In this document: positions 1 to 64,000 of the stretch, piece after piece
Layout: the number at the start of each line of letters is the position of its first letter
Position numbering within the stretch: the first letter of the stretch is position 1
Source: Clostridiales bacterium
GTDB lineage: Bacteria > Bacillota > Clostridia > Saccharofermentanales > Saccharofermentanaceae
Direction of reading: 5' to 3'
Assembly: GCA_017615755.1 (NCBI GenBank)
Contig: JAFZZM010000012.1
Span: 1-64,000 of the forward strand
DNA length: 64,000 nucleotides
Made by a program: the position numbers and the translations under genes
Notes under the pieces: model-generated
The model's database searches: none
Told to the model about the DNA's origin: nothing
The model's input: only the letters and a program-made list of their open reading frames with translations

Positions 1-166
1 CACCCATGGTACCAACAATGTTCTCTTTTGCAACGAGGCCCGTGATGGACGCCACCGCCGCCTGCCAGTTACCGAATCCGATCGGGGCAAAGATCCATGC
101 GATGCCCGATCCGACTTTCCGGATGATGTTCTCCTGCCCCGGATCGGCAAAGGTAAGTGGTATCAT
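1..166 (-). CDS. FeoB-like ferrous iron transporter, C-terminal piece (partial)
   Basis: The reading frame runs off the left edge of the window. The visible residues include IFAPIGFGNWQAAVA and TGLVAKENIVGT, which match the conserved membrane segment of the ferrous iron permease FeoB that follows its G domain and first Gate region. The first ATG (164-166) has a good GGGAGG ribosome binding site about 9 nt upstream. The same frame meets a stop just upstream, inside a stop-rich repeat array, so the GTPase half of FeoB is not attached. It is either a split FeoB translated from this site or the remnant of a truncated gene. The family call is from motif recognition; the truncation is seen directly. 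Confidence 0.6.
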   Translation of the reverse strand, partial: MIPLTFADPGQENIIRKVGSGIAWIFAPIGFGNWQAAVASITGLVAKENIVGTMG

Positions 167-221
167 GCTTCTCGCCTCCCGTTTGTACCGCCGGATGTGG
201 TTTCCGGCGGTTTCTATCTCG

Positions 222-328
222 GTTAGTTTTATCTAACTGTTGTCCGAAATAAAAGGTTAGCCGTTCTAACCTTTTTTCTGCTTGCGAGAGTTAGTTCTTT
301 CTAACCGCTTTAGTTATACACGACTAAC
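222..328. repeat. Inverted-repeat array A1 (GTTAG/CTAAC, 34-bp period)
   Basis: GTTAG occurs at 222, 256 and 290, exactly 34 bp apart, each followed 10-11 bp later by CTAAC (233, 266, 301). This makes three short hairpins, the middle one with GGTTAG/CTAACC arms. A looser TTAG...CTAA pair follows at 310-327. The array lies in the divergent gap between the FeoB-like fragment and the gene at 449. Confidence 0.7.
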
Positions 329-419
329 CACAGCCTGTCAATCGTGTTTCTTTGTGAGTTCTTCACAAACTCTTTCGGGCGGATTCGCATGTTTTTCTTC
401 TGTTTTCGGGCTAATAGTG

Positions 420-425
420 TATAAT
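420..425 (+). promoter_or_regulatory. -10 element for the gene at 449
   Basis: A perfect TATAAT lies 24 nt before the start codon of the next gene, with GGAGG at 440-444 as the ribosome binding site. No good -35 hexamer is evident at 17 bp. Confidence 0.5.
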
Positions 426-448
426 TAAGAAAAAACATCGGAGGATGT

Positions 449-1111
449 ATGCGTAAGGAAACGGACTTTTCCCGTAAAGCTTGGACTTTTATCTTTATCT
501 GTGAATCGGCACTGGTGATCGGACTTCTCATCCTGATCGTGCTGTTCTCTGTACCCACGGAACGTCGTCTTATGGACACGGTGCGAGAGCTTTTTCATGC
601 GAAAGAAGTCAAATATGACCAGTATTCCAAGCAGCAGAACGTGTTCACCCTCATGAATCTCGACGAGCGCCGCAAGGGCAACAATGATCTGAAAGATGAG
701 CTTCTGGGCAACGTGGAGATGCGTTTCCTGTATAAAAACGGCGGCGATAACTGGGGACTGACCGTCTCCTCGTTGCATTTCGCGTCGCACAATCAGGCGC
801 GCGAATACTTCAACCGCTATGAAACAGCCATGACTACTGTGTCCGACAGTTTTACGCCGCTTGACTGGCACGAGTACGCTGACTCTCGTGTAAAAGAGTT
901 GGGCTGCCATCTTGATCCGGCTTTTTATGGCTCGGAAAAGTACGAGTGCTATATCATGTTCCTGGAATCCAAGTCCGTCGTCTGCATCAAGTTTTATGCA
1001 TATCCGGACGTAAACGAAGAGCAGAAGAAAATCCTGACGGACCTATGCTACGAGCTTTCACTGCCGAATCCGTTCGAACTCGAGGATACGATGTCCGAGC
1101 GGCAAAATTGA
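449..1111 (+). CDS. Membrane-anchored protein of unknown function
   Basis: The product has 220 residues. A single hydrophobic segment (about residues 13-34) follows a short basic N-terminus, so the protein is probably anchored with its bulk outside the cell. The remaining 185 residues are a mixed soluble domain with several Tyr and Cys residues that I do not recognise. Start: ATG with GGAGG 5 nt upstream and TATAAT further up. It stands alone, flanked by a repeat array and a nuclease-like gene. Confidence 0.75.
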   Translation: MRKETDFSRKAWTFIFICESALVIGLLILIVLFSVPTERRLMDTVRELFHAKEVKYDQYSKQQNVFTLMNLDERRKGNNDLKDELLGNVEMRFLYKNGGDNWGLTVSSLHFASHNQAREYFNRYETAMTTVSDSFTPLDWHEYADSRVKELGCHLDPAFYGSEKYECYIMFLESKSVVCIKFYAYPDVNEEQKKILTDLCYELSLPNPFELEDTMSERQN

Positions 1112-1304
1112 CCGGCAAGCTATGAATTACTTCTAAACTGCTTGTTTTTTCTCGTCAATGGTGGTGTAATATTCCATAGTTGATATCATATGAAATGATC
1201 CATTATATTTCCTGATTTGAAAGAAATCGAATCGTTTTCCCCGTGCAGGATCCCTGCCCGGAGACTGTTTTGTCGTAAAAACCATGGAAAGAAGGTCATA
1301 GAAT

Positions 1305-2105
1305 ATGGATTTACTTAACGAAGTGCTTTTGAAAAGAAAAAAGGAGCTTGAGGAAGCAATCAAGAATGCTTCTGTGGTTCTGGATTCGTCACCTGACGGG
1401 CGGCTAAAGATAATCCGCACAAAAAAATGGGTACAGTTTTATCTGGTTGAAGAGCATGGAAATGCCACTTATCTGCCTAAAAAGGCTAATGAAAAGCTTA
1501 TCTGCAACCTTGCTCAGAAGAGTCATGCCCGGCACTTTCTTTTAAATGCCAAGGCAGAACTGGCTTCGATCGACCATTTTCTGAACAGTTGTCATCATCG
1601 TTCATCCGATCGGTTGTATGCCAACTTGAGTCCGGAAAGGAAGAAACTCGTTCAGCCCTTCCTTTTGGATGATGAAACTTTTTCCAAACAATGGGAAGAC
1701 CAGCCTTTCGTATCGAATCCTTTTCATCCTGAGGATAAGCAGTATACAACTAATCACGGAGATACGGTCCGCTCCAAATCAGAACTAGTATTTGCCAATA
1801 TGTTCTTCGAACTTGGTATACCATTTAAGTACGAATGTCCACTTTTCCTTCCAAACGGTAAAACAGCCTACCCTGATTTTACTTTGCTGAAAAAGAGCAC
1901 TCGCCAAGAGTATTACCACGAACACTTTGGTTTATTTGACGACGCCGAGTACCGAGAAAATGCCATTCGAAAACTGGATATTTATCGAAGAAATGGGATT
2001 TATATCGGAAAAAACCTCCTCGTGACCTATGAGACCGCAGGTTGTCCACTCGATATTCCTGCACTGAAAAAGTCTTTTTCTGAGATTTTCCTGGACGAGC
2101 ACTGA
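1305..2105 (+). CDS. PD-(D/E)XK nuclease-like protein
   Basis: The product has 266 residues. The C-terminal half (about 155-245) shows the layout of a PD-(D/E)XK nuclease fold: SKSELVFANMF (acidic residue on helix 1), then a YPDFT motif (PD) and YYHEHFG (the position of the E-x-K/Q strand), followed by the helix carrying RKLDIYRRNG. The N-terminal 150 residues are helical and unassigned. Start: ATG with GAAGG about 9 nt upstream. It is more AT-rich than its neighbours and is followed at once by repeat array A2, which may point to transfer. No methylase or helicase lies beside it, so a restriction role is not supported. The family is inferred from the motif spacing. Confidence 0.55.
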   Translation: MDLLNEVLLKRKKELEEAIKNASVVLDSSPDGRLKIIRTKKWVQFYLVEEHGNATYLPKKANEKLICNLAQKSHARHFLLNAKAELASIDHFLNSCHHRSSDRLYANLSPERKKLVQPFLLDDETFSKQWEDQPFVSNPFHPEDKQYTTNHGDTVRSKSELVFANMFFELGIPFKYECPLFLPNGKTAYPDFTLLKKSTRQEYYHEHFGLFDDAEYRENAIRKLDIYRRNGIYIGKNLLVTYETAGCPLDIPALKKSFSEIFLDEH

Positions 2106-2130
2106 GGTACATGAATCGCGAAACGAAGAA

Positions 2131-2550
2131 TACATCCTCTTTCCTTGTTATTCACTTAATGAGTTGTTTGATCCTTAGCAATAATTTTGTGACTACATGC
2201 TTTCTTTGCTTTTCCTTCAATATGAGATGTATGATTCATGAACAGAATTTGGAAAACTACATACTTCTTTTCTCATTTTGTAGAAAAGGGATGTACTATT
2301 CTTAAACGAGTTTCAGAAAACTACATACTCTTTTTTGTTATACACCCAAAAGAGATGTAAAGATATTATCAGGCGACGATGGCACTACATCCCTTTTTTA
2401 CTTATTTCTTGAAAAGAGCTGTAGCAGAGCAAACTCAGGAATTCTTCTCTACATGCTCTGCACCTCTATTATGATAAAAGGGATGAAATCTTCGAAAGAA
2501 AGCAAAAATGAATACATCCTTCTGGCAAGAAATATAGCCAAAAGGATGTA
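2131..2550. repeat. Inverted-repeat array A2 (seven 38-bp TACAT...ATGTA units, 64-bp period)
   Basis: TACAT starts at 2131, 2194, 2258, 2322, 2386, 2450 and 2513 (steps 63, 64, 64, 64, 64, 63). The opposite arm ATGTA, or a one-base variant, starts 33 bp after each from 2194 on, giving 38-bp dyads. Arms extend inward and stay paired although their sequence changes: the last unit pairs TACATCCTTCTGGC with GCCAAAAGGATGTA. The first unit has a decayed right arm. The array occupies the gap between two convergent genes. Confidence 0.85.
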
Positions 2551-2580
2551 TTTACATAAAATCATCAAAACATGTGCAGT

Positions 2581-3519
2581 TTACTGAAACGGCACGTAGA
2601 ACTCCTTTGTCGCCTCCTCATCTGCGAGCAGGTTCGTGAGTTCTTCTTCCGTGATTTCCTGGAGATGGCCGATCACGACGCAGTCGATGGTGTGGGCCTT
2701 GTAAACGATTGCGAATTCCATCGATCCATATCGGATGATGTCACCCGGCTTTACCTCAACGGTAGTGATCTCTTCTTGATGGATCTTCGCATCGATCCAG
2801 CAGCTCTTCTCATTCCCGTTGATATCTTTCATTTTCCCCAATGAAAAGCACGTGTTCCGGCGGTTCATTATCTCCTGCGCAGTGTCGTTTTTCTCCATCA
2901 CGACCTTGATCTCGCGGTCGCCGATAGAAAAGATCGGCATCTTGTCCGGATCGATGGCATCTTTATCTTCCTCGATGATGATGGTCAGATCGTCACAAAC
3001 CGTGACAATGTAGTACTTTCTGTCTTCGAGGAGACTTCCTCCCTGAAGCGTCTCTTCGACAGTCATCTTAGTTGTTCCCGGCTTCACACCCTTGAATATA
3101 TACGTATAGGTGAATGGGGAACCGGTCATCTTGTCATGATCCGGATTACGATACTTCTTTTCCACACTATAGGTTGCAATCGTATCATCCTCAAAGGTGA
3201 TGTCGTATTCCGGTCCGCCTCCGTCAAAAGAAGACAACTGCCACTTTATTTCTTTCCATCCACTTATGCTCTGATTTGTATCTGTCATACTGCTGGTCGC
3301 TCCTGTGGTATCTTCGGTAACACCGCTCTCTTCAGTGGTCTCGCTTGTCTCGGTAGCCTCCGTGCTCTCACTGGTTTCCACGGTCGTCGCACTCGTGCGG
3401 CTGGTTCTCGACTCCGAACCATCCGTATCCTTTGACCTGCATCCCGCCAAACCACAGCCGACAGCCGCGATTGCAAGCACCAGCCCCGACGCGGCCAACA
3501 TCTTTTTAAATTTTTTCAT
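2581..3519 (-). CDS. Lipoprotein with chagasin-like and cyclophilin-like domains
   Basis: The product has 312 residues. A lipoprotein signal ends in the lipobox LAGC at about residues 24-27. A Ser/Thr/Glu-rich stalk follows to about residue 80. Residues about 85-175 contain a strand pattern (FKGVKPGTTKMTVEE...YYIVTV) like the I42/chagasin family of protease inhibitors. Residues about 205-295 contain IKVVMEKNDTAQEI and VKPGDIIRYGSMEFAIVYK, which resemble the cyclophilin-like domain of small bacterial proteins. Both domain calls are from memory of the families and are tentative. It is transcribed alone. Confidence 0.6.
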   Translation of the reverse strand: MKKFKKMLAASGLVLAIAAVGCGLAGCRSKDTDGSESRTSRTSATTVETSESTEATETSETTEESGVTEDTTGATSSMTDTNQSISGWKEIKWQLSSFDGGGPEYDITFEDDTIATYSVEKKYRNPDHDKMTGSPFTYTYIFKGVKPGTTKMTVEETLQGGSLLEDRKYYIVTVCDDLTIIIEEDKDAIDPDKMPIFSIGDREIKVVMEKNDTAQEIMNRRNTCFSLGKMKDINGNEKSCWIDAKIHQEEITTVEVKPGDIIRYGSMEFAIVYKAHTIDCVVIGHLQEITEEELTNLLADEEATKEFYVPFQ

Positions 3520-3640
3520 TCCTATTCCCTCACAATCCGATCAGCATCGCAGGAACCCGGCCAACACCGTTCCCCGCGACGCGCAGATCAACTTGTTCCG
3601 TCACTATTATAACGTTTGTCGAAGGATAGGTACACTATTT

Positions 3641-4846
3641 TCACGAAGCCTTGAAATTGTAGACCGGCTTCATGATGTCGATAATGTCGACAGATTCGGC
3701 GATCACGTCCACGATATCCTCGAGTGACTTGTACGCCATGGGCGCCTCATCGAGCGTCTGCGGATTCACGGAAGTCGTGTAGATGCCTGTCATGGCTGCC
3801 TTGTAGGTCTCCATGTCCAGTTTTTCTCTCGCCGCCGAACGCGACAGGATTCGGCCGGCACCGTGCGGCGCGGAATAATTCCACTCCGGATTGCCACGAC
3901 CCACCGCGATGACCGAGCCGTCGCGCATATTGATCGGGATCAGGACCTTCTCGCCCGCATGCGCCGCGATCGCGCCCTTTCTCAGGATCATCTCTTCTGT
4001 ATCGATGTAGTTATGTACCGTATGAAAAGCACTTACGCCTGTCATTCCTGTTCTTTCGAGCATGACTTCGGCCATCTTTTCACGGCTGCGCACCGCAAAC
4101 TTCTGGCAGATCTCGACGTCGTGGAGGTAGTCTTCCAGAAAAGAACCATAGAGCCAGCAGAGCTCCTCCGGCACCTCCGGGATCTTCTCCTCGTAAGCCT
4201 TCGCCATTGCTTTCAACGCAGACTCGATCTCCTTTCTGCGGCCTTCTTCCTTGTAGGTACGGATCAGCTCTTCTTTCTTCTTGAAATACTCCTCTTTGCC
4301 CTTGTGCAGATCGATGGCCATGTTCTGATAGAACTCCGCCACCTGCTTGCCCAGATTACGGCTGCCGGAGTGGATCACGAGATAGAATGTGCCGTTCGAC
4401 GCGCGGTCGATCTCGATGAAGTGATTGCCGCCGCCCAAAGTACCGAGCGATCTCTGCAGACGCTTGGTGTCCTTCAGGTTACGGAAACAACGCAGATCGG
4501 ACAGGTCGAATCTTTCGGAACGGCCCTCCCATACATTTGTACCGGACGGGATGAAGTGCGCGGCCTCATCGATACGCGCGAAATCCATATTCTTTTCCGC
4601 CAGTTCGACCGTGTACATACCGCAGCCGATGTCGACGCCCACGATATTCGGGCAGACCTTGTCGCCCACCGTCATGGTCGTACCGATCGTGCAGCCCTTA
4701 CCGGAATGCACGTCCGGCATGATGCGCACCTTCTGACCTTCTGTCAACGCATAATCGCACATCTTGCGGATCTGCTCGATGGCTTCATCTTCGACCACCT
4801 TCGCGTAGCAGATCGCCGTATTCATTTTGCCCTTTATTTCAAACAC
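3641..4846 (-). CDS. rtcB: RNA-splicing/repair ligase RtcB
   Basis: The product has 401 residues, the usual length for the shorter bacterial RtcB type. RtcB joins 2',3'-cyclic phosphate or 3'-phosphate RNA ends to 5'-OH ends using GTP and Mn2+. Family motifs are present in order: MPDVHSGKG, VGVDIGCGM (metal-binding Asp and Cys), GTLGGGNHFIEI, HSGSRNLG, and SAPHGAGR near the C-terminus, which carries the His that forms the GMP adduct. It lies 13 bp after the TROVE/vWA gene, on the same strand, so the two are likely one transcript. The neighbourhood suggests repair or quality control of structured RNAs. Confidence 0.95.
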   Translation of the reverse strand: MFEIKGKMNTAICYAKVVEDEAIEQIRKMCDYALTEGQKVRIMPDVHSGKGCTIGTTMTVGDKVCPNIVGVDIGCGMYTVELAEKNMDFARIDEAAHFIPSGTNVWEGRSERFDLSDLRCFRNLKDTKRLQRSLGTLGGGNHFIEIDRASNGTFYLVIHSGSRNLGKQVAEFYQNMAIDLHKGKEEYFKKKEELIRTYKEEGRRKEIESALKAMAKAYEEKIPEVPEELCWLYGSFLEDYLHDVEICQKFAVRSREKMAEVMLERTGMTGVSAFHTVHNYIDTEEMILRKGAIAAHAGEKVLIPINMRDGSVIAVGRGNPEWNYSAPHGAGRILSRSAAREKLDMETYKAAMTGIYTTSVNPQTLDEAPMAYKSLEDIVDVIAESVDIIDIMKPVYNFKAS

Positions 4847-4859
4847 TTTCTTTACCTCG

Positions 4860-6350
4860 TTATGCTGTTATTTTCTCATACTTTCTGCTACCCAGCACCT
4901 TCATCATGAAAGTGTACGGGTCGATTCTGCCCTCGGTGACCATCGAGAAAAGCATCGGTGTGACACCGCTCAACAGGATCACGCCCTGCTCATTGCTTCT
5001 CACCGGCACTTGCTGGTTTCTCGAAGCAACGTTCCAGAACACGACCTGCGGCAGCTTGTAGCCCGCTCTCAGAAACTTCATCTTCGCCGCCTCGAAGTTC
5101 GTCAGCGACGCATTCTCAACACAGGAGTTAAACTCCATATCCGAGATGATGAAAAGTCTCTTCGGCAGTGCTTTTTGCTTCAGACCATACTTCACCGCCG
5201 TATTCAGTATCAGGTCAAAAACGGCCTCGATATTCGTATCGGCGACCTCGGATCTCGAAGTCACATCACGCAGTCTGTCGACAAAGGTTTTGCCCTGGAT
5301 CCGGATGAGCTGCGGTCTTCTCGAAAAAGAGATGTAGTGGTTCTTAAAGACACCCTCATTTCTCTCCGCGAAGTACAGGCCCAAAGAGAGCGCGACTGCC
5401 GCCGGAAAAGCACCCGCCGAGGACGAGTACATGGAGCCGGATGTGTCGATGACCGCCAGGGAGTCCTTCGCGCAAGGAAACTCCGATAAAGAGTCCCACG
5501 TTGCGTTTACGACCTTCTCCTCCTCTTTGGAGATAGACACAAAGTTTCTGTCCATGCCGTTCCACTTCAGGTAAGGCAGCACTAACTCGTACGGAGAAAC
5601 ATTCGTCGCGTTCAGGAACGCCTTACCCTTGGACACATCGGACAAAAACGCATTGTATCTGTCCGCATCATTTCTTGCGAACGCCTTTCTATACTTAAAA
5701 AGCGCTCTCGACGGCTGCGTCTCGTAGTCGAACGTGTAGTCCTTCTCTCTCATGTTGTTCTCCAGGATACGGATCGCCGCTCTCAGACGAACAAGTGCTT
5801 TTCGATAGTCCGCCTCGGACATACCGAGGGCACGCGCCATCTTCTTACCTTGCGCGACTGTTTTCTTCGAAGAGGCGTTCACAGACGGCAGCCACTTGCC
5901 CAGAAGCGTTACCGGCCAGCCTTTCTCCAGGTTAGCCAGGTCGTGTTTCAGAAGGCGCGCCACCTCTTTGACCATCGCATCCTCGGCCGGTGTGCCGAAC
6001 AAGGACAAAAGGTCATCGTATCTGCCGAGCTCACCGAACTGGAAGAAGTTTTTCTCCAGGGACTTCGGCGATACAAATGCCAGCCAGTGCACGATCGTGC
6101 GGAAGACTCGTCTCTCGCCCAGACCGCCGCGGATATCTCTCGTGAAGAACAGGAGCTTCATGGCCGTATCTGCATCTTCCTCGAAAGCTTTCTGGAAACG
6201 TGCGAGGATATCGCTCTCCGAGGCTTGACGGATCGCGCCGGCGCAGGAGAAAAAGTCCAGGCAGGCAGAGTCCGTCGTCTCGTATGTAACGGCACCGTTC
6301 TCAGTCAATGTCATATTCATTTTTGCTTCTCTTTTCAAGAACTCTAACAT
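4860..6350 (-). CDS. TROVE/vWA-type (DUF2828) RNA-binding protein
   Basis: The product has 496 residues. The N-terminal ~280 residues are helical, with RDIRGGLGERRVFRTIVHWL near the start, as in the TROVE/DUF2828 family. The C-terminal half is a von Willebrand A domain with the MIDAS motif DTSGSM and later SDMEF, and ends PQVVFWNVASR...LLSGVTP, typical of DUF2828. The architecture parallels the Y-RNA-binding Ro60 protein (TROVE plus vWA). I chose the ATG at 6348-6350 because AAAGGAG lies just upstream; an upstream in-frame ATG would read through the predicted RNA at 6382-6513. It sits directly between that RNA and rtcB, which supports an RNA-binding role. Confidence 0.85.
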   Translation of the reverse strand: MLEFLKREAKMNMTLTENGAVTYETTDSACLDFFSCAGAIRQASESDILARFQKAFEEDADTAMKLLFFTRDIRGGLGERRVFRTIVHWLAFVSPKSLEKNFFQFGELGRYDDLLSLFGTPAEDAMVKEVARLLKHDLANLEKGWPVTLLGKWLPSVNASSKKTVAQGKKMARALGMSEADYRKALVRLRAAIRILENNMREKDYTFDYETQPSRALFKYRKAFARNDADRYNAFLSDVSKGKAFLNATNVSPYELVLPYLKWNGMDRNFVSISKEEEKVVNATWDSLSEFPCAKDSLAVIDTSGSMYSSSAGAFPAAVALSLGLYFAERNEGVFKNHYISFSRRPQLIRIQGKTFVDRLRDVTSRSEVADTNIEAVFDLILNTAVKYGLKQKALPKRLFIISDMEFNSCVENASLTNFEAAKMKFLRAGYKLPQVVFWNVASRNQQVPVRSNEQGVILLSGVTPMLFSMVTEGRIDPYTFMMKVLGSRKYEKITA

Positions 6351-6381
6351 AAAGCTCCACTCCTTTGTATTTAAGTTGCAA

Positions 6382-6513
6382 GGCACTCCAAGATTCGAAC
6401 TTGTATTTGATTTGGATAATCACTCACCATCATTTGCTGTAAGTGCCTTTACAAGACGCGATTTCAAATGCTTTACCACATAAAGATCTACTGTTTGCTG
6501 TGCGCGTCTTTGT
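6382..6513 (-). ncRNA. Y-RNA-like RNA with tRNA-mimic domain
   Basis: On the minus strand a 10-bp stem with one bulged A pairs 6503-6513 (ACAAAGACGCG) with 6451-6460 (CGCGTCTTGT). Its loop carries a smaller hairpin, CTTTA/TAAAG. A 66-nt tRNA-like module follows (6447 to 6382): acceptor-like arms GGCACTT and GAGTGCC pair over 7 positions, and a T-arm CAAG-TTCGAAT-CTTG sits directly before the 3' acceptor strand. A 5-bp hairpin (TGATT/AATCA) takes the place of the anticodon arm. Bacterial Y RNAs bound by Ro60 homologues are known to combine a bulged stem with a tRNA-like domain, and to lie beside Ro60 and RtcB genes. The RNA ends about 30 nt before the start of the TROVE/vWA gene. The ends are estimates. 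Confidence 0.6.
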
Positions 6514-6618
6514 TATGTCTTTATTCTACCCACCTGCGATTTTTCTTCACGGAAAAAAAGTTGCGAACTGTGCTAAAATGTATGCAGAGTTTTTGAAAAG
6601 CACGGAGATTTCAGGCTT

Positions 6619-7491
6619 ATGGCGGATTTACGAAAAATCGATCTTCACATGCATTCCAAGGTTTCGGACGGCACCGACTCGCCGGAAGAGCTGATTGAGA
6701 ACGTCAGAAAAGCAGGTCTTTCCGTGTTTGCCGTGACCGATCACGACACACTCGGAAGCATTTCCCTGATCCGGGCCGCACTTCAAGATGGCGACCCGCG
6801 CTATATCTGCGGCGTAGAATTCTCCTGCAAAGACGAGCAAGGCCGTTACCACATTCTCGGCTACGGCTTCGATCCCGATTCAAAGGCGATCCATGACATC
6901 GTCCAGGCCGGTCACGAATACCGCATCAGAAAGTTTCTGGCGCGTATCGAGCTTCTTGAGCAAAAGCACTCGATCACCTTCCCTTCGGATGAGATCGAGA
7001 GTCTGATTGCTCTGGGCAACCCCGGCCGTCTGCACATGGCCAATCTCATGATCAAATACGACTATGTAAGGACCCGCGGCGAAGCTTTTGACAGGTATCT
7101 GAATCACCTTCATGTCGAAGGACTTTACTTTCCGCCGGAAGACACGATCCGTCACATCATCGCGGCGGGCGGCGTGCCGGTCATGGCACATCCGGTCTAC
7201 GGAAGCGGCGGCGAGAAAGTTTTCGGGGATGAGCTGGAGCAGCGCGTGATCCGTCTGAAAGACGCGGGTCTCGCCGGCCTGGAAGCGTTCTACTCGAGCT
7301 ACACACCGGAGCTTCGCGATATGGTATTAGATCTGGCAGAAAAATACGATCTTTTTGCAACTGCAGGAAGTGACTACCACGGCGCGCACAAAAAAGTCGC
7401 ACTCGGCGACACCGGTCCGATGCCGGACGATGCGTCCACGCTCATCAAATGGGAAAAGTCGCTCGATCAATTTCTCGAGAAGGTGCTCTGA
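6619..7491 (+). CDS. PHP-domain phosphoesterase, RNase AM / TrpH-like
   Basis: The product has 290 residues. PHP metal-site motifs are all present: DLHMHSKVSDG at the N-terminus, TDHDT (about residue 40), GVEFSC (about 66), MAHPVYG (about 190) and GSDYHG (about 250). This subfamily includes the 3',5'-nucleoside bisphosphate phosphatase/5'-3' exoribonuclease RNase AM (YciV/TrpH), and the length fits. It is transcribed divergently from the RNA and TROVE/vWA/rtcB genes, which is suggestive because the substrate would also be RNA ends. Start: ATG with GGAG-like sequence upstream; no strong promoter seen. Confidence 0.85.
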   Translation: MADLRKIDLHMHSKVSDGTDSPEELIENVRKAGLSVFAVTDHDTLGSISLIRAALQDGDPRYICGVEFSCKDEQGRYHILGYGFDPDSKAIHDIVQAGHEYRIRKFLARIELLEQKHSITFPSDEIESLIALGNPGRLHMANLMIKYDYVRTRGEAFDRYLNHLHVEGLYFPPEDTIRHIIAAGGVPVMAHPVYGSGGEKVFGDELEQRVIRLKDAGLAGLEAFYSSYTPELRDMVLDLAEKYDLFATAGSDYHGAHKKVALGDTGPMPDDASTLIKWEKSLDQFLEKVL

Positions 7492-7511
7492 GCAACGAAT
7501 AATACAAGGGT

Positions 7512-8477
7512 TCAATCTGCGGGTGACGGCCCTTCTTCCGAACCATTTACAATCGGCATCTGATCCAGTGCCTGCTGTTTCAATAGTCTCTCACGCATAA
7601 GGTCCACAAAGTGTTCCGGTTCGCGCACACGCACCAAAGGCCCGAATCCCAGGAGTCGGATGACCATCTCAGTCTCGTCGTTTCTATCGTATAACAATGT
7701 TACCCGGTAGTTTTTCTCGTCTAACTTCTCCGCCTGTCGCTCAAAATGCGCAAAATGCAGCATCACACGGTCCAGCGCTTTTCGCTCGTCAAGAAGATCA
7801 AATACCACCTTATCCTGCTGCGCGCGGGTTTGCTTTCTGGCAGTCATCCACGGCTCGACCTCGGTCAGCTCGCACGAATCAATACGCGCCATGTTGATCA
7901 CATCGCTTCTATGCGAAGCGCGGCCGAACAATCGGAACTTGTCATCCTTCTCAGAATACTCGAGGTGCGACGGCAGCGTCGTGACCTGCATCAGGTGGCC
8001 ATAACGGTTTCTCACCTCCAGCTGAAGTGCTTTTTTCTCGCGCAGCGCCTTCAGCACCGTCGCAAAATGCGCCCGGTATGCGTCATCCTCATATGGATCG
8101 CCATCCGCATAACGGTCGAATACATAATAATCTTCTTTCGTAAAAAGCACCGGTTCTTCGGGATATGGGAGCGGCACGGCCGGCTCCTGCAGGAACAACT
8201 GCATGCGCGGGTCCTGACTGATCGCATTGAGCCAGGATTTCTGAAGTTTGGTCAGCGGCATCGTAGGTGCAGCATGAAGCGGCGTGGTACCATCTTTTCG
8301 AAGCAGCGGCCAACGTCCTTCCGTCAACGCCGGCAGGATAGAAAGTGCACTCTCGTCAAATGCATTGTCCGCGATGATCTTTCTCATCTCTTCTGTCGTA
8401 ACAGGATGCAACACGGCTTCCCGAAGGATCCGCGCAACCGCGTTATAGTAGGCGCTGTAGAGTTCGCTGAAAATCAT
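7512..8477 (-). CDS. WYL-domain transcriptional regulator (second of pair)
   Basis: The product has 321 residues. A WYL-type central region (about 150-225) is followed by a C-terminal WCX-like extension containing VIRLLGFGPLVRVREPEHF, the usual end of this family. WYL domains are thought to bind nucleic-acid or nucleotide ligands and to control DNA binding. The N-terminus lacks an obvious helix-turn-helix, so this partner may act with the upstream WYL protein. It overlaps that gene by 4 bp and is therefore translationally coupled. Two WYL proteins beside an RNA repair cluster could sense RNA damage; that is inference. Confidence 0.75.
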   Translation of the reverse strand: MIFSELYSAYYNAVARILREAVLHPVTTEEMRKIIADNAFDESALSILPALTEGRWPLLRKDGTTPLHAAPTMPLTKLQKSWLNAISQDPRMQLFLQEPAVPLPYPEEPVLFTKEDYYVFDRYADGDPYEDDAYRAHFATVLKALREKKALQLEVRNRYGHLMQVTTLPSHLEYSEKDDKFRLFGRASHRSDVINMARIDSCELTEVEPWMTARKQTRAQQDKVVFDLLDERKALDRVMLHFAHFERQAEKLDEKNYRVTLLYDRNDETEMVIRLLGFGPLVRVREPEHFVDLMRERLLKQQALDQMPIVNGSEEGPSPAD

Positions 8478-9823
8478 GGAGTCTCACCGCCTTTCTCGTT
8501 TTGCGTCGCACCTTCGCCAGGCGTTTCAGAACCAGTTATATCTCTCAAACCCGATTCAGAAGAATCAGTTAGTCCATACAAACTATACATTTTCTCGATA
8601 TCTTTTTTGAATCTCTCCTGCAGTTTCGCATTCGAGAATTGCACGTCAACGAGGCGCCCGATAAACGTCCGGATCCACGGTACGAGCTCAGTGCTGTCGA
8701 AGACATCAGCCGAGAAACGGCTGGTATTTCTATCGATCCGTTCCACCGTGCCAACGCGTTTCTCACGCACAAGACGCTGATGTATGAATTCCTCATTATT
8801 CTCGTAACGTACGGTAAACTCCACGTGCTCCATCCGGCTGCCCGACCAGCTCTGCGTGCTGACGCCCCAGATGTTCGGCTCCATCGTCGCGAGTTTTTTC
8901 CTGTGTGCCTCGAACTCCGGACACGGCGCGCCGTTCTTGACTGACACGATGTGGTCCAGTCGGACCGACATGATCCGTCGCGCATCGTAGCCATAGGTCA
9001 TCAGGTACTGTCGTCCGCTCTGCACGCTGATACGTACCTGCAGCGGAACGAAGATCCCGCTCGACGAACGTTTCTCTTTCGGCAGGAATGTCTCGAGCGT
9101 CACGACGCATTTTTCCCTCATCGCCTCAAAAAGCGCACACATGATCTCACTGTCCATCGCTGCCGTGATGTAGTGATGTTTGAATGTAAAAAGGCTTGCC
9201 TCTTTTTCTTGTTTGTCCGCGCAAAAAGCGCCGATCACGCCGAGTGGTGCGACTTCGGAAAAGTAATGAAGCACTTGTGCGTCGATTTCTTCAAACCCCG
9301 GCGTGCGTCGGTAATACACGGTCTTGCCTTCCTTTTCGGAAAGCACGATTCCTTCTTCCTGATACTCCTTCAGTTTCTTTCGGATCGTGGATTCGTCGAA
9401 AGTTCTTGCCCCGGCGGAAGCACTTAAATATGCGTCCACTTTTTCGAGTATCCCGCTCAGCGGCAGACCTCGCATCACGCCGTTATCCTCACTCTCACTG
9501 ACGCACGTCGGAGCAAGGATATCCATCAAGAGGAAATGCAGCGTGATGTCGCCATCGGTGAAACTCTTGGCCTTCCAGGCCTTATAGAAAGGATTATGTT
9601 TTCCGCTTCTGCTGTCGATCGTGATTGCGACGGATTTTCCGTCAGGCGTGTTCTGAAAATGCATATAGTCCGACAGCCAGCTCTCGATCCGGCGACGCTC
9701 ATCGTCATAGGTACGAGTGCTTTTGGCATCGAAATCTTCACGTCCCTTGAAACCGTAGACGTAGAAATCGCGCATGTACTCGCGGATCTTGTTGAAGTTT
9801 TTCACCAGTTCGCTGTACGGCAT
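8474..9823 (-). CDS. WYL-domain transcriptional regulator (first of pair)
   Basis: The product has 449 residues. The first ~170 residues contain a winged-helix-like stretch (STIRKKLKEYQEEGIVLSEK), fitting a DNA-binding N-terminus. The WYL domain follows at about residues 260-320 with GRQYLMTYGYDARR and a following SVRLDHIVSV strand, the residues expected for ligand contact. The C-terminal part is a WCX-like region. It is the first gene of a two-gene operon with the shorter WYL protein (4-bp overlap). The Gly/Glu-rich last 25 residues are low complexity. Confidence 0.8.
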   Translation of the reverse strand: MPYSELVKNFNKIREYMRDFYVYGFKGREDFDAKSTRTYDDERRRIESWLSDYMHFQNTPDGKSVAITIDSRSGKHNPFYKAWKAKSFTDGDITLHFLLMDILAPTCVSESEDNGVMRGLPLSGILEKVDAYLSASAGARTFDESTIRKKLKEYQEEGIVLSEKEGKTVYYRRTPGFEEIDAQVLHYFSEVAPLGVIGAFCADKQEKEASLFTFKHHYITAAMDSEIMCALFEAMREKCVVTLETFLPKEKRSSSGIFVPLQVRISVQSGRQYLMTYGYDARRIMSVRLDHIVSVKNGAPCPEFEAHRKKLATMEPNIWGVSTQSWSGSRMEHVEFTVRYENNEEFIHQRLVREKRVGTVERIDRNTSRFSADVFDSTELVPWIRTFIGRLVDVQFSNAKLQERFKKDIEKMYSLYGLTDSSESGLRDITGSETPGEGATQNEKGGETP

Positions 9824-9906
9824 AGTTCGTCCTCATCGGGCACTTCTGCTTTCGGCTTTCGCCGTGCCGCTCCGTGCAGTGCCATCTTGTCCGGCGGCGT
9901 GCCGGC

Positions 9907-11097
9907 TCAGTTCAGTTCATCAAGAAGTCCGAAACGGTATCCCTCGTTCTCAAGAAGAGTAAGCACCGCGTCAAGTTCATTTACATTCGAAGTCGAGTCA
10001 TTGTGCATCAGCGCGATCGCTCCGTTGTGATGGTACGTGGCAAAATGATCTGTGACGTAGCCCGGTGCAGGCTGGTTGTCCGGTTCGTAATCATTGTAGG
10101 CGATGCTCCAGAACACCGTCTTATAGCCGGCGTCGGAGATGATCGTCATAAGCTTCTTCGTATATGTTCCCTTGGGCGTGCGGAAATACGGATCGAATGT
10201 GTATCCCGTCACCTCATAGAAGTATTCTGCCACATCGAATATCTCTTTCGCAATCTCTTCGACGTTTTTTGTCACCAGATCAGTGTGCGTCACGGTATGA
10301 TTGCAGACCATGTGGCCCTCCTCTTTCATGCGTTTGGCGTAGCCGCTGCACTCTTTGAGATACATTTTCGTGACGAAAAAACTTGCCTTCGCGTTGTGCT
10401 TCGCGAGCGTATTCAGAATCGCTTCGGTGTTCGCGGACGGATACCCGCAGTCAAAAGTCAGATAGATGACTTTGTCGCCTTCCGGCACATTGTAATTGAT
10501 ATACGCGCCGTTATAGTCTCTGATGTTAAAGAACTCGTACGTGCCCGACGGGCTGTGGTCCTTCTTTCTCTGGAAGCACCAGCTTTCCTTCATGGTGTTG
10601 TCGAGTGAATCGTAGTAGCCGGCATTGGCAATAATGCTGTCGCGCAGATTGTGGATGCGCGTCAGATAATCGCCGCCTTCATCGGACGGGAGCGGAGCTT
10701 TTGTCGGCGCCGCAGTCGTGGGCTCCGTGGTAGGCTCGGTGGTTTCTTCTGTTGTCGCTTCGGTTGTCGCCTCTGTGGTTGGTTCAGTAGTCGCTTCGGT
10801 TGTCGGTTCGGTAGTAGTTTCTGTGGTGGCCTCTGTAGTAGTTACTGTAGTGGGCTCGGTCGTTGCCTGCGTCGAGGGTTCCGTTGTCGACTCAGTTGTA
10901 GGCTCCGCGGTGGACTCCGTCGTAGTTTCAGTAGTTGATTCCGTTGTCGGCTCAGTGGCAACCTCACTTGTCGTCACCGAAGTATCGGACACGGGTGCTT
11001 TTGAATCGGGAATCGTCTTCTTGTCACTGCAGCCCGAAAGAACGCAGGACACAACAAAAGAAGCCAGCAAAAAACCGGCAACAATACGCTTATTCAT
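9907..11097 (-). CDS. PdaA-like polysaccharide deacetylase lipoprotein
   Basis: The product has 396 residues. A lipoprotein signal ends in VLSGC at about residue 23. Residues about 40-130 are an unusual stalk of repeated Thr-Thr-Glu/Pro motifs. The NodB/polysaccharide deacetylase domain spans about 170-390: VIYLTFDCGYPSANTEAI (motif 1), NHTVTHTD (metal-binding His pair), FRTPKGTYT, and ALMHNDS near the end. The overall pattern is closest to PdaA, which deacetylates N-acetylmuramic acid during muramic-lactam formation in spore cortex. Motif 1 has Cys where family members usually have Asp or Asn, which may alter activity. The cell-surface location is inferred from the lipobox. Confidence 0.85.
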   Translation of the reverse strand: MNKRIVAGFLLASFVVSCVLSGCSDKKTIPDSKAPVSDTSVTTSEVATEPTTESTTETTTESTAEPTTESTTEPSTQATTEPTTVTTTEATTETTTEPTTEATTEPTTEATTEATTEETTEPTTEPTTAAPTKAPLPSDEGGDYLTRIHNLRDSIIANAGYYDSLDNTMKESWCFQRKKDHSPSGTYEFFNIRDYNGAYINYNVPEGDKVIYLTFDCGYPSANTEAILNTLAKHNAKASFFVTKMYLKECSGYAKRMKEEGHMVCNHTVTHTDLVTKNVEEIAKEIFDVAEYFYEVTGYTFDPYFRTPKGTYTKKLMTIISDAGYKTVFWSIAYNDYEPDNQPAPGYVTDHFATYHHNGAIALMHNDSTSNVNELDAVLTLLENEGYRFGLLDELN

Positions 11098-11196
11098 TCA
11101 TACACTTCCTTTACACAACGCTTATGAGGTAAGTATACTTCTTTCCGCGCGGAAGAATCTAAGAGAAGCGTCACTTTGCGGCGGAAAACTCTGATG

Positions 11197-11493
11197 GTCT
11201 GAATCCGCGTCTGAATTGTACCCCGATTCAGACACACTTTTAGACATTTCGCCTGTTTGTCTGAATCCGCGTCTGAATTGCACCTCGATTCAGACACACT
11301 TTTAGACATTTGGCTTATTTGTCTGAATCCACGTCTGAATTGCATCTCGATTTAGACACACTTTCAGACATTTCGCCTGTTTGTCTGAATCCGCGTCTGA
11401 ATTGCACCCCGATTTAGACACACTTTCAGACATTTCGCCTGTTTGTCTGAATCCGCGTCTGAATTGTACCCCGATTCAGACACACTTTTAGAC
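11197..11493. repeat. Inverted-repeat array A3 (five copies, 62-bp period)
   Basis: Five units start at 11197, 11259, 11321, 11383 and 11445, exactly 62 bp apart. Each has two boxes GTCTGA at offsets 0 and 12 and two opposite boxes TCAGAC and T(T/C)AGAC at offsets 31 and 43, so a 49-bp dyad is followed by a 13-bp spacer. The inner arms GTCTGAAT/ATTCAGAC are identical in most copies, and copies differ by a few substitutions. It lies between two genes of the same strand. Confidence 0.9.
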
Positions 11494-11524
11494 ACGCTCC
11501 CGTCCTGCCTGAAAAGCACCCCAC

Positions 11525-11551
11525 AAAAAAGAAGCGCCCTCCGCAGGCGCC
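11525..11551 (-). terminator. Intrinsic terminator after the CPBP gene
   Basis: On the minus strand GCGCC and GGCGC form a hairpin followed by TTCTTTTTT, just past the stop codon of the CPBP protease gene. Confidence 0.8.
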
Positions 11552-11554
11552 TCC

Positions 11555-12511
11555 TCACTTTATTCTCAAATGTTTCTCCTCCACCGCATATGAATATGTA
11601 TTGTTGACAAGTACCTGGGAAGAATCACCGGAAACCAGATTCAGCGCGCGGCTTGCGACCATGCCGACACCTATGACAAGCATGCTCACGGACAGACATC
11701 CCGCCACGATGAAACGGTACCACTTGTGTCCTTTTGGATCAAGAAGCAGGAAGCCGACCACGATCACGATCGGTGCGAGGAAACCGAGCGTCAACGCCGA
11801 GCCGAGTGTCGCGACGCTGTCGATAACGACCGTATCCGCCCCACCTGTTGTATTGCCCAGCCCGGCAACCACAACTGACGTTCCATTAAGAATGAAATGC
11901 ATCATCATCGGCAGCAGGATGTTGTTCTTCTTAGCCATGACTAACGAGAACAGGAAACCCGCGCAGGCCGTATTCAGAAAACGCATGAAGGACATGTGCA
12001 TGATGCCGAAAAAGCACCCGACGATCAGTGCGATCACCCAGTCTCTCTTAAGTGAGCGGAAGTGCGACTGCACGAGGCCGCGCTCCAGAATCTCTTCACA
12101 GATGGCAGGCATGATTGCCGCAGCAGCCAGAAGAAAAAAGACATTGTAATCCGAATAGAGATAATCTGACAGACCGGTAAGTTCTTTCATCAGGGAAGAA
12201 GGCAGCACGACCATCGAAATACCCATGGCGATCAAGGAGACCATAAACACACTTACGGCCACAAGTAACGTACCGAAAAAGTCACGCAGCGAGATCTTCT
12301 TGATTGGAAACATTTCCTTCAGTTTCACGCGGCGTGCGAGGCAGTAAACCACAGCATATACCGCGAACATCAGCTCGGAAGTAAAGAGTCCGATCTTACC
12401 CCAGTTTCTCTGCATGTACGCGCCCGCGGTGAGAAAGAGTCCCAGCGCCACAGCCTGTACGAGTACGCCCATCCACGGGCGGAGTTTTTTCTGATTTGAA
12501 ATCTGTTCCAT
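11555..12511 (-). CDS. CPBP family intramembrane metalloprotease
   Basis: The product has 318 residues with about eight membrane segments. The CPBP (Abi/Rce1-like) signature is complete: EEILERGLVQSHFR (EExxxR), FFGIMHMSFMRF (FxxxH) and MHFILNGT (HxxxN/B) in successive helices at about residues 140-210. Members cleave membrane or prenylated peptides, and some protect against bacteriocins. It is the last gene of the PadR-DUF2812-CPBP set and is followed by a terminator. The substrate is unknown. Confidence 0.9.
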   Translation of the reverse strand: MEQISNQKKLRPWMGVLVQAVALGLFLTAGAYMQRNWGKIGLFTSELMFAVYAVVYCLARRVKLKEMFPIKKISLRDFFGTLLVAVSVFMVSLIAMGISMVVLPSSLMKELTGLSDYLYSDYNVFFLLAAAAIMPAICEEILERGLVQSHFRSLKRDWVIALIVGCFFGIMHMSFMRFLNTACAGFLFSLVMAKKNNILLPMMMHFILNGTSVVVAGLGNTTGGADTVVIDSVATLGSALTLGFLAPIVIVVGFLLLDPKGHKWYRFIVAGCLSVSMLVIGVGMVASRALNLVSGDSSQVLVNNTYSYAVEEKHLRIK

Positions 12512-12552
12512 ATATTTTTCTCTTCTTTCTTTTTACGAAGCCACGCATTCAC

Positions 12553-13122
12553 TCACTCGTGGATCCGTCTCTCTTTTTTCAGTTTCAGGATCTTGTAGCC
12601 CATTGCGAAGATCGCGACAAGGCAGGCTGCGGCAAGCGCCCATACCCACCCGGCAACGAGGCCGTTAATAAAACGTAAAGAAGAGTGTCCGCGCAGGCAT
12701 GACGACGTATTTATCATCGCACCGAAAACCAGGATCGGCGTCGCAAAAACACAGTACCAGAAGATCCTTCTGAGATACGAGATCTTCGAATCGAGATCCG
12801 AGTGAAACTCCAGTTCTGCCGGATCGCCAGAACTCTCGAAGCGGAAGTACGCGCAGCAGAATCCCGCGACATGCACACACCCTACCAACTCGATCCCCAT
12901 CTCCGAAAGAAAACGGAAATACTCTTCGTTCTTTTCCGAGAAGCGCATGCCCTTCAGAAAAAGCACTTTCACTTTGTACTTGCCGGGTTCGCATTTTTCG
13001 AATTCATAACGGATCTTGCCGGGGCGGGAAAGAATATAACCTTCGTCCGCCATATTGTTGAGCCAGACCTCTTCTCTGTCGAGATCCCAAACCGGATACA
13101 TTTTATGTACTACTTTAGTCAT
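12553..13122 (-). CDS. DUF2812 membrane protein
   Basis: The product has 189 residues. The N-terminal ~100 residues fit DUF2812: KMYPVWDLDREEVWLNNMA, then GYILSRPGKIRYEF and KYKVKVLFLKG, ending before two membrane segments at about 120-175. DUF2812 genes commonly sit next to PadR-like regulators in Firmicutes. The start overlaps the padR stop by 4 bp, so translation is coupled. The function is unknown; membrane sensing or envelope stress is a guess from context. Confidence 0.85.
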   Translation of the reverse strand: MTKVVHKMYPVWDLDREEVWLNNMADEGYILSRPGKIRYEFEKCEPGKYKVKVLFLKGMRFSEKNEEYFRFLSEMGIELVGCVHVAGFCCAYFRFESSGDPAELEFHSDLDSKISYLRRIFWYCVFATPILVFGAMINTSSCLRGHSSLRFINGLVAGWVWALAAACLVAIFAMGYKILKLKKERRIHE

Positions 13123-13433
13123 TTCTCTTCACCCATTATCTTTCTGCCGTTTTCCACCAGTTCGGCAAGACGCGCCAGTTCCTCTTTCAGCACGTCACGG
13201 CCCGCCTCCGTGATGACATATTCTTTCTTTCTGCTCTGCGGATTCTCCGGAAGCGCATCGATCCACTTTTTATCCAGAAGTGTATTGATCGCACCATAAA
13301 GCGTTCCTGCCGCAAGCTTCACTCGTCCGTGTGAAAGTGTTTCCACATTCTGTATGATGCCGTAACCGTGAAGCGGATTCTGAAGGGATAGCAGGATATA
13401 AAAGACTGCTTCCGTCAATGCAAACTGACCCAT
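13119..13433 (-). CDS. PadR family transcriptional regulator
   Basis: The product has 104 residues and is a short PadR-type winged-helix repressor. Family residues include TEAVFYILLSLQNPLHGYGI (helix 1), LSHGRVKLAAGTLYGAI (recognition region) and KKEYVITEAGRDVL (wing). I chose the ATG at 13431-13433 because AAAGGAG lies about 8 nt upstream; the further ATG overlaps that site. Two perfect inverted repeats sit over its own promoter, so it very likely represses this operon. Confidence 0.92.
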   Translation of the reverse strand: MGQFALTEAVFYILLSLQNPLHGYGIIQNVETLSHGRVKLAAGTLYGAINTLLDKKWIDALPENPQSRKKEYVITEAGRDVLKEELARLAELVENGRKIMGEEK

Positions 13434-13465
13434 ACATTTTTCTCCTTTCAATTATCGGTCGTCGT

Positions 13466-13522
13466 TATATCGGCTTCCGATATATCTGCAGTCATTATAT
13501 CGGTTGCCGATATAGTTGTCAA
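13466..13522 (-). promoter_or_regulatory. Consensus promoter overlapped by two PadR operators
   Basis: On the minus strand TTGACA (13522-13517), a 17-bp spacer and TATAAT (13499-13494) form a perfect sigma-A promoter. Two identical dyads, TATATCGG-N3-CCGATATA, occupy 13496-13514 and 13466-13484 (30 bp apart). The first covers the spacer and part of the -10 hexamer, and the second the start of the transcript. This matches the AT-rich dyads bound by PadR proteins. Confidence 0.88.
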
Positions 13523-13590
13523 TACTTTCAGAAACGAATTCGTTCAAAGCATTTCCGCACAAGGCCCCAAGCGCCGCATCCTGCGCGCAA

Positions 13591-13641
13591 AAAGGAAACT
13601 GCCCCGTCGTGACGAGCCGTCACTTCGAGGCAGTTCCTTCA
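13591..13641 (-). terminator. Terminator after the 487-residue lipoprotein gene
   Basis: Arms AAGGAAACTGCC and GGCAGTTCCTT pair around an inner GTGAC/GTCAC stem. On the minus strand the hairpin runs into CCTTTTTG. It lies about 110 bp past the lipoprotein stop codon and may also work in the other direction. Confidence 0.7.
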
Positions 13642-13751
13642 AAAATATAACCAATTCATCGGAGGGTCGATGACAGAAAACTGTTACGTTGCTTGCGGCA
13701 CAAAGGCGTGACTTCTGCGCTGTCGGCACAAAGCCGGCCTTCTGCGGCGCC

Positions 13752-15215
13752 TTACTTAGAGCCGATCTCCACGTTAGCGATGTTACCGGAAACGTTGCTC
13801 TTCTTTACGACCACATTGAATTTTGCCTGCTCGTAATCCTTGCCGGCGAAAGTAACCTTTGTGCGGCCGTTGTATGTGAGCGAACCATCGGAAGCTTCCT
13901 TGCAGTCACTTACAGCAAGGGTAATATCTTCACCTGTCAAAGCCTTGTACATGTGCTTGACCTGGTCAAGAAGTGCATCACGGTCTGCCTTGAGATCGCC
14001 GTGCAGACGTGTGGATACAGCCTTGATGTTAAAGCCTGTGCTCTTATCTACTTCACCATTGATAAGACCGATCGAATACTGGATGTGCAGATCACTCGGC
14101 TCAAACTTCTTGAACTCCGCGGCATAGTACTCACGGCCGTCTTCGCAGATATACTGCTGGATCGTATACTCATTGTCTTCCATGGTAAGAAGAACGTTAT
14201 CGCCGAAGTCCTGGTTTGCATAGAACTGATCGCCGAAGCTTCTTACATCGATGAAATCTTCCTTACCGATATTGCCGGCAAATGCTTCATTCGGAAGATA
14301 CTTGAAAGAAGACACCTTGGCCTGGTAGCCGCCATCGTACGGATGTCCGCCCTTCTTCTCTCTGCTGAGTTCCATCCAGAACATGATCTTCTTCTGATCC
14401 TTGCTGTAGTCAGATACGGAACGATAGAAACGGTACTTCAAGCCGTCCTTGGTAACAGATGCATTCAACACATTCGGATTCTTCTCGGCTTTCGCTGCAT
14501 CCGGATCCTTCGCAAAGAGCAGAACATCTGCGATCTCTTCGCCGAAAACATCCTTAACGAGGCTTTGGATATCAGCCTGAACACTTGCATCTTCAATATT
14601 CGAAACAACGAGCTCGAGTCTCACGCAGCTCTCGTTGGTGAATGTCTTTGTATCGTAATCGTACTCGAGTTTGAAAGGATTCAAAGTAATCAGTTCAGCG
14701 GCATTGTTTTCCTTTGTGTTCGCGCACATTACGCCTTCCGCATACTGGAAAGACCACTGATTATCCTGGCTCTCATTCGCCGTGCCACTCTCGGTATAGA
14801 AGTCAACGAGTACGCCGAGTGATTTTACAAAAGCACTTTCCTTGATCTTCTTGAGCATCTCCTCTTTCGGTGTGCAGATGGATGTGGTGAAAACGGTAAC
14901 TTTCTCGCCATCTTTTGCTGTAGCTTCCGAACTCTCCACCTTCGGCAGCAGTGCCTGCAGGTCGCCCTTATCTGTATACTCCCAGATCGGTGCGTTCTTC
15001 GGGTCCTCGGCTTTCGAAGTCTCGGACGTATCCTCGGAACCCTTCGTCTCCTTGGAGGTTTCCTTCTCGTCCTTATCCTCATCCGAAGAAGCTACGGTTG
15101 TAGTCTTTGTGTCTTTTCCGCTCTTCTTGGTGGTCTCGTCCGAGCCCTTGCCCGAGCAGGCCGTCATGGAAAGAACACTTGCCACTGTGAGCATGATCGC
15201 CAAAAATTTCTTCAT
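13752..15215 (-). CDS. Lipoprotein of unknown function
   Basis: The product has 487 residues. The signal peptide ends in SMTAC, a lipobox, at about residues 16-20. A charged Lys/Thr/Glu/Ser stalk follows to about residue 75, then a large, mostly beta and alpha mixed domain without recognised motifs. Several paired stretches such as YDYDTKTFTNESCVRLELVV and EDNEYTIQQYICEDGREYY suggest a repeated two-domain structure, but I cannot assign a family. It appears monocistronic. The surface location is inferred from the lipobox. Confidence 0.75.
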   Translation of the reverse strand: MKKFLAIMLTVASVLSMTACSGKGSDETTKKSGKDTKTTTVASSDEDKDEKETSKETKGSEDTSETSKAEDPKNAPIWEYTDKGDLQALLPKVESSEATAKDGEKVTVFTTSICTPKEEMLKKIKESAFVKSLGVLVDFYTESGTANESQDNQWSFQYAEGVMCANTKENNAAELITLNPFKLEYDYDTKTFTNESCVRLELVVSNIEDASVQADIQSLVKDVFGEEIADVLLFAKDPDAAKAEKNPNVLNASVTKDGLKYRFYRSVSDYSKDQKKIMFWMELSREKKGGHPYDGGYQAKVSSFKYLPNEAFAGNIGKEDFIDVRSFGDQFYANQDFGDNVLLTMEDNEYTIQQYICEDGREYYAAEFKKFEPSDLHIQYSIGLINGEVDKSTGFNIKAVSTRLHGDLKADRDALLDQVKHMYKALTGEDITLAVSDCKEASDGSLTYNGRTKVTFAGKDYEQAKFNVVVKKSNVSGNIANVEIGSK

Positions 15216-15458
15216 TTTCTTTCTCCTTCCCTCGCGTGCGCAAACTTAGTGCCAACCAAAACGCACGCCCCAGTGCTTTTTCATGGTAACGCTCATATAG
15301 ATATACGAAAATGCACGATTCGGCAAGTTATCCGCGCCTAATTCGCGAATCGTTACGCGCTAAAAGTTTCAGCAGTGTTAAGAATTTGAAAAAGAGCTCT
15401 CGTTCGCATTGAAATCATGCGGCCAAAGTGTTTACATAAAAATATAAGATCTTCATAT
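15216..15458. other. Intergenic stretch between divergent genes
   Basis: I see no gene here. It holds one GTGCTTTT copy at 15273 and presumably the promoters of both flanking genes, but no convincing -35/-10 pair. Confidence 0.4.
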
Positions 15459-15505
15459 AAGGAGGGGCTGTCCACCTATCCGACCGGGCAGCAAATAGCG
15501 ATATG
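15459..15505 (+). promoter_or_regulatory. Ribosome binding site separated from its start codon by a hairpin
   Basis: AAGGAGG lies at 15459-15465 but the only usable start codon is the ATG at 15503, 37 nt away. Between them GCTGTCC (15467-15473) and GGGCAGC (15486-15492) pair over 7 bp with a 12-nt loop. Folding removes 26 nt and leaves a normal spacing of about 11 nt. There is an in-frame TAA at 15458 and no alternative ATG, GTG or TTG. Confidence 0.6.
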
Positions 15506-16399
15506 AACCGTCTCAATACCAAAAGAACTGCAGTGAAACTTCTGATCATGCTGGTCATCATGGGCGTGCTTTTCGGCGTGGGTATGGCCAAAGGCATCTT
15601 CTCTTCTGTCGAAGGTGTCGTGAAGGATTTTCACGTAAATTTGTCCTCAATTCTGAAAGTCGTGATCATGGCATCTCTGGTGCTGGCCATCGAGAACCTG
15701 ATCCTGTTTATCCTCAGTCTCGTCAAGCCGAAAAAGAGCCGTTCGCAGACGATCCTGAGTGTAGCTTGTAACGCGATCCGCTACATCACCGCCATCGTGA
15801 TCCTTTGCTGGGGACTGACGATCCTGGGCGCAAATGTCGGTACTATCGTCGCCGGCGTCGGAATACTGGCCTTGATCGTTGGTTTTGGCGCGAACAGCCT
15901 CATCGCCGACCTTGTCACCGGTATCTTCATGATCTTTGAAAACCAGTACAACGTCGGAGACTTCATCGAGGTCGCCGGTTTCCGCGGTCGCGTCACGAGC
16001 ATCGGTATCCGCACGACCTGCATCACGGACATGGGCGGCAACGTCAAGATCATCAACAACTCCGACATGTCCAATATCCTGAACCGTTCCTCGCACGCTT
16101 CAAAAGCAGTGAGCTCGATCGGCATCCCGTACGATGCGGATCTGGAGAAGCTGGAAGCGAAGATCCCGGAACTGATGAAAGAGATCTATACAAAGTATTC
16201 TTCCGTGCTTAAGAGCGAGCCGGAGTACCTGGGTGTAGACGAACTGGCGGATTCTTCCGTTGTTCTGAAATTCATCGTTGAAGTAGACGATGCCAACATC
16301 TACGCCGCTACACGTATCCTCAACCGCGAACTCCTCCTCGGCTTCAAGAAAGCCGGCGTGGAAGTGCCTTTCCCACAGGTGGATGTACATCAGAAATAA
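15503..16399 (+). CDS. MscS-type mechanosensitive channel
   Basis: The product has 298 residues. Three membrane segments lie in the first ~150 residues; the third is the Gly/Ala-rich pore helix (VGILALIVGFGANSLIADL) followed by the beta domain start FENQYNVGDFIEVAGFRGRV, the family hallmark. The C-terminal alpha/beta domain ends with FPQVDVHQK, a common MscS ending. The channel opens on membrane tension and releases solutes on hypo-osmotic shock. The next gene starts 3 bp downstream, so they are probably cotranscribed. Confidence 0.92.
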   Translation: MNRLNTKRTAVKLLIMLVIMGVLFGVGMAKGIFSSVEGVVKDFHVNLSSILKVVIMASLVLAIENLILFILSLVKPKKSRSQTILSVACNAIRYITAIVILCWGLTILGANVGTIVAGVGILALIVGFGANSLIADLVTGIFMIFENQYNVGDFIEVAGFRGRVTSIGIRTTCITDMGGNVKIINNSDMSNILNRSSHASKAVSSIGIPYDADLEKLEAKIPELMKEIYTKYSSVLKSEPEYLGVDELADSSVVLKFIVEVDDANIYAATRILNRELLLGFKKAGVEVPFPQVDVHQK

Positions 16400-16402
16400 T
16401 AT

Positions 16403-17659
16403 ATGAAAGACGTATCCCGAAAAAACGATCGCAAGAAATTATCCGGTACCGGCACCGGTGTGGAATTCTCCGAGCCCACAACAAGGGGCATCGAGGAGTT
16501 CACACGTCCTGCCGAAGATTTTCCTGCGCCTTCCTGGGATAAACGTCCTATGCCTCCGGAGATCGTTGCTCCGGGTGAATACCAGTGGAGCAAGCCCGGT
16601 CAGAAGCGTGCAAAAGCAGTGAAGATGCTGGCCTGGGTCACCGCGATCATCCTGGCCCTCATCAATATGAATATCCTGACCGGCGACATGGCCAAGACCT
16701 TCGCCGACATTTTGAACATTGAGACCACCGCGACGACTGAGGAAGACATCAACCCGGTTGAGCCGAGTGATCCGGCCGGCGTGAGCGACGGCACGGATGT
16801 CACCGTTGCTCCAACAGACGGACCTGACGCCACCACACCGGCCGGCGGCTCAAGCGACGCCGGCGGCGAAACCACCGCACCGAGCGACCCCGCTGCCACC
16901 TCCACTGAAGCAACAACAGTCCCCACGACAAGTGCTTTTGAAGTACCCGAATGCGACATGACCGTATTCGCGTGCTACTCCGAGATGCGTGGCAGCCTGA
17001 AATTCAGTAACATGGGCAACGCCACCAAAGTGACGCTCGAGGTGTGGGACGTGCTGACCGGAACGCTAGAGGAAAGCCGCGACATCACGGCCGATATCGC
17101 CGCAGACGGCACATACAAGATCAAGCCGTTCACGACCGACGAGATCTATCTCCACCATCAGGCCGAGTACGACGCGATCTTTGAATTCCCGATGCAGGTC
17201 GAGTTCCGCGTTATCGTTGACTACGATACCGAGAACGGCACCGACAGTAAGACCTGGACGCACACCGCCGTGATGGACAGGAACATGTGGTTCGCCAAGC
17301 TCGTCCATGAAGAAGACAAGGTGTACTTCTCCGCGCCGATCGACATCCTCTTCTCCACCGACAGCCTCGACGGCGAAGCAACGATCCTCTTCGATCAGCC
17401 TGAAAAAGCAGCGCCGAACGTGTTCAGCATCAGCATGATGATTGATGGCAAGCTCATGGATATCTCGGGAAGCAAGATCTTCCATTCGACCTATGACTCC
17501 GGCATCGACGGTACCCCGGTGCACTACTATTCTGACGTATATCTCTTGCTGCCGGACGGTTTCGATGCGGCCGCCAAGCACGACATCAAGCTCTACGTCT
17601 ACCACTACCTAGAGGATTACAAGGCAGTCTGCGAGTCAGTCGTGGATATTGAGATCTGA
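16403..17659 (+). CDS. Single-pass membrane protein of unknown function
   Basis: The product has 418 residues. A ~70-residue charged cytoplasmic N-terminus precedes one membrane helix (about 75-97). A Thr/Asp/Pro-rich linker (about 108-175) leads to an extracellular domain with beta-strand character (FACYSEMRGSLKFSNMGNATKVTLEVW and later VYLLLPDGFDAAAKHDIKLYVYHYLEDY). No family is recognised. It directly follows mscS and could be an accessory of the channel or simply share its transcript. Confidence 0.75.
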   Translation: MKDVSRKNDRKKLSGTGTGVEFSEPTTRGIEEFTRPAEDFPAPSWDKRPMPPEIVAPGEYQWSKPGQKRAKAVKMLAWVTAIILALINMNILTGDMAKTFADILNIETTATTEEDINPVEPSDPAGVSDGTDVTVAPTDGPDATTPAGGSSDAGGETTAPSDPAATSTEATTVPTTSAFEVPECDMTVFACYSEMRGSLKFSNMGNATKVTLEVWDVLTGTLEESRDITADIAADGTYKIKPFTTDEIYLHHQAEYDAIFEFPMQVEFRVIVDYDTENGTDSKTWTHTAVMDRNMWFAKLVHEEDKVYFSAPIDILFSTDSLDGEATILFDQPEKAAPNVFSISMMIDGKLMDISGSKIFHSTYDSGIDGTPVHYYSDVYLLLPDGFDAAAKHDIKLYVYHYLEDYKAVCESVVDIEI

Positions 17660-17664
17660 CAAAA

Positions 17665-17696
17665 GCCGGGCGGCGTTTTTCTCACGCCTGCCCGGC
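17665..17696. terminator. Bidirectional terminator between convergent genes
   Basis: GCCGGGC and GCCCGGC arms enclose an inner GGCG/CGCC stem with a TTTTTCTCA loop. On the minus strand the hairpin is followed by TTTTG. It separates the membrane protein gene from the SGNH hydrolase gene. Confidence 0.65.
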
Positions 17697-17710
17697 CATA
17701 TTCCTGTTGC

Positions 17711-18352
17711 TTATTCCGCTCGTATTGCAGTCACTTTTTCCGCCAGTTTTTCAGCCAGGACGCGGTGCGCCTCGGGCGTCAGATGCAGCGAGTCATCGTC
17801 GGACGGATAAATGTATTGCGCCGCATCAAAAAAGATGCAGCCCTTGCTATCCGCCACGCGACGATAGTTCTCCGGAAACTTTTTGGATTCTTCGATGGAG
17901 CGCGGCGCAAACGCCGAGGCAAAGACAGAACCGGGCATGCCTTTTCCGATCTCCGGTGGAGACACCAGAATGATCTTTGGCATGAAGCCCTGCTTTTCTT
18001 TCGTAAACGACTGGATCACATCGACCAGGATCCCTGCGTTATCGGCGATCTCTGCCGCCGTCAGATGAAAGACTTCCTTGAGGTCATTGGTGCCGAGCAT
18101 CAGGATCACGATGTCCACCGGCCGATGCGAATTGAGACAAGGCTTGAGGTAATCGAGTCCGTTCTTCCAACCCTCGATCGGGTCGTCAGTTACAGTCGTC
18201 CGCCCGTTACAGCCCTCTTCGATCACATTGAAATCCTCACCGAGGAGCGATGCCAGAATGCCCGTCCAGCGGATCTCTTTCGGATACCGCATCCCTGTCA
18301 TCGGATCATACCCGAATGTATTCGAATCACCATAACATAGCACTGTCGTCAA
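17711..18352 (-). CDS. SGNH/GDSL-family esterase
   Basis: The product has 213 residues from a TTG start. The catalytic blocks are in order: block I CYGDSNTFGYD (nucleophile Ser), block II with GCNGRTT, block III MLGTNDLK (oxyanion Asn), and block V DDDSLHLTPEAH (Asp and His). The arrangement is that of small arylesterase-like SGNH hydrolases that cleave acyl or acetyl esters. I chose the TTG at 18350-18352 because GAGGAGGTGG lies 4-7 nt upstream and the protein then begins right at block I; an ATG 30 bp further up has no ribosome binding site. Substrate unknown. Confidence 0.88.
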   Translation of the reverse strand: MTTVLCYGDSNTFGYDPMTGMRYPKEIRWTGILASLLGEDFNVIEEGCNGRTTVTDDPIEGWKNGLDYLKPCLNSHRPVDIVILMLGTNDLKEVFHLTAAEIADNAGILVDVIQSFTKEKQGFMPKIILVSPPEIGKGMPGSVFASAFAPRSIEESKKFPENYRRVADSKGCIFFDAAQYIYPSDDDSLHLTPEAHRVLAEKLAEKVTAIRAE

Positions 18353-18414
18353 GCGGACCACCTCCTCGTTGTCACGTATCATTCTAACGTGAACACGCGC
18401 CGCCGTCCACTCAC

Positions 18415-19449
18415 TTACTTTATTTCCATCCACTCGACCGGATCCGCATCGGCTGACTTGCCGCGCAGTTCATCCAGCTGCTTTTGGGCCTCCGGGTACG
18501 GAACGAACGGCAGATCCGTGCCTGCCATCAACTCGAAGAGTTCTCCGGACGTGTAAAGCTTCTCATCCGCTTCATCGTTTAATGCAAACGTGTAGAACAT
18601 GTCTTTCCCATCCGGTTGCATTCTGATGATGACGATGTTCTGGTCCTGATGGGTTTTTATATACTCATCAAAAACACTCAGCTTCGGATCCATGCTCACG
18701 TACATGTCGGACTGCTCCCAGACCATGACTGTCGTTACCAGATCCGCATTCGCATCAAGATATCCGAACTCCGCAAAATGCATCGCTGCTCCACCGGAAC
18801 CGGATTCTTCGTAGAAACCGCTCATGTTGATATCCACAAAGCAACGTTCCCAGGACTCATAGAAGCCCTTGACCACGAGTTTTTCTTTCTCATATTTCAC
18901 GACGAACTGCGCATTATACATGTCGAACCCGGACACCTTGAGAAGCAGTTCCGGCACGCCATCCTGCGCGCAGTCGATATAGGTGTACTGCACGTTCACA
19001 TCCGGAACACCCTGTGTATTGGCATGTGAACCCATGAACGCAATCAATTCCTGCAGTTTCACATCGTCCTTCAGATTCTTGCTGAAATCCACCATTGTGA
19101 TATCCGAAGCATGCGCGTGCAGATATGTCACGACCGCAGTAGTTTTATTATTCAGGAAATCTTCATATGCTTTCTTACTAGCATCTGCAAGTGAAGCGCC
19201 CTGCGCAGGATCCTGCGCGGAAGAATCGTCTGCACTTGACTCTTTCGAATCGGCATCAGTTGTCTCCTCGGCCGTATCTTTTGAAGTGGCCTCGGTCGTC
19301 GCTTCAGTAGTCGCCTCTGTAGTCGTGCTTTCTTCCTTTTCCGTCTCACTCACGCGAGTACTTCTCGAACTTTCTTCTTTCTTATTTCCGCAGCCGCACA
19401 GCATGCAAAGCCCCATCACGCCGGCAAGCAAACGAACACTTTTTTTCAT
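18415..19449 (-). CDS. Lipoprotein of unknown function
   Basis: The product has 344 residues. The signal peptide ends in MLCGC, a lipobox, at about residue 20. A Ser/Thr/Glu/Asp-rich stalk runs to about residue 90. The globular part contains YIDCAQDGVPELLLKV, a pattern seen in many clostridial lipoproteins with a calcium-loop-like turn, and no enzyme motif. Start: the ATG at 19447-19449 preceded by AAGGTG. It ends about 60 bp before the SGNH start and the two could share a transcript. Confidence 0.75.
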   Translation of the reverse strand: MKKSVRLLAGVMGLCMLCGCGNKKEESSRSTRVSETEKEESTTTEATTEATTEATSKDTAEETTDADSKESSADDSSAQDPAQGASLADASKKAYEDFLNNKTTAVVTYLHAHASDITMVDFSKNLKDDVKLQELIAFMGSHANTQGVPDVNVQYTYIDCAQDGVPELLLKVSGFDMYNAQFVVKYEKEKLVVKGFYESWERCFVDINMSGFYEESGSGGAAMHFAEFGYLDANADLVTTVMVWEQSDMYVSMDPKLSVFDEYIKTHQDQNIVIIRMQPDGKDMFYTFALNDEADEKLYTSGELFELMAGTDLPFVPYPEAQKQLDELRGKSADADPVEWMEIK

Positions 19450-19587
19450 AACACACACCTTCTTCTTTTGAATTGCCGACACAGTATAGCACAGGCACCG
19501 GAAGGAGCCCCTTACAATACTGTAATAATGCTTAAAACGTTTTGCGAACCAATGCGGGAAGGTAGTCGAAAAAGAAGTTTAAATCGC

Positions 19588-20364
19588 TCAATTCAAACCC
19601 AGAAGATGATCCGAATACTTGATGCGTCCGAGCTCGCCGAAGTCGGGTTCACGAGTCTTCAAGTCATACACAAGAAGGCCGCGGTCGTTACGCGGAAGTT
19701 CGGCCGGCACACGGCCGGATGCATCGATCAGGCAGGTCGGTGCAGTCTGAAACGGACGGATCGCGTCGACTGAAAAACAAGGCGTCACATTCTCCACCGC
19801 ACGCGTGATCAGGTGGCTCTTGATCATCTGGTAGCGCCCCTCGTCATCGCGGTCGCTCACATCGTAAAAGATAGTCACATCCAGATCCGTCTTCGCACGG
19901 TAAAGCTCGCGGTAGTATTCCGGAAAGCGCACTTCAAAACAGATGCGCACGCCCACTCTGAGGTCGCCGATCTTAAAGATCCCGTCCTTCTCCCCGCAAG
20001 CAAAATTATCACTGTCCCAGCCATACAGTGCCCGCTTATCGTACCACTGCATCTCACTGTTCGGTTTCAAAAGCACTGCCCGGTTGTAGTATTTGTCTCC
20101 TTCTTTTTCGATCGTTCCTACAAGGATACAAATATCGTGAAGATCCGCCGTCTGCTGGAAAGACGCAAGCGCTCGGGCAACAAAAGAAAAATCCACCTGA
20201 TCGGAAGAAACGATGTCACGCGGAGGATAACCCGTGAGAGCGCATTCAGGGAGGATCAGGAACTGCACACCGGAAGCAACTGCCTGCGAGATGCCCTCGG
20301 AAATGGCCGCCACATTGCTCTCGATATTTCCTGTTACTTCAAACTGATACGCCGCAATCTTCAT
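19588..20364 (-). CDS. Carbon-nitrogen hydrolase (nitrilase superfamily)
   Basis: The product has 258 residues. The Glu-Lys-Cys triad regions are visible: LILPECALTGYPPRD (Glu, about residue 40), YYNRAVLLKP (Lys, about 110) and RVGVRICFEVRFPEYYREL (Cys, about 145). Such enzymes hydrolyse amides or N-carbamoyl compounds; the substrate cannot be told from sequence. I chose the ATG at 20362-20364, preceded by GAGGAGGACC, because the longer frame adds a non-conserved N-terminus. It stands alone, divergent from the diguanylate cyclase gene. Confidence 0.9.
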   Translation of the reverse strand: MKIAAYQFEVTGNIESNVAAISEGISQAVASGVQFLILPECALTGYPPRDIVSSDQVDFSFVARALASFQQTADLHDICILVGTIEKEGDKYYNRAVLLKPNSEMQWYDKRALYGWDSDNFACGEKDGIFKIGDLRVGVRICFEVRFPEYYRELYRAKTDLDVTIFYDVSDRDDEGRYQMIKSHLITRAVENVTPCFSVDAIRPFQTAPTCLIDASGRVPAELPRNDRGLLVYDLKTREPDFGELGRIKYSDHLLGLN

Positions 20365-20491
20365 AGGTCCTCCTCGCATTCCGAAGCGCATCGCATTGCA
20401 GATCGGAAATGCAAAAATAATACATTCATTATACCCGATATTTCTTTCATTAATATTCACAAAATCTTCAAAACATTTTTATATCAGATGG

Positions 20492-20497
20492 TATAAT
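20492..20497 (+). promoter_or_regulatory. -10 element for the diguanylate cyclase gene
   Basis: A perfect TATAAT lies 71 nt upstream of the start codon. The -35 region is AT-rich without a clear TTGACA. Confidence 0.45.
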
Positions 20498-20567
20498 TAA
20501 TTTGTTAGTGTTTGTTGATATTGGGGAATAAGACTTCTGCTTTTCGAAACATAAGTCGAGGAAACAA

Positions 20568-21965
20568 ATGGAAAAGAATTTCATCGACAACTTCAAACAT
20601 ATTGCCGCGGTACTCTCCGTAGATCTTACGGTAGAGCATGGTGCCGAGCGCATCAAGATCGAGCACGCGAACGAAGCATACAGACGCACGGTCGTGGAGG
20701 ATCCGAAGGATTTCGAAGAGCACGTTCCCTATACTAAATATATTCACAGAGATAAGAATTTCGAAGGCATGTGCCTGAGTTGTGTGAAGACGGGCAAGTG
20801 TGTGCACGCCTATGTTGATGCGGCGTTCTATAACGCCTGGATGGACATCTATATGATGCCGCTTAATTCGGGCGACAAGGATCATCCGGAATGTCTTTTC
20901 TCCTACGATCTTAACTCGAAAGCAGATGCCGATAAGATGTCGGACATTTCCGCTGATACTGCCGTACATGTTCTAAAGACATGCATCAAGCTTCGGGAGA
21001 CCGATGATTTTCAGGCCGCGATGGATTCCATTATCGTGGATATCCGTCAGATCTGCGATGCCAGCCGTTGCGTCATTATGCTGATCGACTCCAAGAATCG
21101 CACATGTTCAGTGCTTTGCGAGGATTATGTGGATCACGTCAATGAACTTCCGATGACGGCATATGCGGATGAGCATTTCTACGACATCGTAGAGACATGG
21201 CCACGTCTGATCGCAGGCAGTAACTGCTTCATCATCGACAGCGAAGCGGATATGGAAGCCGCGAAGGCCATCGCGCCGGAATGGGTCGCTTCCCTGCGTA
21301 GCGCCAAAGTCAGAAAGCTGGTCATCTACCCTATCCGTTCAAATGGCGAGACTATCGGCTATATCTGGGCTAACAATTTTGATTCTTCTAAAACACTCGC
21401 GATCAAGGAGATCCTCGAGGTCACGACCTTCATTCTCTCCGCCGAGATCGCGAACCACCAGATGATCCGGCAGATGAAGATACTGAGTTCCACGGACCTT
21501 CTCACCGGAGTTCTGAACCGTAATGCCATGAACAACCGTATCCTCGATAACGACAATGGTGTAAACATCATCTCGCAGCCGTTCGTGATTTTCTTCATTG
21601 ACGTCAACGGATTGAAGACGATCAATGACACCAGAGGACATATCGCCGGCGACAATCTTCTCAAGGACGTGGCGACCACGCTGAAGGAACTCTTCCCGAA
21701 GCACGAAGTCTACCGCGTAGGTGGCGATGAATTCATGGTCATCTGCTCAGGCGGCTCCCTCGACGAATACCACATCCTTGAAGAGGAACTGACCGCCAAC
21801 ACCGAGCGTCCGAACCGCGCGCATTACGCTGTCGGATCCTGCTACAGTGAAGAGACTTCCGACATCCGACGCGCCATGCATCTTGCGGACGAGCGCATGT
21901 ACGTCAACAAAGAAGACTACTACAAACGTCATCCTGAATACTTGTGGGATCGCAGGCGCGTCTAA
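20568..21965 (+). CDS. GAF-GGDEF diguanylate cyclase
   Basis: The product has 465 residues. The N-terminal ~125 residues are a sensor-like region with clustered Cys residues (MCLSCVKTGKCVHAYV). A GAF-like domain covers about 145-300, and a GGDEF domain about 305-455 with DLLTGVLNRNAM, FIDVNGLKTINDTRGHIAGD and RVGGDEFMV, the intact active site for making cyclic di-GMP from two GTP. The usual RxxD inhibitory site before GGDEF is replaced by KHE, so product inhibition may be absent. The Cys cluster could bind a metal or sense redox state; that is inference. No membrane segment is seen. Confidence 0.92.
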   Translation: MEKNFIDNFKHIAAVLSVDLTVEHGAERIKIEHANEAYRRTVVEDPKDFEEHVPYTKYIHRDKNFEGMCLSCVKTGKCVHAYVDAAFYNAWMDIYMMPLNSGDKDHPECLFSYDLNSKADADKMSDISADTAVHVLKTCIKLRETDDFQAAMDSIIVDIRQICDASRCVIMLIDSKNRTCSVLCEDYVDHVNELPMTAYADEHFYDIVETWPRLIAGSNCFIIDSEADMEAAKAIAPEWVASLRSAKVRKLVIYPIRSNGETIGYIWANNFDSSKTLAIKEILEVTTFILSAEIANHQMIRQMKILSSTDLLTGVLNRNAMNNRILDNDNGVNIISQPFVIFFIDVNGLKTINDTRGHIAGDNLLKDVATTLKELFPKHEVYRVGGDEFMVICSGGSLDEYHILEEELTANTERPNRAHYAVGSCYSEETSDIRRAMHLADERMYVNKEDYYKRHPEYLWDRRRV

Positions 21966-21985
21966 GATTTTGCTATTTTCGAAAA

Positions 21986-22074
21986 TAAGTCGCTTCAACG
22001 ATTATTTGTATTCCCGACTAACAGTTTTTTGCGCCAGTTTAGTCGGGATCACCGTTTTGCGCTTTCACGACTAA
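21986..22074. repeat. Inverted-repeat array A4 (two 36-bp dyads, 53-bp period)
   Basis: TAAGTCG at 21986 pairs with CGACTAA at 22015, and TTAGTCG at 22039 pairs with CGACTAA at 22068. Both dyads are 36 bp, separated by 17 bp, giving a 53-bp period. It fills the gap between two convergent genes. Confidence 0.8.
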
Positions 22075-22093
22075 CTTTTCGTCATACCCTATT

Positions 22094-22969
22094 TCACTTC
22101 TCTTTTTCGATCCCGAGAATATGTTTCTCCATACTATCCAGAAGATCGTGATCTTCTGATTCGATGTGCGAGAGGTACGTGATCACAAGCCCTCGTTTCG
22201 GAAGAATGTAGCACTTCTGCTTCAATTTTCCGTTGATGCTGAATCCGTCCCTGTACTTCCAGATGAAGAACCCGTACCCGCCTTCTCTGTTCATCTGCTG
22301 TATGCTCGTGGCCATCTCCACATACTCTTCCGAAAGGATACGCTTGCCCTCGTATACACCTTTGTTATAAAGCAGCATTCCGATGCGGCTCAGATCGTGC
22401 ACGGTAAGTTTCATCCTGGACGCGCCGTAGAAATACCCCTCCGGACTTCTTCCGTACTCGTACTTCGTGATACCCAGCGGCGCGAAGATCCGCTCTTCGA
22501 TAAACTTTCCCGCATCGCAACCGACCGCCTTGGTCAGCGCCACGCCCACGAGATAAGAGCTGATATTCGAATAGTTGAATGGCTTCTCATCCACATTCGG
22601 GATTTCACACGCCAGCGCAAAATCCAGCCAGTTGTCCCCCTCCGCAACGAATGGAAGGCCATCGACCGACATCGTCAGAAGTCTTCGGATCGTGATTCTC
22701 TTGAAAACCTCACGCTGCCCCTGCTGCATCTTCGCGACATTTTCTTGCGGCAGATACTCCAGCACGCTCTTTTCCAGATCGATGCGCCCCTCGTCGTACG
22801 CGATGCCGACCGCGATCGACAGCACCGACTTCGTCGCCGAATAGATCTCGTGCACATTCTCACATGTGTCGCCGAAACTTCCGGTCAGCTCCCCGTTCTC
22901 GTAAAGCTCCGCGCCAAACACATTCCAGTGGTTCTCCGTGATATCTTTCGCAAACTCATCAAAATTCAT
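22094..22969 (-). CDS. Serine hydrolase, beta-lactamase/class C-like
   Basis: The product has 291 residues. The SxxK motif SATKSV lies at about residue 45 and the YxN motif NYSN at about 135, as in class C beta-lactamase-like esterases and DD-peptidases. The third motif near the C-terminus is not a clear KTG, which suggests esterase or peptidase function rather than beta-lactam resistance. There is no signal peptide, so it is probably cytoplasmic. It converges on the diguanylate cyclase gene. Confidence 0.88.
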   Translation of the reverse strand: MNFDEFAKDITENHWNVFGAELYENGELTGSFGDTCENVHEIYSATKSVLSIAVGIAYDEGRIDLEKSVLEYLPQENVAKMQQGQREVFKRITIRRLLTMSVDGLPFVAEGDNWLDFALACEIPNVDEKPFNYSNISSYLVGVALTKAVGCDAGKFIEERIFAPLGITKYEYGRSPEGYFYGASRMKLTVHDLSRIGMLLYNKGVYEGKRILSEEYVEMATSIQQMNREGGYGFFIWKYRDGFSINGKLKQKCYILPKRGLVITYLSHIESEDHDLLDSMEKHILGIEKEK

Positions 22970-23173
22970 GCCGCACCTCTTTCCTTGTCCTCTTCAAAAG
23001 CACTTTTTTACTATTCTACCAGATGCCACACTGTTGTCTATTTACCATAGGTTTAAAGCACTCTCGGAAAGTGATTTCTCACTTTCCGCTTTTATGTGTT
23101 AGAATACATCTTCGAGAGAAACACGCGCGGGAGCCGCCTGATGCTGACCACCCGCGCTAGCTGGAGGGCAATT

Positions 23174-23932
23174 ATGAAATATCTGCTTTGGGCACTTTAC
23201 GGAATCCTCGGACTTATCGGCGCACTTGTCGCCGCAGTCATTTTGTACTTCCTGTTCACCTTCGTCTGCTCGTTCTTCATCGACACGAAGAAGGAATACA
23301 ATCAGGACTCGAAGTTTTACCGCTTCCTTCTGACCTCCACCACCGGCATCGGCATGAAGATCATGCGCATCCGCTACGATCTCGTCGACCTCGACAAGAT
23401 CCCCGAAGGCAAGCAGATGCTCTTCATCTGCAACCACAGATCCAACTTCGACCCGCTCGTTTCCTGGCACATTCTCCGGAAGCACTACCCGGCATTCATT
23501 TCGAAAGAATCCAACTTCAAGGTTCCTTTTTACGGACGCATTATCCGCCGCTGCTGCTTCATGTCCATCGACCGCGAGAATCCGCGTAAAGCCATGCTCA
23601 CGATCGACCGTGCTTCGAAACTTCTGCAGGCTGACGAAACATCCATCGCCGTCTATCCGGAAGGAACAAGAAGCAAGTCCGCAGAACTTCTCCCGTTCCA
23701 CAACGGCGTACTCAAGATCGCACAGAAAGCAAACGTTCCTGTCATCGTACTGACGATCCAGGGCACCGAGCTTGTCGGCAAACGCTACCCGTGGAGAAGC
23801 ACGAAAGTCAGACTCAAGTACGTAGGCGCTTTTGACGCGGAAAGAGTCAAGCTCAGCAAGACCTCCATCATCGCGGATGAAGCACGCGAAATGATGATCA
23901 AAGATCTCGAGAACGACCCGCTCAAGCAGTAA
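23174..23932 (+). CDS. plsC: 1-acyl-glycerol-3-phosphate acyltransferase (PlsC family)
   Basis: The product has 252 residues. An N-terminal membrane helix (about 5-32) precedes the acyltransferase domain with CNHRSNFDPL (NHx4D catalytic motif), FYGRIIRRCCFMSIDR, and YPEGTRSKS (acceptor phosphate binding). This family makes phosphatidic acid from lysophosphatidic acid at the membrane. The ATG at 23174 is chosen because TGGAGGGC lies 9 nt upstream; upstream in-frame codons lie in non-coding-like sequence. The next gene begins about 30 bp downstream. Confidence 0.93.
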   Translation: MKYLLWALYGILGLIGALVAAVILYFLFTFVCSFFIDTKKEYNQDSKFYRFLLTSTTGIGMKIMRIRYDLVDLDKIPEGKQMLFICNHRSNFDPLVSWHILRKHYPAFISKESNFKVPFYGRIIRRCCFMSIDRENPRKAMLTIDRASKLLQADETSIAVYPEGTRSKSAELLPFHNGVLKIAQKANVPVIVLTIQGTELVGKRYPWRSTKVRLKYVGAFDAERVKLSKTSIIADEAREMMIKDLENDPLKQ

Positions 23933-23965
23933 TCCCCACACCGCGTGGCGTGCTATAATGAATCC

Positions 23966-24706
23966 ATGATCTACTATGAGCATTTCGATCCTGAACATAT
24001 CGGCATGGTGCTTACTATAGCAACGTGCATCACTCTCGTTCTTGTTTTCGCCAGAAAGCTGAACGAGAAGCACGCGAACAGGCTCCTGATGGCCTTGTCC
24101 GTTACCCTTTTCTGCGCCGAAGCGATCCAGGACATTCTCGCCTACCGTGAAGGCTTTCCGATCACGTCTTTTCTGCCGATTCACCTTTGCAACCTCGGCA
24201 TTTTCGTGAACCTGCTCGCGTCATTCACGCGCGGCAAAGTTTCAAGCTATTTCTCGGAAGTCTCCCTCGTGCTCATCATGCCCGGCGCCATCGGCGCGAT
24301 ATTGTTCCCCGACTGGAACTACCGCCCTTTCTGGGACTGGCTCAACCTGACGATCTTCTTCACACACTTCCTTCTGACCCTGATCCCGCTTCTTTTCCTG
24401 GTTCGGAAGCGCACGCATGTGAAGCTCAGCCATTTCTGGTACAGCCTCGCTTTCATGCTCGTCGTCGTTCCGCCGATCTATTTATATGATATGAAATTTC
24501 AGGATAACTACATGTTCCTGAGAAGACCCGTCTCCGGCTCGCCCCTCGAATGGGTCTACAACCTCTCCGACGGCAAGCACTACATCCTCGGACTTTTCTT
24601 CCTGCTCGTCGGCGTCCTCGCCTTCGAGTATGCACTCATCCTCGGCCTGCGCGCGCTCGTGAAGTATCTGCGATCCCGCCGCAAAAGCACTTCCTCTTCC
24701 ACGTGA
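23966..24706 (+). CDS. TIGR02206/YwaF-like integral membrane protein
   Basis: The product has 246 residues and about six or seven membrane helices, with conserved LPIHLCNLGIFVNL and MPGAIGAILFPDW, the pattern of the YwaF/TIGR02206 family of unknown function. No ribosome binding site precedes the ATG. Instead TATAAT lies at 23954-23959, so transcription could begin at or near the A of the start codon (leaderless). A GTG at 23945 is an alternative start. The stop codon TGA is embedded in the first CACGTGA box of repeat array A5. Confidence 0.8.
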   Translation: MIYYEHFDPEHIGMVLTIATCITLVLVFARKLNEKHANRLLMALSVTLFCAEAIQDILAYREGFPITSFLPIHLCNLGIFVNLLASFTRGKVSSYFSEVSLVLIMPGAIGAILFPDWNYRPFWDWLNLTIFFTHFLLTLIPLLFLVRKRTHVKLSHFWYSLAFMLVVVPPIYLYDMKFQDNYMFLRRPVSGSPLEWVYNLSDGKHYILGLFFLLVGVLAFEYALILGLRALVKYLRSRRKSTSSST

Positions 24707-25093
24707 TTCGTGTATTCTTGCAGTTTCACGTGCTTTTTGAAAAGCACCACTCCACGTGATTCGTAGATTCTTGCAGTTTCACGTGCTTTTTGAAAAGCAT
24801 CACTCCACGTGATTCGTGTATTCTTGCAGTTTCACGTGCTTTTTGAAAAGCATCACTCCACATGATTCGTAGATTCTTGCAGTTTCACGTGCTTTTTGAA
24901 AAGCACCACTCCACGTGATTCGTGTATTCTTGCAGTTTCACGTGGGCTTTTTTTCTTTTTGAAGCACGTGAAATTCAGATAATCCGCAAATCACGTGGAG
25001 AAAGAGACACGTGATTATTCAACTTCATCAAAACCACGTGGAATTTTCCTAATTTCCCAACACGTGAAAACCAATAAACTTCAGAATCACGTG
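24700..25093. repeat. Inverted-repeat array A5 (CACGTG dyads, 27/26-bp alternation)
   Basis: CACGTG, or CACATG once at 24859, begins at 24700, 24727, 24753, 24780, 24806, 24833, 24859, 24886, 24912, 24939, 24965, 24992, 25008, 25035, 25061 and 25088. Steps alternate 27 and 26 bp except one of 16. These are 33-bp dyads CACGTG-N21-CACGTG separated by 20 bp. The first five 53-bp units are near-identical and carry a GTGCTTTT/AAAAGCAC hairpin in the spacer; the last three keep the spacing but have unrelated interior sequence. The array runs from one gene's stop codon to within 4 bp of the convergent gene's stop. Confidence 0.95.
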
Positions 25094-25096
25094 TCT

Positions 25097-26095
25097 CTAG
25101 ATTTCCTCGAACCGGTCGCCCATCTTGCACTTCTTCGCAACCTTGAACGCTGCGCCGTCGCGCTTACGGATCACTGCGTTCTTGTTTTCATCGCGTGTGC
25201 ACAACGAAAGCTCGATCTGTCCCTTCGAAATCACCGGATGCCGCAGCACTCGCGCCGATGCTTTTTGCACGGGCATTTTTGAAAAAGCAACGTACGCATA
25301 CTTCTCATCTTCGTACGGCACATCCGCATCCTTCAACTGCTTGTGCAGTTTACTTCTCGCGACACGGCACGAAAAATGGCACCAGTCATCGGAAGCCAGG
25401 CGGCACGGTCCATCATGCGGACAAGGCGCCACCAGATTTCCGCCCATTGCCAGAACCTGTTTTCTTATTTCACGAACCACCGCGAAGCCCTCTTTCGTAC
25501 CCGGCTCCACGATCACCAGGAGTTTATCCGCCGCCGTCCAGAGCTTTCCGACCACCGCTTCACGCGCCGGAGAGGAAAGCTCGTTTAACACATAGGAAGT
25601 CATCACGAGATCCGCCGTGCCCGGGAATGCATCCTTTTCCAGGTCAAAAGCACTCCACTCTGTTTTCGCCGCTAGTTCCGGTTCTTCTTTCATCAAATCC
25701 GCGCCGATCTTTCGCATCGCCGCCTCGCGCTCGAAGCAACAGATCCGCTCCGGTGCGAAGATCTCCTCTGCCGCCCAGGTCGCTGAACCCGAGCCCGCAC
25801 CAACGTCGTACACTGTACGGATCGTAGCTGCACCACCCGAATCACCGGCATCGGAAGCCTCGTCTACAAGTTCTTTTGCATAGGAAAGGGCATCGCAAAC
25901 GGCACCGAACGTCGCCGGCATACGCACGGCCGCATAGACACGCGCCTCGAGATCCTGCGAAACCAGGACCTTGCCCTGCCCGCTTTCATTCTTATACCGC
26001 TCCGTGATCTGCCGCGACACCTTCTTTAAGACATCCGGCTTCTCGCCGGAAAGCGTCTCCTCGATTGCATTTCGCAAAGATAATGGAAGCTCCAT
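25097..26095 (-). CDS. Rsm22-family ribosome-associated methyltransferase-like protein
   Basis: The product has 332 residues. A SAM-binding-like motif VYDVGAGSGSATWAA lies at about residue 95. The Rsm22 signature VAPCPHDGPCRL plus DDWCHFSCRVARSKLHK follows at about 225-260; its Cys residues bind an Fe-S cluster in mitochondrial Rsm22 homologues. The C-terminal EDEKYAYVAFSK also fits. Members act in small-subunit ribosome assembly. The start ATG at 26093-26095 lies 1 nt past the stop of the upstream gene, with GGAGG inside that gene, so they are coupled. Confidence 0.9.
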   Translation of the reverse strand: MELPLSLRNAIEETLSGEKPDVLKKVSRQITERYKNESGQGKVLVSQDLEARVYAAVRMPATFGAVCDALSYAKELVDEASDAGDSGGAATIRTVYDVGAGSGSATWAAEEIFAPERICCFEREAAMRKIGADLMKEEPELAAKTEWSAFDLEKDAFPGTADLVMTSYVLNELSSPAREAVVGKLWTAADKLLVIVEPGTKEGFAVVREIRKQVLAMGGNLVAPCPHDGPCRLASDDWCHFSCRVARSKLHKQLKDADVPYEDEKYAYVAFSKMPVQKASARVLRHPVISKGQIELSLCTRDENKNAVIRKRDGAAFKVAKKCKMGDRFEEI

Positions 26096-26096
26096 A

Positions 26097-27185
26097 TCAG
26101 ACCTCCGGGAACCCGGTACTCGAAGAACCGGCGGAAGCCTTTGACGATGCTTCCGCATCGCGCTGATCCAGCACCGACTTCAGATACTTCAGCATCTTCT
26201 CTTCAAGGCCGTTCTCATAACGGGTACGAAGCGTATCCGGCACTTTCAGCGCCTCAAGACCTTGATCGAGATACTTACGTGCCATCTCGGCATCACCCAG
26301 TGCGTAATACGCATAATACGCCAGACGACGGCGCCCGTTCGCATCCATATCCGCATCGATATCTTTCTTCGAACGGTTGTAAAAGAATGTCGCCCGCTCC
26401 GGATCCTTCATGCGGAACGAGAAATACGACATCATCTTACTGTCGATACGGATCTTCGTATTCGACGGCAACGAAGAATAATTCTGCTTCATAAGCTGAT
26501 CCGCCATCTCCTGGATCTTTGCAAAGTTATTCTCCTGCTCTCCGACGAGATAACCAATGAAATAAAACGTGACTCGAATCATGAGCGATGGATGAAGCGA
26601 TTCAAATTCCTCCATGGTCGGAAGTGAAATATGGTCTTCCGGCGAAGCATCACGAATTGTCTGCATGATCTCAAGAAGTTTCTCTTTCGCCGGATCTTTT
26701 CTTGCCATCACGATCCACTCACTGACCGCAATGGCCAGAAAACTCAGCCAGATCGCTTCGCAGAAACTCTCCAGCGGGCCACTCGTCTTTATATGCAGGT
26801 AGAGAAAAACCGCAATGATCGGAAGTGCCACCAATGTATACACGATATGGCAGGTAAGGTTAAACTTCTTGTCTGCCGCTATCAGTGAAAACTGCACTTT
26901 CGCAAAGAACTGAAACTTCGTCACTCTCACTTTCATAGGCGGAAGATTCGCCGTGCCCGCTTTCGAGCCGGAAACGTCGCCGCGCGCGGCATCCGATGTC
27001 CCCGCGCCTGCTCCTTCACTATAGAGATCCCTCTCCCATTTCCAGAAAAGGAAACTGAAACTACGTATCGGCCAGCCTTTTGTCTTGGCGATCAGGCAGG
27101 CAACGAGCACATAGAAAAGCGAAGCGATAATGCTTCCGACAAAGAAACCGAGAAGCAGAATGCAGCAATCAAGAAGCATGTCCAT
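26097..27185 (-). CDS. Membrane protein of unknown function
   Basis: The product has 362 residues. A first membrane helix at about 5-33 is followed by a Gly/Ala/Ser-rich loop (about 55-75) and two further helices at about 110-155. The remaining ~200 residues are helical and may form TPR-like repeats (ARKYLDQGLEALKVP). I do not recognise a family. It ends immediately before the Rsm22-like gene and follows the esterase gene by 9 bp, forming a three-gene operon. Confidence 0.75.
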   Translation of the reverse strand: MDMLLDCCILLLGFFVGSIIASLFYVLVACLIAKTKGWPIRSFSFLFWKWERDLYSEGAGAGTSDAARGDVSGSKAGTANLPPMKVRVTKFQFFAKVQFSLIAADKKFNLTCHIVYTLVALPIIAVFLYLHIKTSGPLESFCEAIWLSFLAIAVSEWIVMARKDPAKEKLLEIMQTIRDASPEDHISLPTMEEFESLHPSLMIRVTFYFIGYLVGEQENNFAKIQEMADQLMKQNYSSLPSNTKIRIDSKMMSYFSFRMKDPERATFFYNRSKKDIDADMDANGRRRLAYYAYYALGDAEMARKYLDQGLEALKVPDTLRTRYENGLEEKMLKYLKSVLDQRDAEASSKASAGSSSTGFPEV

Positions 27186-27194
27186 ACCAAAGGC

Positions 27195-28796
27195 TCACTT
27201 TCTGGTAAACTGCGAGATGAACTGCCAAGCCTGCTCGCCCGTATGCTCACGATACTCGTGCACCTGCTCACTGACACTCGACAACGCGGTTCTTACCACA
27301 CCGTCATCGCTCTCGAAATACTGGATCGTCAGCGTGCTGCCACGGCTCTCGTCGAACTTCTTCTCCTCACGCTCACCGTTCACGCCCCAGATCGGATTCT
27401 CCCAGTTTTCTTTATTCTCAAAAAGCACTGCTCCGTAGTTTTTCTTCAGTTTATTGACTCCGGCGAGATACTTGATACGCTCGAGCGAATCGTCCGCCTG
27501 GAACGGCAGCTCCGGAAGATGCGACTTCTCACCACCGGAAATGAAGATCGGCACCTTCACATCCATGTTGATACCATCCTCGAGAGACTTACCGAACGGG
27601 TTCTTTTTGACCGGGAAAAGCGCACTCGCCGGTGCCATGCCCGCGAAGATCTCCGGGTACTCCTGGAACATATCCCATGTCTTGGCACTACCCATCGAGA
27701 AGCCCGTCGCATAGATACGTGTTACATCGACGTTGTACTTTTTCTTCAGGTCTTCGATCACCTGTACGACCTCATCCGGCGGTACATCCTGGTGATTCTC
27801 AAAGGAGATGAAAAGGAAATCGTGACGATGGCAGATCGACCACCATCCCGCAACAAAAGTCAGGTACATGGAGGAATCTCCGCCGCCGTGGAAACCGATC
27901 ACCATCGGAGCCGGACCGTTATCGAAAATGCCCTTGTTGTAATATGCGAAATAGCCCACTTCGTGCTCCGAAGTGCCATTGTATTTACCGAACTGACGGT
28001 CCGAAGTTTTCACGACCGTGCTGCCCGTCTCTTCAACCATGCCGAGTTCCTCAAAGTTCGGCTCGATCTCGATCTTGCCGCACCACATCTTGAACTTACG
28101 TACGAACGCCTTAAAGTCTGCCTCGTACTCCGCAACATCCTTCACCAGCAGATTCTCGCATCCTTCAAAAGCGGCGTTGACTTCTGCGCTGTTGCCTACA
28201 CTCAGGATCGCGATATCTTTTCTGTCCACCTGCGGAACGACGGAAAGATTTTCCATCGAACACATCGCCGGCGTGATCTCACCCGGTCCCCACAGGTATT
28301 CACCCTGAAGCGTTGTCAGAAGATTCTTCGCAACATAATCCGCCGACTTACCGAAACTGTAAATGTCCGCGCGGAAGATCGCGCCACGGATGAAATAACC
28401 CTTGAACTGACGTGTAAAGAAATCGTCGATGCGCTCGTAACCGTCCTCATAATACGGGTGCATCTTGGTCTGCGAGATCAGCTCCGCATAAAGCGACGCA
28501 TCGGCGCCCTCCCAGCCCTTCTCGTTCGTCGGGTAGATAAACAATACAGTACTATCGACATCTGAAGCGATCTTGGCAAGTCCTTTTGCCTCGGCAAAAG
28601 CAACTGCTTCTTCTATGCTCTGACGGGTCTCCTCGAATACCAGGAGCAGCGGTGCGCGGAATCCGAAATTGTGGACTTCCCCGTTGATCGAGGTCTTTGG
28701 TTTATAGACCTTGAGATAGAAATTCTCATACTCGTTCTCCCAGTATTTTCCACCGTTTTCGAGCACGGTGACACTCGGTTTCTCCATCATTGTCAT
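27195..28796 (-). CDS. PHB-depolymerase/feruloyl-esterase-like alpha/beta hydrolase
   Basis: The product has 533 residues. The C-terminal half holds the alpha/beta hydrolase: VIGFHGGGDSSMY (oxyanion region) and YATGFSMGSAKTWDM (GxSxG nucleophile elbow), then FISGGEKSHLPEL. The N-terminal ~270 residues form an additional beta-rich domain. No signal peptide is present with the chosen start, so a cytoplasmic location is likely. Start: several ATG codons follow GAAGGAG; I took the one about 9 nt downstream (28794-28796). It is the first gene of a set with the membrane protein and Rsm22-like gene. Confidence 0.8.
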   Translation of the reverse strand: MTMMEKPSVTVLENGGKYWENEYENFYLKVYKPKTSINGEVHNFGFRAPLLLVFEETRQSIEEAVAFAEAKGLAKIASDVDSTVLFIYPTNEKGWEGADASLYAELISQTKMHPYYEDGYERIDDFFTRQFKGYFIRGAIFRADIYSFGKSADYVAKNLLTTLQGEYLWGPGEITPAMCSMENLSVVPQVDRKDIAILSVGNSAEVNAAFEGCENLLVKDVAEYEADFKAFVRKFKMWCGKIEIEPNFEELGMVEETGSTVVKTSDRQFGKYNGTSEHEVGYFAYYNKGIFDNGPAPMVIGFHGGGDSSMYLTFVAGWWSICHRHDFLFISFENHQDVPPDEVVQVIEDLKKKYNVDVTRIYATGFSMGSAKTWDMFQEYPEIFAGMAPASALFPVKKNPFGKSLEDGINMDVKVPIFISGGEKSHLPELPFQADDSLERIKYLAGVNKLKKNYGAVLFENKENWENPIWGVNGEREEKKFDESRGSTLTIQYFESDDGVVRTALSSVSEQVHEYREHTGEQAWQFISQFTRK

Positions 28797-29125
28797 GGCA
28801 GTCATCTCCTTCAGGATCGTAGTCTCTTTAGCACGGGCAGGAGCAAATCTGCCCGCAAAAATAATTATAGCGAAAGATACTTCTAAATTCAAAATACTGT
28901 TCACAAATAATTGATATTTTCTTTACAAGACAAATATATTTATTCATTTCCAATTTATGTCAAAACCATAGAATGAAAAATGTGAAGTCGCATGCAGATG
29001 CGAAGGTTTCTTCCGAAATACCCGAAAAAACTTAATTTCGGGATCATATCGTTCTTTTCCGGAGCGTTTTTCAAGCAGAAACGCTCCAACGGAAAGGGCG
29101 TACGGAGCAAAGGAGGTTAAGAGGT
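28797..29125. other. Divergent intergenic region upstream of the giant LRR gene
   Basis: I see no gene. It is AT-rich to about 28980 and then carries two hairpin-forming stretches: TCGCAT/ATGCGA near 28988 and a larger one at 29056-29095. AAAGGAGG at about 29109 serves the following gene. Confidence 0.5.
29056..29095 (+). promoter_or_regulatory. Leader hairpin upstream of the giant LRR gene
   Basis: GGAGCGTTT (29061-29069) pairs with AAACGCTCC (29079-29087), flanked by TTTCC and GGAAA arms. It has no following T-run, so it is not a terminator. A role in mRNA stability or translation is possible. Confidence 0.5.
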
Positions 29126-32100
29126 ATGATAAGTAAAAAACGACTAGGAAGCATATGCATTATGCTATCCATGATCCTAATCGGAGTGATCTCACTCACG
29201 TATTTCCTGCCCGCGAAAAGAGTTTCGGCGGATGATGATGTTATTATCAAATACGGACGAAATACGCTAAATGGCAATGTCTATGCGTTCAGACTTGGCA
29301 AAAGGATTGTGATGGAGCCGGATCCAGAGAACGAAGAAAACCAAATAGCTGTCCCCCATTACACATTTGTAGGTTATAACGCTAGAGATAACGAAGAAGG
29401 TGAGGATTATGTTGTCTATAAAACATTACCTGATAATGTTCTTGGAATTCCTCTAATCTACTATGACAAATTTGATTTGTCCGGAGATTCATACGTTATT
29501 GATAGGGTTGACACACATCTGTACTCTGAAGTAGTGAGCCTGAGCAAGATAATTGACCTCGAGATTCCTGAGGGAGTTAAAGAAATAGGAGCTTCAGCTT
29601 TCGCAAATACTCTTATCGCTTCTGCATCGCTTCCTTCTACTTTGGAATTAATCGGCGACAATGCATTTCAAGGTTGTGACAAGCTTGTAAGAGCTGATCT
29701 TAGTAGCATGTCCAAATTGAAGTATTTGGGCCGTAGCGCTTTTAACGGTTGCACACTTCTCGAAGCGGTTCCTCTCCCTCAAGACGCGACTGCCTTTACA
29801 AGAATCGAGAATGGTACATTTTCTAACTGTCCTAAAATGTCAACTATAGCAATTTCTGAATATATAACCGAAATTGGGAATGATGCATTTTATAACGATA
29901 CTGACCTTGAAAGCATTCAAGGAGCAAGAAGTATCACTTCTTTTGGAGATAGAGCATTCCAAAACTGTTCGAAGCTGGTAAGTTTCACATTCCCTACAAC
30001 TACTACATCAATTGGAGAACGTTGTTTTCAGAACTGCAGCAAATTGGTAAATGCTACTATTCAGACTGGTACAAACTTGAATGCTCTCGGGCAATACGCA
30101 TTTGCATCTACTGCCATCACATCTTTTTCTATTCCAGAAACCAGCACTCTTTGGACTATTGAACCAAATTGTTTTGCCGGCTGTACAGCTTTGGCAACTG
30201 TAACCATTGATACCGACTCAGTTTCAACAATAAACAATAATGCGTTTGCAAATTGTTCATCTCTTTCTGTACTTTCGTTGAAACACAACTCACTAAGGAT
30301 CATCGGTACTAACTGTTTCAGCGGATGTTCTAAATTGCAAAGCATTTCTACCAAATCTGAAAATCGTCTTCGCTATGTAGTAAGCTTCGGTAACGGTGCA
30401 TTCCAAGGATGTAATTCATTTACAGAATTTGTTATTCCTTCCCAGATTGAAAAGCTTGGTGACAACACATTTAAAGACTGCAAAAATCTCGAAAAGTTAT
30501 ATTTTAGCGAAACTGATACTCTCACGCGAATTGCCAACTATGTTTTCTCTGGTTGTGAGAAGATGGTCATTGCTGATATGACGTCTGACGAGGAAACCGG
30601 TCTTCTTCCACCTACTATTGTCAACATCGGAAACGGTGCCTTCGAAAAATGCAAAGCCATGACAAAGCTGATTCTGCCTGATGGTCTTCAGGCACAGGGC
30701 ATCGGCACCGGTGCGTTCGCGAACTGTTCCTCCCTCGTGGAACTCGATATTCCTGACTTAGTAGATACTCTTTATGCCGGCACTTTCTCCGGTTGTACAT
30801 CTCTGAAAAGGGTAAAGCTCTCTGACAAGTTGACAGAAATCAAGCCTTCTCTCTTTGAAGGATGCGCAAGTCTCGAAAGCATCGCGATTGGAACCGAGGC
30901 AACCAGTATCGGCGCTAAAGCTTTTATGGGTTGTACGAACTTGAAAAGTGTAACAATGGGAAACAAAATTGTTTCTATCGGTGAAAAGGCATTCTACCAA
31001 TGTTCAACTCTCGGCAAAGATGCTACTCCTTTTGTTCTCAGTACTGCACTAACGAGCATCGGCAATAGTGCTTTCTATCAGTGTTCTGCTCTTGAAAGTT
31101 TGAACATTCCGGAAGGCGTTACCATCATCGGTAATAGCTGCTTCGAACAATGTACTGCACTTTCCGCCGTAACCATGGGCAACAATGTCTTAACTATTGG
31201 TGAAAAGGCTTTTAACGCCTGTACACAACTCGGCTCAAACGGTGCATTTGCGCTGAGCACAGGTCTTACAGAAATCGGAAAACAAGCATTTGAAAATTGC
31301 TCATCTCTGCCGGCTATAGCTATTCCGGACGGCGTGACCATTATTCCTGAGAAGTGCTTCAACGGATGTAGTTCTCTGCAAACACTCACCATGGGTGATA
31401 ACGTGACTACAATCGACAAAAGAGCTTTCTACTCATGCAAATTACTTGCTACGGCTCAACTGAGCGCTACACTTCAGACTATCGATGAGTACGCATTCTA
31501 TCAGTGCGAATCCCTGACTTCGATTGCATTACCGGATCCCGTTACGGAGATTGCTCAATATTGCTTCTATGGTTGCAAAGAGCTTCAGACTTTCACCATG
31601 GGCGACAACATCACAAAGATCGGACAGTATGCCTTCTACAACTGCGCCAAACTCGTTGGTGACGAAGATGAACTTGCTTTAAGCGAAGCTCTCACGGACA
31701 TTGATCAATACGCTTTCTACGGATGTAGCAGCCTCGTTTCCGTTGACGTTCCAAGTAACGTAAAAACTATTCCAGTTTTTTGTTTCACAAAATGCTCTGC
31801 TCTCACAAGCATTACTCTTGGAGACGCAATTTCGTCTATTGGAACCTCTGCATTCTCCGAATGCTCCTCTTTAAAGAGTATCAATATTCCGAAAAATGTA
31901 ACCCTCATTGCCGACAACTGTTTCTACAAGTGCGCAAAACTTGAAACAGTTACCATGGGCGACAAAGTTACGGACATCGGAGTAAATGCTTTCCAATACT
32001 GCGAAGCGCTTACAAGCATCGAATTCAGCGATACGCTTAAAGCTATCGGAGAAAAGGCCTTCCAAGGCTGCTCTTCTCTGTTACAACTTGACTTCCCGGA

Positions 32101-35100
32101 AGCACTGCTTTCCATTCCGGACTATCTCTGTGATGGTTGTACTTCCCTGAAAACAGTCACCATGAAGAACAACGTTGCATCTATTGGAATATATGCTTTC
32201 CAAGACTGCAAAGCTCTTGAGAGCATCGTTCTCAGTGATTCGATTCAAACTATTGGGACATACGCTTTCAAGAACTGTTCTTCCTTGCTACGGCTTGACT
32301 TCCCGGAAGCACTGCTTGCTATTCCGGAATATCTCTGCAATGGTTGTACCTCTTTGGAGGCAGTAACCATGAAGAACAACGTTGCATCTATCGGAAAAGA
32401 AGCATTCAAAGACTGCAAGGCTCTTAAGAGCATCGAGTTCAGCACTTCACTAACAACGATTGGAGAAAAAACGTTCCAAAACTGTTCTGCCCTTCTGCGG
32501 CTCGACTTTCAGGATGCATTGACTGCTATTCCGGATTATCTCTGCGATGGTTGTACTTCCCTGAAAACGGTCACCATGAAGAACAACGTTGCATCTATTG
32601 GAATATATGCTTTCCAAAACTGCAAAGCTCTTGAGAGCATCGTACTCAGTGATTCGATTCAAACTATTGGGACATACGCTTTCAAAAACTGTTCTGCCCT
32701 TCTCCGCCTCGACTTCCCGGAAGCACTGACTGCCATTCCGGATTACCTCTGCAATGGTTGTAATGCCTTGGAAAAGATCACCATGAAGAACAACGTAGTC
32801 TCCATTGGTCAATACGCCTTTGCGAATTGTGCCAAACTTGGTCTGGATGGAGAAAAGATCGTACTGAGTGAAGCACTCACGGACATCGGACAATTTGCAT
32901 TCTCCGGATGCAGCAAGATCGTCTCGATCGATATTCCGAACAAAGTGAAACTGATTCCTTCTAACTGTTTCGCGAGTTGCTCCGCGCTCACGACGATTAC
33001 TCTCGGAACGGATATCACTTCCATCGGATTGAAAGCATTTTACAAGTGTTCCAAACTCACGGATATCACAATTCCGGCAAACACAACCGAGATTAAAGAT
33101 TCCGCTTTTGAGGAGTGTTCTGCTCTTACTGATGTCACAATCAATGGTCCCGTAACGACAATTGGTACAAAAGCATTCTACAAGTGCAGCAAACTGAAGA
33201 GCATCTCACTTGGCAACGCGCTTACCACGATTGGCGCGCAGGCCTTTGAAGAGTGTGCTCTGACAAGTCTCACTCTCCCGGATACATTGTTGGCCATTCC
33301 GAACAGACTCTGCTACAACTGTACTTCCCTGAATCAGTTAACAATGGGTAATAACGTTACCTCTATCGGTACAAGTGCTTTCCAGAATTGCAATACTCTT
33401 GGCAAGGCCGGCAAATTCAATCTGAGCACAAAATTGAGGACTCTCGGAACCAGTGCATTTAACGGATGCTCCTCTATTAAGAAGGTCGAACTCGGGCCGG
33501 ATGTGGAGATCATCCCGGATTACTGTTTCAATGCCTGCTCGGCTCTGAGAACACTCACTATGGGTGATAATGTCGAAACCATCGGAAAAGAAGCTTTCAA
33601 GGGATGTACTCAGCTCGGCAAGGGCGGTGAGGTACATGTGAGCGATGCTCTGACCAGCCTTGGGACCAGCGCTTTCTATGGATGTGCATCTTTGACATCG
33701 ATCGAGCTTCCGGATGGTGTAGATACGATTCCTGCAGAATGCTTCAGAGGATGTATCCTTCTGGATAAGATGACCATGGGTGATTACGTAGAAACGATTG
33801 GAAACAACGCCTTCTATGGTTGTGCACGACTTGGAAAGAGTTATGACATCACACTCAGTGGCGACCTCCTTACCATTGGCGACGGCGCCTTCTACGGATG
33901 CGCTGAGCTTCGGGAAGTCGATATTCCTGATGGTGTAATGGCGATTCCGCTCCAGTGCTTCATGGGCTGTTCGAATCTGACTTCTGTGACCATGGGCGAC
34001 TATGTCACAGAAATCAAGAAAGAAGCCTTCAGCGGTTGCGAGAATCTTGCGTCTTGTCCTCTTAGCCCTGACCTTGAGAAACTTGGTTACAATTCTTTCA
34101 ACGGCTGTGCTTCTTTGACTGAAGCCATTATTCCGGACGGCGTGATCGAGATCCCACAGGGATGCTTCAAAGGCTGTAAGAAACTGACTCGTGTAACGAT
34201 GGGTGACGATGTAGAAGCGATCCGCGTGGATGCTTTCAACGGATGCGAATCTCTCGGAAAAGGCACGGAGTTTAAGCTTAGCAGCAGTCTGGTCGTTCTT
34301 GAAAAGTCGGCTTTCCTCAACTGTGCTTCTCTGAAATCCATTGCATTCCCGAAGAACGTGAAGACCATCCCGGTAAGTTGTTTCCAAGGATGTTCTTCCC
34401 TCGAGTCGATCGACTTTAACAAGGTCGAGTACATTAACGAATCCGCTTTCAATCAGTGCAAAGCTCTTGAATCATTCACCTTGCCGAACAGTCTGGTCAA
34501 GCTTGACAAAACAGCTTTTGCGAACTGCACATCCTTGAAGATCTTCTCGATCCCGGATACCTATAGAAACAAGATCCCGACGCAGTGCTTCTATAACTGT
34601 AAGTCCCTGATCTTCGCAAAGATTCCGAACTCGGTAACCGGCATTGAGAGTGGCGCATTCAGCGGATGTACCAACCTCCTTGGTGTCGAACTCCCGGATG
34701 CTCTGGCAGGAACAAAGACAACGGCTTTCAATGGTCTTGCGTATCTGAACCGTGTATCGGTTTCCAGAGATGACAAGATCACGATCCTCTCTTACTGGGG
34801 CACGCAGAAGCAGATTGAGGTTCCGGATGTGATCTACAACATGCCTGTCGTCGCGATCGCAGAAGGTGCGTATGCCGACCTCAGCAGCATCACACAGGTA
34901 CACGTTCCGAAATCCGTGAAGTCTATCGGAAACGGTGCTTTCAAGAACTGCACGTCTCTTCTCACCGTACGCATCGATCAAGGCACAACTGTCGCAGCCG
35001 GCGCTTTTGACGGATGCAACGCCGTGTATCGGATCGAAGATCTTGACGAAACCAGCGTAAAGATCGTGAAATTCTACGGTGACAGTACATCGATCAGAGT

Positions 35101-36430
35101 TCCTGAGACCCTCGAGAAAAAGACGGTCGTGCAGATCGGCGATTCCGCCTTCGCATACAACACGAAGCTGACAAGCGTTTATCTGCAGAAGAAGGTTGAA
35201 AGGATCGGAAAGAAAGCATTCTTGAACTGCTCCAACGCCGTGATCGACTACTACTGCCTGACGATTGCTGATACAGATGCATTTAAGGGCTGTAAGGATG
35301 TAAGACCATATGGTACCAGCGTAACACCAACACCGGTACCGACAGAGCCACCAAAAGCAACGGCAACGCCGAAGCCGACCGCTACACCGAAGCCGACCGC
35401 TACGCCGACACCTGGTGGTGCGAAGAAACCTACGCCGACCAAGAAGCCTACACCGAAGCCGACGGCTACTCCGGTTCCGACCAAGAAGCCTACTCCGACT
35501 CCGGTACCTGTAACACCTACACCTGTACCTGTTACTCCTACACCGACACCTGCGCCGGTAACTCCTACACCGACACCTGAGCCGGTAACGCCTACACCGA
35601 CACCGACACCTGAGCCGGTAACACCTACGCCGACTCCACCGCCGGCAACACCTACACCGACCCCGACTCCGGTCAAAGAACCGTCGATCGCGGACTTTGT
35701 AGAACGACTTTATACAGTAGCTCTGAACCGTGCTTCTGAGCCGGAAGGCAAGGCATACTGGGTCAAGGAGATCGAGAACGGTAATCGTACCGGTGGCGAT
35801 TGTGCACACTTCTTCCTGATCGAGGCAGAAGAGTTCAGGAACAGAGGCCTGAATGAAGAAGACTTCGTTGAGACACTGTATCTGACATTCTTCGATCGTG
35901 AGTCTGAGCCGAATGGTAAGGCATTCTGGGTAAGCCAGCTGAAGAGTGGCGCGATGACACGTAACCAGGTCATCTCCGGATTCATCGATTCGACCGAGTG
36001 GTGCAACGTCTGCGCGACATACGGCGTTAAGTCCGGTGCACCGAATGCGAAGGCGGAGATTGCAAGCAAGAATGCGATCAACTTCGCAACACGTCTCTAC
36101 ACCTGCTGTCTCGGAAGAGATCCTGAGGTGGGCGGACTGAAGTACTGGTCGTTGGCACTGACGAACCTGGAGCAGACAGGATGCTCGGCTGCGAAACTGT
36201 TCTTCACGAGTGACGAGTTCGTGAACTTCAGACTTGGCAACGAAGAGTATGTCAGAAGACTCTACACGACCTTCATGGGCCGTGATCCGGAAGCCAGTGA
36301 GATCGCTTACTGGGCCGGAGAGATCAAGGCCGGACGCCAGACCAAAGACAGCGTCATGGCATTCTTCGGGCAGTCTGAAGAGTTCACCAACATCTGTAAG
36401 AAGTACGGTATCGACCGCGGAACGATCTGA
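29126..36430 (+). CDS. Giant secreted BspA-type LRR protein with DUF4214 C-terminus
   Basis: The product has 2434 residues. A signal peptide covers about residues 1-36 (ends VSADDD). Residues about 130-2060 are BspA-type leucine-rich repeats (LRR_5), with a 23-residue core pattern such as IGxxAFxxCxxLxxIxLPxxLTx. Residues about 2065-2185 are a Thr-Pro-rich linker. Residues about 2190-2434 hold four DUF4214-like units ([88 protein letters not shown]) ending YGIDRGTI. It probably acts in adhesion, with DUF4214 as an anchoring module; that is inference. The first half is AT-richer than neighbours and repeats are highly similar, so it evolves by internal duplication. Confidence 0.93.
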
Positions 36431-36470
36431 TACAGTGCTTTTGAAACATGGTGGTAACTATCAGAATTCG

Positions 36471-36545
36471 TTGACACATATCGGCGCGTAAAATAGAATA
36501 GATATGGGTTATTTTGGGGGGGATCTCACAGACCCCCCCTTTTTT
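36471..36545 (+). promoter_or_regulatory. Promoter immediately followed by an intrinsic terminator
   Basis: TTGACA (36471-36476), a 17-bp spacer and TAGAAT (36494-36499) form a good promoter. About 10 nt past the expected start site comes a hairpin of seven G and seven C (36516-36539) followed by six T. GGAGGTG of the next gene begins about 6 nt later. The terminator ends transcripts of the upstream gene; whether it also attenuates the new transcript is unknown. Confidence 0.8.
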
Positions 36546-36562
36546 ATTTCAGGAGGTGAAAT

Positions 36563-38812
36563 ATGAAAGTAAAACATCTGCTTACCACCGGATTAAGCCT
36601 TGCCATCGCATGCACGGGAGCATGGTTTCTGGCACAGAACAGCGTAGTCCGGGCAAATGATGAGTACGTCCCGATCACGGAGGATAATTTCCCTGATGAA
36701 GCTTTTCGTAAATACGTCAAGGAAAACTACGATGTTGATAAGGACGGCAAGCTCAGTGAGGTCGAGATCGAGGGAGCGGAGAAACTGAACCTGGACGGAT
36801 TGAATGTATCGTCTCTGGACGGTGTAGAATACCTTACTTCTCTTTGGTATATCTGCGCTAATCAAGGTGAGATCGAGTCGGTAGATGTAAGCCAGAACGT
36901 AAAGCTGCTCTATCTGTACATGAGTATGAACAAGCTCACCAAAATCGATTTGAGCAAGAATACCGAGCTCTTATCTTTGGATCTTAGTGGCAATGCACTG
37001 AAATCCATTGATCTCAGCAAGAACACCAAGCTTTGTTCAGTAAGTGTGGGGGGCAATCAGCTGACTTCACTTGATCTGAGCATGCTTCCCGAACTGTCTT
37101 TCCTGAATGTCAACGAAAACCAGCTTACTTCGCTGGACATTTCCAAGAATAACAAGTTATATAATGTCTCATGTGATTTGAATGCGATCACATCTCTTGA
37201 TTTCAGCAATAAGCCGGATCTCGAATACGTCGCTTGTTATTCAAATGCTCTGACCTCTGTTAATTTCAGTGAGAATCCGAAACTTCTGAGCGTAGAAGTT
37301 TCCAAGAACAAACTTACTGAACTGGATACTTCTGCCCTCCCCGAACTGGATTATCTGGGCTGTCGTTCAAACGATATAACCAAGTTGGACCTGACATCCA
37401 ACACGAAACTCAAAAATCTGGATTGCAGCAACTGTCTCCTTAACGACCTAGATCTTACCAAGAACGTGGCTCTCGAGCAGTTGTTCATATATGCCATGGA
37501 TATTCGCAATCTGAACCTGAGTAAGAACGTCGCACTGACCGGGCTATACAGTGGTGACTGTTCCTTCAAATACCTGGATATTTCTGCAAACACGAATCTG
37601 AAAGACCTGTATCTCGGAAACTCGTTGCTGACCGAACTGGATGTAAGCAAGAACACCAAGCTTCAGTTCCTTTATCTTGCTTATTCGAAGGATCTTACAT
37701 CGATCGATATTTCGAACAATCCGGCTCTTGTGTCTGTGGATGTGGCCGGAACTGCTATTTCTTCTTTAGACACAAGCAAGAACAAGGAACTGATCCATCT
37801 TTCTGTTGAAAACTCCTCGATTACTTCTCTGGATCTTAGCAATAACGCCAAACTTCTTGAGCTGTGCACAACGAATCCGAAGATGAAGACTCTGGATATT
37901 TCTTCTTGTCCTGAACTTCTCTGGCTTATTGAAAACGCTGAGAAAGAAACACTCGAAGACTTTTATCGCTATGAGTACTTCAAGGCGAACGCTGAGGGAG
38001 TAACGCAGCATTATTATCTTACTTTCCACAAGAAAACGACACTGATCCCGAGTGATGGTTCTTCTGGTCCGACATTCGAGGATTTTGTTGAGCGTCTTTA
38101 CACCGTCGCTCTTGGAAGAGATTCTGAGCCGGACGGAAAGAAGTACTGGGTCGATGCGATCGTAAGTGGTGAAAAGACCGGTGGTGATTGCGCCCGCTTC
38201 TTCCTGATGGGTGAAGAGTTCCAAAACAGAAATCTTAGCGTCGAAGATTTTGTAGAGACACTGTATCTGACATTCTTCGACCGTGAGTCCGAGCCGAGTG
38301 GAAAAGCTTACTGGGTCGGTGTTCTAAAGAACGGTGGCGACAGAAATGCTGTCATCAACGGCTTCATCGATTCCAAGGAATGGTGCAACATCTGTGCCGA
38401 TTACGGCGTAAAGTCCGGCGCACCTACAGCAAAAGCAGAGTATGCTTCTGCAAATGCGATCAACTTCGCAACACGCCTGTATACATGCTGCCTCGGTCGT
38501 GAGCCGGAAGAAGGCGGTTTGAAGTACTGGTCATTAGCCTTGACTAACCTTGAGCAGACAGGTTGCTCGGCAGCAAAGGAGTTCTTCACTTCTGCTGAAT
38601 TCATTAATCTCAATCTGAAGGATGATGCCTACATCACAAGACTGTACACCACCTTCATGGACCGTGAACCGGAAGAAGCCGAAGTTGCATTCTGGGAAGG
38701 CGAGATCGCAAAAGGCACACAAACACGTGCAAGCGTCCTGGCATTCTTCGGGCAGAGCGAAGAGTTCACCAACATCTGTAAGAAGTACGGTATCGACAGA
38801 GGCACGATCTGA
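36563..38812 (+). CDS. Secreted internalin-like LRR protein with DUF4214 C-terminus
   Basis: The product has 749 residues. A signal peptide covers about 1-32. Residues 35-75 hold NFPDEAFRKYVKENYDVDKDGKLS, an EF-hand-like segment often found before these repeats. Residues about 75-460 are leucine-rich repeats of the form LTSLDLSKNTKLxxLxxxxN (about 21 residues each). Residues about 500-749 hold four DUF4214-like units, ending YGIDRGTI as in the upstream protein, here without a Thr-Pro linker. A surface-binding role is likely. It has its own promoter although it follows the giant LRR gene. Confidence 0.93.
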   Translation: MKVKHLLTTGLSLAIACTGAWFLAQNSVVRANDEYVPITEDNFPDEAFRKYVKENYDVDKDGKLSEVEIEGAEKLNLDGLNVSSLDGVEYLTSLWYICANQGEIESVDVSQNVKLLYLYMSMNKLTKIDLSKNTELLSLDLSGNALKSIDLSKNTKLCSVSVGGNQLTSLDLSMLPELSFLNVNENQLTSLDISKNNKLYNVSCDLNAITSLDFSNKPDLEYVACYSNALTSVNFSENPKLLSVEVSKNKLTELDTSALPELDYLGCRSNDITKLDLTSNTKLKNLDCSNCLLNDLDLTKNVALEQLFIYAMDIRNLNLSKNVALTGLYSGDCSFKYLDISANTNLKDLYLGNSLLTELDVSKNTKLQFLYLAYSKDLTSIDISNNPALVSVDVAGTAISSLDTSKNKELIHLSVENSSITSLDLSNNAKLLELCTTNPKMKTLDISSCPELLWLIENAEKETLEDFYRYEYFKANAEGVTQHYYLTFHKKTTLIPSDGSSGPTFEDFVERLYTVALGRDSEPDGKKYWVDAIVSGEKTGGDCARFFLMGEEFQNRNLSVEDFVETLYLTFFDRESEPSGKAYWVGVLKNGGDRNAVINGFIDSKEWCNICADYGVKSGAPTAKAEYASANAINFATRLYTCCLGREPEEGGLKYWSLALTNLEQTGCSAAKEFFTSAEFINLNLKDDAYITRLYTTFMDREPEEAEVAFWEGEIAKGTQTRASVLAFFGQSEEFTNICKKYGIDRGTI

Positions 38813-38929
38813 TACGCAAAGCCCACCGGGGCAAGTGCTTTTGCACAGGAAAACTGAATAATTGATCAGGAGCGCAGTCCAAACAAAAAGGGCTGCGCTT
38901 CTGCGTTACCGCATCTTCGCAACCCTTAA

Positions 38930-39006
38930 TGGTGGGTAGTATTGGACTCGAACCAACGACCCCTTGCATGTCAAGCAAGTACTCTAACCAGCTGAGCTAA
39001 CCACCC
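38930..39006 (-). tRNA. tRNA-Val (anticodon GAC)
   Basis: The minus strand reads GGGTGGTTAGCTCAGC at the 5' end and ends ACTACCCACCA, with CCA encoded. The anticodon arm is CTTGC-TTGACAT-GCAAG, giving anticodon GAC, and the T-arm has GGTTCGAGTCC. All four arms form. The gene follows the LRR gene on the opposite strand. Confidence 0.95.
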
Positions 39007-39079
39007 GAATCGGCTTTGACCTTAAAGAGTTTACTAGAAGTTGGAAAAGAAATCAAGTACTTACTCCATATCCTTGTAT

Positions 39080-41332
39080 CTACATTCCGATTTCATCACA
39101 GTACAGGCGGCATCTGGAATAAATATTCTCTGCAGTTGTATGCTCATCCTGTGAGCCGGACATCAAAGCATCGTATTCTTCCGCAATGATGGTCACGATC
39201 TGTTCATCGTTATGGAAGGCAAGGGTGTTGTTGTCGATCAACTTGAAGTAAAGATCCACATAACTGTCAGGATCTTTTACCATAAATACCGGCGTCGTTT
39301 CTTGATCTGACACGAGAGATCTCGGTGGCATGTTTTCAAGCAGGTCACGGTTCGACTCCACATCCCGGTTGCACGCCTCACGGTTGATCGGGATTCCTCC
39401 TCCAAGCTGACCGATACTGCTCTGTACAATATCGGAGCTCAGCATTTGAAGAAATGCCCGCGCCGCTTCCGTATTCTTGCAAGAAGTAGAGACAGCAAAT
39501 ACATTATCAAAACCGACAGCCGATACACTGGACATGTTTGGGAAATTCAGTGTGGTCATCTTGTTCTCGAAAAGATGGGACAGTCCTGCATAATCGGAAA
39601 AGCTGTTGAGCTTTTCACAACGAAGCATGGCATACTGACGTTCATTTGAGAGGAATACGCCCTCCTTATCAATCAAATATGCATCTTTGACACATGCTTC
39701 CATTCCGGCTACAGTTTCTGTTTTATCCCTTTTTTCCACGATCAGCTCATAGATCCCAGGGTAAAACATATCCGTAATATCTCCCGAGATCACGCTGTCT
39801 GAACCTTTGGCAATGCGGACCAGATCCGACATCTTCGCCTCTTCGCTTTCGCCCGCAGTTTTAGAATCTGCAGCGACCACATAAAGAGAAAAATTCGGAG
39901 AATAATAGTACTGAGAATCGTGTGTCATCATCAACTGCAAAATGTTTTCATATGCACCCGATGTCATCTCCTCCGTGATCAGATTTTTCTTCATATCCAT
40001 AAGACAGTTTTCCGCGATCAGACGGTTGCACAAAGAAGGCGAGATGTATAGCAGCTCAGGCGCTTTTCCTTCCGCCGCATCCTTTAAGAATTGCGCAGTT
40101 GCATGCTGATACTCCGAGTAACGATCATCCTGTGACTGATCAAAATAATTCACGACGTCGATCGTATACTTAGACTGGACCATATTAAAGTAATCGGCCA
40201 CACTTTCCATATACGACCACTCAAGCGGCTCAATAATGCCCATCGTTATCTTTTCACGACTCGTCTCCTCTTTTCGGTACTGTACGTTGAAAACACCGGT
40301 CTTTGCACACCCCAGAATACTCATCCCGCCCGAAAATCGATACGCACCATTTCCTAATGCCTCCATCTCATCGATCCAGGAGATCTTTGTTCCATATGCT
40401 TCCGTATGTGTTTCTGAGCTTGACATGGAGGTGCTTCTCACCATCTTCACGTCCATTTCCGACCACGACTTGGAAATCGTAGAAAACCTGCCGGAAAAGA
40501 CATCATTGACCGCAAAGAAATCTTCATTCAGTGCAGCTTCTGCACCAAATATGACCGTTTGCGAACCAGAAAGAGAGGGGATCCATTCAGAATGGAGTTC
40601 TTTTCCATTTTCATCATAAACCAGGAAACTCTGTGTATACATATTGGATCCCGATTCGTCGGAAGCATCTGCGGCCAGCGCGATCTGACCTTTATCGTTA
40701 ACTGCAGCGCTACGGATCCTTCCGCACTTGGGTGAAACTTTCCTACTGACAGAAAACGAGTTATCGATAAAATACAGTGTCTCGCCATCACAAAAAACGA
40801 CTTCATCTTTTTCTGTGACACATGCGCTTTCAAAAAGCTTGTTACGTAACTCCGGCAAGGAATGCATCTCCCCTTCGATCTCTCCGTTCTTATCCAGGAT
40901 CGTCAGAGAATAATCCAGATCATATTGTGCGTCCAGCATCGAACTGATCAAAAAGAACTTGCCGCTTCGTATTTTCCCGCTTGCATGAATAAGTCCCGGT
41001 ACATTCAGTTCGTGATATGCGTCTTTGCTTTCATCTGTCAGGTCAAAAGATGCCAGGTAGTTCTTATTGTCCAGCGAAAACAAAATGAGCTCTTGATCCT
41101 GATCCATAAATGTTTTCCGGTAGTCAGGTATCGCCTCACTCAGCGAACGGATCAGTTTTTCATATCTTTTTTCGACAGAATCGATCAAGGATTCATAGCA
41201 ATACCTGCCTTGTACATCAACCGTCCGAATCGTTGCCTGTTTCTTTTTTCCGCACCCCGAAAGCATCCCGGCCAGTAAAATCCCGGTTGCGATCAAAACT
41301 CCCAAATATGCCGTTCTTCTGGATTTGAACAT
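39080..41332 (-). CDS. Lipoprotein with propeller-like and solute-binding-like domains
   Basis: The product has 750 residues. The signal peptide ends in GMLSGC, a lipobox, at about residue 27. Residues about 60-340 contain repeated strand patterns (LILFSLDNKNYLASFDL, FFLISSMLDAQYDLDYSLTILD, GQIALAADASDES) that suggest a beta-propeller. Residues about 365-740 look like a family-1 extracellular solute-binding protein (SKYTIDVVNYFDQSQ, APELLYISPSLCNRLIAENC). It is the last gene of the peptide/ABC operon, its start 1 nt after the ATPase stop. It may bind the secreted peptide or sense a substrate; inference only. Confidence 0.7.
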   Translation of the reverse strand: MFKSRRTAYLGVLIATGILLAGMLSGCGKKKQATIRTVDVQGRYCYESLIDSVEKRYEKLIRSLSEAIPDYRKTFMDQDQELILFSLDNKNYLASFDLTDESKDAYHELNVPGLIHASGKIRSGKFFLISSMLDAQYDLDYSLTILDKNGEIEGEMHSLPELRNKLFESACVTEKDEVVFCDGETLYFIDNSFSVSRKVSPKCGRIRSAAVNDKGQIALAADASDESGSNMYTQSFLVYDENGKELHSEWIPSLSGSQTVIFGAEAALNEDFFAVNDVFSGRFSTISKSWSEMDVKMVRSTSMSSSETHTEAYGTKISWIDEMEALGNGAYRFSGGMSILGCAKTGVFNVQYRKEETSREKITMGIIEPLEWSYMESVADYFNMVQSKYTIDVVNYFDQSQDDRYSEYQHATAQFLKDAAEGKAPELLYISPSLCNRLIAENCLMDMKKNLITEEMTSGAYENILQLMMTHDSQYYYSPNFSLYVVAADSKTAGESEEAKMSDLVRIAKGSDSVISGDITDMFYPGIYELIVEKRDKTETVAGMEACVKDAYLIDKEGVFLSNERQYAMLRCEKLNSFSDYAGLSHLFENKMTTLNFPNMSSVSAVGFDNVFAVSTSCKNTEAARAFLQMLSSDIVQSSIGQLGGGIPINREACNRDVESNRDLLENMPPRSLVSDQETTPVFMVKDPDSYVDLYFKLIDNNTLAFHNDEQIVTIIAEEYDALMSGSQDEHTTAENIYSRCRLYCDEIGM

Positions 41333-41333
41333 G

Positions 41334-42014
41334 TTATTCTTCCTCTGTTATCCTTCCATCACAAATATGGACCCTGCGGTCCGCCATCTTGGCGATCTCA
41401 TCATCATGAGTAACCATGACGATCGTCCTTCCGTCGGCACTGATTTCTTTAAACACGCCCATGATCTCTTTCTTGGTCTCGGAATCAAGCGCGCCTGTCG
41501 GTTCATCGGCCAGGATGATCGTCGGCTGGTTCACGAGTGCACGTGCAATCGCGACCCTCTGTTTCTGCCCACCCGAAAGTTCTGTTATCCGACGGTCTTT
41601 CAGATCCAGAATATGAAGTTTTTCCAAAACCTCATTCACGATCGAGTTCACTTTTCCCTTCACTTTCTGATGGATCAAAAGCGGAACGGCGACATTATCC
41701 ATAACTGTCCGGTAGGGAATCAATCCGAAATCCTGCAACACGAAGCCGATCGTTTCATTACGGAAACGGGCTCTCTTCACGGAATTCAACTTGGAAAGAT
41801 CCTGTCCATCTACTATGGCCGTTCCGGAATCAGCGTCATCCAGTGCTCCTATGATATGAAGGAGCGTCGATTTTCCTGATCCGGAAACGCCCTGGATCGT
41901 AAGAAATTCGCCGGATCTCACCTCGAGAGAGATTTCTCTCAATGCGCGGACACAATTCTTCTTACCGGGATAATAAGATTTAGACAAGTTTTTTATTTCG
42001 ATGATGTTTTCCAT
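41334..42014 (-). CDS. ABC transporter ATPase, MacB/lactococcin-972 export type
   Basis: The product has 226 residues. All ATPase motifs are present: GVSGSGKST (Walker A, about residue 40), LSGGQKQRVAIARAL (signature), TIILADEPTGALDSE (Walker B and D-loop) and MVTHD (H-loop). This is the LolD/MacB type that pairs with FtsX-like permeases. I chose the ATG at 42012-42014 (protein start MENIIEIKNLSKSYY), which overlaps the permease end by 35 bp. Together with the two permeases it likely forms a mechanotransmitter-like exporter or immunity pump for the secreted peptide. Confidence 0.9.
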   Translation of the reverse strand: MENIIEIKNLSKSYYPGKKNCVRALREISLEVRSGEFLTIQGVSGSGKSTLLHIIGALDDADSGTAIVDGQDLSKLNSVKRARFRNETIGFVLQDFGLIPYRTVMDNVAVPLLIHQKVKGKVNSIVNEVLEKLHILDLKDRRITELSGGQKQRVAIARALVNQPTIILADEPTGALDSETKKEIMGVFKEISADGRTIVMVTHDDEIAKMADRRVHICDGRITEEE

Positions 42015-43140
42015 TTCCGAATACCCCACTTTTCTTGAATAATACCAGCGCAATCAAGAAAACGATCGTCGCCAGGATCAAATAGTTTAGTGTATATTTC
42101 CACCACAGATCGAAGTTCAATACCGTCGTCTGATCAAAATGCCGTATAAATACAGCTACAGGCTTCAGCATGGCTGTGCCTATTGCAATGGACATCAGTA
42201 TGAAGATCAGGTATTGAACAAATACGTGAATAAACAGAGAAATCTTGTTCTCACCGCAGATTTCGTATACATCAAATTCTTTCTTCCTTATCTGCACCGT
42301 GTAGATAAGGATACGGAAAGCGATCAACAGAAGGATAAGCATATATAGATATATCACCTGTCGTTCGCGGATATATGTCCGTACTGCCGTATCCTGATGA
42401 GAGACCCACGATGTGCCCGCATATTCCTGCGCGACACGTTCCAGACGATCCCATTCGGATCCGGACAGTTTTTTGTCACATGTAAAGATGATCATGCTTT
42501 CCCCGTTCGATGGGTAAAGCAGTTCAAAAGCAGACGCATTACCAAGTGCAAATACATCTGCAGATTCCCAGCTGCGCAACAGATAATTCGTAGCATGAGG
42601 ATAATGATACTGGTCTTTGTCCGGATCTTCAAAACGAAATACTTCATCCTGGAACCGTACGGAAACTACTTCGTCATTTTCGATATCAATATCGGACATA
42701 AAACCGGCTGATCCATCGTCATCAAAAAGAGCGACACGCTGGAGGTCATACGCAAGTGGAGAAAGAAGATAATGATCGTTCGCCAGCATTGCCTGTGTAA
42801 AAGGGTTGGATTCATCGAGTGTCGTTCCTGACATAACAAGAACAGGATACGAGTATCCTTTCGCTATCGGAATCTGTAGCACATAGGATGCGATGCATGA
42901 ATCGATCGATGAACTGATCTCCGAACACGCTTTCCGAAGCATCATGGATTTTTCAAACGACATGTCGGCTTTCAAAGTAAAATAGGGTAATTCCGACACC
43001 TCTGCCTCTTCCTGCTTGGCTCTTGACCACCCAAGCAGAGTCATAAGGATAGCGAACAAAACGGAAATAATGATGACCGTAAAGATACACGTACCAAGAC
43101 GGCTTCGGATAAATGCAATTGCTGACTTGATATATCTCAT
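41980..43140 (-). CDS. FtsX/MacB-type ABC permease
   Basis: The product has 386 residues. An N-terminal helix (about 12-35) is followed by a ~210-residue extracellular domain and three C-terminal helices (about 260-285, 315-335, 350-375), the FtsX layout. It starts 9 bp after the upstream permease with AGGTGATCCG before the ATG, and overlaps the ATPase gene. The two permeases in this operon probably form a heterodimer. The extracellular domain shows no named family. Confidence 0.85.
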   Translation of the reverse strand: MRYIKSAIAFIRSRLGTCIFTVIIISVLFAILMTLLGWSRAKQEEAEVSELPYFTLKADMSFEKSMMLRKACSEISSSIDSCIASYVLQIPIAKGYSYPVLVMSGTTLDESNPFTQAMLANDHYLLSPLAYDLQRVALFDDDGSAGFMSDIDIENDEVVSVRFQDEVFRFEDPDKDQYHYPHATNYLLRSWESADVFALGNASAFELLYPSNGESMIIFTCDKKLSGSEWDRLERVAQEYAGTSWVSHQDTAVRTYIRERQVIYLYMLILLLIAFRILIYTVQIRKKEFDVYEICGENKISLFIHVFVQYLIFILMSIAIGTAMLKPVAVFIRHFDQTTVLNFDLWWKYTLNYLILATIVFLIALVLFKKSGVFGNGKHHRNKKLV

Positions 43141-43149
43141 CGGATCACC

Positions 43150-44394
43150 TCATTCCTGCCGGATTATGTCTATGATGTGCCGACGTTTCGAATCGAAAAA
43201 CATAGGGATCATAGAAACGATGACAAAAACGGTGATGATCGCAACAGAAGCCACCGCGTATAAAGGACTCCACTGCACCGTCATACCAAGTGCTTTTGAA
43301 GCATACATGGGAAAAAGCACTGTTCCAAGTGCGCCTCCAAATAGGATTCCGGGTACAAAAGCACTCAGGAAGATCATATTTGATGAATTCCATGTCATTC
43401 CGTTGATAAAATAGCAGGCAAGTTCCGTGGAGCATGTCTTGATCCGCAAGAACAGGAAAGCATAAAGGAAAAGGAGCAGTATGATTGCCACAAGAATGAT
43501 GCGGATGTACAGTTGATTCAGTTGTTCGTGCATCCGGTCGTGGAACTGTTTCTGCGCTCCCTGATCCGGGTCGGCACCCTCGCCGTAGCGCAGATGACTC
43601 TCGGAAAGAAAGGCTCGTAATTCTTCCATAGAAACGTTTTCACGTGGACGGATGAGAAGTCCTTCTTCTTCGTTAAAATTCTCCGTCTCCAGCCGCTCAC
43701 CGTTATCTTTCAGGATCGTGCCGGATACAGAAGCAATGGCATATGTCGTATCAAAATTGTTGAATCGGATCACCATATGTTCGTTGTTGGCCTGCCACAA
43801 TTCATCAAGTTCTCCGTTCAGAAAACCGTTCAAAGACTTGATCTCATAATAGTCTTTGGCCAGAATACCCACTACGGTAAGCTTGGCGGAGGATTTATAT
43901 TCTCTATCCCAAACCGTTATTACATCTCCGACGTGATAAAAGTCTCGCTTTATGTCTTCAAAATTTCCGGTATCGTTCATGCGCTGTTCATACTGCGCTA
44001 TGGCGATTTCATTCGGTGCCTTCGGCATTCTTCCCTCCTGCATGGAGAGTTCGGCATTCCTGTTAAAACTTTTATCATAAAAAGTGTTATTTAAGGAAAC
44101 GGAGTGGTCTTTTTCGATCAAAAGAGTCATTTCCAAGGTTTCGACCGAACCGACCAGACCGCTCTTCCGAAGATACTCTTCCAGTTCTTCTTGCGTCTGC
44201 CCATAAGCACATGCAACCAGAATGGCTTCATCCAGATCTGATTTCTCATAAAAATCCAGGATCTTCACTCTGTCACCAACATAATAGAAAACATTCATGA
44301 CGAGTATGGCGCATATAACTGATATGAACATGAGGATCACGTTCGTCACCAGATTATCATAGATAATATGAAACAGCAGTCTTAGTCGGTTCAA
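43150..44394 (-). CDS. FtsX/MacB-type ABC permease
   Basis: The product has 414 residues. An N-terminal helix (about 18-40) precedes an extracellular domain of about 230 residues, then three helices near 290-315, 335-360 and 375-400 as expected for FtsX-like permeases. The start codon is TTG (44392-44394) preceded by AGAGGT. It follows the secreted peptide gene by 48 bp and is followed closely by the second permease gene. In lactococcin-972 type loci the equivalent integral membrane protein lies in the same position. Confidence 0.85.
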   Translation of the reverse strand: MNRLRLLFHIIYDNLVTNVILMFISVICAILVMNVFYYVGDRVKILDFYEKSDLDEAILVACAYGQTQEELEEYLRKSGLVGSVETLEMTLLIEKDHSVSLNNTFYDKSFNRNAELSMQEGRMPKAPNEIAIAQYEQRMNDTGNFEDIKRDFYHVGDVITVWDREYKSSAKLTVVGILAKDYYEIKSLNGFLNGELDELWQANNEHMVIRFNNFDTTYAIASVSGTILKDNGERLETENFNEEEGLLIRPRENVSMEELRAFLSESHLRYGEGADPDQGAQKQFHDRMHEQLNQLYIRIILVAIILLLFLYAFLFLRIKTCSTELACYFINGMTWNSSNMIFLSAFVPGILFGGALGTVLFPMYASKALGMTVQWSPLYAVASVAIITVFVIVSMIPMFFDSKRRHIIDIIRQE

Positions 44395-44442
44395 TCTTTT
44401 ACCTCTACATTCCTCTTCTTGTATCTAAACTACAGCGTGAGA

Positions 44443-44838
44443 TTACGTCTTGTAATAGAAATAGCGATCAACAGTGTGTGCTTTTCCGGAAGACTCAGTC
44501 AGCTTGGATTTGCACCAGCAGCCGTTACCCGAACCTTCAGCATATACATAGATTGCTACACCTGTTCCAGACTTTGAAGCTCTATTTGAAAGTTTATACA
44601 TATAGCCGGTATTGGATACCTTACCAACCTCAACAGAAGAAGCGACCTTACTTGTAGACTTCTTCGGAACTGCATATGCAGCACCGGAATATGTGGTACT
44701 GCTTAACTTATTGCCGAATATCGCAACTTCACCCCAAGTGCTACCGGTCAAAGTCTGACTTCCGTCAGCCATAACGAACGCAAGAGATGCGGAAACAACG
44801 AGCATGGTAGCTCCGATTAAACTTAATACTTTTTTCAT
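44443..44838 (-). CDS. Secreted lactococcin-972-like peptide (putative bacteriocin)
   Basis: The product has 131 residues. A Sec signal peptide (about 1-24, ending FVMA) precedes a ~107-residue mature protein. The C-terminal part, with GSGNGCWCKSKLTESS and the ending VDRYFYYKT, resembles the end of the lactococcin-972 family, where a Trp-containing segment precedes a Tyr-rich tail. Lactococcin 972 itself is shorter and blocks septum formation by binding lipid II. Two Cys residues two apart are unusual. The ABC ATPase and two permeases downstream match the accessory genes of that family. The bacteriocin call is inference; a signalling or surface peptide is possible. Confidence 0.5.
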   Translation of the reverse strand: MKKVLSLIGATMLVVSASLAFVMADGSQTLTGSTWGEVAIFGNKLSSTTYSGAAYAVPKKSTSKVASSVEVGKVSNTGYMYKLSNRASKSGTGVAIYVYAEGSGNGCWCKSKLTESSGKAHTVDRYFYYKT

Positions 44839-45261
44839 AGATTTACCTCCTTGTTTCTGTGAATTAGTCCTGTCTAATTCACTCTAAAAATGCTTATCTG
44901 TACATAATTCTTTCTTACCCTCTCTCCACCTCCTTCCGATGTTTCCCTCACAGGAATCATTCAAAGAGGCTTTCAAAAGAAAGTCCCGCGCTTATGAACA
45001 GATATCGATCAAGGAGAATCAACAAGTATTAACCAAAATACAAAAAGACAAAACCCCAGAGTACAGTTCACTCACGCAAGTAAACTTTCCCCCAAAAGAT
45101 ACTTCGTCTAAATCCTGATTCGTGGAACACGATCATTAACAACGAAATCATTTTAATACTAATTTGATAATTGGTCAATGTATCTTCATTTGTTTAGAAA
45201 ATGATGATATTTCTCTGTTTTTTCTCCGCACCAGCTCAATTATCCGCGCTGTATCACACAC
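44839..45261. other. Intergenic region upstream of the peptide operon
   Basis: I see no gene or RNA. TACCTCCTTG near 44849 contains the ribosome binding site of the peptide gene. The rest is AT-rich and should hold the operon promoter, but I find no convincing hexamer pair. Confidence 0.4.
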
Positions 45262-46467
45262 TCACTCGTGCGCCATTCTCCAGTCGATGCAGCGCTGCAG
45301 GTACTCGATGTATTCCGGGTTCTTGCACATGCCCTTGCCTTGTGTGTCGGAGATCTTCGCGACGTCCTGGCCGTTGCACATCGTGGTCTTCATGACGATG
45401 TTTAACGGTGTGACAAACGTATCATTTGCAATGTATGTACCGATTCCGAAGGCGACACGCGTGCGCCCCTTGAAATGCTCGTTCAGTGCATTGGCCTTCT
45501 CGAAGTTGAGGCTGTCGGAAAAAAGCAGCGTCTTCGTTTTCGGGTCGATCCCGAGTTCTTCGTAATGGCAGATCATCTTCTCTCCCCACTCCACAGGATC
45601 GCCGGAGTCGTGGCGTACACCCGAGAACAATGTCGAGTACGTCAGCTGGAAATCCTTGAGAAAGCAGTCCGTCGTGATCGCATCCGTCAGCGCGGTACCA
45701 TTCAATACGCCGTACTCCTTGACCCACGCATCGAGCGCGTACCAGTTCGAGTACGCCGGGTTATGCTTGTGATTGCCCTGGCCCACGCACATGATCCACT
45801 CATGAGCCATCGTACCGACCGGCATCAGGCCGAACTTCTTGGCGAGATACACGTTGGAGGTTCCGACAAACTTGCCGTGCGCCAGCTTCGCCGCGGCGAG
45901 TTCTTTTACCGCAAGCTCCTGAGCCTCGGCGGACAGTCGGCGTCTCATGCCGAATTCACTGAACGATGAGAGGTCGTATTTGCCCGAAGTGAGCCACGAC
46001 ACCTTCTCATCGAGGCGCTCTTTAAAGCTCTTGATCAGCTCCGCGTAATCGTAATTCATTCGGAAATACACTTCATTCACGATCGCCAGTGTCGGGATCT
46101 CGTACATGGACGTGTTCAGCCACGTGCCGCGTGTCTCGATGGCAAGACCGCAGTCCGCGTCCTGTGTGATCTCGAAGTCCTCGTAGCGCGGCCTCCAGAG
46201 GCGCAGGAAATCGATGTAGGAACCTTTGATCCACTTGATGTTGTCGAGGTACTCGAGCTCCTCTTCCGTAAAACGCAGGTCGCAGTAAGCCAGGATCTGG
46301 TCCTTGATCTCCTGCACCATCTCGTCGGTAAACTTCACGTCAGTGTTTCGGCAACGGAACGTCCACGTCGTCTTATACGCCGGGAACTGGTGGTAGATCG
46401 CCTGCCCCATGCTGAACTTGTACATATCGGTTTCGAGTAAACTCGTAATGATCGGTTGAAGTTTCAT
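45262..46467 (-). CDS. pncB: Nicotinate phosphoribosyltransferase
   Basis: The product has 401 residues. It is full length and carries the family pattern: LLETDMYKFSMGQAIYHQFP at the N-terminus, SSFSEFGMRRRLS (about 165), MPVGTMAHEWIM (with the phosphorylatable-His region), GVRHDSGDPVEWGEKM and DTQGKGMC near the end. It converts nicotinate, PRPP and ATP to nicotinate mononucleotide in the Preiss-Handler NAD salvage route. It follows pncA by about 60 bp on the same strand, so nicotinamide is deamidated and then ribosylated by one operon. Confidence 0.96.
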   Translation of the reverse strand: MKLQPIITSLLETDMYKFSMGQAIYHQFPAYKTTWTFRCRNTDVKFTDEMVQEIKDQILAYCDLRFTEEELEYLDNIKWIKGSYIDFLRLWRPRYEDFEITQDADCGLAIETRGTWLNTSMYEIPTLAIVNEVYFRMNYDYAELIKSFKERLDEKVSWLTSGKYDLSSFSEFGMRRRLSAEAQELAVKELAAAKLAHGKFVGTSNVYLAKKFGLMPVGTMAHEWIMCVGQGNHKHNPAYSNWYALDAWVKEYGVLNGTALTDAITTDCFLKDFQLTYSTLFSGVRHDSGDPVEWGEKMICHYEELGIDPKTKTLLFSDSLNFEKANALNEHFKGRTRVAFGIGTYIANDTFVTPLNIVMKTTMCNGQDVAKISDTQGKGMCKNPEYIEYLQRCIDWRMAHE

Positions 46468-46527
46468 ATCACTAACTCCCTTGTCTCGGAATCTAAGCTG
46501 GTCTTCTCATTGTGGCGCGCGCCGCAA

Positions 46528-47076
46528 TTATGCATTGCGCCACGGTTCTTTTCCCTCGTGAACAATATCGATCTGGCACGAACGCATCGTGGCCAGTGCC
46601 GCGTCATGTGCCGCCGGTGTCACGCCTGCGCAGCACGCCGCATCCACAGAGAGATCCGCCTCCGGGAAAATGGCCTTGATCGCAAGTGCATTGGAGACAA
46701 CGCAGATGTCCGTGCAGAGGCCGACGAATTCAAAAGCACTCGTGTCCGTGCCCTTCAGAACCTTCGCCCATTTGTCGTATCCGAAAGACTTCTTGTCGAT
46801 GATCGTTGCGTCTTCACCTGCTGCATCTGTAAGCACCTTCGGGATCTCCCATCCCGGTGTGCCCTTGATGCAGTGCGGCACCGGCAGATACTTGCCTTCG
46901 CGTGTCTCCATATATTTCTTGCTGTGCGTATCGCGTGTAAAGATGATCTTGCCGCCTTCTTTCGCGTACTTCTTGATCTTCGCCTTCACCTTGGAAACGA
47001 TCTTCTCCGCTTCCTTCGTGCCGAGAGCACCATCGATGAAATCTTTCTGCATATCTACTACGATCAAAGTCTTCAT
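46528..47076 (-). CDS. pncA: Nicotinamidase (isochorismatase family)
   Basis: The product has 182 residues. Catalytic and metal residues are visible: VVDMQKDFIDG (Asp), VPHCIKGTPGWE (His and Lys region), FEFVGLCTDICVVSNAL (cis-peptide and nucleophilic Cys). This pattern, with HCIKGT, is that of nicotinamidase PncA, which turns nicotinamide into nicotinate. The neighbouring pncB supports this. Start: ATG preceded by GGAGGTGCGGA. The leader at 47116-47186 folds into a compact structure that may regulate the operon. Confidence 0.92.
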   Translation of the reverse strand: MKTLIVVDMQKDFIDGALGTKEAEKIVSKVKAKIKKYAKEGGKIIFTRDTHSKKYMETREGKYLPVPHCIKGTPGWEIPKVLTDAAGEDATIIDKKSFGYDKWAKVLKGTDTSAFEFVGLCTDICVVSNALAIKAIFPEADLSVDAACCAGVTPAAHDAALATMRSCQIDIVHEGKEPWRNA

Positions 47077-47115
47077 TCCGCACCTCCGAAAATATAGATG
47101 TCTGCGCCGGGTGGC

Positions 47116-47186
47116 GGCCGGCGGGTTAGGATTACGAAACTAACACTGTCGGTTCCACACCGGCGCCGGCCGTGGCGTCGCGCCAC
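47116..47186 (-). promoter_or_regulatory. Structured leader (three-way junction) upstream of pncA-pncB
   Basis: On the minus strand a P1 stem GGCCGGCG/CGCCGGCC (8 bp, 47171-47164 with 47123-47116) encloses two hairpins: CGGT-N5-ACCG and GTTAG-N10-CTAAC. The hairpins are joined by ACAGT and separated from P1 by single nucleotides. A perfect hairpin GTGGCG-N3-CGCCAC lies immediately 5'. TATAAT at 47221-47226 could start this transcript. It is not a riboswitch class I recognise. Confidence 0.5.
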
Positions 47187-47425
47187 CGCGCGCACGCGCT
47201 CGCCTGCGCTACTTATAACGATTATAGCACGACAAGACAGAAGGAGCGAAGGGCAAGTGCTTTTGGAGGCGAAAAATGCGACACGAAAGCGGGGGCTATT
47301 CCGATTTTCGCGACGGAATAGTTTTCGGGCTTTCATGCTATAATCGGGTTAGAAACACAAAACTAACATGCGCAACTATACCGTTCGGGCGCGGCCCGGC
47401 GGACCGTCCGAAAGGAGATAAAAAA

Positions 47426-47635
47426 ATGAGATGTCCCAAATGCAACTACGACGGATGCCAGATCATTTCTGAGACGAGAACATCCGGTAAAGATTATTCT
47501 GTTGGCAAAGGCTGCTGCGGCGCCTGGATCTTCGGCTGGGAGGGCCTGCTCTGCGGGTTCTGCGGTGAAGGCAAGACCACCACGACCAGAAACTTCTGGA
47601 TCTGCCCGAATTGCGGCCATAAGTTCAAAGCATGA
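47426..47635 (+). CDS. Small zinc-ribbon protein
   Basis: The product has 69 residues. Two CxxC pairs, MRCPKCNYDGC at the start and WICPNCGHKF at the end, form a zinc ribbon. A Gly/Cys-rich hydrophobic middle (GKGCCGAWIFGWEGLLCGFCG) may act as a membrane hairpin. The ATG has AAAGGAG 7 nt upstream, and TATAAT lies at 47339-47344. The stop overlaps the start of the DUF2085 gene by 4 bp. Function unknown. Confidence 0.85.
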   Translation: MRCPKCNYDGCQIISETRTSGKDYSVGKGCCGAWIFGWEGLLCGFCGEGKTTTTRNFWICPNCGHKFKA

Positions 47636-48204
47636 AAAACGAGATCGTGAAAAATGAAAAAGTGATTGCAAAAGCGGCGGCGACGGCGCACGAAGTGGAT
47701 TGCTTCGAGTCGGCTTCGACGGCGCGCGAAGTGGATTGCTTCGAGTCGGCTTCGACGGCGCACGAAGTGGAGTGCTTCGAGCCGGCTTCGACGGCGCACG
47801 AAGCAGCATACGAGGTGACCGGATCTTCCGCCGGCGCGCCCGCGGTCGTTGCGACAAAAGCCGACCAGCGCTGGGCGTTCTGGATGGAGTTTTTCGGCCG
47901 TCATTTCCGCTGCCACCAGATGCCGGAGCGGAGCTTTTTCATCCGTGGCTATCAATTCCCTCTCTGCGCACGTTGCACCGGGATCTACCTCGGCCATATC
48001 CTCGCGTTCCTTGTGAACCCCTTCATCACGCTCCCCTTCTGGCTCGGCCTCCTCATGCTCCCCATGATTGCCGACGGCACGATCCAGTACTTCACGCGCT
48101 ACCGCTCCAACAACTTCAAGCGCTTCACGAGCGGCCTCGTCTTCGGCTTCGCGCTCGTCTCCTTCGTTTTCACCTGCGTACGGTGGCTGATCACAGTGAT
48201 TTGA
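47632..48204 (+). CDS. DUF2085 membrane protein with N-terminal 12-residue repeats
   Basis: The product has 190 residues. The C-terminal half fits DUF2085: CHQMPERSFFIRGYQFPLCARCTGIYLG with conserved His and Cys residues, then three membrane helices. The N-terminal ~60 residues are four copies of a 12-residue repeat (TAHEVDCFESAS and variants) encoded by a 36-bp tandem repeat. Such a repeat is not part of the family and is probably a recent slippage product. It is coupled to the zinc-ribbon gene. Function unknown. Confidence 0.85.
   Translation: MKNEIVKNEKVIAKAAATAHEVDCFESASTAREVDCFESASTAHEVECFEPASTAHEAAYEVTGSSAGAPAVVATKADQRWAFWMEFFGRHFRCHQMPERSFFIRGYQFPLCARCTGIYLGHILAFLVNPFITLPFWLGLLMLPMIADGTIQYFTRYRSNNFKRFTSGLVFGFALVSFVFTCVRWLITVI
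47682..47803. repeat. 36-bp tandem repeat inside the DUF2085 gene
   Basis: The word CGAAGTGGA or a variant recurs at 47691, 47727, 47763 and 47799, exactly 36 bp apart. Each unit contains CGAAG and CTTCG arms, so the repeat is also a dyad array. It keeps the reading frame. Confidence 0.9.
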
Positions 48205-48320
48205 CGACGCGCGAGTGCGGGGGGAGTTCTTTTTTCCGAGGATTCGTTGATAATTTGGTGCCTAAAGAAAGTCGGGATTGCTGTTTGTGGCGATGTCGAC
48301 TTTCTTTTTTCGCTCCTAAC

Positions 48321-48618
48321 CACGCCAATTTGCGATTTTCGTGTTTTGGCGTGGGTGATTTTGGAGAAGCACCCACGTGAATTTTCAATTTTCGCATTTT
48401 GGCGTGGGTGATTTGAGCAAGGCATACACGCCAATTTTCAATTTCCGAGTTTTGGCGTGGGTGATTTTGGAGAAGCATACACGTGAATTCTCGATTTTCG
48501 CATTTTGGCGTGGGTGATTTTGGAGAGGCATACACGTGAATTTTCAATTTTCGCATTTTGGCGTGTATTCTGAAGAAAAAGCACCCACGTGAATTCTCAA
48601 TAATCGACATAACACGTG
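48321..48618. repeat. Inverted-repeat array A6 (CACG...CGTG dyads, 27/26-bp alternation)
   Basis: Boxes CACGCC, GGCGTG or CACGTG begin at 48321, 48348, 48374, 48401, 48427, 48454, 48480, 48507, 48533, 48560, 48586 and 48613: steps alternate 27 and 26 bp without exception. This is six 33-bp dyads separated by 20-bp spacers, the same layout as array A5. Interiors (AATTTTCAATTTTCGCATTTT-like) are similar among units but unrelated to A5. Arms range from perfect CACGCCAA/TTGGCGTG to CACGTG opposite GGCGTG. Confidence 0.95.
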
Positions 48619-48698
48619 TCGGCCCCACCGTCCAATCCCTCAACGTTTCATGATATAATTGTCCTAGCATGATTTGTGCCGGAAAAAGGAGACTAAAC

Positions 48699-50576
48699 AT
48701 GAAACGGATTCTTTCCACATTACTGACTTTCGCCCTGATCGCGGGATGCTGCGGTTGCAGAAGAAGCGGCGGCGATTCCGATAATACAAGGACCGCCCGC
48801 GAAACAAAGACGACCACGGCGAAGACGACTACTACCACCGAGGTCACCGAGGCCACCGAGGCAACCGAGGAGACGGAAGAGCCGTCCACGAAAGCCACTA
48901 CGAAACCTACCAAGGATGACCGCGGCACGACCGATCCGTCTGATTCCGACGCCTCTGACCCAAGCAAAAGCGACAACTCCGGCACGCCAGGCACCATCAC
49001 GGACATGACCATGCTCATCTTTGATTTTCCGCAAAAAGAACTCACTGACGACAACGAGATCCGTGAGATCATCGCGGAGAAGACCGGCGTGCGCGTGCAT
49101 GAATCATACCTGACCGGATCTACCGCAGAGGACGGCGTGGATGTACTGATCGCCTCCCGGGAGTTCCCCGATCTCATCAGCGCCGGCTCCGGCACACAGA
49201 AGCTTTATCAGGAGAATTGCCTGATCCCGTGGGATGATTATCTCGAAGATCCGCAGTACGCGAACCTTAGAAACTTCTACTCCGACAAGGAATGGGAAAT
49301 GTTCCGCCAGAGCGATGGCCACATCTACTGGTGCAACACCCAGAATAACAACTACAAAGGCAAAAGCGCTTCCCGCACGCATAACGGCCTGGCTTTCTGG
49401 ATCCAGGTGCGCGTGCTCGAGTGGGCCGGATATCCTCTCGTGGAGACTCTCGATGACTACTTCACACTTCTCGAGGCCTTCTACAAAGCGAATCCGACAA
49501 ACGAAGACGGCACTGCTGTCATCCCCTACACGGCGCTTTGCGAAAGCTGGCGCTACTATGCAATTGAAGCCGCACCGCAGATGCTCGACGGACACATGTT
49601 TGAAGGCAACGTCATGGTCAACGACATTAATCCGGACCATCCGGTCGTGGAGAGCTACGACACCTCCGAAACCGCCAAGCGTTATCTCCAGAAGCTCAAC
49701 GACGAGTATAAGAAAGGCATTATTGACCCGGAGTTTGCAGACCAGGACTTTGACCAGTACGTCGAGAAACTTCAGACCGGTGCCGTACTCGGTTTATGCG
49801 ACCAGTGGTGGGATTTCGCCTATACGACGAACTTCTCATTCGAGGCACAGGGCTTCAGCAAGCTCGGCTATGACTACGTACCGCTCGGCATCACGATCGA
49901 TTCCGGCATGAAAAATCACTGGGACTACTACGCGGATACTGAAACACTCAATACAGCGAGCGGCGTGGCCGTCACCACCTCCTGCAAAAATCCCGACCTC
50001 GCTTTCCAATTCATGGACCGTATTCTCGAAGAAGACATTCACGACCTGCGCATGTGGGGCATTGAAGGTGTAGACTACGAGATCGGTGCGGACGGGATCT
50101 GGAGCAGAAACCAGGATATGCGCATACAGTGGATCATGGATGACTACTTAACCAGTCACGCCTGCCGCTACCTCTACCTGCCGAATTACTGCGGCTACAG
50201 GGAAGACGGCATCAACCCCAGACGCCCCGAAGACTCTGTCAGCGAATTCTTCTCCAACAAATCCGATGCATTCATCAAGTGCTGCAACGCATATGGCTAC
50301 ACATCCTACCGCGATTTCCTGCGTTCCGAACCAGCAGAGACCGGGCCCTGGTACCCGATGTATGTTTATACCAACAGTCTTACTAATGCATCGGCAGTTT
50401 CAACGCTCACGGACATTGACAACCTCAAGCATGAGTATCTGCCTAAGCTTGTCACCAGCGATGATTTCGACACTACATGGAAAAAATACGTCAAAGCCTA
50501 CATCGGACTTTCTCCGGAAGTCTACTTCGATTACATGCAGAAAAAACTCGATGAAGCCGTGAAAAACGCCGGCTAA
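48699..50576 (+). CDS. Extracellular solute-binding lipoprotein (family 1)
   Basis: The product has 625 residues. The signal peptide ends in AGCCGC, a lipobox, at about residue 19, followed by a Thr/Glu/Lys/Asp stalk to about residue 95. The rest is a large sugar-type solute-binding protein: EIREIIAEKTGVRVHE, LISAGSGTQKLYQENCLIPWDDYL, GAVLGLCDQWWDFAY and ASGVAVTTSCKNPDLAFQFMD are typical segments. No permease or ATPase genes lie next to it, so it is an orphan that may use a distant transporter. TATAAT at 48654-48659 and AAGGAGAC before the ATG are its expression signals. Confidence 0.88.
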   Translation: MKRILSTLLTFALIAGCCGCRRSGGDSDNTRTARETKTTTAKTTTTTEVTEATEATEETEEPSTKATTKPTKDDRGTTDPSDSDASDPSKSDNSGTPGTITDMTMLIFDFPQKELTDDNEIREIIAEKTGVRVHESYLTGSTAEDGVDVLIASREFPDLISAGSGTQKLYQENCLIPWDDYLEDPQYANLRNFYSDKEWEMFRQSDGHIYWCNTQNNNYKGKSASRTHNGLAFWIQVRVLEWAGYPLVETLDDYFTLLEAFYKANPTNEDGTAVIPYTALCESWRYYAIEAAPQMLDGHMFEGNVMVNDINPDHPVVESYDTSETAKRYLQKLNDEYKKGIIDPEFADQDFDQYVEKLQTGAVLGLCDQWWDFAYTTNFSFEAQGFSKLGYDYVPLGITIDSGMKNHWDYYADTETLNTASGVAVTTSCKNPDLAFQFMDRILEEDIHDLRMWGIEGVDYEIGADGIWSRNQDMRIQWIMDDYLTSHACRYLYLPNYCGYREDGINPRRPEDSVSEFFSNKSDAFIKCCNAYGYTSYRDFLRSEPAETGPWYPMYVYTNSLTNASAVSTLTDIDNLKHEYLPKLVTSDDFDTTWKKYVKAYIGLSPEVYFDYMQKKLDEAVKNAG

Positions 50577-50593
50577 AACAAAGGAGGTATCAT

Positions 50594-51469
50594 ATGGACC
50601 GTGAAGCCAGACTGGCCGCCCAGGCTGATCAGAACCGCAAATTCTTTATTGAAAACTGCATCAAGTCCGACACCCCGAGACTCGCCGAGGAAGTCTACCC
50701 TGACGGTCTCGACGTGCAGTCCGACGTGCCCTATATTGACGACGGCACGACCGACCATATGCTCGACATCTATACACCCAAGGACGCCAAAGAAGGCGAA
50801 GTATTCCTGCTGATCCACGGCGGCGCTTTTGTCTACGGATCGAAAGAATTGGACAAATGCTTCGGCATGCATCTGGCGCTTCGTTCTGGCATCACGGTGG
50901 TGAACATCAACTACCGCCTCATGCCGGAGACAAACCTCCTCGGCCAGCTCCAGGACATCTTCTCGGCGATCACCTTCCTTACCCAAAAGCACTTTTCCGT
51001 GTTCCATACGGTGGGTGATTCGGCGGGCGGTTACCTTTGCCTCTTCACTGCTCTCCTCATGAACAACGAGCAGGCGCGCGCAGAATGCGGTTTAGGCGAC
51101 TTCAAGGTGGAAGCGACATGTAAGAGCACCGGACCGATCTGCGGCGCTCCATTTGCCCATCCGAAGCGTTTCGCAGGGTATTACTTCGACCGCGAGGGTA
51201 AGATGCCTTCCTACATCTATAACCTCCTCGAGGCGATCAAGCTGCATGGCTGCCCGCCTGTGGTCATCACGACAGGCGACCAGGACATGATGCGCCGCTA
51301 CAACAAATACCTGTACAAGAAGCTTCTGAAGATGAACGTCACCGTAGATTATTACTGCGGTGAGAGCGTCGAGGACCGCGTCATGCACCACGTCTATGCC
51401 ATCGCTCACCCGACCTGGCCGGAAGGCATCAAGACGATCGATCTGATCATCGAGAATACAAAGAAATGA
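50594..51469 (+). CDS. Alpha/beta hydrolase, carboxylesterase type
   Basis: The product has 291 residues. The hormone-sensitive-lipase-like pattern is present: LLIHGGAFVYGS (HGG oxyanion motif), VVNINYRLMPE, HTVGDSAGGYLCLF (nucleophile Ser in GDSAGG), TTGDQDMMR (Asp) and MHHVYA (His). No signal peptide. It starts 17 bp after the solute-binding gene with AAAGGAGGT, so the two form an operon; deacetylation of an imported sugar is a possible role. Confidence 0.9.
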   Translation: MDREARLAAQADQNRKFFIENCIKSDTPRLAEEVYPDGLDVQSDVPYIDDGTTDHMLDIYTPKDAKEGEVFLLIHGGAFVYGSKELDKCFGMHLALRSGITVVNINYRLMPETNLLGQLQDIFSAITFLTQKHFSVFHTVGDSAGGYLCLFTALLMNNEQARAECGLGDFKVEATCKSTGPICGAPFAHPKRFAGYYFDREGKMPSYIYNLLEAIKLHGCPPVVITTGDQDMMRRYNKYLYKKLLKMNVTVDYYCGESVEDRVMHHVYAIAHPTWPEGIKTIDLIIENTKK

Positions 51470-51529
51470 TGCGGCGCGCCGGAGCGCTTCGATACAATCG
51501 AAGCATCGGCGCGAGAATACGCCTTAAAC

Positions 51530-51585
51530 AAAAACGCGATGTGGAACATCTCCTTATTGGGAAACGGACCCCATCGCGTTTTTTC
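51530..51585 (+). terminator. Terminator after the esterase gene
   Basis: ACGCGATG and CATCGCGT arms with flanking A and T runs form a long hairpin with a large loop, ending in TTTTTT. A smaller hairpin GCTTCGAT/ATCGAAGC precedes it at 51486-51504. Confidence 0.75.
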
Positions 51586-51621
51586 GCGCCCTCTCGCGCG
51601 CGTCGAGAGGCATAAAGAAAA

Positions 51622-51645
51622 CCCCTTGAACTTTCGCTCAAGGGG
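51622..51645 (-). terminator. Terminator after the 28-residue peptide gene
   Basis: CCCCTTGA and TCAAGGGG pair around an 8-nt loop. On the minus strand the hairpin is followed by TTTTC. It lies 45 bp past the small peptide stop codon. Confidence 0.75.
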
Positions 51646-51690
51646 TATATTCCTTCGTCCTCATTTAGACTAATTTACAAACTCAATATC

Positions 51691-51777
51691 TTAAAGAGAA
51701 ACTTTTACGTTAGCTTCACTCAAGGAATGGGAGGATTCAATAGACCCACTATCTTGAGTTGTGATTAAGTGCTGCAT
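51691..51777 (-). CDS. Small peptide gene (28 residues)
   Basis: The ATG at 51775-51777 is preceded by the strong ribosome binding site AAAGGAGGAC and a TATACT -10-like element (near 51811). The peptide begins MQHLITTQDSGSIESSH and ends EANVKVSL. It is hydrophilic with many Ser residues, no Cys and no signal peptide. A terminator follows. The tight promoter-RBS-ORF-terminator unit argues that it is a real gene. It might be a precursor for the PqqD-containing operon at 56.7-60.2 kb or an independent small regulator; neither is shown. Confidence 0.55.
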   Translation of the reverse strand: MQHLITTQDSGSIESSHSLSEANVKVSL

Positions 51778-51952
51778 CGGTCTGTCCTCCTTTGTTTTTC
51801 TATGGTCTTAGTATAAAAAACAAAAATGGAGACAGAATGGCACATTTGTTAACAAACTAAGAAGTTGAAACGGAATATGTGTCGAATCTTTTAAGGACGG
51901 CCGAAAACGGGTACAATAATCGTAGGAACAAGAGAAACTTCAGGAGGATCAT

Positions 51953-53650
51953 ATGAAAAAGATCATCTCATCTGTACTTGCCGCAGCGACTCTTTTTTCG
52001 CTGACCGGTTGTAATAAGAAGTCCTCCTCTACGACTTCAAAAACACTTGCGTCCGAGCCTTCATCTTCTGCCTCCGAATCCTCGCAGGAAACCGAGAGCA
52101 CGACCACCACGGCCGCCCCGACTCCGACAGGCCCAAGTGCTTTTGCCAAAGAAAACTCCACAGAGGCGATTCCGTACACGATCAAGAAGGATCAGCAGGT
52201 CTATGCCGCGCTCGGAAAAACCGACGAGGAAAAGATCACGCGCAAAGTCTTTTACGACTTCGACGATATCGAGATCACTGACGGAAAGTATGCAAGATTG
52301 CAGACCGCGATCGATGAAGAACTCAAGGCTATCCTGGAGCCCGCCACCGAGTGTTACGCACAGGCCCTCGCCGAATTCAAAAAACACGAGGCAGCGGGCG
52401 AGGCGCTTCACTCGACATACCTTCAGGGCAAGCTCCGCGTCTTCCGCGCAGACGAGCAGATCTTCTCTTTCACCTACGACTTGATCCTCTCCTCCTACGC
52501 AGCACCGATCACATACGTGTTCAACTTCGATGCCCGGACAGGCGAACGATTTTATCTGAAAGACTTCATCACAGACAGAAGTGCTTTTTTCGAATACGCC
52601 ACAAATATGACAAAACAAGCCGGTCTGGGCAAGGAGTTTGTCGAGGCTAACGCAGGTGAAGAGATCGACATGTTACTCGTTGCCACTTACGATGGTCTGG
52701 CCTTCCCGACGCTGCAGAAAACCCAAAGCTATGTGGAGGACTCGTCGGACAACGGTGTGTGGTTCCGCTTTACCAACATTCCCGTTGCCGGCGAAACGGA
52801 TATCTTCAACTTGAAGTATTTTGAAAACTTGCCATCCACGTATCTGCTCACTTTGGGGTGCGATGACAAGCTGCTCTGGGACTTTACCGGCGACGGCGTG
52901 CTCGACACCCTGGCGGTCGATGTCACCACTCGGCTCAAATCAGCTGGCGATTCTGAGGACCCGATCGAGATGGATAAGATCACGATCAAACTGAACGATA
53001 ATACCCGCGAGATCTCGCTCACGGATGATGTCAGCGACGCCGTGGACATCTTCCGGTCTGCCTATGTCGTGAAGCATAACGACAGGTGGTTTCTGCATAT
53101 CCAGACCGACTCATCCGCATCTCTCGGGAGCTCAACATACGTCTATTCGATCGGCACAGACGTGATTCAAGACGCAGGCGCTTTTTCCGGCTGGCTGGAT
53201 TACTCCGGCAACATGACTCCGATCACGCCGACATCGATCGATCCCGACGACATCAAGCTCTACTCGATCGATTTTCTGACGGGCACTTATTTCTGTCTCT
53301 ACCAGGAGTGCACGCTCGGCGCCGACGGGCTCCCTGTCCCCAAAGCCTCTTCCACTGTATTCAAGGGCTTTGCTCCGGACCTCACCACTGCCATTGATAT
53401 CACCGGCATGAAACTCGATCCTTCGGGAAAAGCACTTGCCGAGGTGACCATTGAGAAGGATTCTTCTCTTGCTCTCGTTGAGTGCTCCGGCTTTCACGAC
53501 GCCGAGCTCTATATGATCGTCGAAGTCCTGCACGAAGACCCCGCCGAGAACTACCGCATCAAACTCCCCTGCACCTTCGTCAACTACGAGACCTTTGTCA
53601 ACGGCAAACCGATCCACGAGGTGTTCTACCACATTTTGAGGGGCGACTGA
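51953..53650 (+). CDS. Lipoprotein with repeated beta-rich domains, function unknown
   Basis: The product has 565 residues. The signal peptide ends in SLTGC, a lipobox, at about residue 19. A Ser/Thr/Pro stalk follows to about residue 65. The body has RKVFYDFDDIEITDGKYARLQTAIDEEL and SYAAPITYVFNFDARTGERFYLKDFI, a pattern like DUF3298/DUF4163 domains that occur with PdaC-type proteins. This assignment is tentative. The ATG is preceded by CAGGAGG. It appears monocistronic. Confidence 0.7.
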   Translation: MKKIISSVLAAATLFSLTGCNKKSSSTTSKTLASEPSSSASESSQETESTTTTAAPTPTGPSAFAKENSTEAIPYTIKKDQQVYAALGKTDEEKITRKVFYDFDDIEITDGKYARLQTAIDEELKAILEPATECYAQALAEFKKHEAAGEALHSTYLQGKLRVFRADEQIFSFTYDLILSSYAAPITYVFNFDARTGERFYLKDFITDRSAFFEYATNMTKQAGLGKEFVEANAGEEIDMLLVATYDGLAFPTLQKTQSYVEDSSDNGVWFRFTNIPVAGETDIFNLKYFENLPSTYLLTLGCDDKLLWDFTGDGVLDTLAVDVTTRLKSAGDSEDPIEMDKITIKLNDNTREISLTDDVSDAVDIFRSAYVVKHNDRWFLHIQTDSSASLGSSTYVYSIGTDVIQDAGAFSGWLDYSGNMTPITPTSIDPDDIKLYSIDFLTGTYFCLYQECTLGADGLPVPKASSTVFKGFAPDLTTAIDITGMKLDPSGKALAEVTIEKDSSLALVECSGFHDAELYMIVEVLHEDPAENYRIKLPCTFVNYETFVNGKPIHEVFYHILRGD

Positions 53651-53783
53651 ACGGAAGCACAGCATCAGAAAACACGATAAAAGGCACGTCCGGGAAAACC
53701 TCGATTTCCGACTTAAGTTACAGCTCTGTTCTACGAGATTCATATACCCCCCGGGGGTATATTGATGGCTTTTCATCAGCGAA

Positions 53784-53991
53784 TACATACTTTTTCCGGA
53801 TAAATCTCCAAAAAGTATGTACGAATCGTCTCCGGAACAACAAAATGATGTCCCAAACTATCGGAATCAAGTGCTTTTCACGTATTCAGATGTCACAAGA
53901 CCCTCATTCAGCTCCAAAAGCACCCGCCTATGGGGGTAGGGGTATAAAGAAAATACATACTTTCTGTCCGATTTGGGCAAAAAAGTATGTA
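53784..53991. repeat. Two dispersed 38-bp dyads (A7) of the array-A2 type
   Basis: Dyads at 53784-53821 and 53954-53991 (170 bp apart) both start TACATAC and end GTATGTA. The first pairs TACATACTTTTT with AAAAAGTATGTA perfectly. Length (38 bp) and outer words match the units of array A2, 51 kb away. A separate near-palindrome TATACCCCC/GGGGGTATA sits at 53743-53763. The dyads lie between two convergent genes. Confidence 0.8.
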
Positions 53992-54102
53992 AAGCTGTCT
54001 GTAAGGGAAAAATACCGATATCCGTCTTACGTGCAATCTGAACGCAAAAGCGGCGCCCAAAAAGGACGCCGCTTGAACACTTATAGTTTCGTGGACACAA
54101 GA

Positions 54103-54243
54103 TTAAATATCGTGCTCTTTCACAATATAAATCTCCTGTTGTTCAGCTTCAGCTACAGGAATACTCTCTGTAATTACATCTTCACCTTGAAACTCAATAA
54201 CCTCAAAAAACAGGTTGGTATATTCTCTCTTCTCTTCTTTCAT
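54103..54243 (-). CDS. Small acidic peptide gene (46 residues)
   Basis: The ATG at 54241-54243 follows AAAAGGAG by 7 nt and lies 27 bp past the stop of the beta-helix surface protein gene, so it is likely cotranscribed. The peptide begins MKEEKREYTNLFFEVIEF, continues QGEDVITESIPVAEAEQQ and ends VKEHDI. It is acidic, without Cys or signal peptide. The segment FEVIEFQGEDVIT resembles short peptides common in clostridial genomes (pattern VxFxxEDVIT), some of which look like RiPP precursors; this comparison is from memory. It lies 2.4 kb downstream of the PqqD-type operon. Confidence 0.65.
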   Translation of the reverse strand: MKEEKREYTNLFFEVIEFQGEDVITESIPVAEAEQQEIYIVKEHDI

Positions 54244-54270
54244 ATGTGTTTCTCCTTTTGTCTGTAAAAC

Positions 54271-56478
54271 TTAATATGTTCCATCCTGACTCGTACATAC
54301 CTTATAGAAATTGTACATTGATCTGACAAGATTCTTCAGGTTGTCATCGTCTGAGTTATTGATTACACGTGCCATGTAATTCAATGGTGAATACGTCATA
54401 GTAATTACAGGAGTGCTCTCTCCCGGCTTCGTGATAGAGATAGATACATCATTACCATATTCTGTTGGCGCAATATCGTTCTTCCATACATAGTAAAAAC
54501 TGGTAGTATCCTTTGCCAGAGCCTTAGTCAATGTGGTACCATCAACATTGATCGAATACTGATCCTGGATACTACTGTTAATCCAGAAATACAATCTCAT
54601 ATTGGTCTTATTAAGTGTCTGCAGGCTGGCTCCATAGAAATAGATATTCTGATCTGTAGTTGTCGTACCCGGATGAACATGAGTGAGAATTTCATTATCC
54701 AGATTGAAGGTTGTCGGTTCGACCGGCAGTTCACTAGTGTTGACGCCCCAGTACTGTTGAGCTCGTGCTCCATAATCAAGCATTGCCTTCGCGATCCTGA
54801 TATCCTTAGTAGACCAGTTGCTCGCAGGATCATTCTCGTATGATTTTACGATCTGAGCAACCGTTAATGACTTTAGTACATGATCATTGTTTGTTCCGGC
54901 AAGATGAACCAAAACAGAAATCGGAGCAGTCATTTCCGTCGGTTGCAAAGAAACATCAAAGTAAAACAATCCGTCTGAAACATGAGAGTTACTTAATGCT
55001 TCTGTAGTGGTTCTACCATTTACGGTAAACGTCACTGTAGTATCAGAAATACGGTCTTCAGAGGGCACATTCAAACAATAGCGCACATTGATAGCACCAC
55101 CAACAGCAACCTGACATCCACCGAGGAGGTTACTCTCTGAAATACTTGCTTCTCCATTGGACCCAACAATGGAATAATTAGCAGTATAGTCACAGGTAAA
55201 ATTGGAAATTGATCCATGACCAGAAAGACCGGTGGTAAAAACTCCACAAGGAGATTGAATCACGCCGATCTGACTATTTTCCAGATCTCCATCAATAGTA
55301 ATCTTCTTACCTGATGCAAGACGCAAATTCTCTCCTGAAACTCCAGATGCGATATAAGTATTTCCTGAGATCATTACATTTCCGGAAACACGTAATGTAC
55401 CATTATCGTATTGAATTCCGCTACCTGACCGAGCAACATTTTGCGTAATCGTGCAATTCGACAGGCAGGTGGTTCCGGAAGAAATATATATAGCTCCCCC
55501 TTCTCCGCCAGATCCGTCCGTATTAACAGCATTACCTGTGAACTCACCACCATTGATAGTCAGAGTTCCTTTCGTATAGATAGCTCCGCCATATGATGTG
55601 GCAGTATTATCATAAATGCTCGAGTTTGTAATCGTACAACTGGAACTACTGTCAGAAATGTACACTCCTGCCCCAGAAGTTGCGCTATTACCGTATATCT
55701 TACTGGAAGAGATGGAAACACTTGCTCCAGACCCAATATATATACCTGCGCTTCCATCATCTGATAATGTGTTATTGCAGATTTCGCTATTATCCGTAAT
55801 CGTGGCAGTTGTATTATTTCCTGTTACCTTCAACGCTCCCGCATTATTCCGAATGTATGAATTCTCAATTGAGACTGTGCAACCTTTACCAGTCACAATA
55901 GCCCGAGCGGAACAATTCTCAATCACACTTTGATTCTTTATCACAACAGTACTATTGTCCTTGAGCGTTATAGATGCGCCGCCACCAGAAATACGAGCTC
56001 CATCTATTGTTAAGTTAGCTCTTCCTTCAAAAGCTATTGCAGAGTAGTTCGAAATAACAAAAAAACCACTTTCGTCTGTAGGTGCACTATCAATTATTAA
56101 ACAACTTGTATTGGTATTTAATGTCAATCCTAACAATTGCGCACCAGAAGTCCACTTGTGGCCATGTAAATCAAGAATAAAAGTACCAGCCTGAACTTTT
56201 GCACGCTTGTTATTAGCAAACGTAACGTCTCTATCCAAAACCCACGTCGTTACTGATTCCGCATTGCCACCTTTATTAATATCATTTGTAACAGGAGTAT
56301 CACCGCCTATTACACCATTATTAGTATTAGAATCATCAATATGAATAACATTTCCTGCCCATCTCGGGTCAGTATCTTCCGCTCTCACCTTCCCTGCCTT
56401 GGGTACAAGGAACAGTGTGCCGAGGGCGAGCGTGGTTGCCAGGACGATCGCGCCGATTTTTGTTATGTGTTTTTTCAT
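54271..56478 (-). CDS. Secreted right-handed beta-helix protein
   Basis: The product has 735 residues. A signal peptide covers about 1-33. Residues about 95-440 are parallel beta-helix repeats with alternating segments such as GNSATSGAGVYISDSSSSC, YDNTATSYGGAIYTKGTL and GGEGGAIYISSGTTC, as in polymorphic-membrane-protein and adhesin families. The C-terminal ~260 residues contain IAKAMLDYGARAQQYWG and SPLNYMARVIN, a conserved end seen in clostridial surface proteins. No sortase motif. It is AT-rich compared with neighbours. The small peptide gene follows directly. Confidence 0.85.
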   Translation of the reverse strand: MKKHITKIGAIVLATTLALGTLFLVPKAGKVRAEDTDPRWAGNVIHIDDSNTNNGVIGGDTPVTNDINKGGNAESVTTWVLDRDVTFANNKRAKVQAGTFILDLHGHKWTSGAQLLGLTLNTNTSCLIIDSAPTDESGFFVISNYSAIAFEGRANLTIDGARISGGGASITLKDNSTVVIKNQSVIENCSARAIVTGKGCTVSIENSYIRNNAGALKVTGNNTTATITDNSEICNNTLSDDGSAGIYIGSGASVSISSSKIYGNSATSGAGVYISDSSSSCTITNSSIYDNTATSYGGAIYTKGTLTINGGEFTGNAVNTDGSGGEGGAIYISSGTTCLSNCTITQNVARSGSGIQYDNGTLRVSGNVMISGNTYIASGVSGENLRLASGKKITIDGDLENSQIGVIQSPCGVFTTGLSGHGSISNFTCDYTANYSIVGSNGEASISESNLLGGCQVAVGGAINVRYCLNVPSEDRISDTTVTFTVNGRTTTEALSNSHVSDGLFYFDVSLQPTEMTAPISVLVHLAGTNNDHVLKSLTVAQIVKSYENDPASNWSTKDIRIAKAMLDYGARAQQYWGVNTSELPVEPTTFNLDNEILTHVHPGTTTTDQNIYFYGASLQTLNKTNMRLYFWINSSIQDQYSINVDGTTLTKALAKDTTSFYYVWKNDIAPTEYGNDVSISITKPGESTPVITMTYSPLNYMARVINNSDDDNLKNLVRSMYNFYKVCTSQDGTY

Positions 56479-56691
56479 TCCCTAAATGCCTCCATCAAGT
56501 ACGCGTCTTTGCGTACATAAATAGTCACAGTAATTATAAAACTATCTAAAGCAACAGGGAATATGAATAACAAAAATTATACATGTTTTTTAGTATGGAA
56601 ATCGGAGCTCCAGCACTTGGAAACTAGCGTTCTCCACCCAAAGAATCTTCGACCTCTTCACCGCGCAAATCGCAGTTCCACGATGCGGCAC
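56479..56691. other. Intergenic region between the beta-helix gene and the ABC gene
   Basis: No gene seen. On the minus strand TATAAT near 56540 and GATGGAGG near the start codon probably express the beta-helix protein. Confidence 0.4.
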
Positions 56692-58428
56692 TCAGAACTC
56701 CACGACGCGGTCACAGGCGTCCATGACGGCGCGGCGGTGGGTGACGATGATCACGGTCTTGTCGGTCATCGTGCGCAGGTTCTCAAGCAGCTGTTTCTCG
56801 GTCGCCTCGTCGAGGCCGCTGGTGGCCTCGTCCAGCAGGAGCACCGGCCGTTCGGAGAAGATCGCGCGGGCGATGGCGATGCGCTGCATCTGCCCCTCGG
56901 ACAAGCCCGAACCCCGCTCCCCTAACAGCGAATCCACGCCGAGTTCTTTTTCATCGACAAAAGAACTCGCGCAGGCGATCTCGAGTGCGCGGCGGATGCG
57001 TGCGGTGTCCTTCGCAGCGGATGGTTCGGCAAAACTAACTATCTCGCGAACGGTGCCGCTCATGAGGTAATTGCCCTGCGGCACATACGCAAACAGCGGG
57101 CGTTCCGCCGATGTCAGTTCGCGCTCGTTGCCGGCGGCCTTAAGGAAAAGCGTGCCGCTATCCGGCGCGTAGAGATTCATGAGAAGTTTGAGCACGGTAG
57201 ATTTGCCGCAGCCGCTGGGTCCGGAAAAAGCGACGAACTCGCCTTTTTTGATCTCGAGAGTGAAGTCCTTAAGGACCTCCGGCATGTTCTCCTTGTTCAA
57301 GGTGCCGTCCTCCGTGGCCGGTGCGGAGTAAGTAAAGTCGATATTTCTAAGTCCCAGGCTCTCAAGTGAACTGTAGAGTTCGACGGGGTTAACCGGTGCA
57401 GTCTCAGGTTTGTCTGAATTAACCGAAGCCTCTTCCGGTTTGTCTGATTTAACCGCCGTGTCTCCACCCGCAGTCTTTGCCGGCTCTTCAATTTCCATAA
57501 GCCGCTCTGCACTCGCGGACATATTGAATGTTTTCGGGATCAATCCTGTGATGTTAACGATCGGGCCCTGAAGTTGCGTGATCAGCTGCGTCACCGCCAT
57601 CAGGGAACCATATGAAAGAGTACCGACGAGAATGCCGTAACCACCATAGCAGATACCCATGATGTACATACCGTTCATGGTCAGAAGATATCCGATATTC
57701 GCGAGCACCGAGAAAGTGTTGCGTCTCATGCGTGCGGACTTGTGCGCCTTCATGCGCTCCTCACCCTCTTCAAGCGAGCGCTTCTCGGCGCCGAACGACT
57801 TAATGATCATGAGACTCTCGAGGCTCTCCTGCATGAAGATACGCAGCTTGCCGTCCGTCTCCTGGATAGCCTTGTGCATGGACTTCAGTTTCTTGCGGAT
57901 CAGATAAGTCAGCACCGCCAGCACGATTCCGACTGGGATCATGACGATGGCGATGATGGTGTCGATATAAAGGATCATGACGAGCGCGCTGATCATTCTA
58001 ACCAGCATGCCCAGAAGGCCCGGGAGAATGTCGACGAAGCCGTTCGAAACGACGACCACGTCATTGGTCAGGCGGTTCAGCCACTCACCCGAATGCGTCG
58101 CCGTCACACGCGAAAAATCCCCGTACAAGAGCTTTTCGAGCAGATGCGATTTAAATCGGTTCTCCAGCGATGCACGCGCGAGTTCCGAGAAATGGCGGTT
58201 AAACGAGATCAGGACGATGCGTGAAAGCTCCAGGAGCAGAAACAGCATCGTTGACCGAAAGAAAAGCACTCGTTCCCCGGCGACGGCGTGGTCGACGATG
58301 TTTTTGAGCAGGAGTGCGTACAGGACGCCGAAGCAGCCGAGCACGACCTGCAGGAGGCAAAGAAGGACCACCCACGCCCTGTGCTTGCCCGGCACTCTGT
58401 ATAGCCATTTCAACGTCTTATTTCCCAT
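56692..58428 (-). CDS. ABC exporter, fused permease-ATPase
   Basis: The product has 578 residues. Six membrane helices (about 20-310) are followed by the ATPase with SGPSGCGKST (Walker A), LSEGQMQRIAIARAIF (signature), VLLLDEATSGLDE (Walker B) and VTHRR. No N-terminal peptidase C39 domain is present. A Lys/Glu/Pro-rich insert (about 315-355) with two SDKPE repeats joins the halves. It is the last gene of the operon and overlaps the HprK-like gene by 11 bp. It would export the matured peptide if the operon makes one. Confidence 0.9.
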   Translation of the reverse strand: MGNKTLKWLYRVPGKHRAWVVLLCLLQVVLGCFGVLYALLLKNIVDHAVAGERVLFFRSTMLFLLLELSRIVLISFNRHFSELARASLENRFKSHLLEKLLYGDFSRVTATHSGEWLNRLTNDVVVVSNGFVDILPGLLGMLVRMISALVMILYIDTIIAIVMIPVGIVLAVLTYLIRKKLKSMHKAIQETDGKLRIFMQESLESLMIIKSFGAEKRSLEEGEERMKAHKSARMRRNTFSVLANIGYLLTMNGMYIMGICYGGYGILVGTLSYGSLMAVTQLITQLQGPIVNITGLIPKTFNMSASAERLMEIEEPAKTAGGDTAVKSDKPEEASVNSDKPETAPVNPVELYSSLESLGLRNIDFTYSAPATEDGTLNKENMPEVLKDFTLEIKKGEFVAFSGPSGCGKSTVLKLLMNLYAPDSGTLFLKAAGNERELTSAERPLFAYVPQGNYLMSGTVREIVSFAEPSAAKDTARIRRALEIACASSFVDEKELGVDSLLGERGSGLSEGQMQRIAIARAIFSERPVLLLDEATSGLDEATEKQLLENLRTMTDKTVIIVTHRRAVMDACDRVVEF

Positions 58429-59131
58429 TCATTCCCTCATATGACACGCGTGCCGCGTCCGGTTCCATATTACAGTTCAATTTATACAGTTCCACCGAAA
58501 AAGTCAAACGATCCAGTAGTTCCAGCGTCTTAGCGAGTCCTTCGGCTCCCTGCGGTCGATACGTCTGCTGCAGAAGCAACGGGTACGCTTCGTTCTTTTC
58601 GACAGAAGCGATCTCGTTTTTCTCGCCACGCTTGATCAGGCAGATTGCTTTGAGTGGCACGCAGATGTCCGTGCCCAGACGGTGTTTGCCGTTAAAAGGT
58701 GTGCCGTACACCACCGCGCCGTTTTCATCGACACGGATATACGGTTTGTCATCGTTAACCATGACAACTCTGTCCCCGAAGCACTCGCGCCAAAGCCTCG
58801 CGTGCGTGGATTTGCCTGTGCCGCTCGGAGCCGTGAAAATGTATGCTTCGCCGTCCATCGCAATGCAGGATCCGTGGAACAAAAACGTGTTGTAAGCAAG
58901 CATCTCAGTCGAGAGTTTTCTGTGCACCGCGAGTTCTTCGTAGTAGTCGTCCGTAAAGTTATACTCCTCCGAACCATGTGCTTTTTCATACTCGATATCC
59001 TCGGGAGTAGTTTTCACCACGATGTCGGGAGTATCCGCTTCCAGCCCGTAGCCCTTGCAGTACTCGTGAATACGCGGATAGATCGACTCGATCCGCACGA
59101 TCTGGTCTGCGATCTTGTACGTACCAATCAC
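58418..59131 (-). CDS. HprK-like serine-kinase domain protein
   Basis: The product has 237 residues from a GTG start. The P-loop TAPSGTGKSTHARLW lies at about residue 105 and NDDKPYIR at about 130, as in HPr kinase/PEP-carboxykinase-like proteins. Stand-alone relatives occur in RiPP clusters, where one phosphorylates the C-terminus of a lasso peptide. The first ~95 residues resemble the N-terminal part of these relatives. The GTG is coupled to the preceding gene by a GTGA overlap with AGGAGG 11 nt upstream. Confidence 0.8.
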   Translation of the reverse strand: MIGTYKIADQIVRIESIYPRIHEYCKGYGLEADTPDIVVKTTPEDIEYEKAHGSEEYNFTDDYYEELAVHRKLSTEMLAYNTFLFHGSCIAMDGEAYIFTAPSGTGKSTHARLWRECFGDRVVMVNDDKPYIRVDENGAVVYGTPFNGKHRLGTDICVPLKAICLIKRGEKNEIASVEKNEAYPLLLQQTYRPQGAEGLAKTLELLDRLTFSVELYKLNCNMEPDAARVSYEGMNGK

Positions 59132-59565
59132 TTTTTCACGATCCTCCTGACTACCGATTTGAAGCCGCGCCAGCAGTAGCGCAACGGGAACAGCCACACC
59201 CAGATCCTCGAGTAGAGTTTGTACCCGAAGTCAGTGGTCTTCACTTCTTTTCCCGAACGCAAAACGGAAGCCAGCACCCCGACGATGTCCTCGTCCTTGA
59301 TGCCAACTTCCTTCGTAATGCAGTTATCCCCACGGATCACGTAGTCCGTGTCTCGCACCTTGATGATCCGGTGCAGCACATATCTTCCGTCAAACGGTGT
59401 GGGCTTATAAAGCGGAACGTCATATTTTCGAAGCCGTCCCTGCGGCTTGACCAGCACCACGGCGTCCTTGCCTTCGCGGATAAGCGGAAGCATACTCTGG
59501 CCGCGGTTAGAGTATACCAACCGTCCGGTCGTTCTGATCTCTTCTTCGATGGAAGAATTACTCAT
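59128..59565 (-). CDS. S24/S26-type signal-peptidase-like protein
   Basis: The product has 145 residues. RGQSMLPLI holds the nucleophile Ser, YVLHRIIKV the likely His general base (as in Sec11-type enzymes, where bacterial SPase I has Lys), and VIRGDNC an Asp. One hydrophobic segment near the C-terminus (LWVWLFPLRYCW) may anchor it. In PqqD/HprK-like clusters such proteins probably remove leader peptides. The ATG overlaps the PqqD-like stop by 8 bp. Confidence 0.8.
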   Translation of the reverse strand: MSNSSIEEEIRTTGRLVYSNRGQSMLPLIREGKDAVVLVKPQGRLRKYDVPLYKPTPFDGRYVLHRIIKVRDTDYVIRGDNCITKEVGIKDEDIVGVLASVLRSGKEVKTTDFGYKLYSRIWVWLFPLRYCWRGFKSVVRRIVKK

Positions 59566-59818
59566 CCAGCGCTCCAATCTTCCGAAGCTCTTCAACGGCT
59601 TTTTTCACGTCACGCTCTACGACATCACGCGGCGCATCGAACTTCAGGAGGATCGCGTCCGTCATGGCCTCCTCGGTGGTCTCCTCGCGAAGAAGATTCA
59701 GGATCTCGCCAAGCGTATCGTTGCCCTTCACGATGCCCGAGAATGCCTCACCCGCAGTCGGGATCAGGAGGTTCTCCTCGCCGTATTTATGTACCAGAAA
59801 AGTGGACTTGAGTTTCAT
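59558..59818 (-). CDS. PqqD-family RiPP recognition element-like protein
   Basis: The product has 86 residues. The pattern matches small PqqD-like proteins: FLVHKYGEENLLIPTAGEAF (beta strands), FSGIVKGNDTLGEILNLL (helix) and VERDVKKAVEELRKIGALDE (C-terminal helices). PqqD-like domains bind leader peptides of ribosomal natural products and hand them to modifying enzymes. CGGAGG lies upstream of the ATG. The next gene overlaps it. Confidence 0.85.
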   Translation of the reverse strand: MKLKSTFLVHKYGEENLLIPTAGEAFSGIVKGNDTLGEILNLLREETTEEAMTDAILLKFDAPRDVVERDVKKAVEELRKIGALDE

Positions 59819-59851
59819 GCCATAGCCTCCGTGTTCTTGATCCGTCCGTCA

Positions 59852-60151
59852 TCAAAGCTTGTCCGCCGGAACAAAAGGCAACGTCACGACGTCAGATCCC
59901 GTTATCGCAGCGTAGTCCGGATCCGACTCTTCCCCGTCGTCCAAAATGATGTCCTTAAACGGATCGAGCTCGTCAAAAGTCGTACTCTCGCCTTCCGGCA
60001 CACTCACGGACACACCCGTGTTCCACGTCGACGTCGGATACGTCTTCGCCGGCTCCTTCGCCCGTCGCGTCCAAAGCACCAGGAATCCGATCAGCACGAG
60101 GATCGCCACACCGGCAAGGATACATATATTTCGAACCTTATTACTTCTCAT
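59852..60151 (-). CDS. Small single-pass membrane protein
   Basis: The product has 99 residues. A basic N-terminus (MRSNKVRN) and one helix (about 9-28) are followed by an acidic, Ser/Thr-rich outer part (ELDPFKDIILDDGEES). No family is recognised. It is the first gene of the PqqD operon, 33 bp before the PqqD-like gene. It could be an accessory or an unusually long precursor. Confidence 0.7.
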   Translation of the reverse strand: MRSNKVRNICILAGVAILVLIGFLVLWTRRAKEPAKTYPTSTWNTGVSVSVPEGESTTFDELDPFKDIILDDGEESDPDYAAITGSDVVTLPFVPADKL

Positions 60152-60300
60152 ATCAATTCTTCGTCTCCACAACTATTTCGCTCACCCCGCAGGCGCCGCC
60201 CTGCGCAGGTGTTTCTAAATCAGGTTTACACTTAATAATACCACGTTTCGGGAATTGCTTCACTAGGTGGTTTTGCCCGACGCCGAAAAGAACTCAAAAA

Positions 60301-60343
60301 GAAGGGGTGTCTCTCCGTGAAAACCACTTCGGGACACCCCTTC
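60301..60343 (-). terminator. Terminator after the PASTA/LRR/DUF4214 gene
   Basis: GAAGGGGTGTC and GACACCCCTTC form an 11-bp stem. On the minus strand it is followed by TTTTTGAG. It lies about 85 bp past the stop codon. Confidence 0.85.
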
Positions 60344-60427
60344 CTTATATCATTTTAATTCGCGCCGCTCTGGCCTTCCGGCCTTCGCAGCCGGGCCGCT
60401 TCGCGCTTCACGCTCGGCCCGCTCAGC

Positions 60428-63202
60428 TCACACGGTTCCGCGCTCGATTCCGTAATACGCGCAGATCGCGGTGAACTCCGGTGACGCACCGAAGAATACG
60501 AGAACGTCATGGCGTGTCGCAGAGCCGCTCTTCAGCTGGTCGACCCAGTACTCGAAACCGCCCTTTTCAGGCTCACGGTCCATAAACGTCTTGTAAAGTC
60601 TCGTGATGTACTCCTCGTCCGTTGTCTTCAGGTTCACAAACTCCGGAGACTCGAAGAAGAATCTCGCTGCGCCGGCACCGGTCTCCTCGAGATTGGTCAG
60701 CGCCATGCTCCAGTACTTCAAGCCGCCTTCCTCAGGCTCACGGCCGAGGCAGCAAGAGTAAAGACGAGTTGCGAAGTCGATTGCTTTTTGAGAAGCATAC
60801 TCCGCCTTTGCGGTGATCGCACCGGAACGTACGCAGTATGTCGCGCAAAGGTTACACCACTCAGTCGAATCGATGAAGCCATTGATGACATCGATACGGG
60901 TCCTTCTTCCGCTCTTCAGCTCGTCCACCCAGAACTTCTTTCCAGCCGGCTCTGACTCACGGTCAAAGAACGTCTTGTACAAAGTCTCAACGAAATCCTC
61001 GATGCTGAGTTTTCTGTTCTCAAACTCCTCTGTGAAAAGGAAGTCTCTCGCACAGTCACCACCGGTACGACGACCCTTTGTGATCTCCTCGACCCAGAAC
61101 TTCAAGCCTTTCTCTTCCGCGTCACGGTTCAGCGCAACGGTATAAAGACGCTTAACAAAGTCGGCGATCTCAGGCTTCTTGGTCGGCTCCGGGGCGGGTG
61201 CTTTTTTATAGACCTTCATATTGACGGTAAACGAGCCGTGATTACCATATACAGACGAATCCGGTGCCGGGTCAGTCTCGATGACTGTCTCATCCTTCGT
61301 AGGATCCTCGTTCTCTACCCATGTGATCTCGAAGTTAACTTCATCAAAAATATGCATAAGCACGTTCTTGATCGACTCCTGAGCTTCTTCGTAGTTCTTT
61401 CCGATCACGTTCGGCATCGTCTCCGGCGGGAGCGGTGTCGGTGAAATAGTCGGCTCAGGATCCGTCTCCGGGGTCGGAGTCGGTGTCGGAGTCGGCTGCG
61501 GCCAGATTCCTTCCGGCACAAGCTTCACATCCTCATCGATAGAAAGGTGATCAACTACTCCGGATATAGTATTTTCCGAAGAATGTCTAAAGAAGACCGC
61601 ACCGTCCTCGATATCAATAACAACATCTTCAGAAGTAACCAGTGGCAAAAGCTCTGTACATCCGCTGATATCCAGATCAGTAAGTTTGTTGTCGTGCGCC
61701 ATGAGGCGTATCGCATTTTTAAGATGGCTGACATCCAGCTTGGTCAGAAGATTCGAATTGCAATCCATGTATTCCAGACTGCTGATCTCACCCAGTTCCA
61801 GAGTCTCCAGCTTGTTATTATTGCAGCGCAGGTTGATCAGCTTAGTGCATTTGCTGACATCAAGAGTCTCCAGTTCGTTCTCACGGATGTCCAGGACCCT
61901 CAAATCCGCATTCTGACTCAGATCCAGGACCTTCAGTTTGTTTCCTGTAAGAGAGATCTCCTCAAGGAGCGGACAACAAGAGATATCCAGTTCCGAGATC
62001 TCCGTATCGCTCACATACAATGATTTCAGGAGCGGACAATGCGAAAGATCCAGTTCCGACAGTTCGGTATCGTGCGCAGTCAGCTGCACCAGTTCAGTAT
62101 TGTGACTGAGTTCCAATGTTGCTATACCATTACCACCCACATCAAGCCTTTCCAGAGCCGGATTATTGATCGTCGAAAGGATCGTCAGATCATTTTGTGA
62201 ACAGAAGCATTCCCTAAGAAGCGTATTGTAGTCAATATTCAGATCCGAGATCTTGTTTACACTACAGTTCAATGACTCAAGAAGCGTGTTATTATTCACA
62301 TCCAACACAGCAATCTCATTGTTGTGGCAGCTCAGATTGTTCAGAAGCACATTCTTGCTGACATCAAGCGCGGTAAGTTTATTATTCGCGAGTTCCAGAT
62401 TCTCAAGCGCAAGATTGTGACTTACATCAACACTGGTCAACTCACCACCATAGGACACCAGATTCTCCAGCGCCACCAGGTACTCGACGCCCTTAAGCGA
62501 ACTTGCACCGTCAACCTGCAAAGCCTTCGCGGCAATGATCTCACTGATGCTAAGCATATCGTCATCAGTATAGTCAAACACCTTCACTGCTTTACGCACG
62601 ATCTCATCCGGGAAATTCACTTCATTGATTGCGACCTCGACCGGCAGCTCGATATCCACATCCACGACCATGTCGACCGAAACATTCTTGTCATACGACA
62701 AGAAGATCACATCGTCCTTATCAAGGAACGCATAATAATCGCCCAGATCATCCTTCTTCGTCGTTGACTGATAAATCTTCGCAACCAGCTCCGAATTATA
62801 CGCAAGCATAAGTGATGTCAACTTGTTCCCGTTCGCGATCAACGTCGAAAGCTTCTCATTTGCGGACAAAGCCAACGACTCGATCGAGCACCCGGAACAG
62901 TCCAACGACTGCAGGTTATACAGGAACTCGACACCCTGAAGCGATGTACAAGCCGGATCACTGATCGAGACCGCCACCGCCGCATCAAGCTCACTCTCTT
63001 CCAGAATATCGTCCGGCGTCGTGTCAATATTCGCCTTCACATACGCGCGGAACACCGGATCCGGGAAACGCTCCTCGGTGATACTAACATAGTCCAACGG
63101 CTTCACATCATCCGCCCGGACATCCACCGCCGCCGTTCCCGCGGCAAAAGCACCGGCGCACGCTACCGTCAGCGCTCCCGCCAGTAAGTTCTTCATTTTC
63201 AT
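60428..63202 (-). CDS. Secreted LRR protein with PASTA-like and DUF4214 domains
   Basis: The product has 924 residues. A signal peptide covers about 1-30. LRRs of the internalin-like LxxLDVSKNxxL type fill about 60-570. A Pro/Thr linker (about 585-615) leads to a PASTA-like domain (MPNVIGKNYEEAQESIKN, about 615-690). Four DUF4214-like units follow at about 700-924, ending YGIERGTV. PASTA domains bind peptidoglycan, so it may be wall-associated. I chose the ATG at 63200-63202, preceded by GGGAGGTT. It is the third of four DUF4214 proteins in the window. Confidence 0.93.
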   Translation of the reverse strand: MKMKNLLAGALTVACAGAFAAGTAAVDVRADDVKPLDYVSITEERFPDPVFRAYVKANIDTTPDDILEESELDAAVAVSISDPACTSLQGVEFLYNLQSLDCSGCSIESLALSANEKLSTLIANGNKLTSLMLAYNSELVAKIYQSTTKKDDLGDYYAFLDKDDVIFLSYDKNVSVDMVVDVDIELPVEVAINEVNFPDEIVRKAVKVFDYTDDDMLSISEIIAAKALQVDGASSLKGVEYLVALENLVSYGGELTSVDVSHNLALENLELANNKLTALDVSKNVLLNNLSCHNNEIAVLDVNNNTLLESLNCSVNKISDLNIDYNTLLRECFCSQNDLTILSTINNPALERLDVGGNGIATLELSHNTELVQLTAHDTELSELDLSHCPLLKSLYVSDTEISELDISCCPLLEEISLTGNKLKVLDLSQNADLRVLDIRENELETLDVSKCTKLINLRCNNNKLETLELGEISSLEYMDCNSNLLTKLDVSHLKNAIRLMAHDNKLTDLDISGCTELLPLVTSEDVVIDIEDGAVFFRHSSENTISGVVDHLSIDEDVKLVPEGIWPQPTPTPTPTPETDPEPTISPTPLPPETMPNVIGKNYEEAQESIKNVLMHIFDEVNFEITWVENEDPTKDETVIETDPAPDSSVYGNHGSFTVNMKVYKKAPAPEPTKKPEIADFVKRLYTVALNRDAEEKGLKFWVEEITKGRRTGGDCARDFLFTEEFENRKLSIEDFVETLYKTFFDRESEPAGKKFWVDELKSGRRTRIDVINGFIDSTEWCNLCATYCVRSGAITAKAEYASQKAIDFATRLYSCCLGREPEEGGLKYWSMALTNLEETGAGAARFFFESPEFVNLKTTDEEYITRLYKTFMDREPEKGGFEYWVDQLKSGSATRHDVLVFFGASPEFTAICAYYGIERGTV

Positions 63203-63813
63203 GACAAACCTCCCAACACACTTTATTTTGCAAATGCAATAACCTTTACTGCATCCCCCATAAAAGTATAACACGTCCCGCCCGACATTTCACATGAGAA
63301 GACTGTCACTTAACAAGAAGCGGCCCCGCGCCCAGCCCACGAACAGCGCCTGCGCCAGTGCTTTTTCAGCCGCCCGGATTACTCTCGAAATCACGCCCAC
63401 GCAAGTGCTGCTCAGTCGCCTGCGCAAGTGTTTTTTTCATACGGACTCGAACGCCAAATCGGCTATACAGTCGCAATCGCAAAAAAGTGCTTTTCCGCAC
63501 GTAATATTTTGCCTGTTTTTCAATAAAAGGCAGTCGGAATCCGGAAAACCATCGAATACGACCGACTTTCCCAAAGAAAAAACTCGAAAAACTTCGATTT
63601 GTACGGTTGAAAAGCACTTAATCGTCAATTTCGCCTGCCACCCCTTCTCTCAGGTACGGGCGCAAACCACAAAATCCTCTATTATGACCGACATTGTACG
63701 GGCGCTAAGCGCCAAATTGCCGATTCCGACCGACACCCTCCACACAAAAAAGAGCACCCGGTTTTGCCCGGATGCTCTCTTGTTCTTTTTTCCTTTTCTT
63801 CTCCAAAAGCACT
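63203..63813. other. Intergenic region with AAAAGCAC copies and weak dyads
   Basis: No gene seen. It has four copies of AAAAGCAC/GTGCTTTT (63358, 63487, 63610, 63805). CAGTCG occurs at 63413, 63468 and 63531; the last pairs with CCGACT at 63562 to give a 37-bp dyad. A regular period is not clear. A terminator lies at 63746-63777. Confidence 0.45.
63746..63777 (-). terminator. Terminator after the right-edge DUF4214 gene
   Basis: GAGCACCCGG and CCGGATGCTC pair around a short loop. On the minus strand the hairpin is followed by TTTTTT. Confidence 0.85.
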
Positions 63814-64000
63814 TAAATCGTTCCTCTGTCGATTCCGTACAGTTTGCAGATCTTGGTGAACTCTTCGCTCTGTCCGAAGAATGCCATGACGCTTTCTTTG
63901 GTCTGGCGTCCGGCCTTGATCTCACCTGCCCAGTATGCGACTTCGCTTGCTTCAGGATTTCTTCCCATGAATGTCGTGTAGAGTCTTCTGACGTACTCCT
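63814..64000 (-). CDS. DUF4214 protein, C-terminal part (cut by window edge)
   Basis: Only the last 61 residues are visible. They contain [19 protein letters not shown], then [20 protein letters not shown] and end YGIDRGTI, nearly identical to the end of the giant LRR protein at 29126-36430. The remainder lies outside the window. Confidence 0.93.

Follow-up and report, generated by a model that had tools for sequence, protein, structure and literature searches.

Phased arrays of inverted boxes in a Clostridiales genome and its relatives: constant geometry, lineage-specific sequence

The genome of a Clostridiales bacterium carries ten loci of the kind represented by array A6, a chain of 12 hexamer boxes at 48321..48618 (no strand assigned) of the 64,000-nucleotide stretch analyzed here (the window). 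Across this genome and its relatives, the identity of the boxes is lineage-specific, while the geometry of the arrays is constant. We regard these arrays as probably, though by no means certainly, double-stranded DNA docking sites for a dimeric, species-specific protein stacked in helical register; the protein is unidentified and its binding is inferred. The window comes from contig C48 in an assembly (G000) of 2.84 Mb in 79 contigs that is 84% complete.

Results

Layout and surroundings of array A6

The boxes of A6 start at 48321, 48348, 48374, 48401, 48427, 48454, 48480, 48507, 48533, 48560, 48586, and 48613. Read base by base, they alternate at 27 and 26 bp with zero exceptions, as the preliminary description had claimed, and form six 33-bp dyads separated by 20-bp spacers, with a period of 53 bp. 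Counting also bore out the reported mix of CACGCC (two boxes), GGCGTG (five), and CACGTG (five). Each dyad, likewise without strand assignment, encloses 21 bp between its boxes: dyads 1 (48321..48353) and 3 (48427..48459) read CACGCC-21-GGCGTG; dyads 2 (48374..48406), 4 (48480..48512), and 5 (48533..48565) read CACGTG-21-GGCGTG; and dyad 6 (48586..48618), whose interior is the most diverged (z 2.4 against the family profile), reads CACGTG-21-CACGTG. Chance falls far short of explaining this geometry. The CACGTG triple-box pattern occurs nine times in the window and never in 100 dinucleotide shuffles, and the core CACG-N25-CGTG-N20-CACG recurs 108 times across the genome versus no match for a reversed-pattern control. 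An Rfam scan of the window at the gathering score returned only a tRNA; the arrays within the window match no described structured RNA family.

Upstream of A6 lies the gene of a DUF2085 membrane protein (47632..48204, plus strand; PF09858, E 1e-29), followed on its 3' side by an intrinsic-terminator-like hairpin and a T run (48267..48304, plus strand). Folding of 48258-48316 (-26.6 kcal/mol, z -6.1) confirmed this terminator, although a simple terminator scanner did not list the hairpin. Because the terminator sits between the DUF2085 gene and the array, A6 begins beyond it. T runs are absent from the A6 dyads, which thus fail the criterion for intrinsic terminators; the terminator before A6 is a separate element. 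Downstream lies a plus-strand gene (48699..50576) for a lipoprotein-like protein of 625 amino acids without a Pfam match. A TATAAT was noticed by eye at about 48653, between A6 and this gene, an interval in which a promoter scan found none. The ortholog and paralog loci that the search returned included no counterpart of A6 at the equivalent site in relatives. The N-terminus of the DUF2085 gene itself contains a 36-bp tandem repeat (EVDCFESASTAR-like; window 47681-47803).

Ten array loci in one genome

A genome-wide search for the geometry, the check suggested in the preliminary description, found ten loci in G000 (A6, A5, C12, C14, C17, C28, C45, C60, C64, and C70), all keeping the 27-bp dyad step; C14 carries two box types side by side. 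A detector of exact-palindrome chains was too strict and found no arrays beyond A5 and L228. By blastn, the interiors of A6 are clearly similar to those of the other CACGCC-type arrays of the genome, with E values from 9e-67 to 1e-11. On an A6-type profile built leaving A6 out, the A6 dyads reach z 2.4-5.6 relative to permutations, and the interiors of A6-type arrays have the common consensus aAAAtGCGAAAATgGAgAATc. A5 and the CACGTG part of C14 match this profile weakly (z 1.1-3.1). Judged by these similarities, A6 is a member of a dispersed homologous subfamily, and A5 belongs to a different subfamily of equal geometry. The earlier claim of two independent arrays needs correction, A6 being one of ten loci. 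Homology between A5 and A6 interiors, which would have refuted that claim, amounts merely to a weak shared positional pattern, yet A6 interiors are homologous to those of other arrays in the genome.

A5, with CACGTG boxes, spans 24700..25093 without strand assignment (left arm 24700-24997, right arm 25008-25093). It extends to 25093 beyond its tandem-repeat part, the boxes there enclosing nonrepeat interiors. Its sole 16-bp step, CACGTG-N10-CACGTG at 24992..25013 (box starts 24992 to 25008; no strand), is of the same kind as the center of arrays in genomes G009 and G021, described below. The CACGTG part of C14 has one 16-bp step like that of A5, and the CACGCC-type arrays of G000 lack such a center, which is therefore not universal. 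Inside the G000 arrays, units of 53 or 106 bp are near-identical.

The same geometry with other boxes

In 22 genomes of the same genus, the sequence lying upstream of the ABC-permease gene that adjoins array C64 was scanned. The array position is occupied in G000, G004, G009, G010, G017, and G021, with boxes changed: the 27/26 rhythm is carried by CAAGGA in G010 and G017, by CATGGG in the sister species G009 and G021, and by TCACGT in G004, and a degenerate TAAGCC form is present in G008 and G015. A second conserved position, beside a FAD-oxidoreductase gene, holds CACGCC in G000, CATGGG in G009 and G021, and CAAGGA in G010. Searches of the whole genus found the CATGGG pattern 54 times in G009 and 60 times in G021, with no match in other genomes or in controls, and the CAAGGA pattern only in G010 and G017; the CACG pattern occurs in G000 and G004, and its single hits elsewhere in the genus look fortuitous.

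Outside the family, arrays of the same geometry occur in Lachnospiraceae (L140, L102, and the isolate Pseudobutyrivibrio ruminis DSM 9787, L174), and single dyads occur in L061 and L103. Besides these genuine arrays, a CACGCC-pattern scan of genome contigs gave mostly chance matches in G+C-rich genomes. Viral contigs searched with four box patterns gave many matches at lax spacing, attributable to chance or simple repeats, and no genuine array; a phage-borne origin was rejected on that ground. The box changes along the single L102 array while its 53-bp period stays constant. That rumen Lachnospiraceae array (L102:353-560) begins with TGCACGA/TCGTGCA units and continues with CACGCC and CACTAC boxes.

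Spacing and helical phasing

A dyad step of 27 bp was counted in 56 of 64 CATGGG dyads in G009 and 54 of 61 in G021 (110 of 125 together), as well as in 21 of 22 dyads in G010. Spacer steps in G009 and G021 measure 16, 26-27, or 35-37 bp, with one exception (24). The resulting clusters at 16, 26, and 37 bp lie about one helical turn apart (10.5-bp increments), an observed phasing that favors the dimeric protein put forward in the preliminary description, although no such protein has been identified. Exactly one 16-bp step is present in 21 of the 21 scored CATGGG arrays of G009 and G021, and aligning the two arms outward from it shows equal polarity on both sides, gG preceding the proximal box and a following the distal one. 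Apart from their boxes, the units within most G009, G021, G010, and G017 arrays are dissimilar to one another; a visible relationship links four G009 arrays (L320-L323), and most other arrays are unrelated. G009 also carries a second box family, TGCCGTAT/ATACGGCA, alongside CATGGG (L222:136-428 and L222:13732-14203), with the 21-bp interior and A/T profile of the CATGGG dyads and a period of 51-52 bp.

Conservation of boxes and the interior A/T profile

Eight orthologous pairs of G021 and G009 arrays were compared, with boxes taken from either species. Substitutions affect 4 of 569 box positions (0.70%) versus 162 of 1863 positions (8.70%) in the array remainder (Fisher p 6e-15), making the boxes about 12-fold better conserved than the interiors; the flanks differ at 4.5%. 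Only 4 gap events were counted across the eight arrays, unit order is kept, and the interval lists are mostly identical. This comparison indicates that the boxes are under purifying selection. Selection on geometry, as proposed earlier, gains support from the 27/26 spacing found with different boxes in the same genus, the two conserved positions, and the roughly 12-fold conservation of the boxes. Outside the arrays, isolated boxes show neither enrichment nor avoidance, and a lone box therefore carries no visible signal.

The interiors are A/T-rich at positions 2-4, 11, and 18-20 and A/T-poor at positions 6-8 and 14-16. This profile recurs with every box type, with z 9.3 in G009, 5.5 in G010 plus G017, 6.1 in Pseudobutyrivibrio (L174), and 7.8 in L102; z is 2.8 for A5 plus the CACGTG part of C14 (C14b) and 5.4-9.3 for the other groups. 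The positions were picked from profiles already seen in G000, so the z-scores of the other groups count as replications, not as a blind test. Scores above permutation were likewise obtained with the G000 interior profile in G009, G010, G004, L102, and L174.

Genomic position

The arrays are intergenic. Six of nine classifiable G000 arrays lie between convergent genes, against a background of 67 of 609 gaps, and in G009 the count is 3 of 12; these figures rest on home-made gene calls. Terminator-like hairpins separate genes from several arrays. A search for a candidate factor found no gene common to the array neighborhoods, the neighboring genes being functionally unrelated. Flanks of two arrays are exchanged between G021 (L311, L316) and G009 (L320, L322) with the breakpoints inside arrays; either rearrangements break at the arrays, or one of the assemblies is a chimera.

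Discussion

According to the docking reading, one protein dimer would occupy each 33-bp dyad, made up of a box, 21 bp, and the inverted box; the dimer would read the boxes base by base and the A/T runs just inside them and at the dyad axis by shape. Dimers 53 bp apart (also 43 or 64 bp) would place neighbors on the same helix face, where cooperative binding is possible, and a protein-DNA rod of 4-8 dimers would form in a gap between transcription units. The recognition surface of the protein may drift between species and the boxes follow, whereas the geometry of the dimer, and hence the spacing, would stay fixed; sites that follow a drifting binding specificity are the best explanation for a lineage-wide change of boxes whose interiors are unrelated. 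The likeliest job of such rods would be architectural, such as insulation of neighboring transcription units or anchoring and folding of the chromosome, rather than control of single genes. The protein, its binding as a dimer, its cooperativity, and its function, for which insulation or chromosome architecture is favored, are inferences. Against this reading stand the lack of an identified binding protein and of any gene common to the array neighborhoods, the missing 16-bp center in the CACGCC-type arrays of G000, the absence of a visible signal in lone boxes, and a covariation of inner box positions within L174 dyads (permutation p 0.011), which a base-pairing model also predicts.

That covariation, which was positive only in L174, speaks for a rival in which the boxes are stems and the 21 nt loops of an array of RNA or single-strand hairpins, the transcript or cruciform DNA being the functional form. 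The RNA fold of A6 dyad 1 (z -5.0) and the complementarity of the boxes in every species despite their differing sequence point the same way. However, a strong terminator precedes A6, and terminators part several other arrays from genes; left and right boxes in G000 often mismatch (CACGTG with GGCGTG), and pairing within dyads is 9.44 versus 9.45 in permutations; in G009, pairing beyond the box falls below permutation (9.47 versus 10.35). Nor does RNA offer a reason for spacer steps in 10.5-bp increments. We prefer a dimeric protein on double-stranded DNA because of the phasing, the A/T pattern, the nontranscribed location, and pairing that is no better than permuted, and consider hairpins improbable. 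Operators through which an ordinary transcription factor regulates adjacent genes would fit an array that, like A6, stops shortly before a TATAAT-like motif, and the permease-locus array precedes a promoter-like region conserved in several species. Yet the flanking genes of six of nine classifiable G000 arrays are convergent, leaving no promoter to regulate, and neighboring genes have unrelated functions, so that this explanation also appears unlikely.

Mechanisms that generate repeats were weighed in the same manner. Mobile REP/BIME-like elements spread by a REP-associated tyrosine transposase (RAYT) would account for clustered, extragenic palindromic repeats and for the homology of A6-type interiors between G000 loci, and genes for Y1 transposases are present (two in G000, one in G009). 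They are absent, however, from the array-bearing genomes G021, G010, G017, G004, G008, and G015; most CATGGG interiors are unrelated between loci; the dyads of a G000 array share one interior orientation, direct and not alternating; and inspection of the printed dyads and flanks revealed no conserved GTAG/CGTC tag. With transposases missing from most array-bearing genomes tested, this candidate fails, and we judge it very unlikely. Simple tandem duplication by slippage, whereby geometry is inherited and not selected, agrees with the near-identical 53- or 106-bp units of G000, but most units of G009, G021, G010, and G017 are alike in their boxes alone and those boxes are under purifying selection, which leaves this option barely tenable. 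The same division applies to the copying mechanism raised in the preliminary description: it finds support in the near-identical units inside G000 arrays and none in the CATGGG and CAAGGA arrays, where most interiors are unrelated. The least credible alternative is a CRISPR-like array in which an integrase ruler adds inserts of fixed length between constant boxes. Constant boxes and nonrepetitive inserts of constant length do occur in G009 and G010, but orthologous arrays keep their units and order (4 gap events in 8 arrays), the inserts share an A/T profile, and the boxes, alternately inverted and only 6-9 bp long, fail the CRISPR criterion of identical repeats (about 23-50 bp) separated by unique spacers of equal length. 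Immediate neighbors of the arrays are unrelated genes; these alone were examined for cas, the rest of the genome being unannotated.

Several known systems resemble the docking arrays in part. Eukaryotic satellite DNA keeps its unit length and geometry while its sequence turns over between species; the arrays likewise retain geometry under sequence turnover, but they are short (4-8 dimers), occupy many intergenic sites, and have units that are not homogenized in most species. Centromere-like clusters of parS/parC and plasmid iterons offer several phased sites to a protein that binds cooperatively. The arrays share the multiple phased sites (protein binding being inferred here), and differ in numbering at least 10 loci per chromosome and in having the box sequence replaced genome-wide between species; no partition or replication genes were found among the array neighbors examined. 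BIME/REP clusters are similar in being extragenic, clustered, palindromic, and often at gene ends. BIMEs consist of alternating REP units tied to RAYT, whereas the dyads here repeat in one direction and most CATGGG and CAAGGA units have just boxes and an A/T profile in common. The stoperators of cluster A mycobacteriophages, also many binding sites per genome, are asymmetric sites dispersed over phage genomes and recognized by a phage repressor (PMC9283540). Unlike stoperators, the arrays are paired inverted boxes, phased, on bacterial chromosomes.

No description of such arrays was found in the literature searched, which comprised open-licence papers, subscription literature and preprints being outside its scope. 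The arrays may yet prove to be binding sites for a member of an already known protein family. That they form an undescribed architecture system (insulator or anchor), with a dimer of drifting specificity building phased rods in untranscribed gaps and boxes rewritten per species, remains a tentative proposal with less than even odds. If right, bacteria would have on their chromosomes a counterpart to satellite or insulator arrays, with geometry inherited and sequence rewritten between species. It would also be a natural case of genome-wide coevolution of a DNA-binding protein with its sites, at roughly ten arrays or more in each genome and in lineages that differ in their boxes, and would imply that Clostridia possess a nucleoid or insulator factor not yet known.

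Two further elements were observed in G000. An IS605-like TnpA/TnpB pair (L185:9174-10687) lies about 1 kb from array C70. A second class of arrays, with nested GTCTGAA/TTCAGAC boxes, steps of 12, 19, and 31 bp, and a period of 62 bp, occupies two loci (window 11197-11494 and L182:13920-14215), and a CAGAGG array of period 61 in G013 (L254:9613-10132) resembles it.
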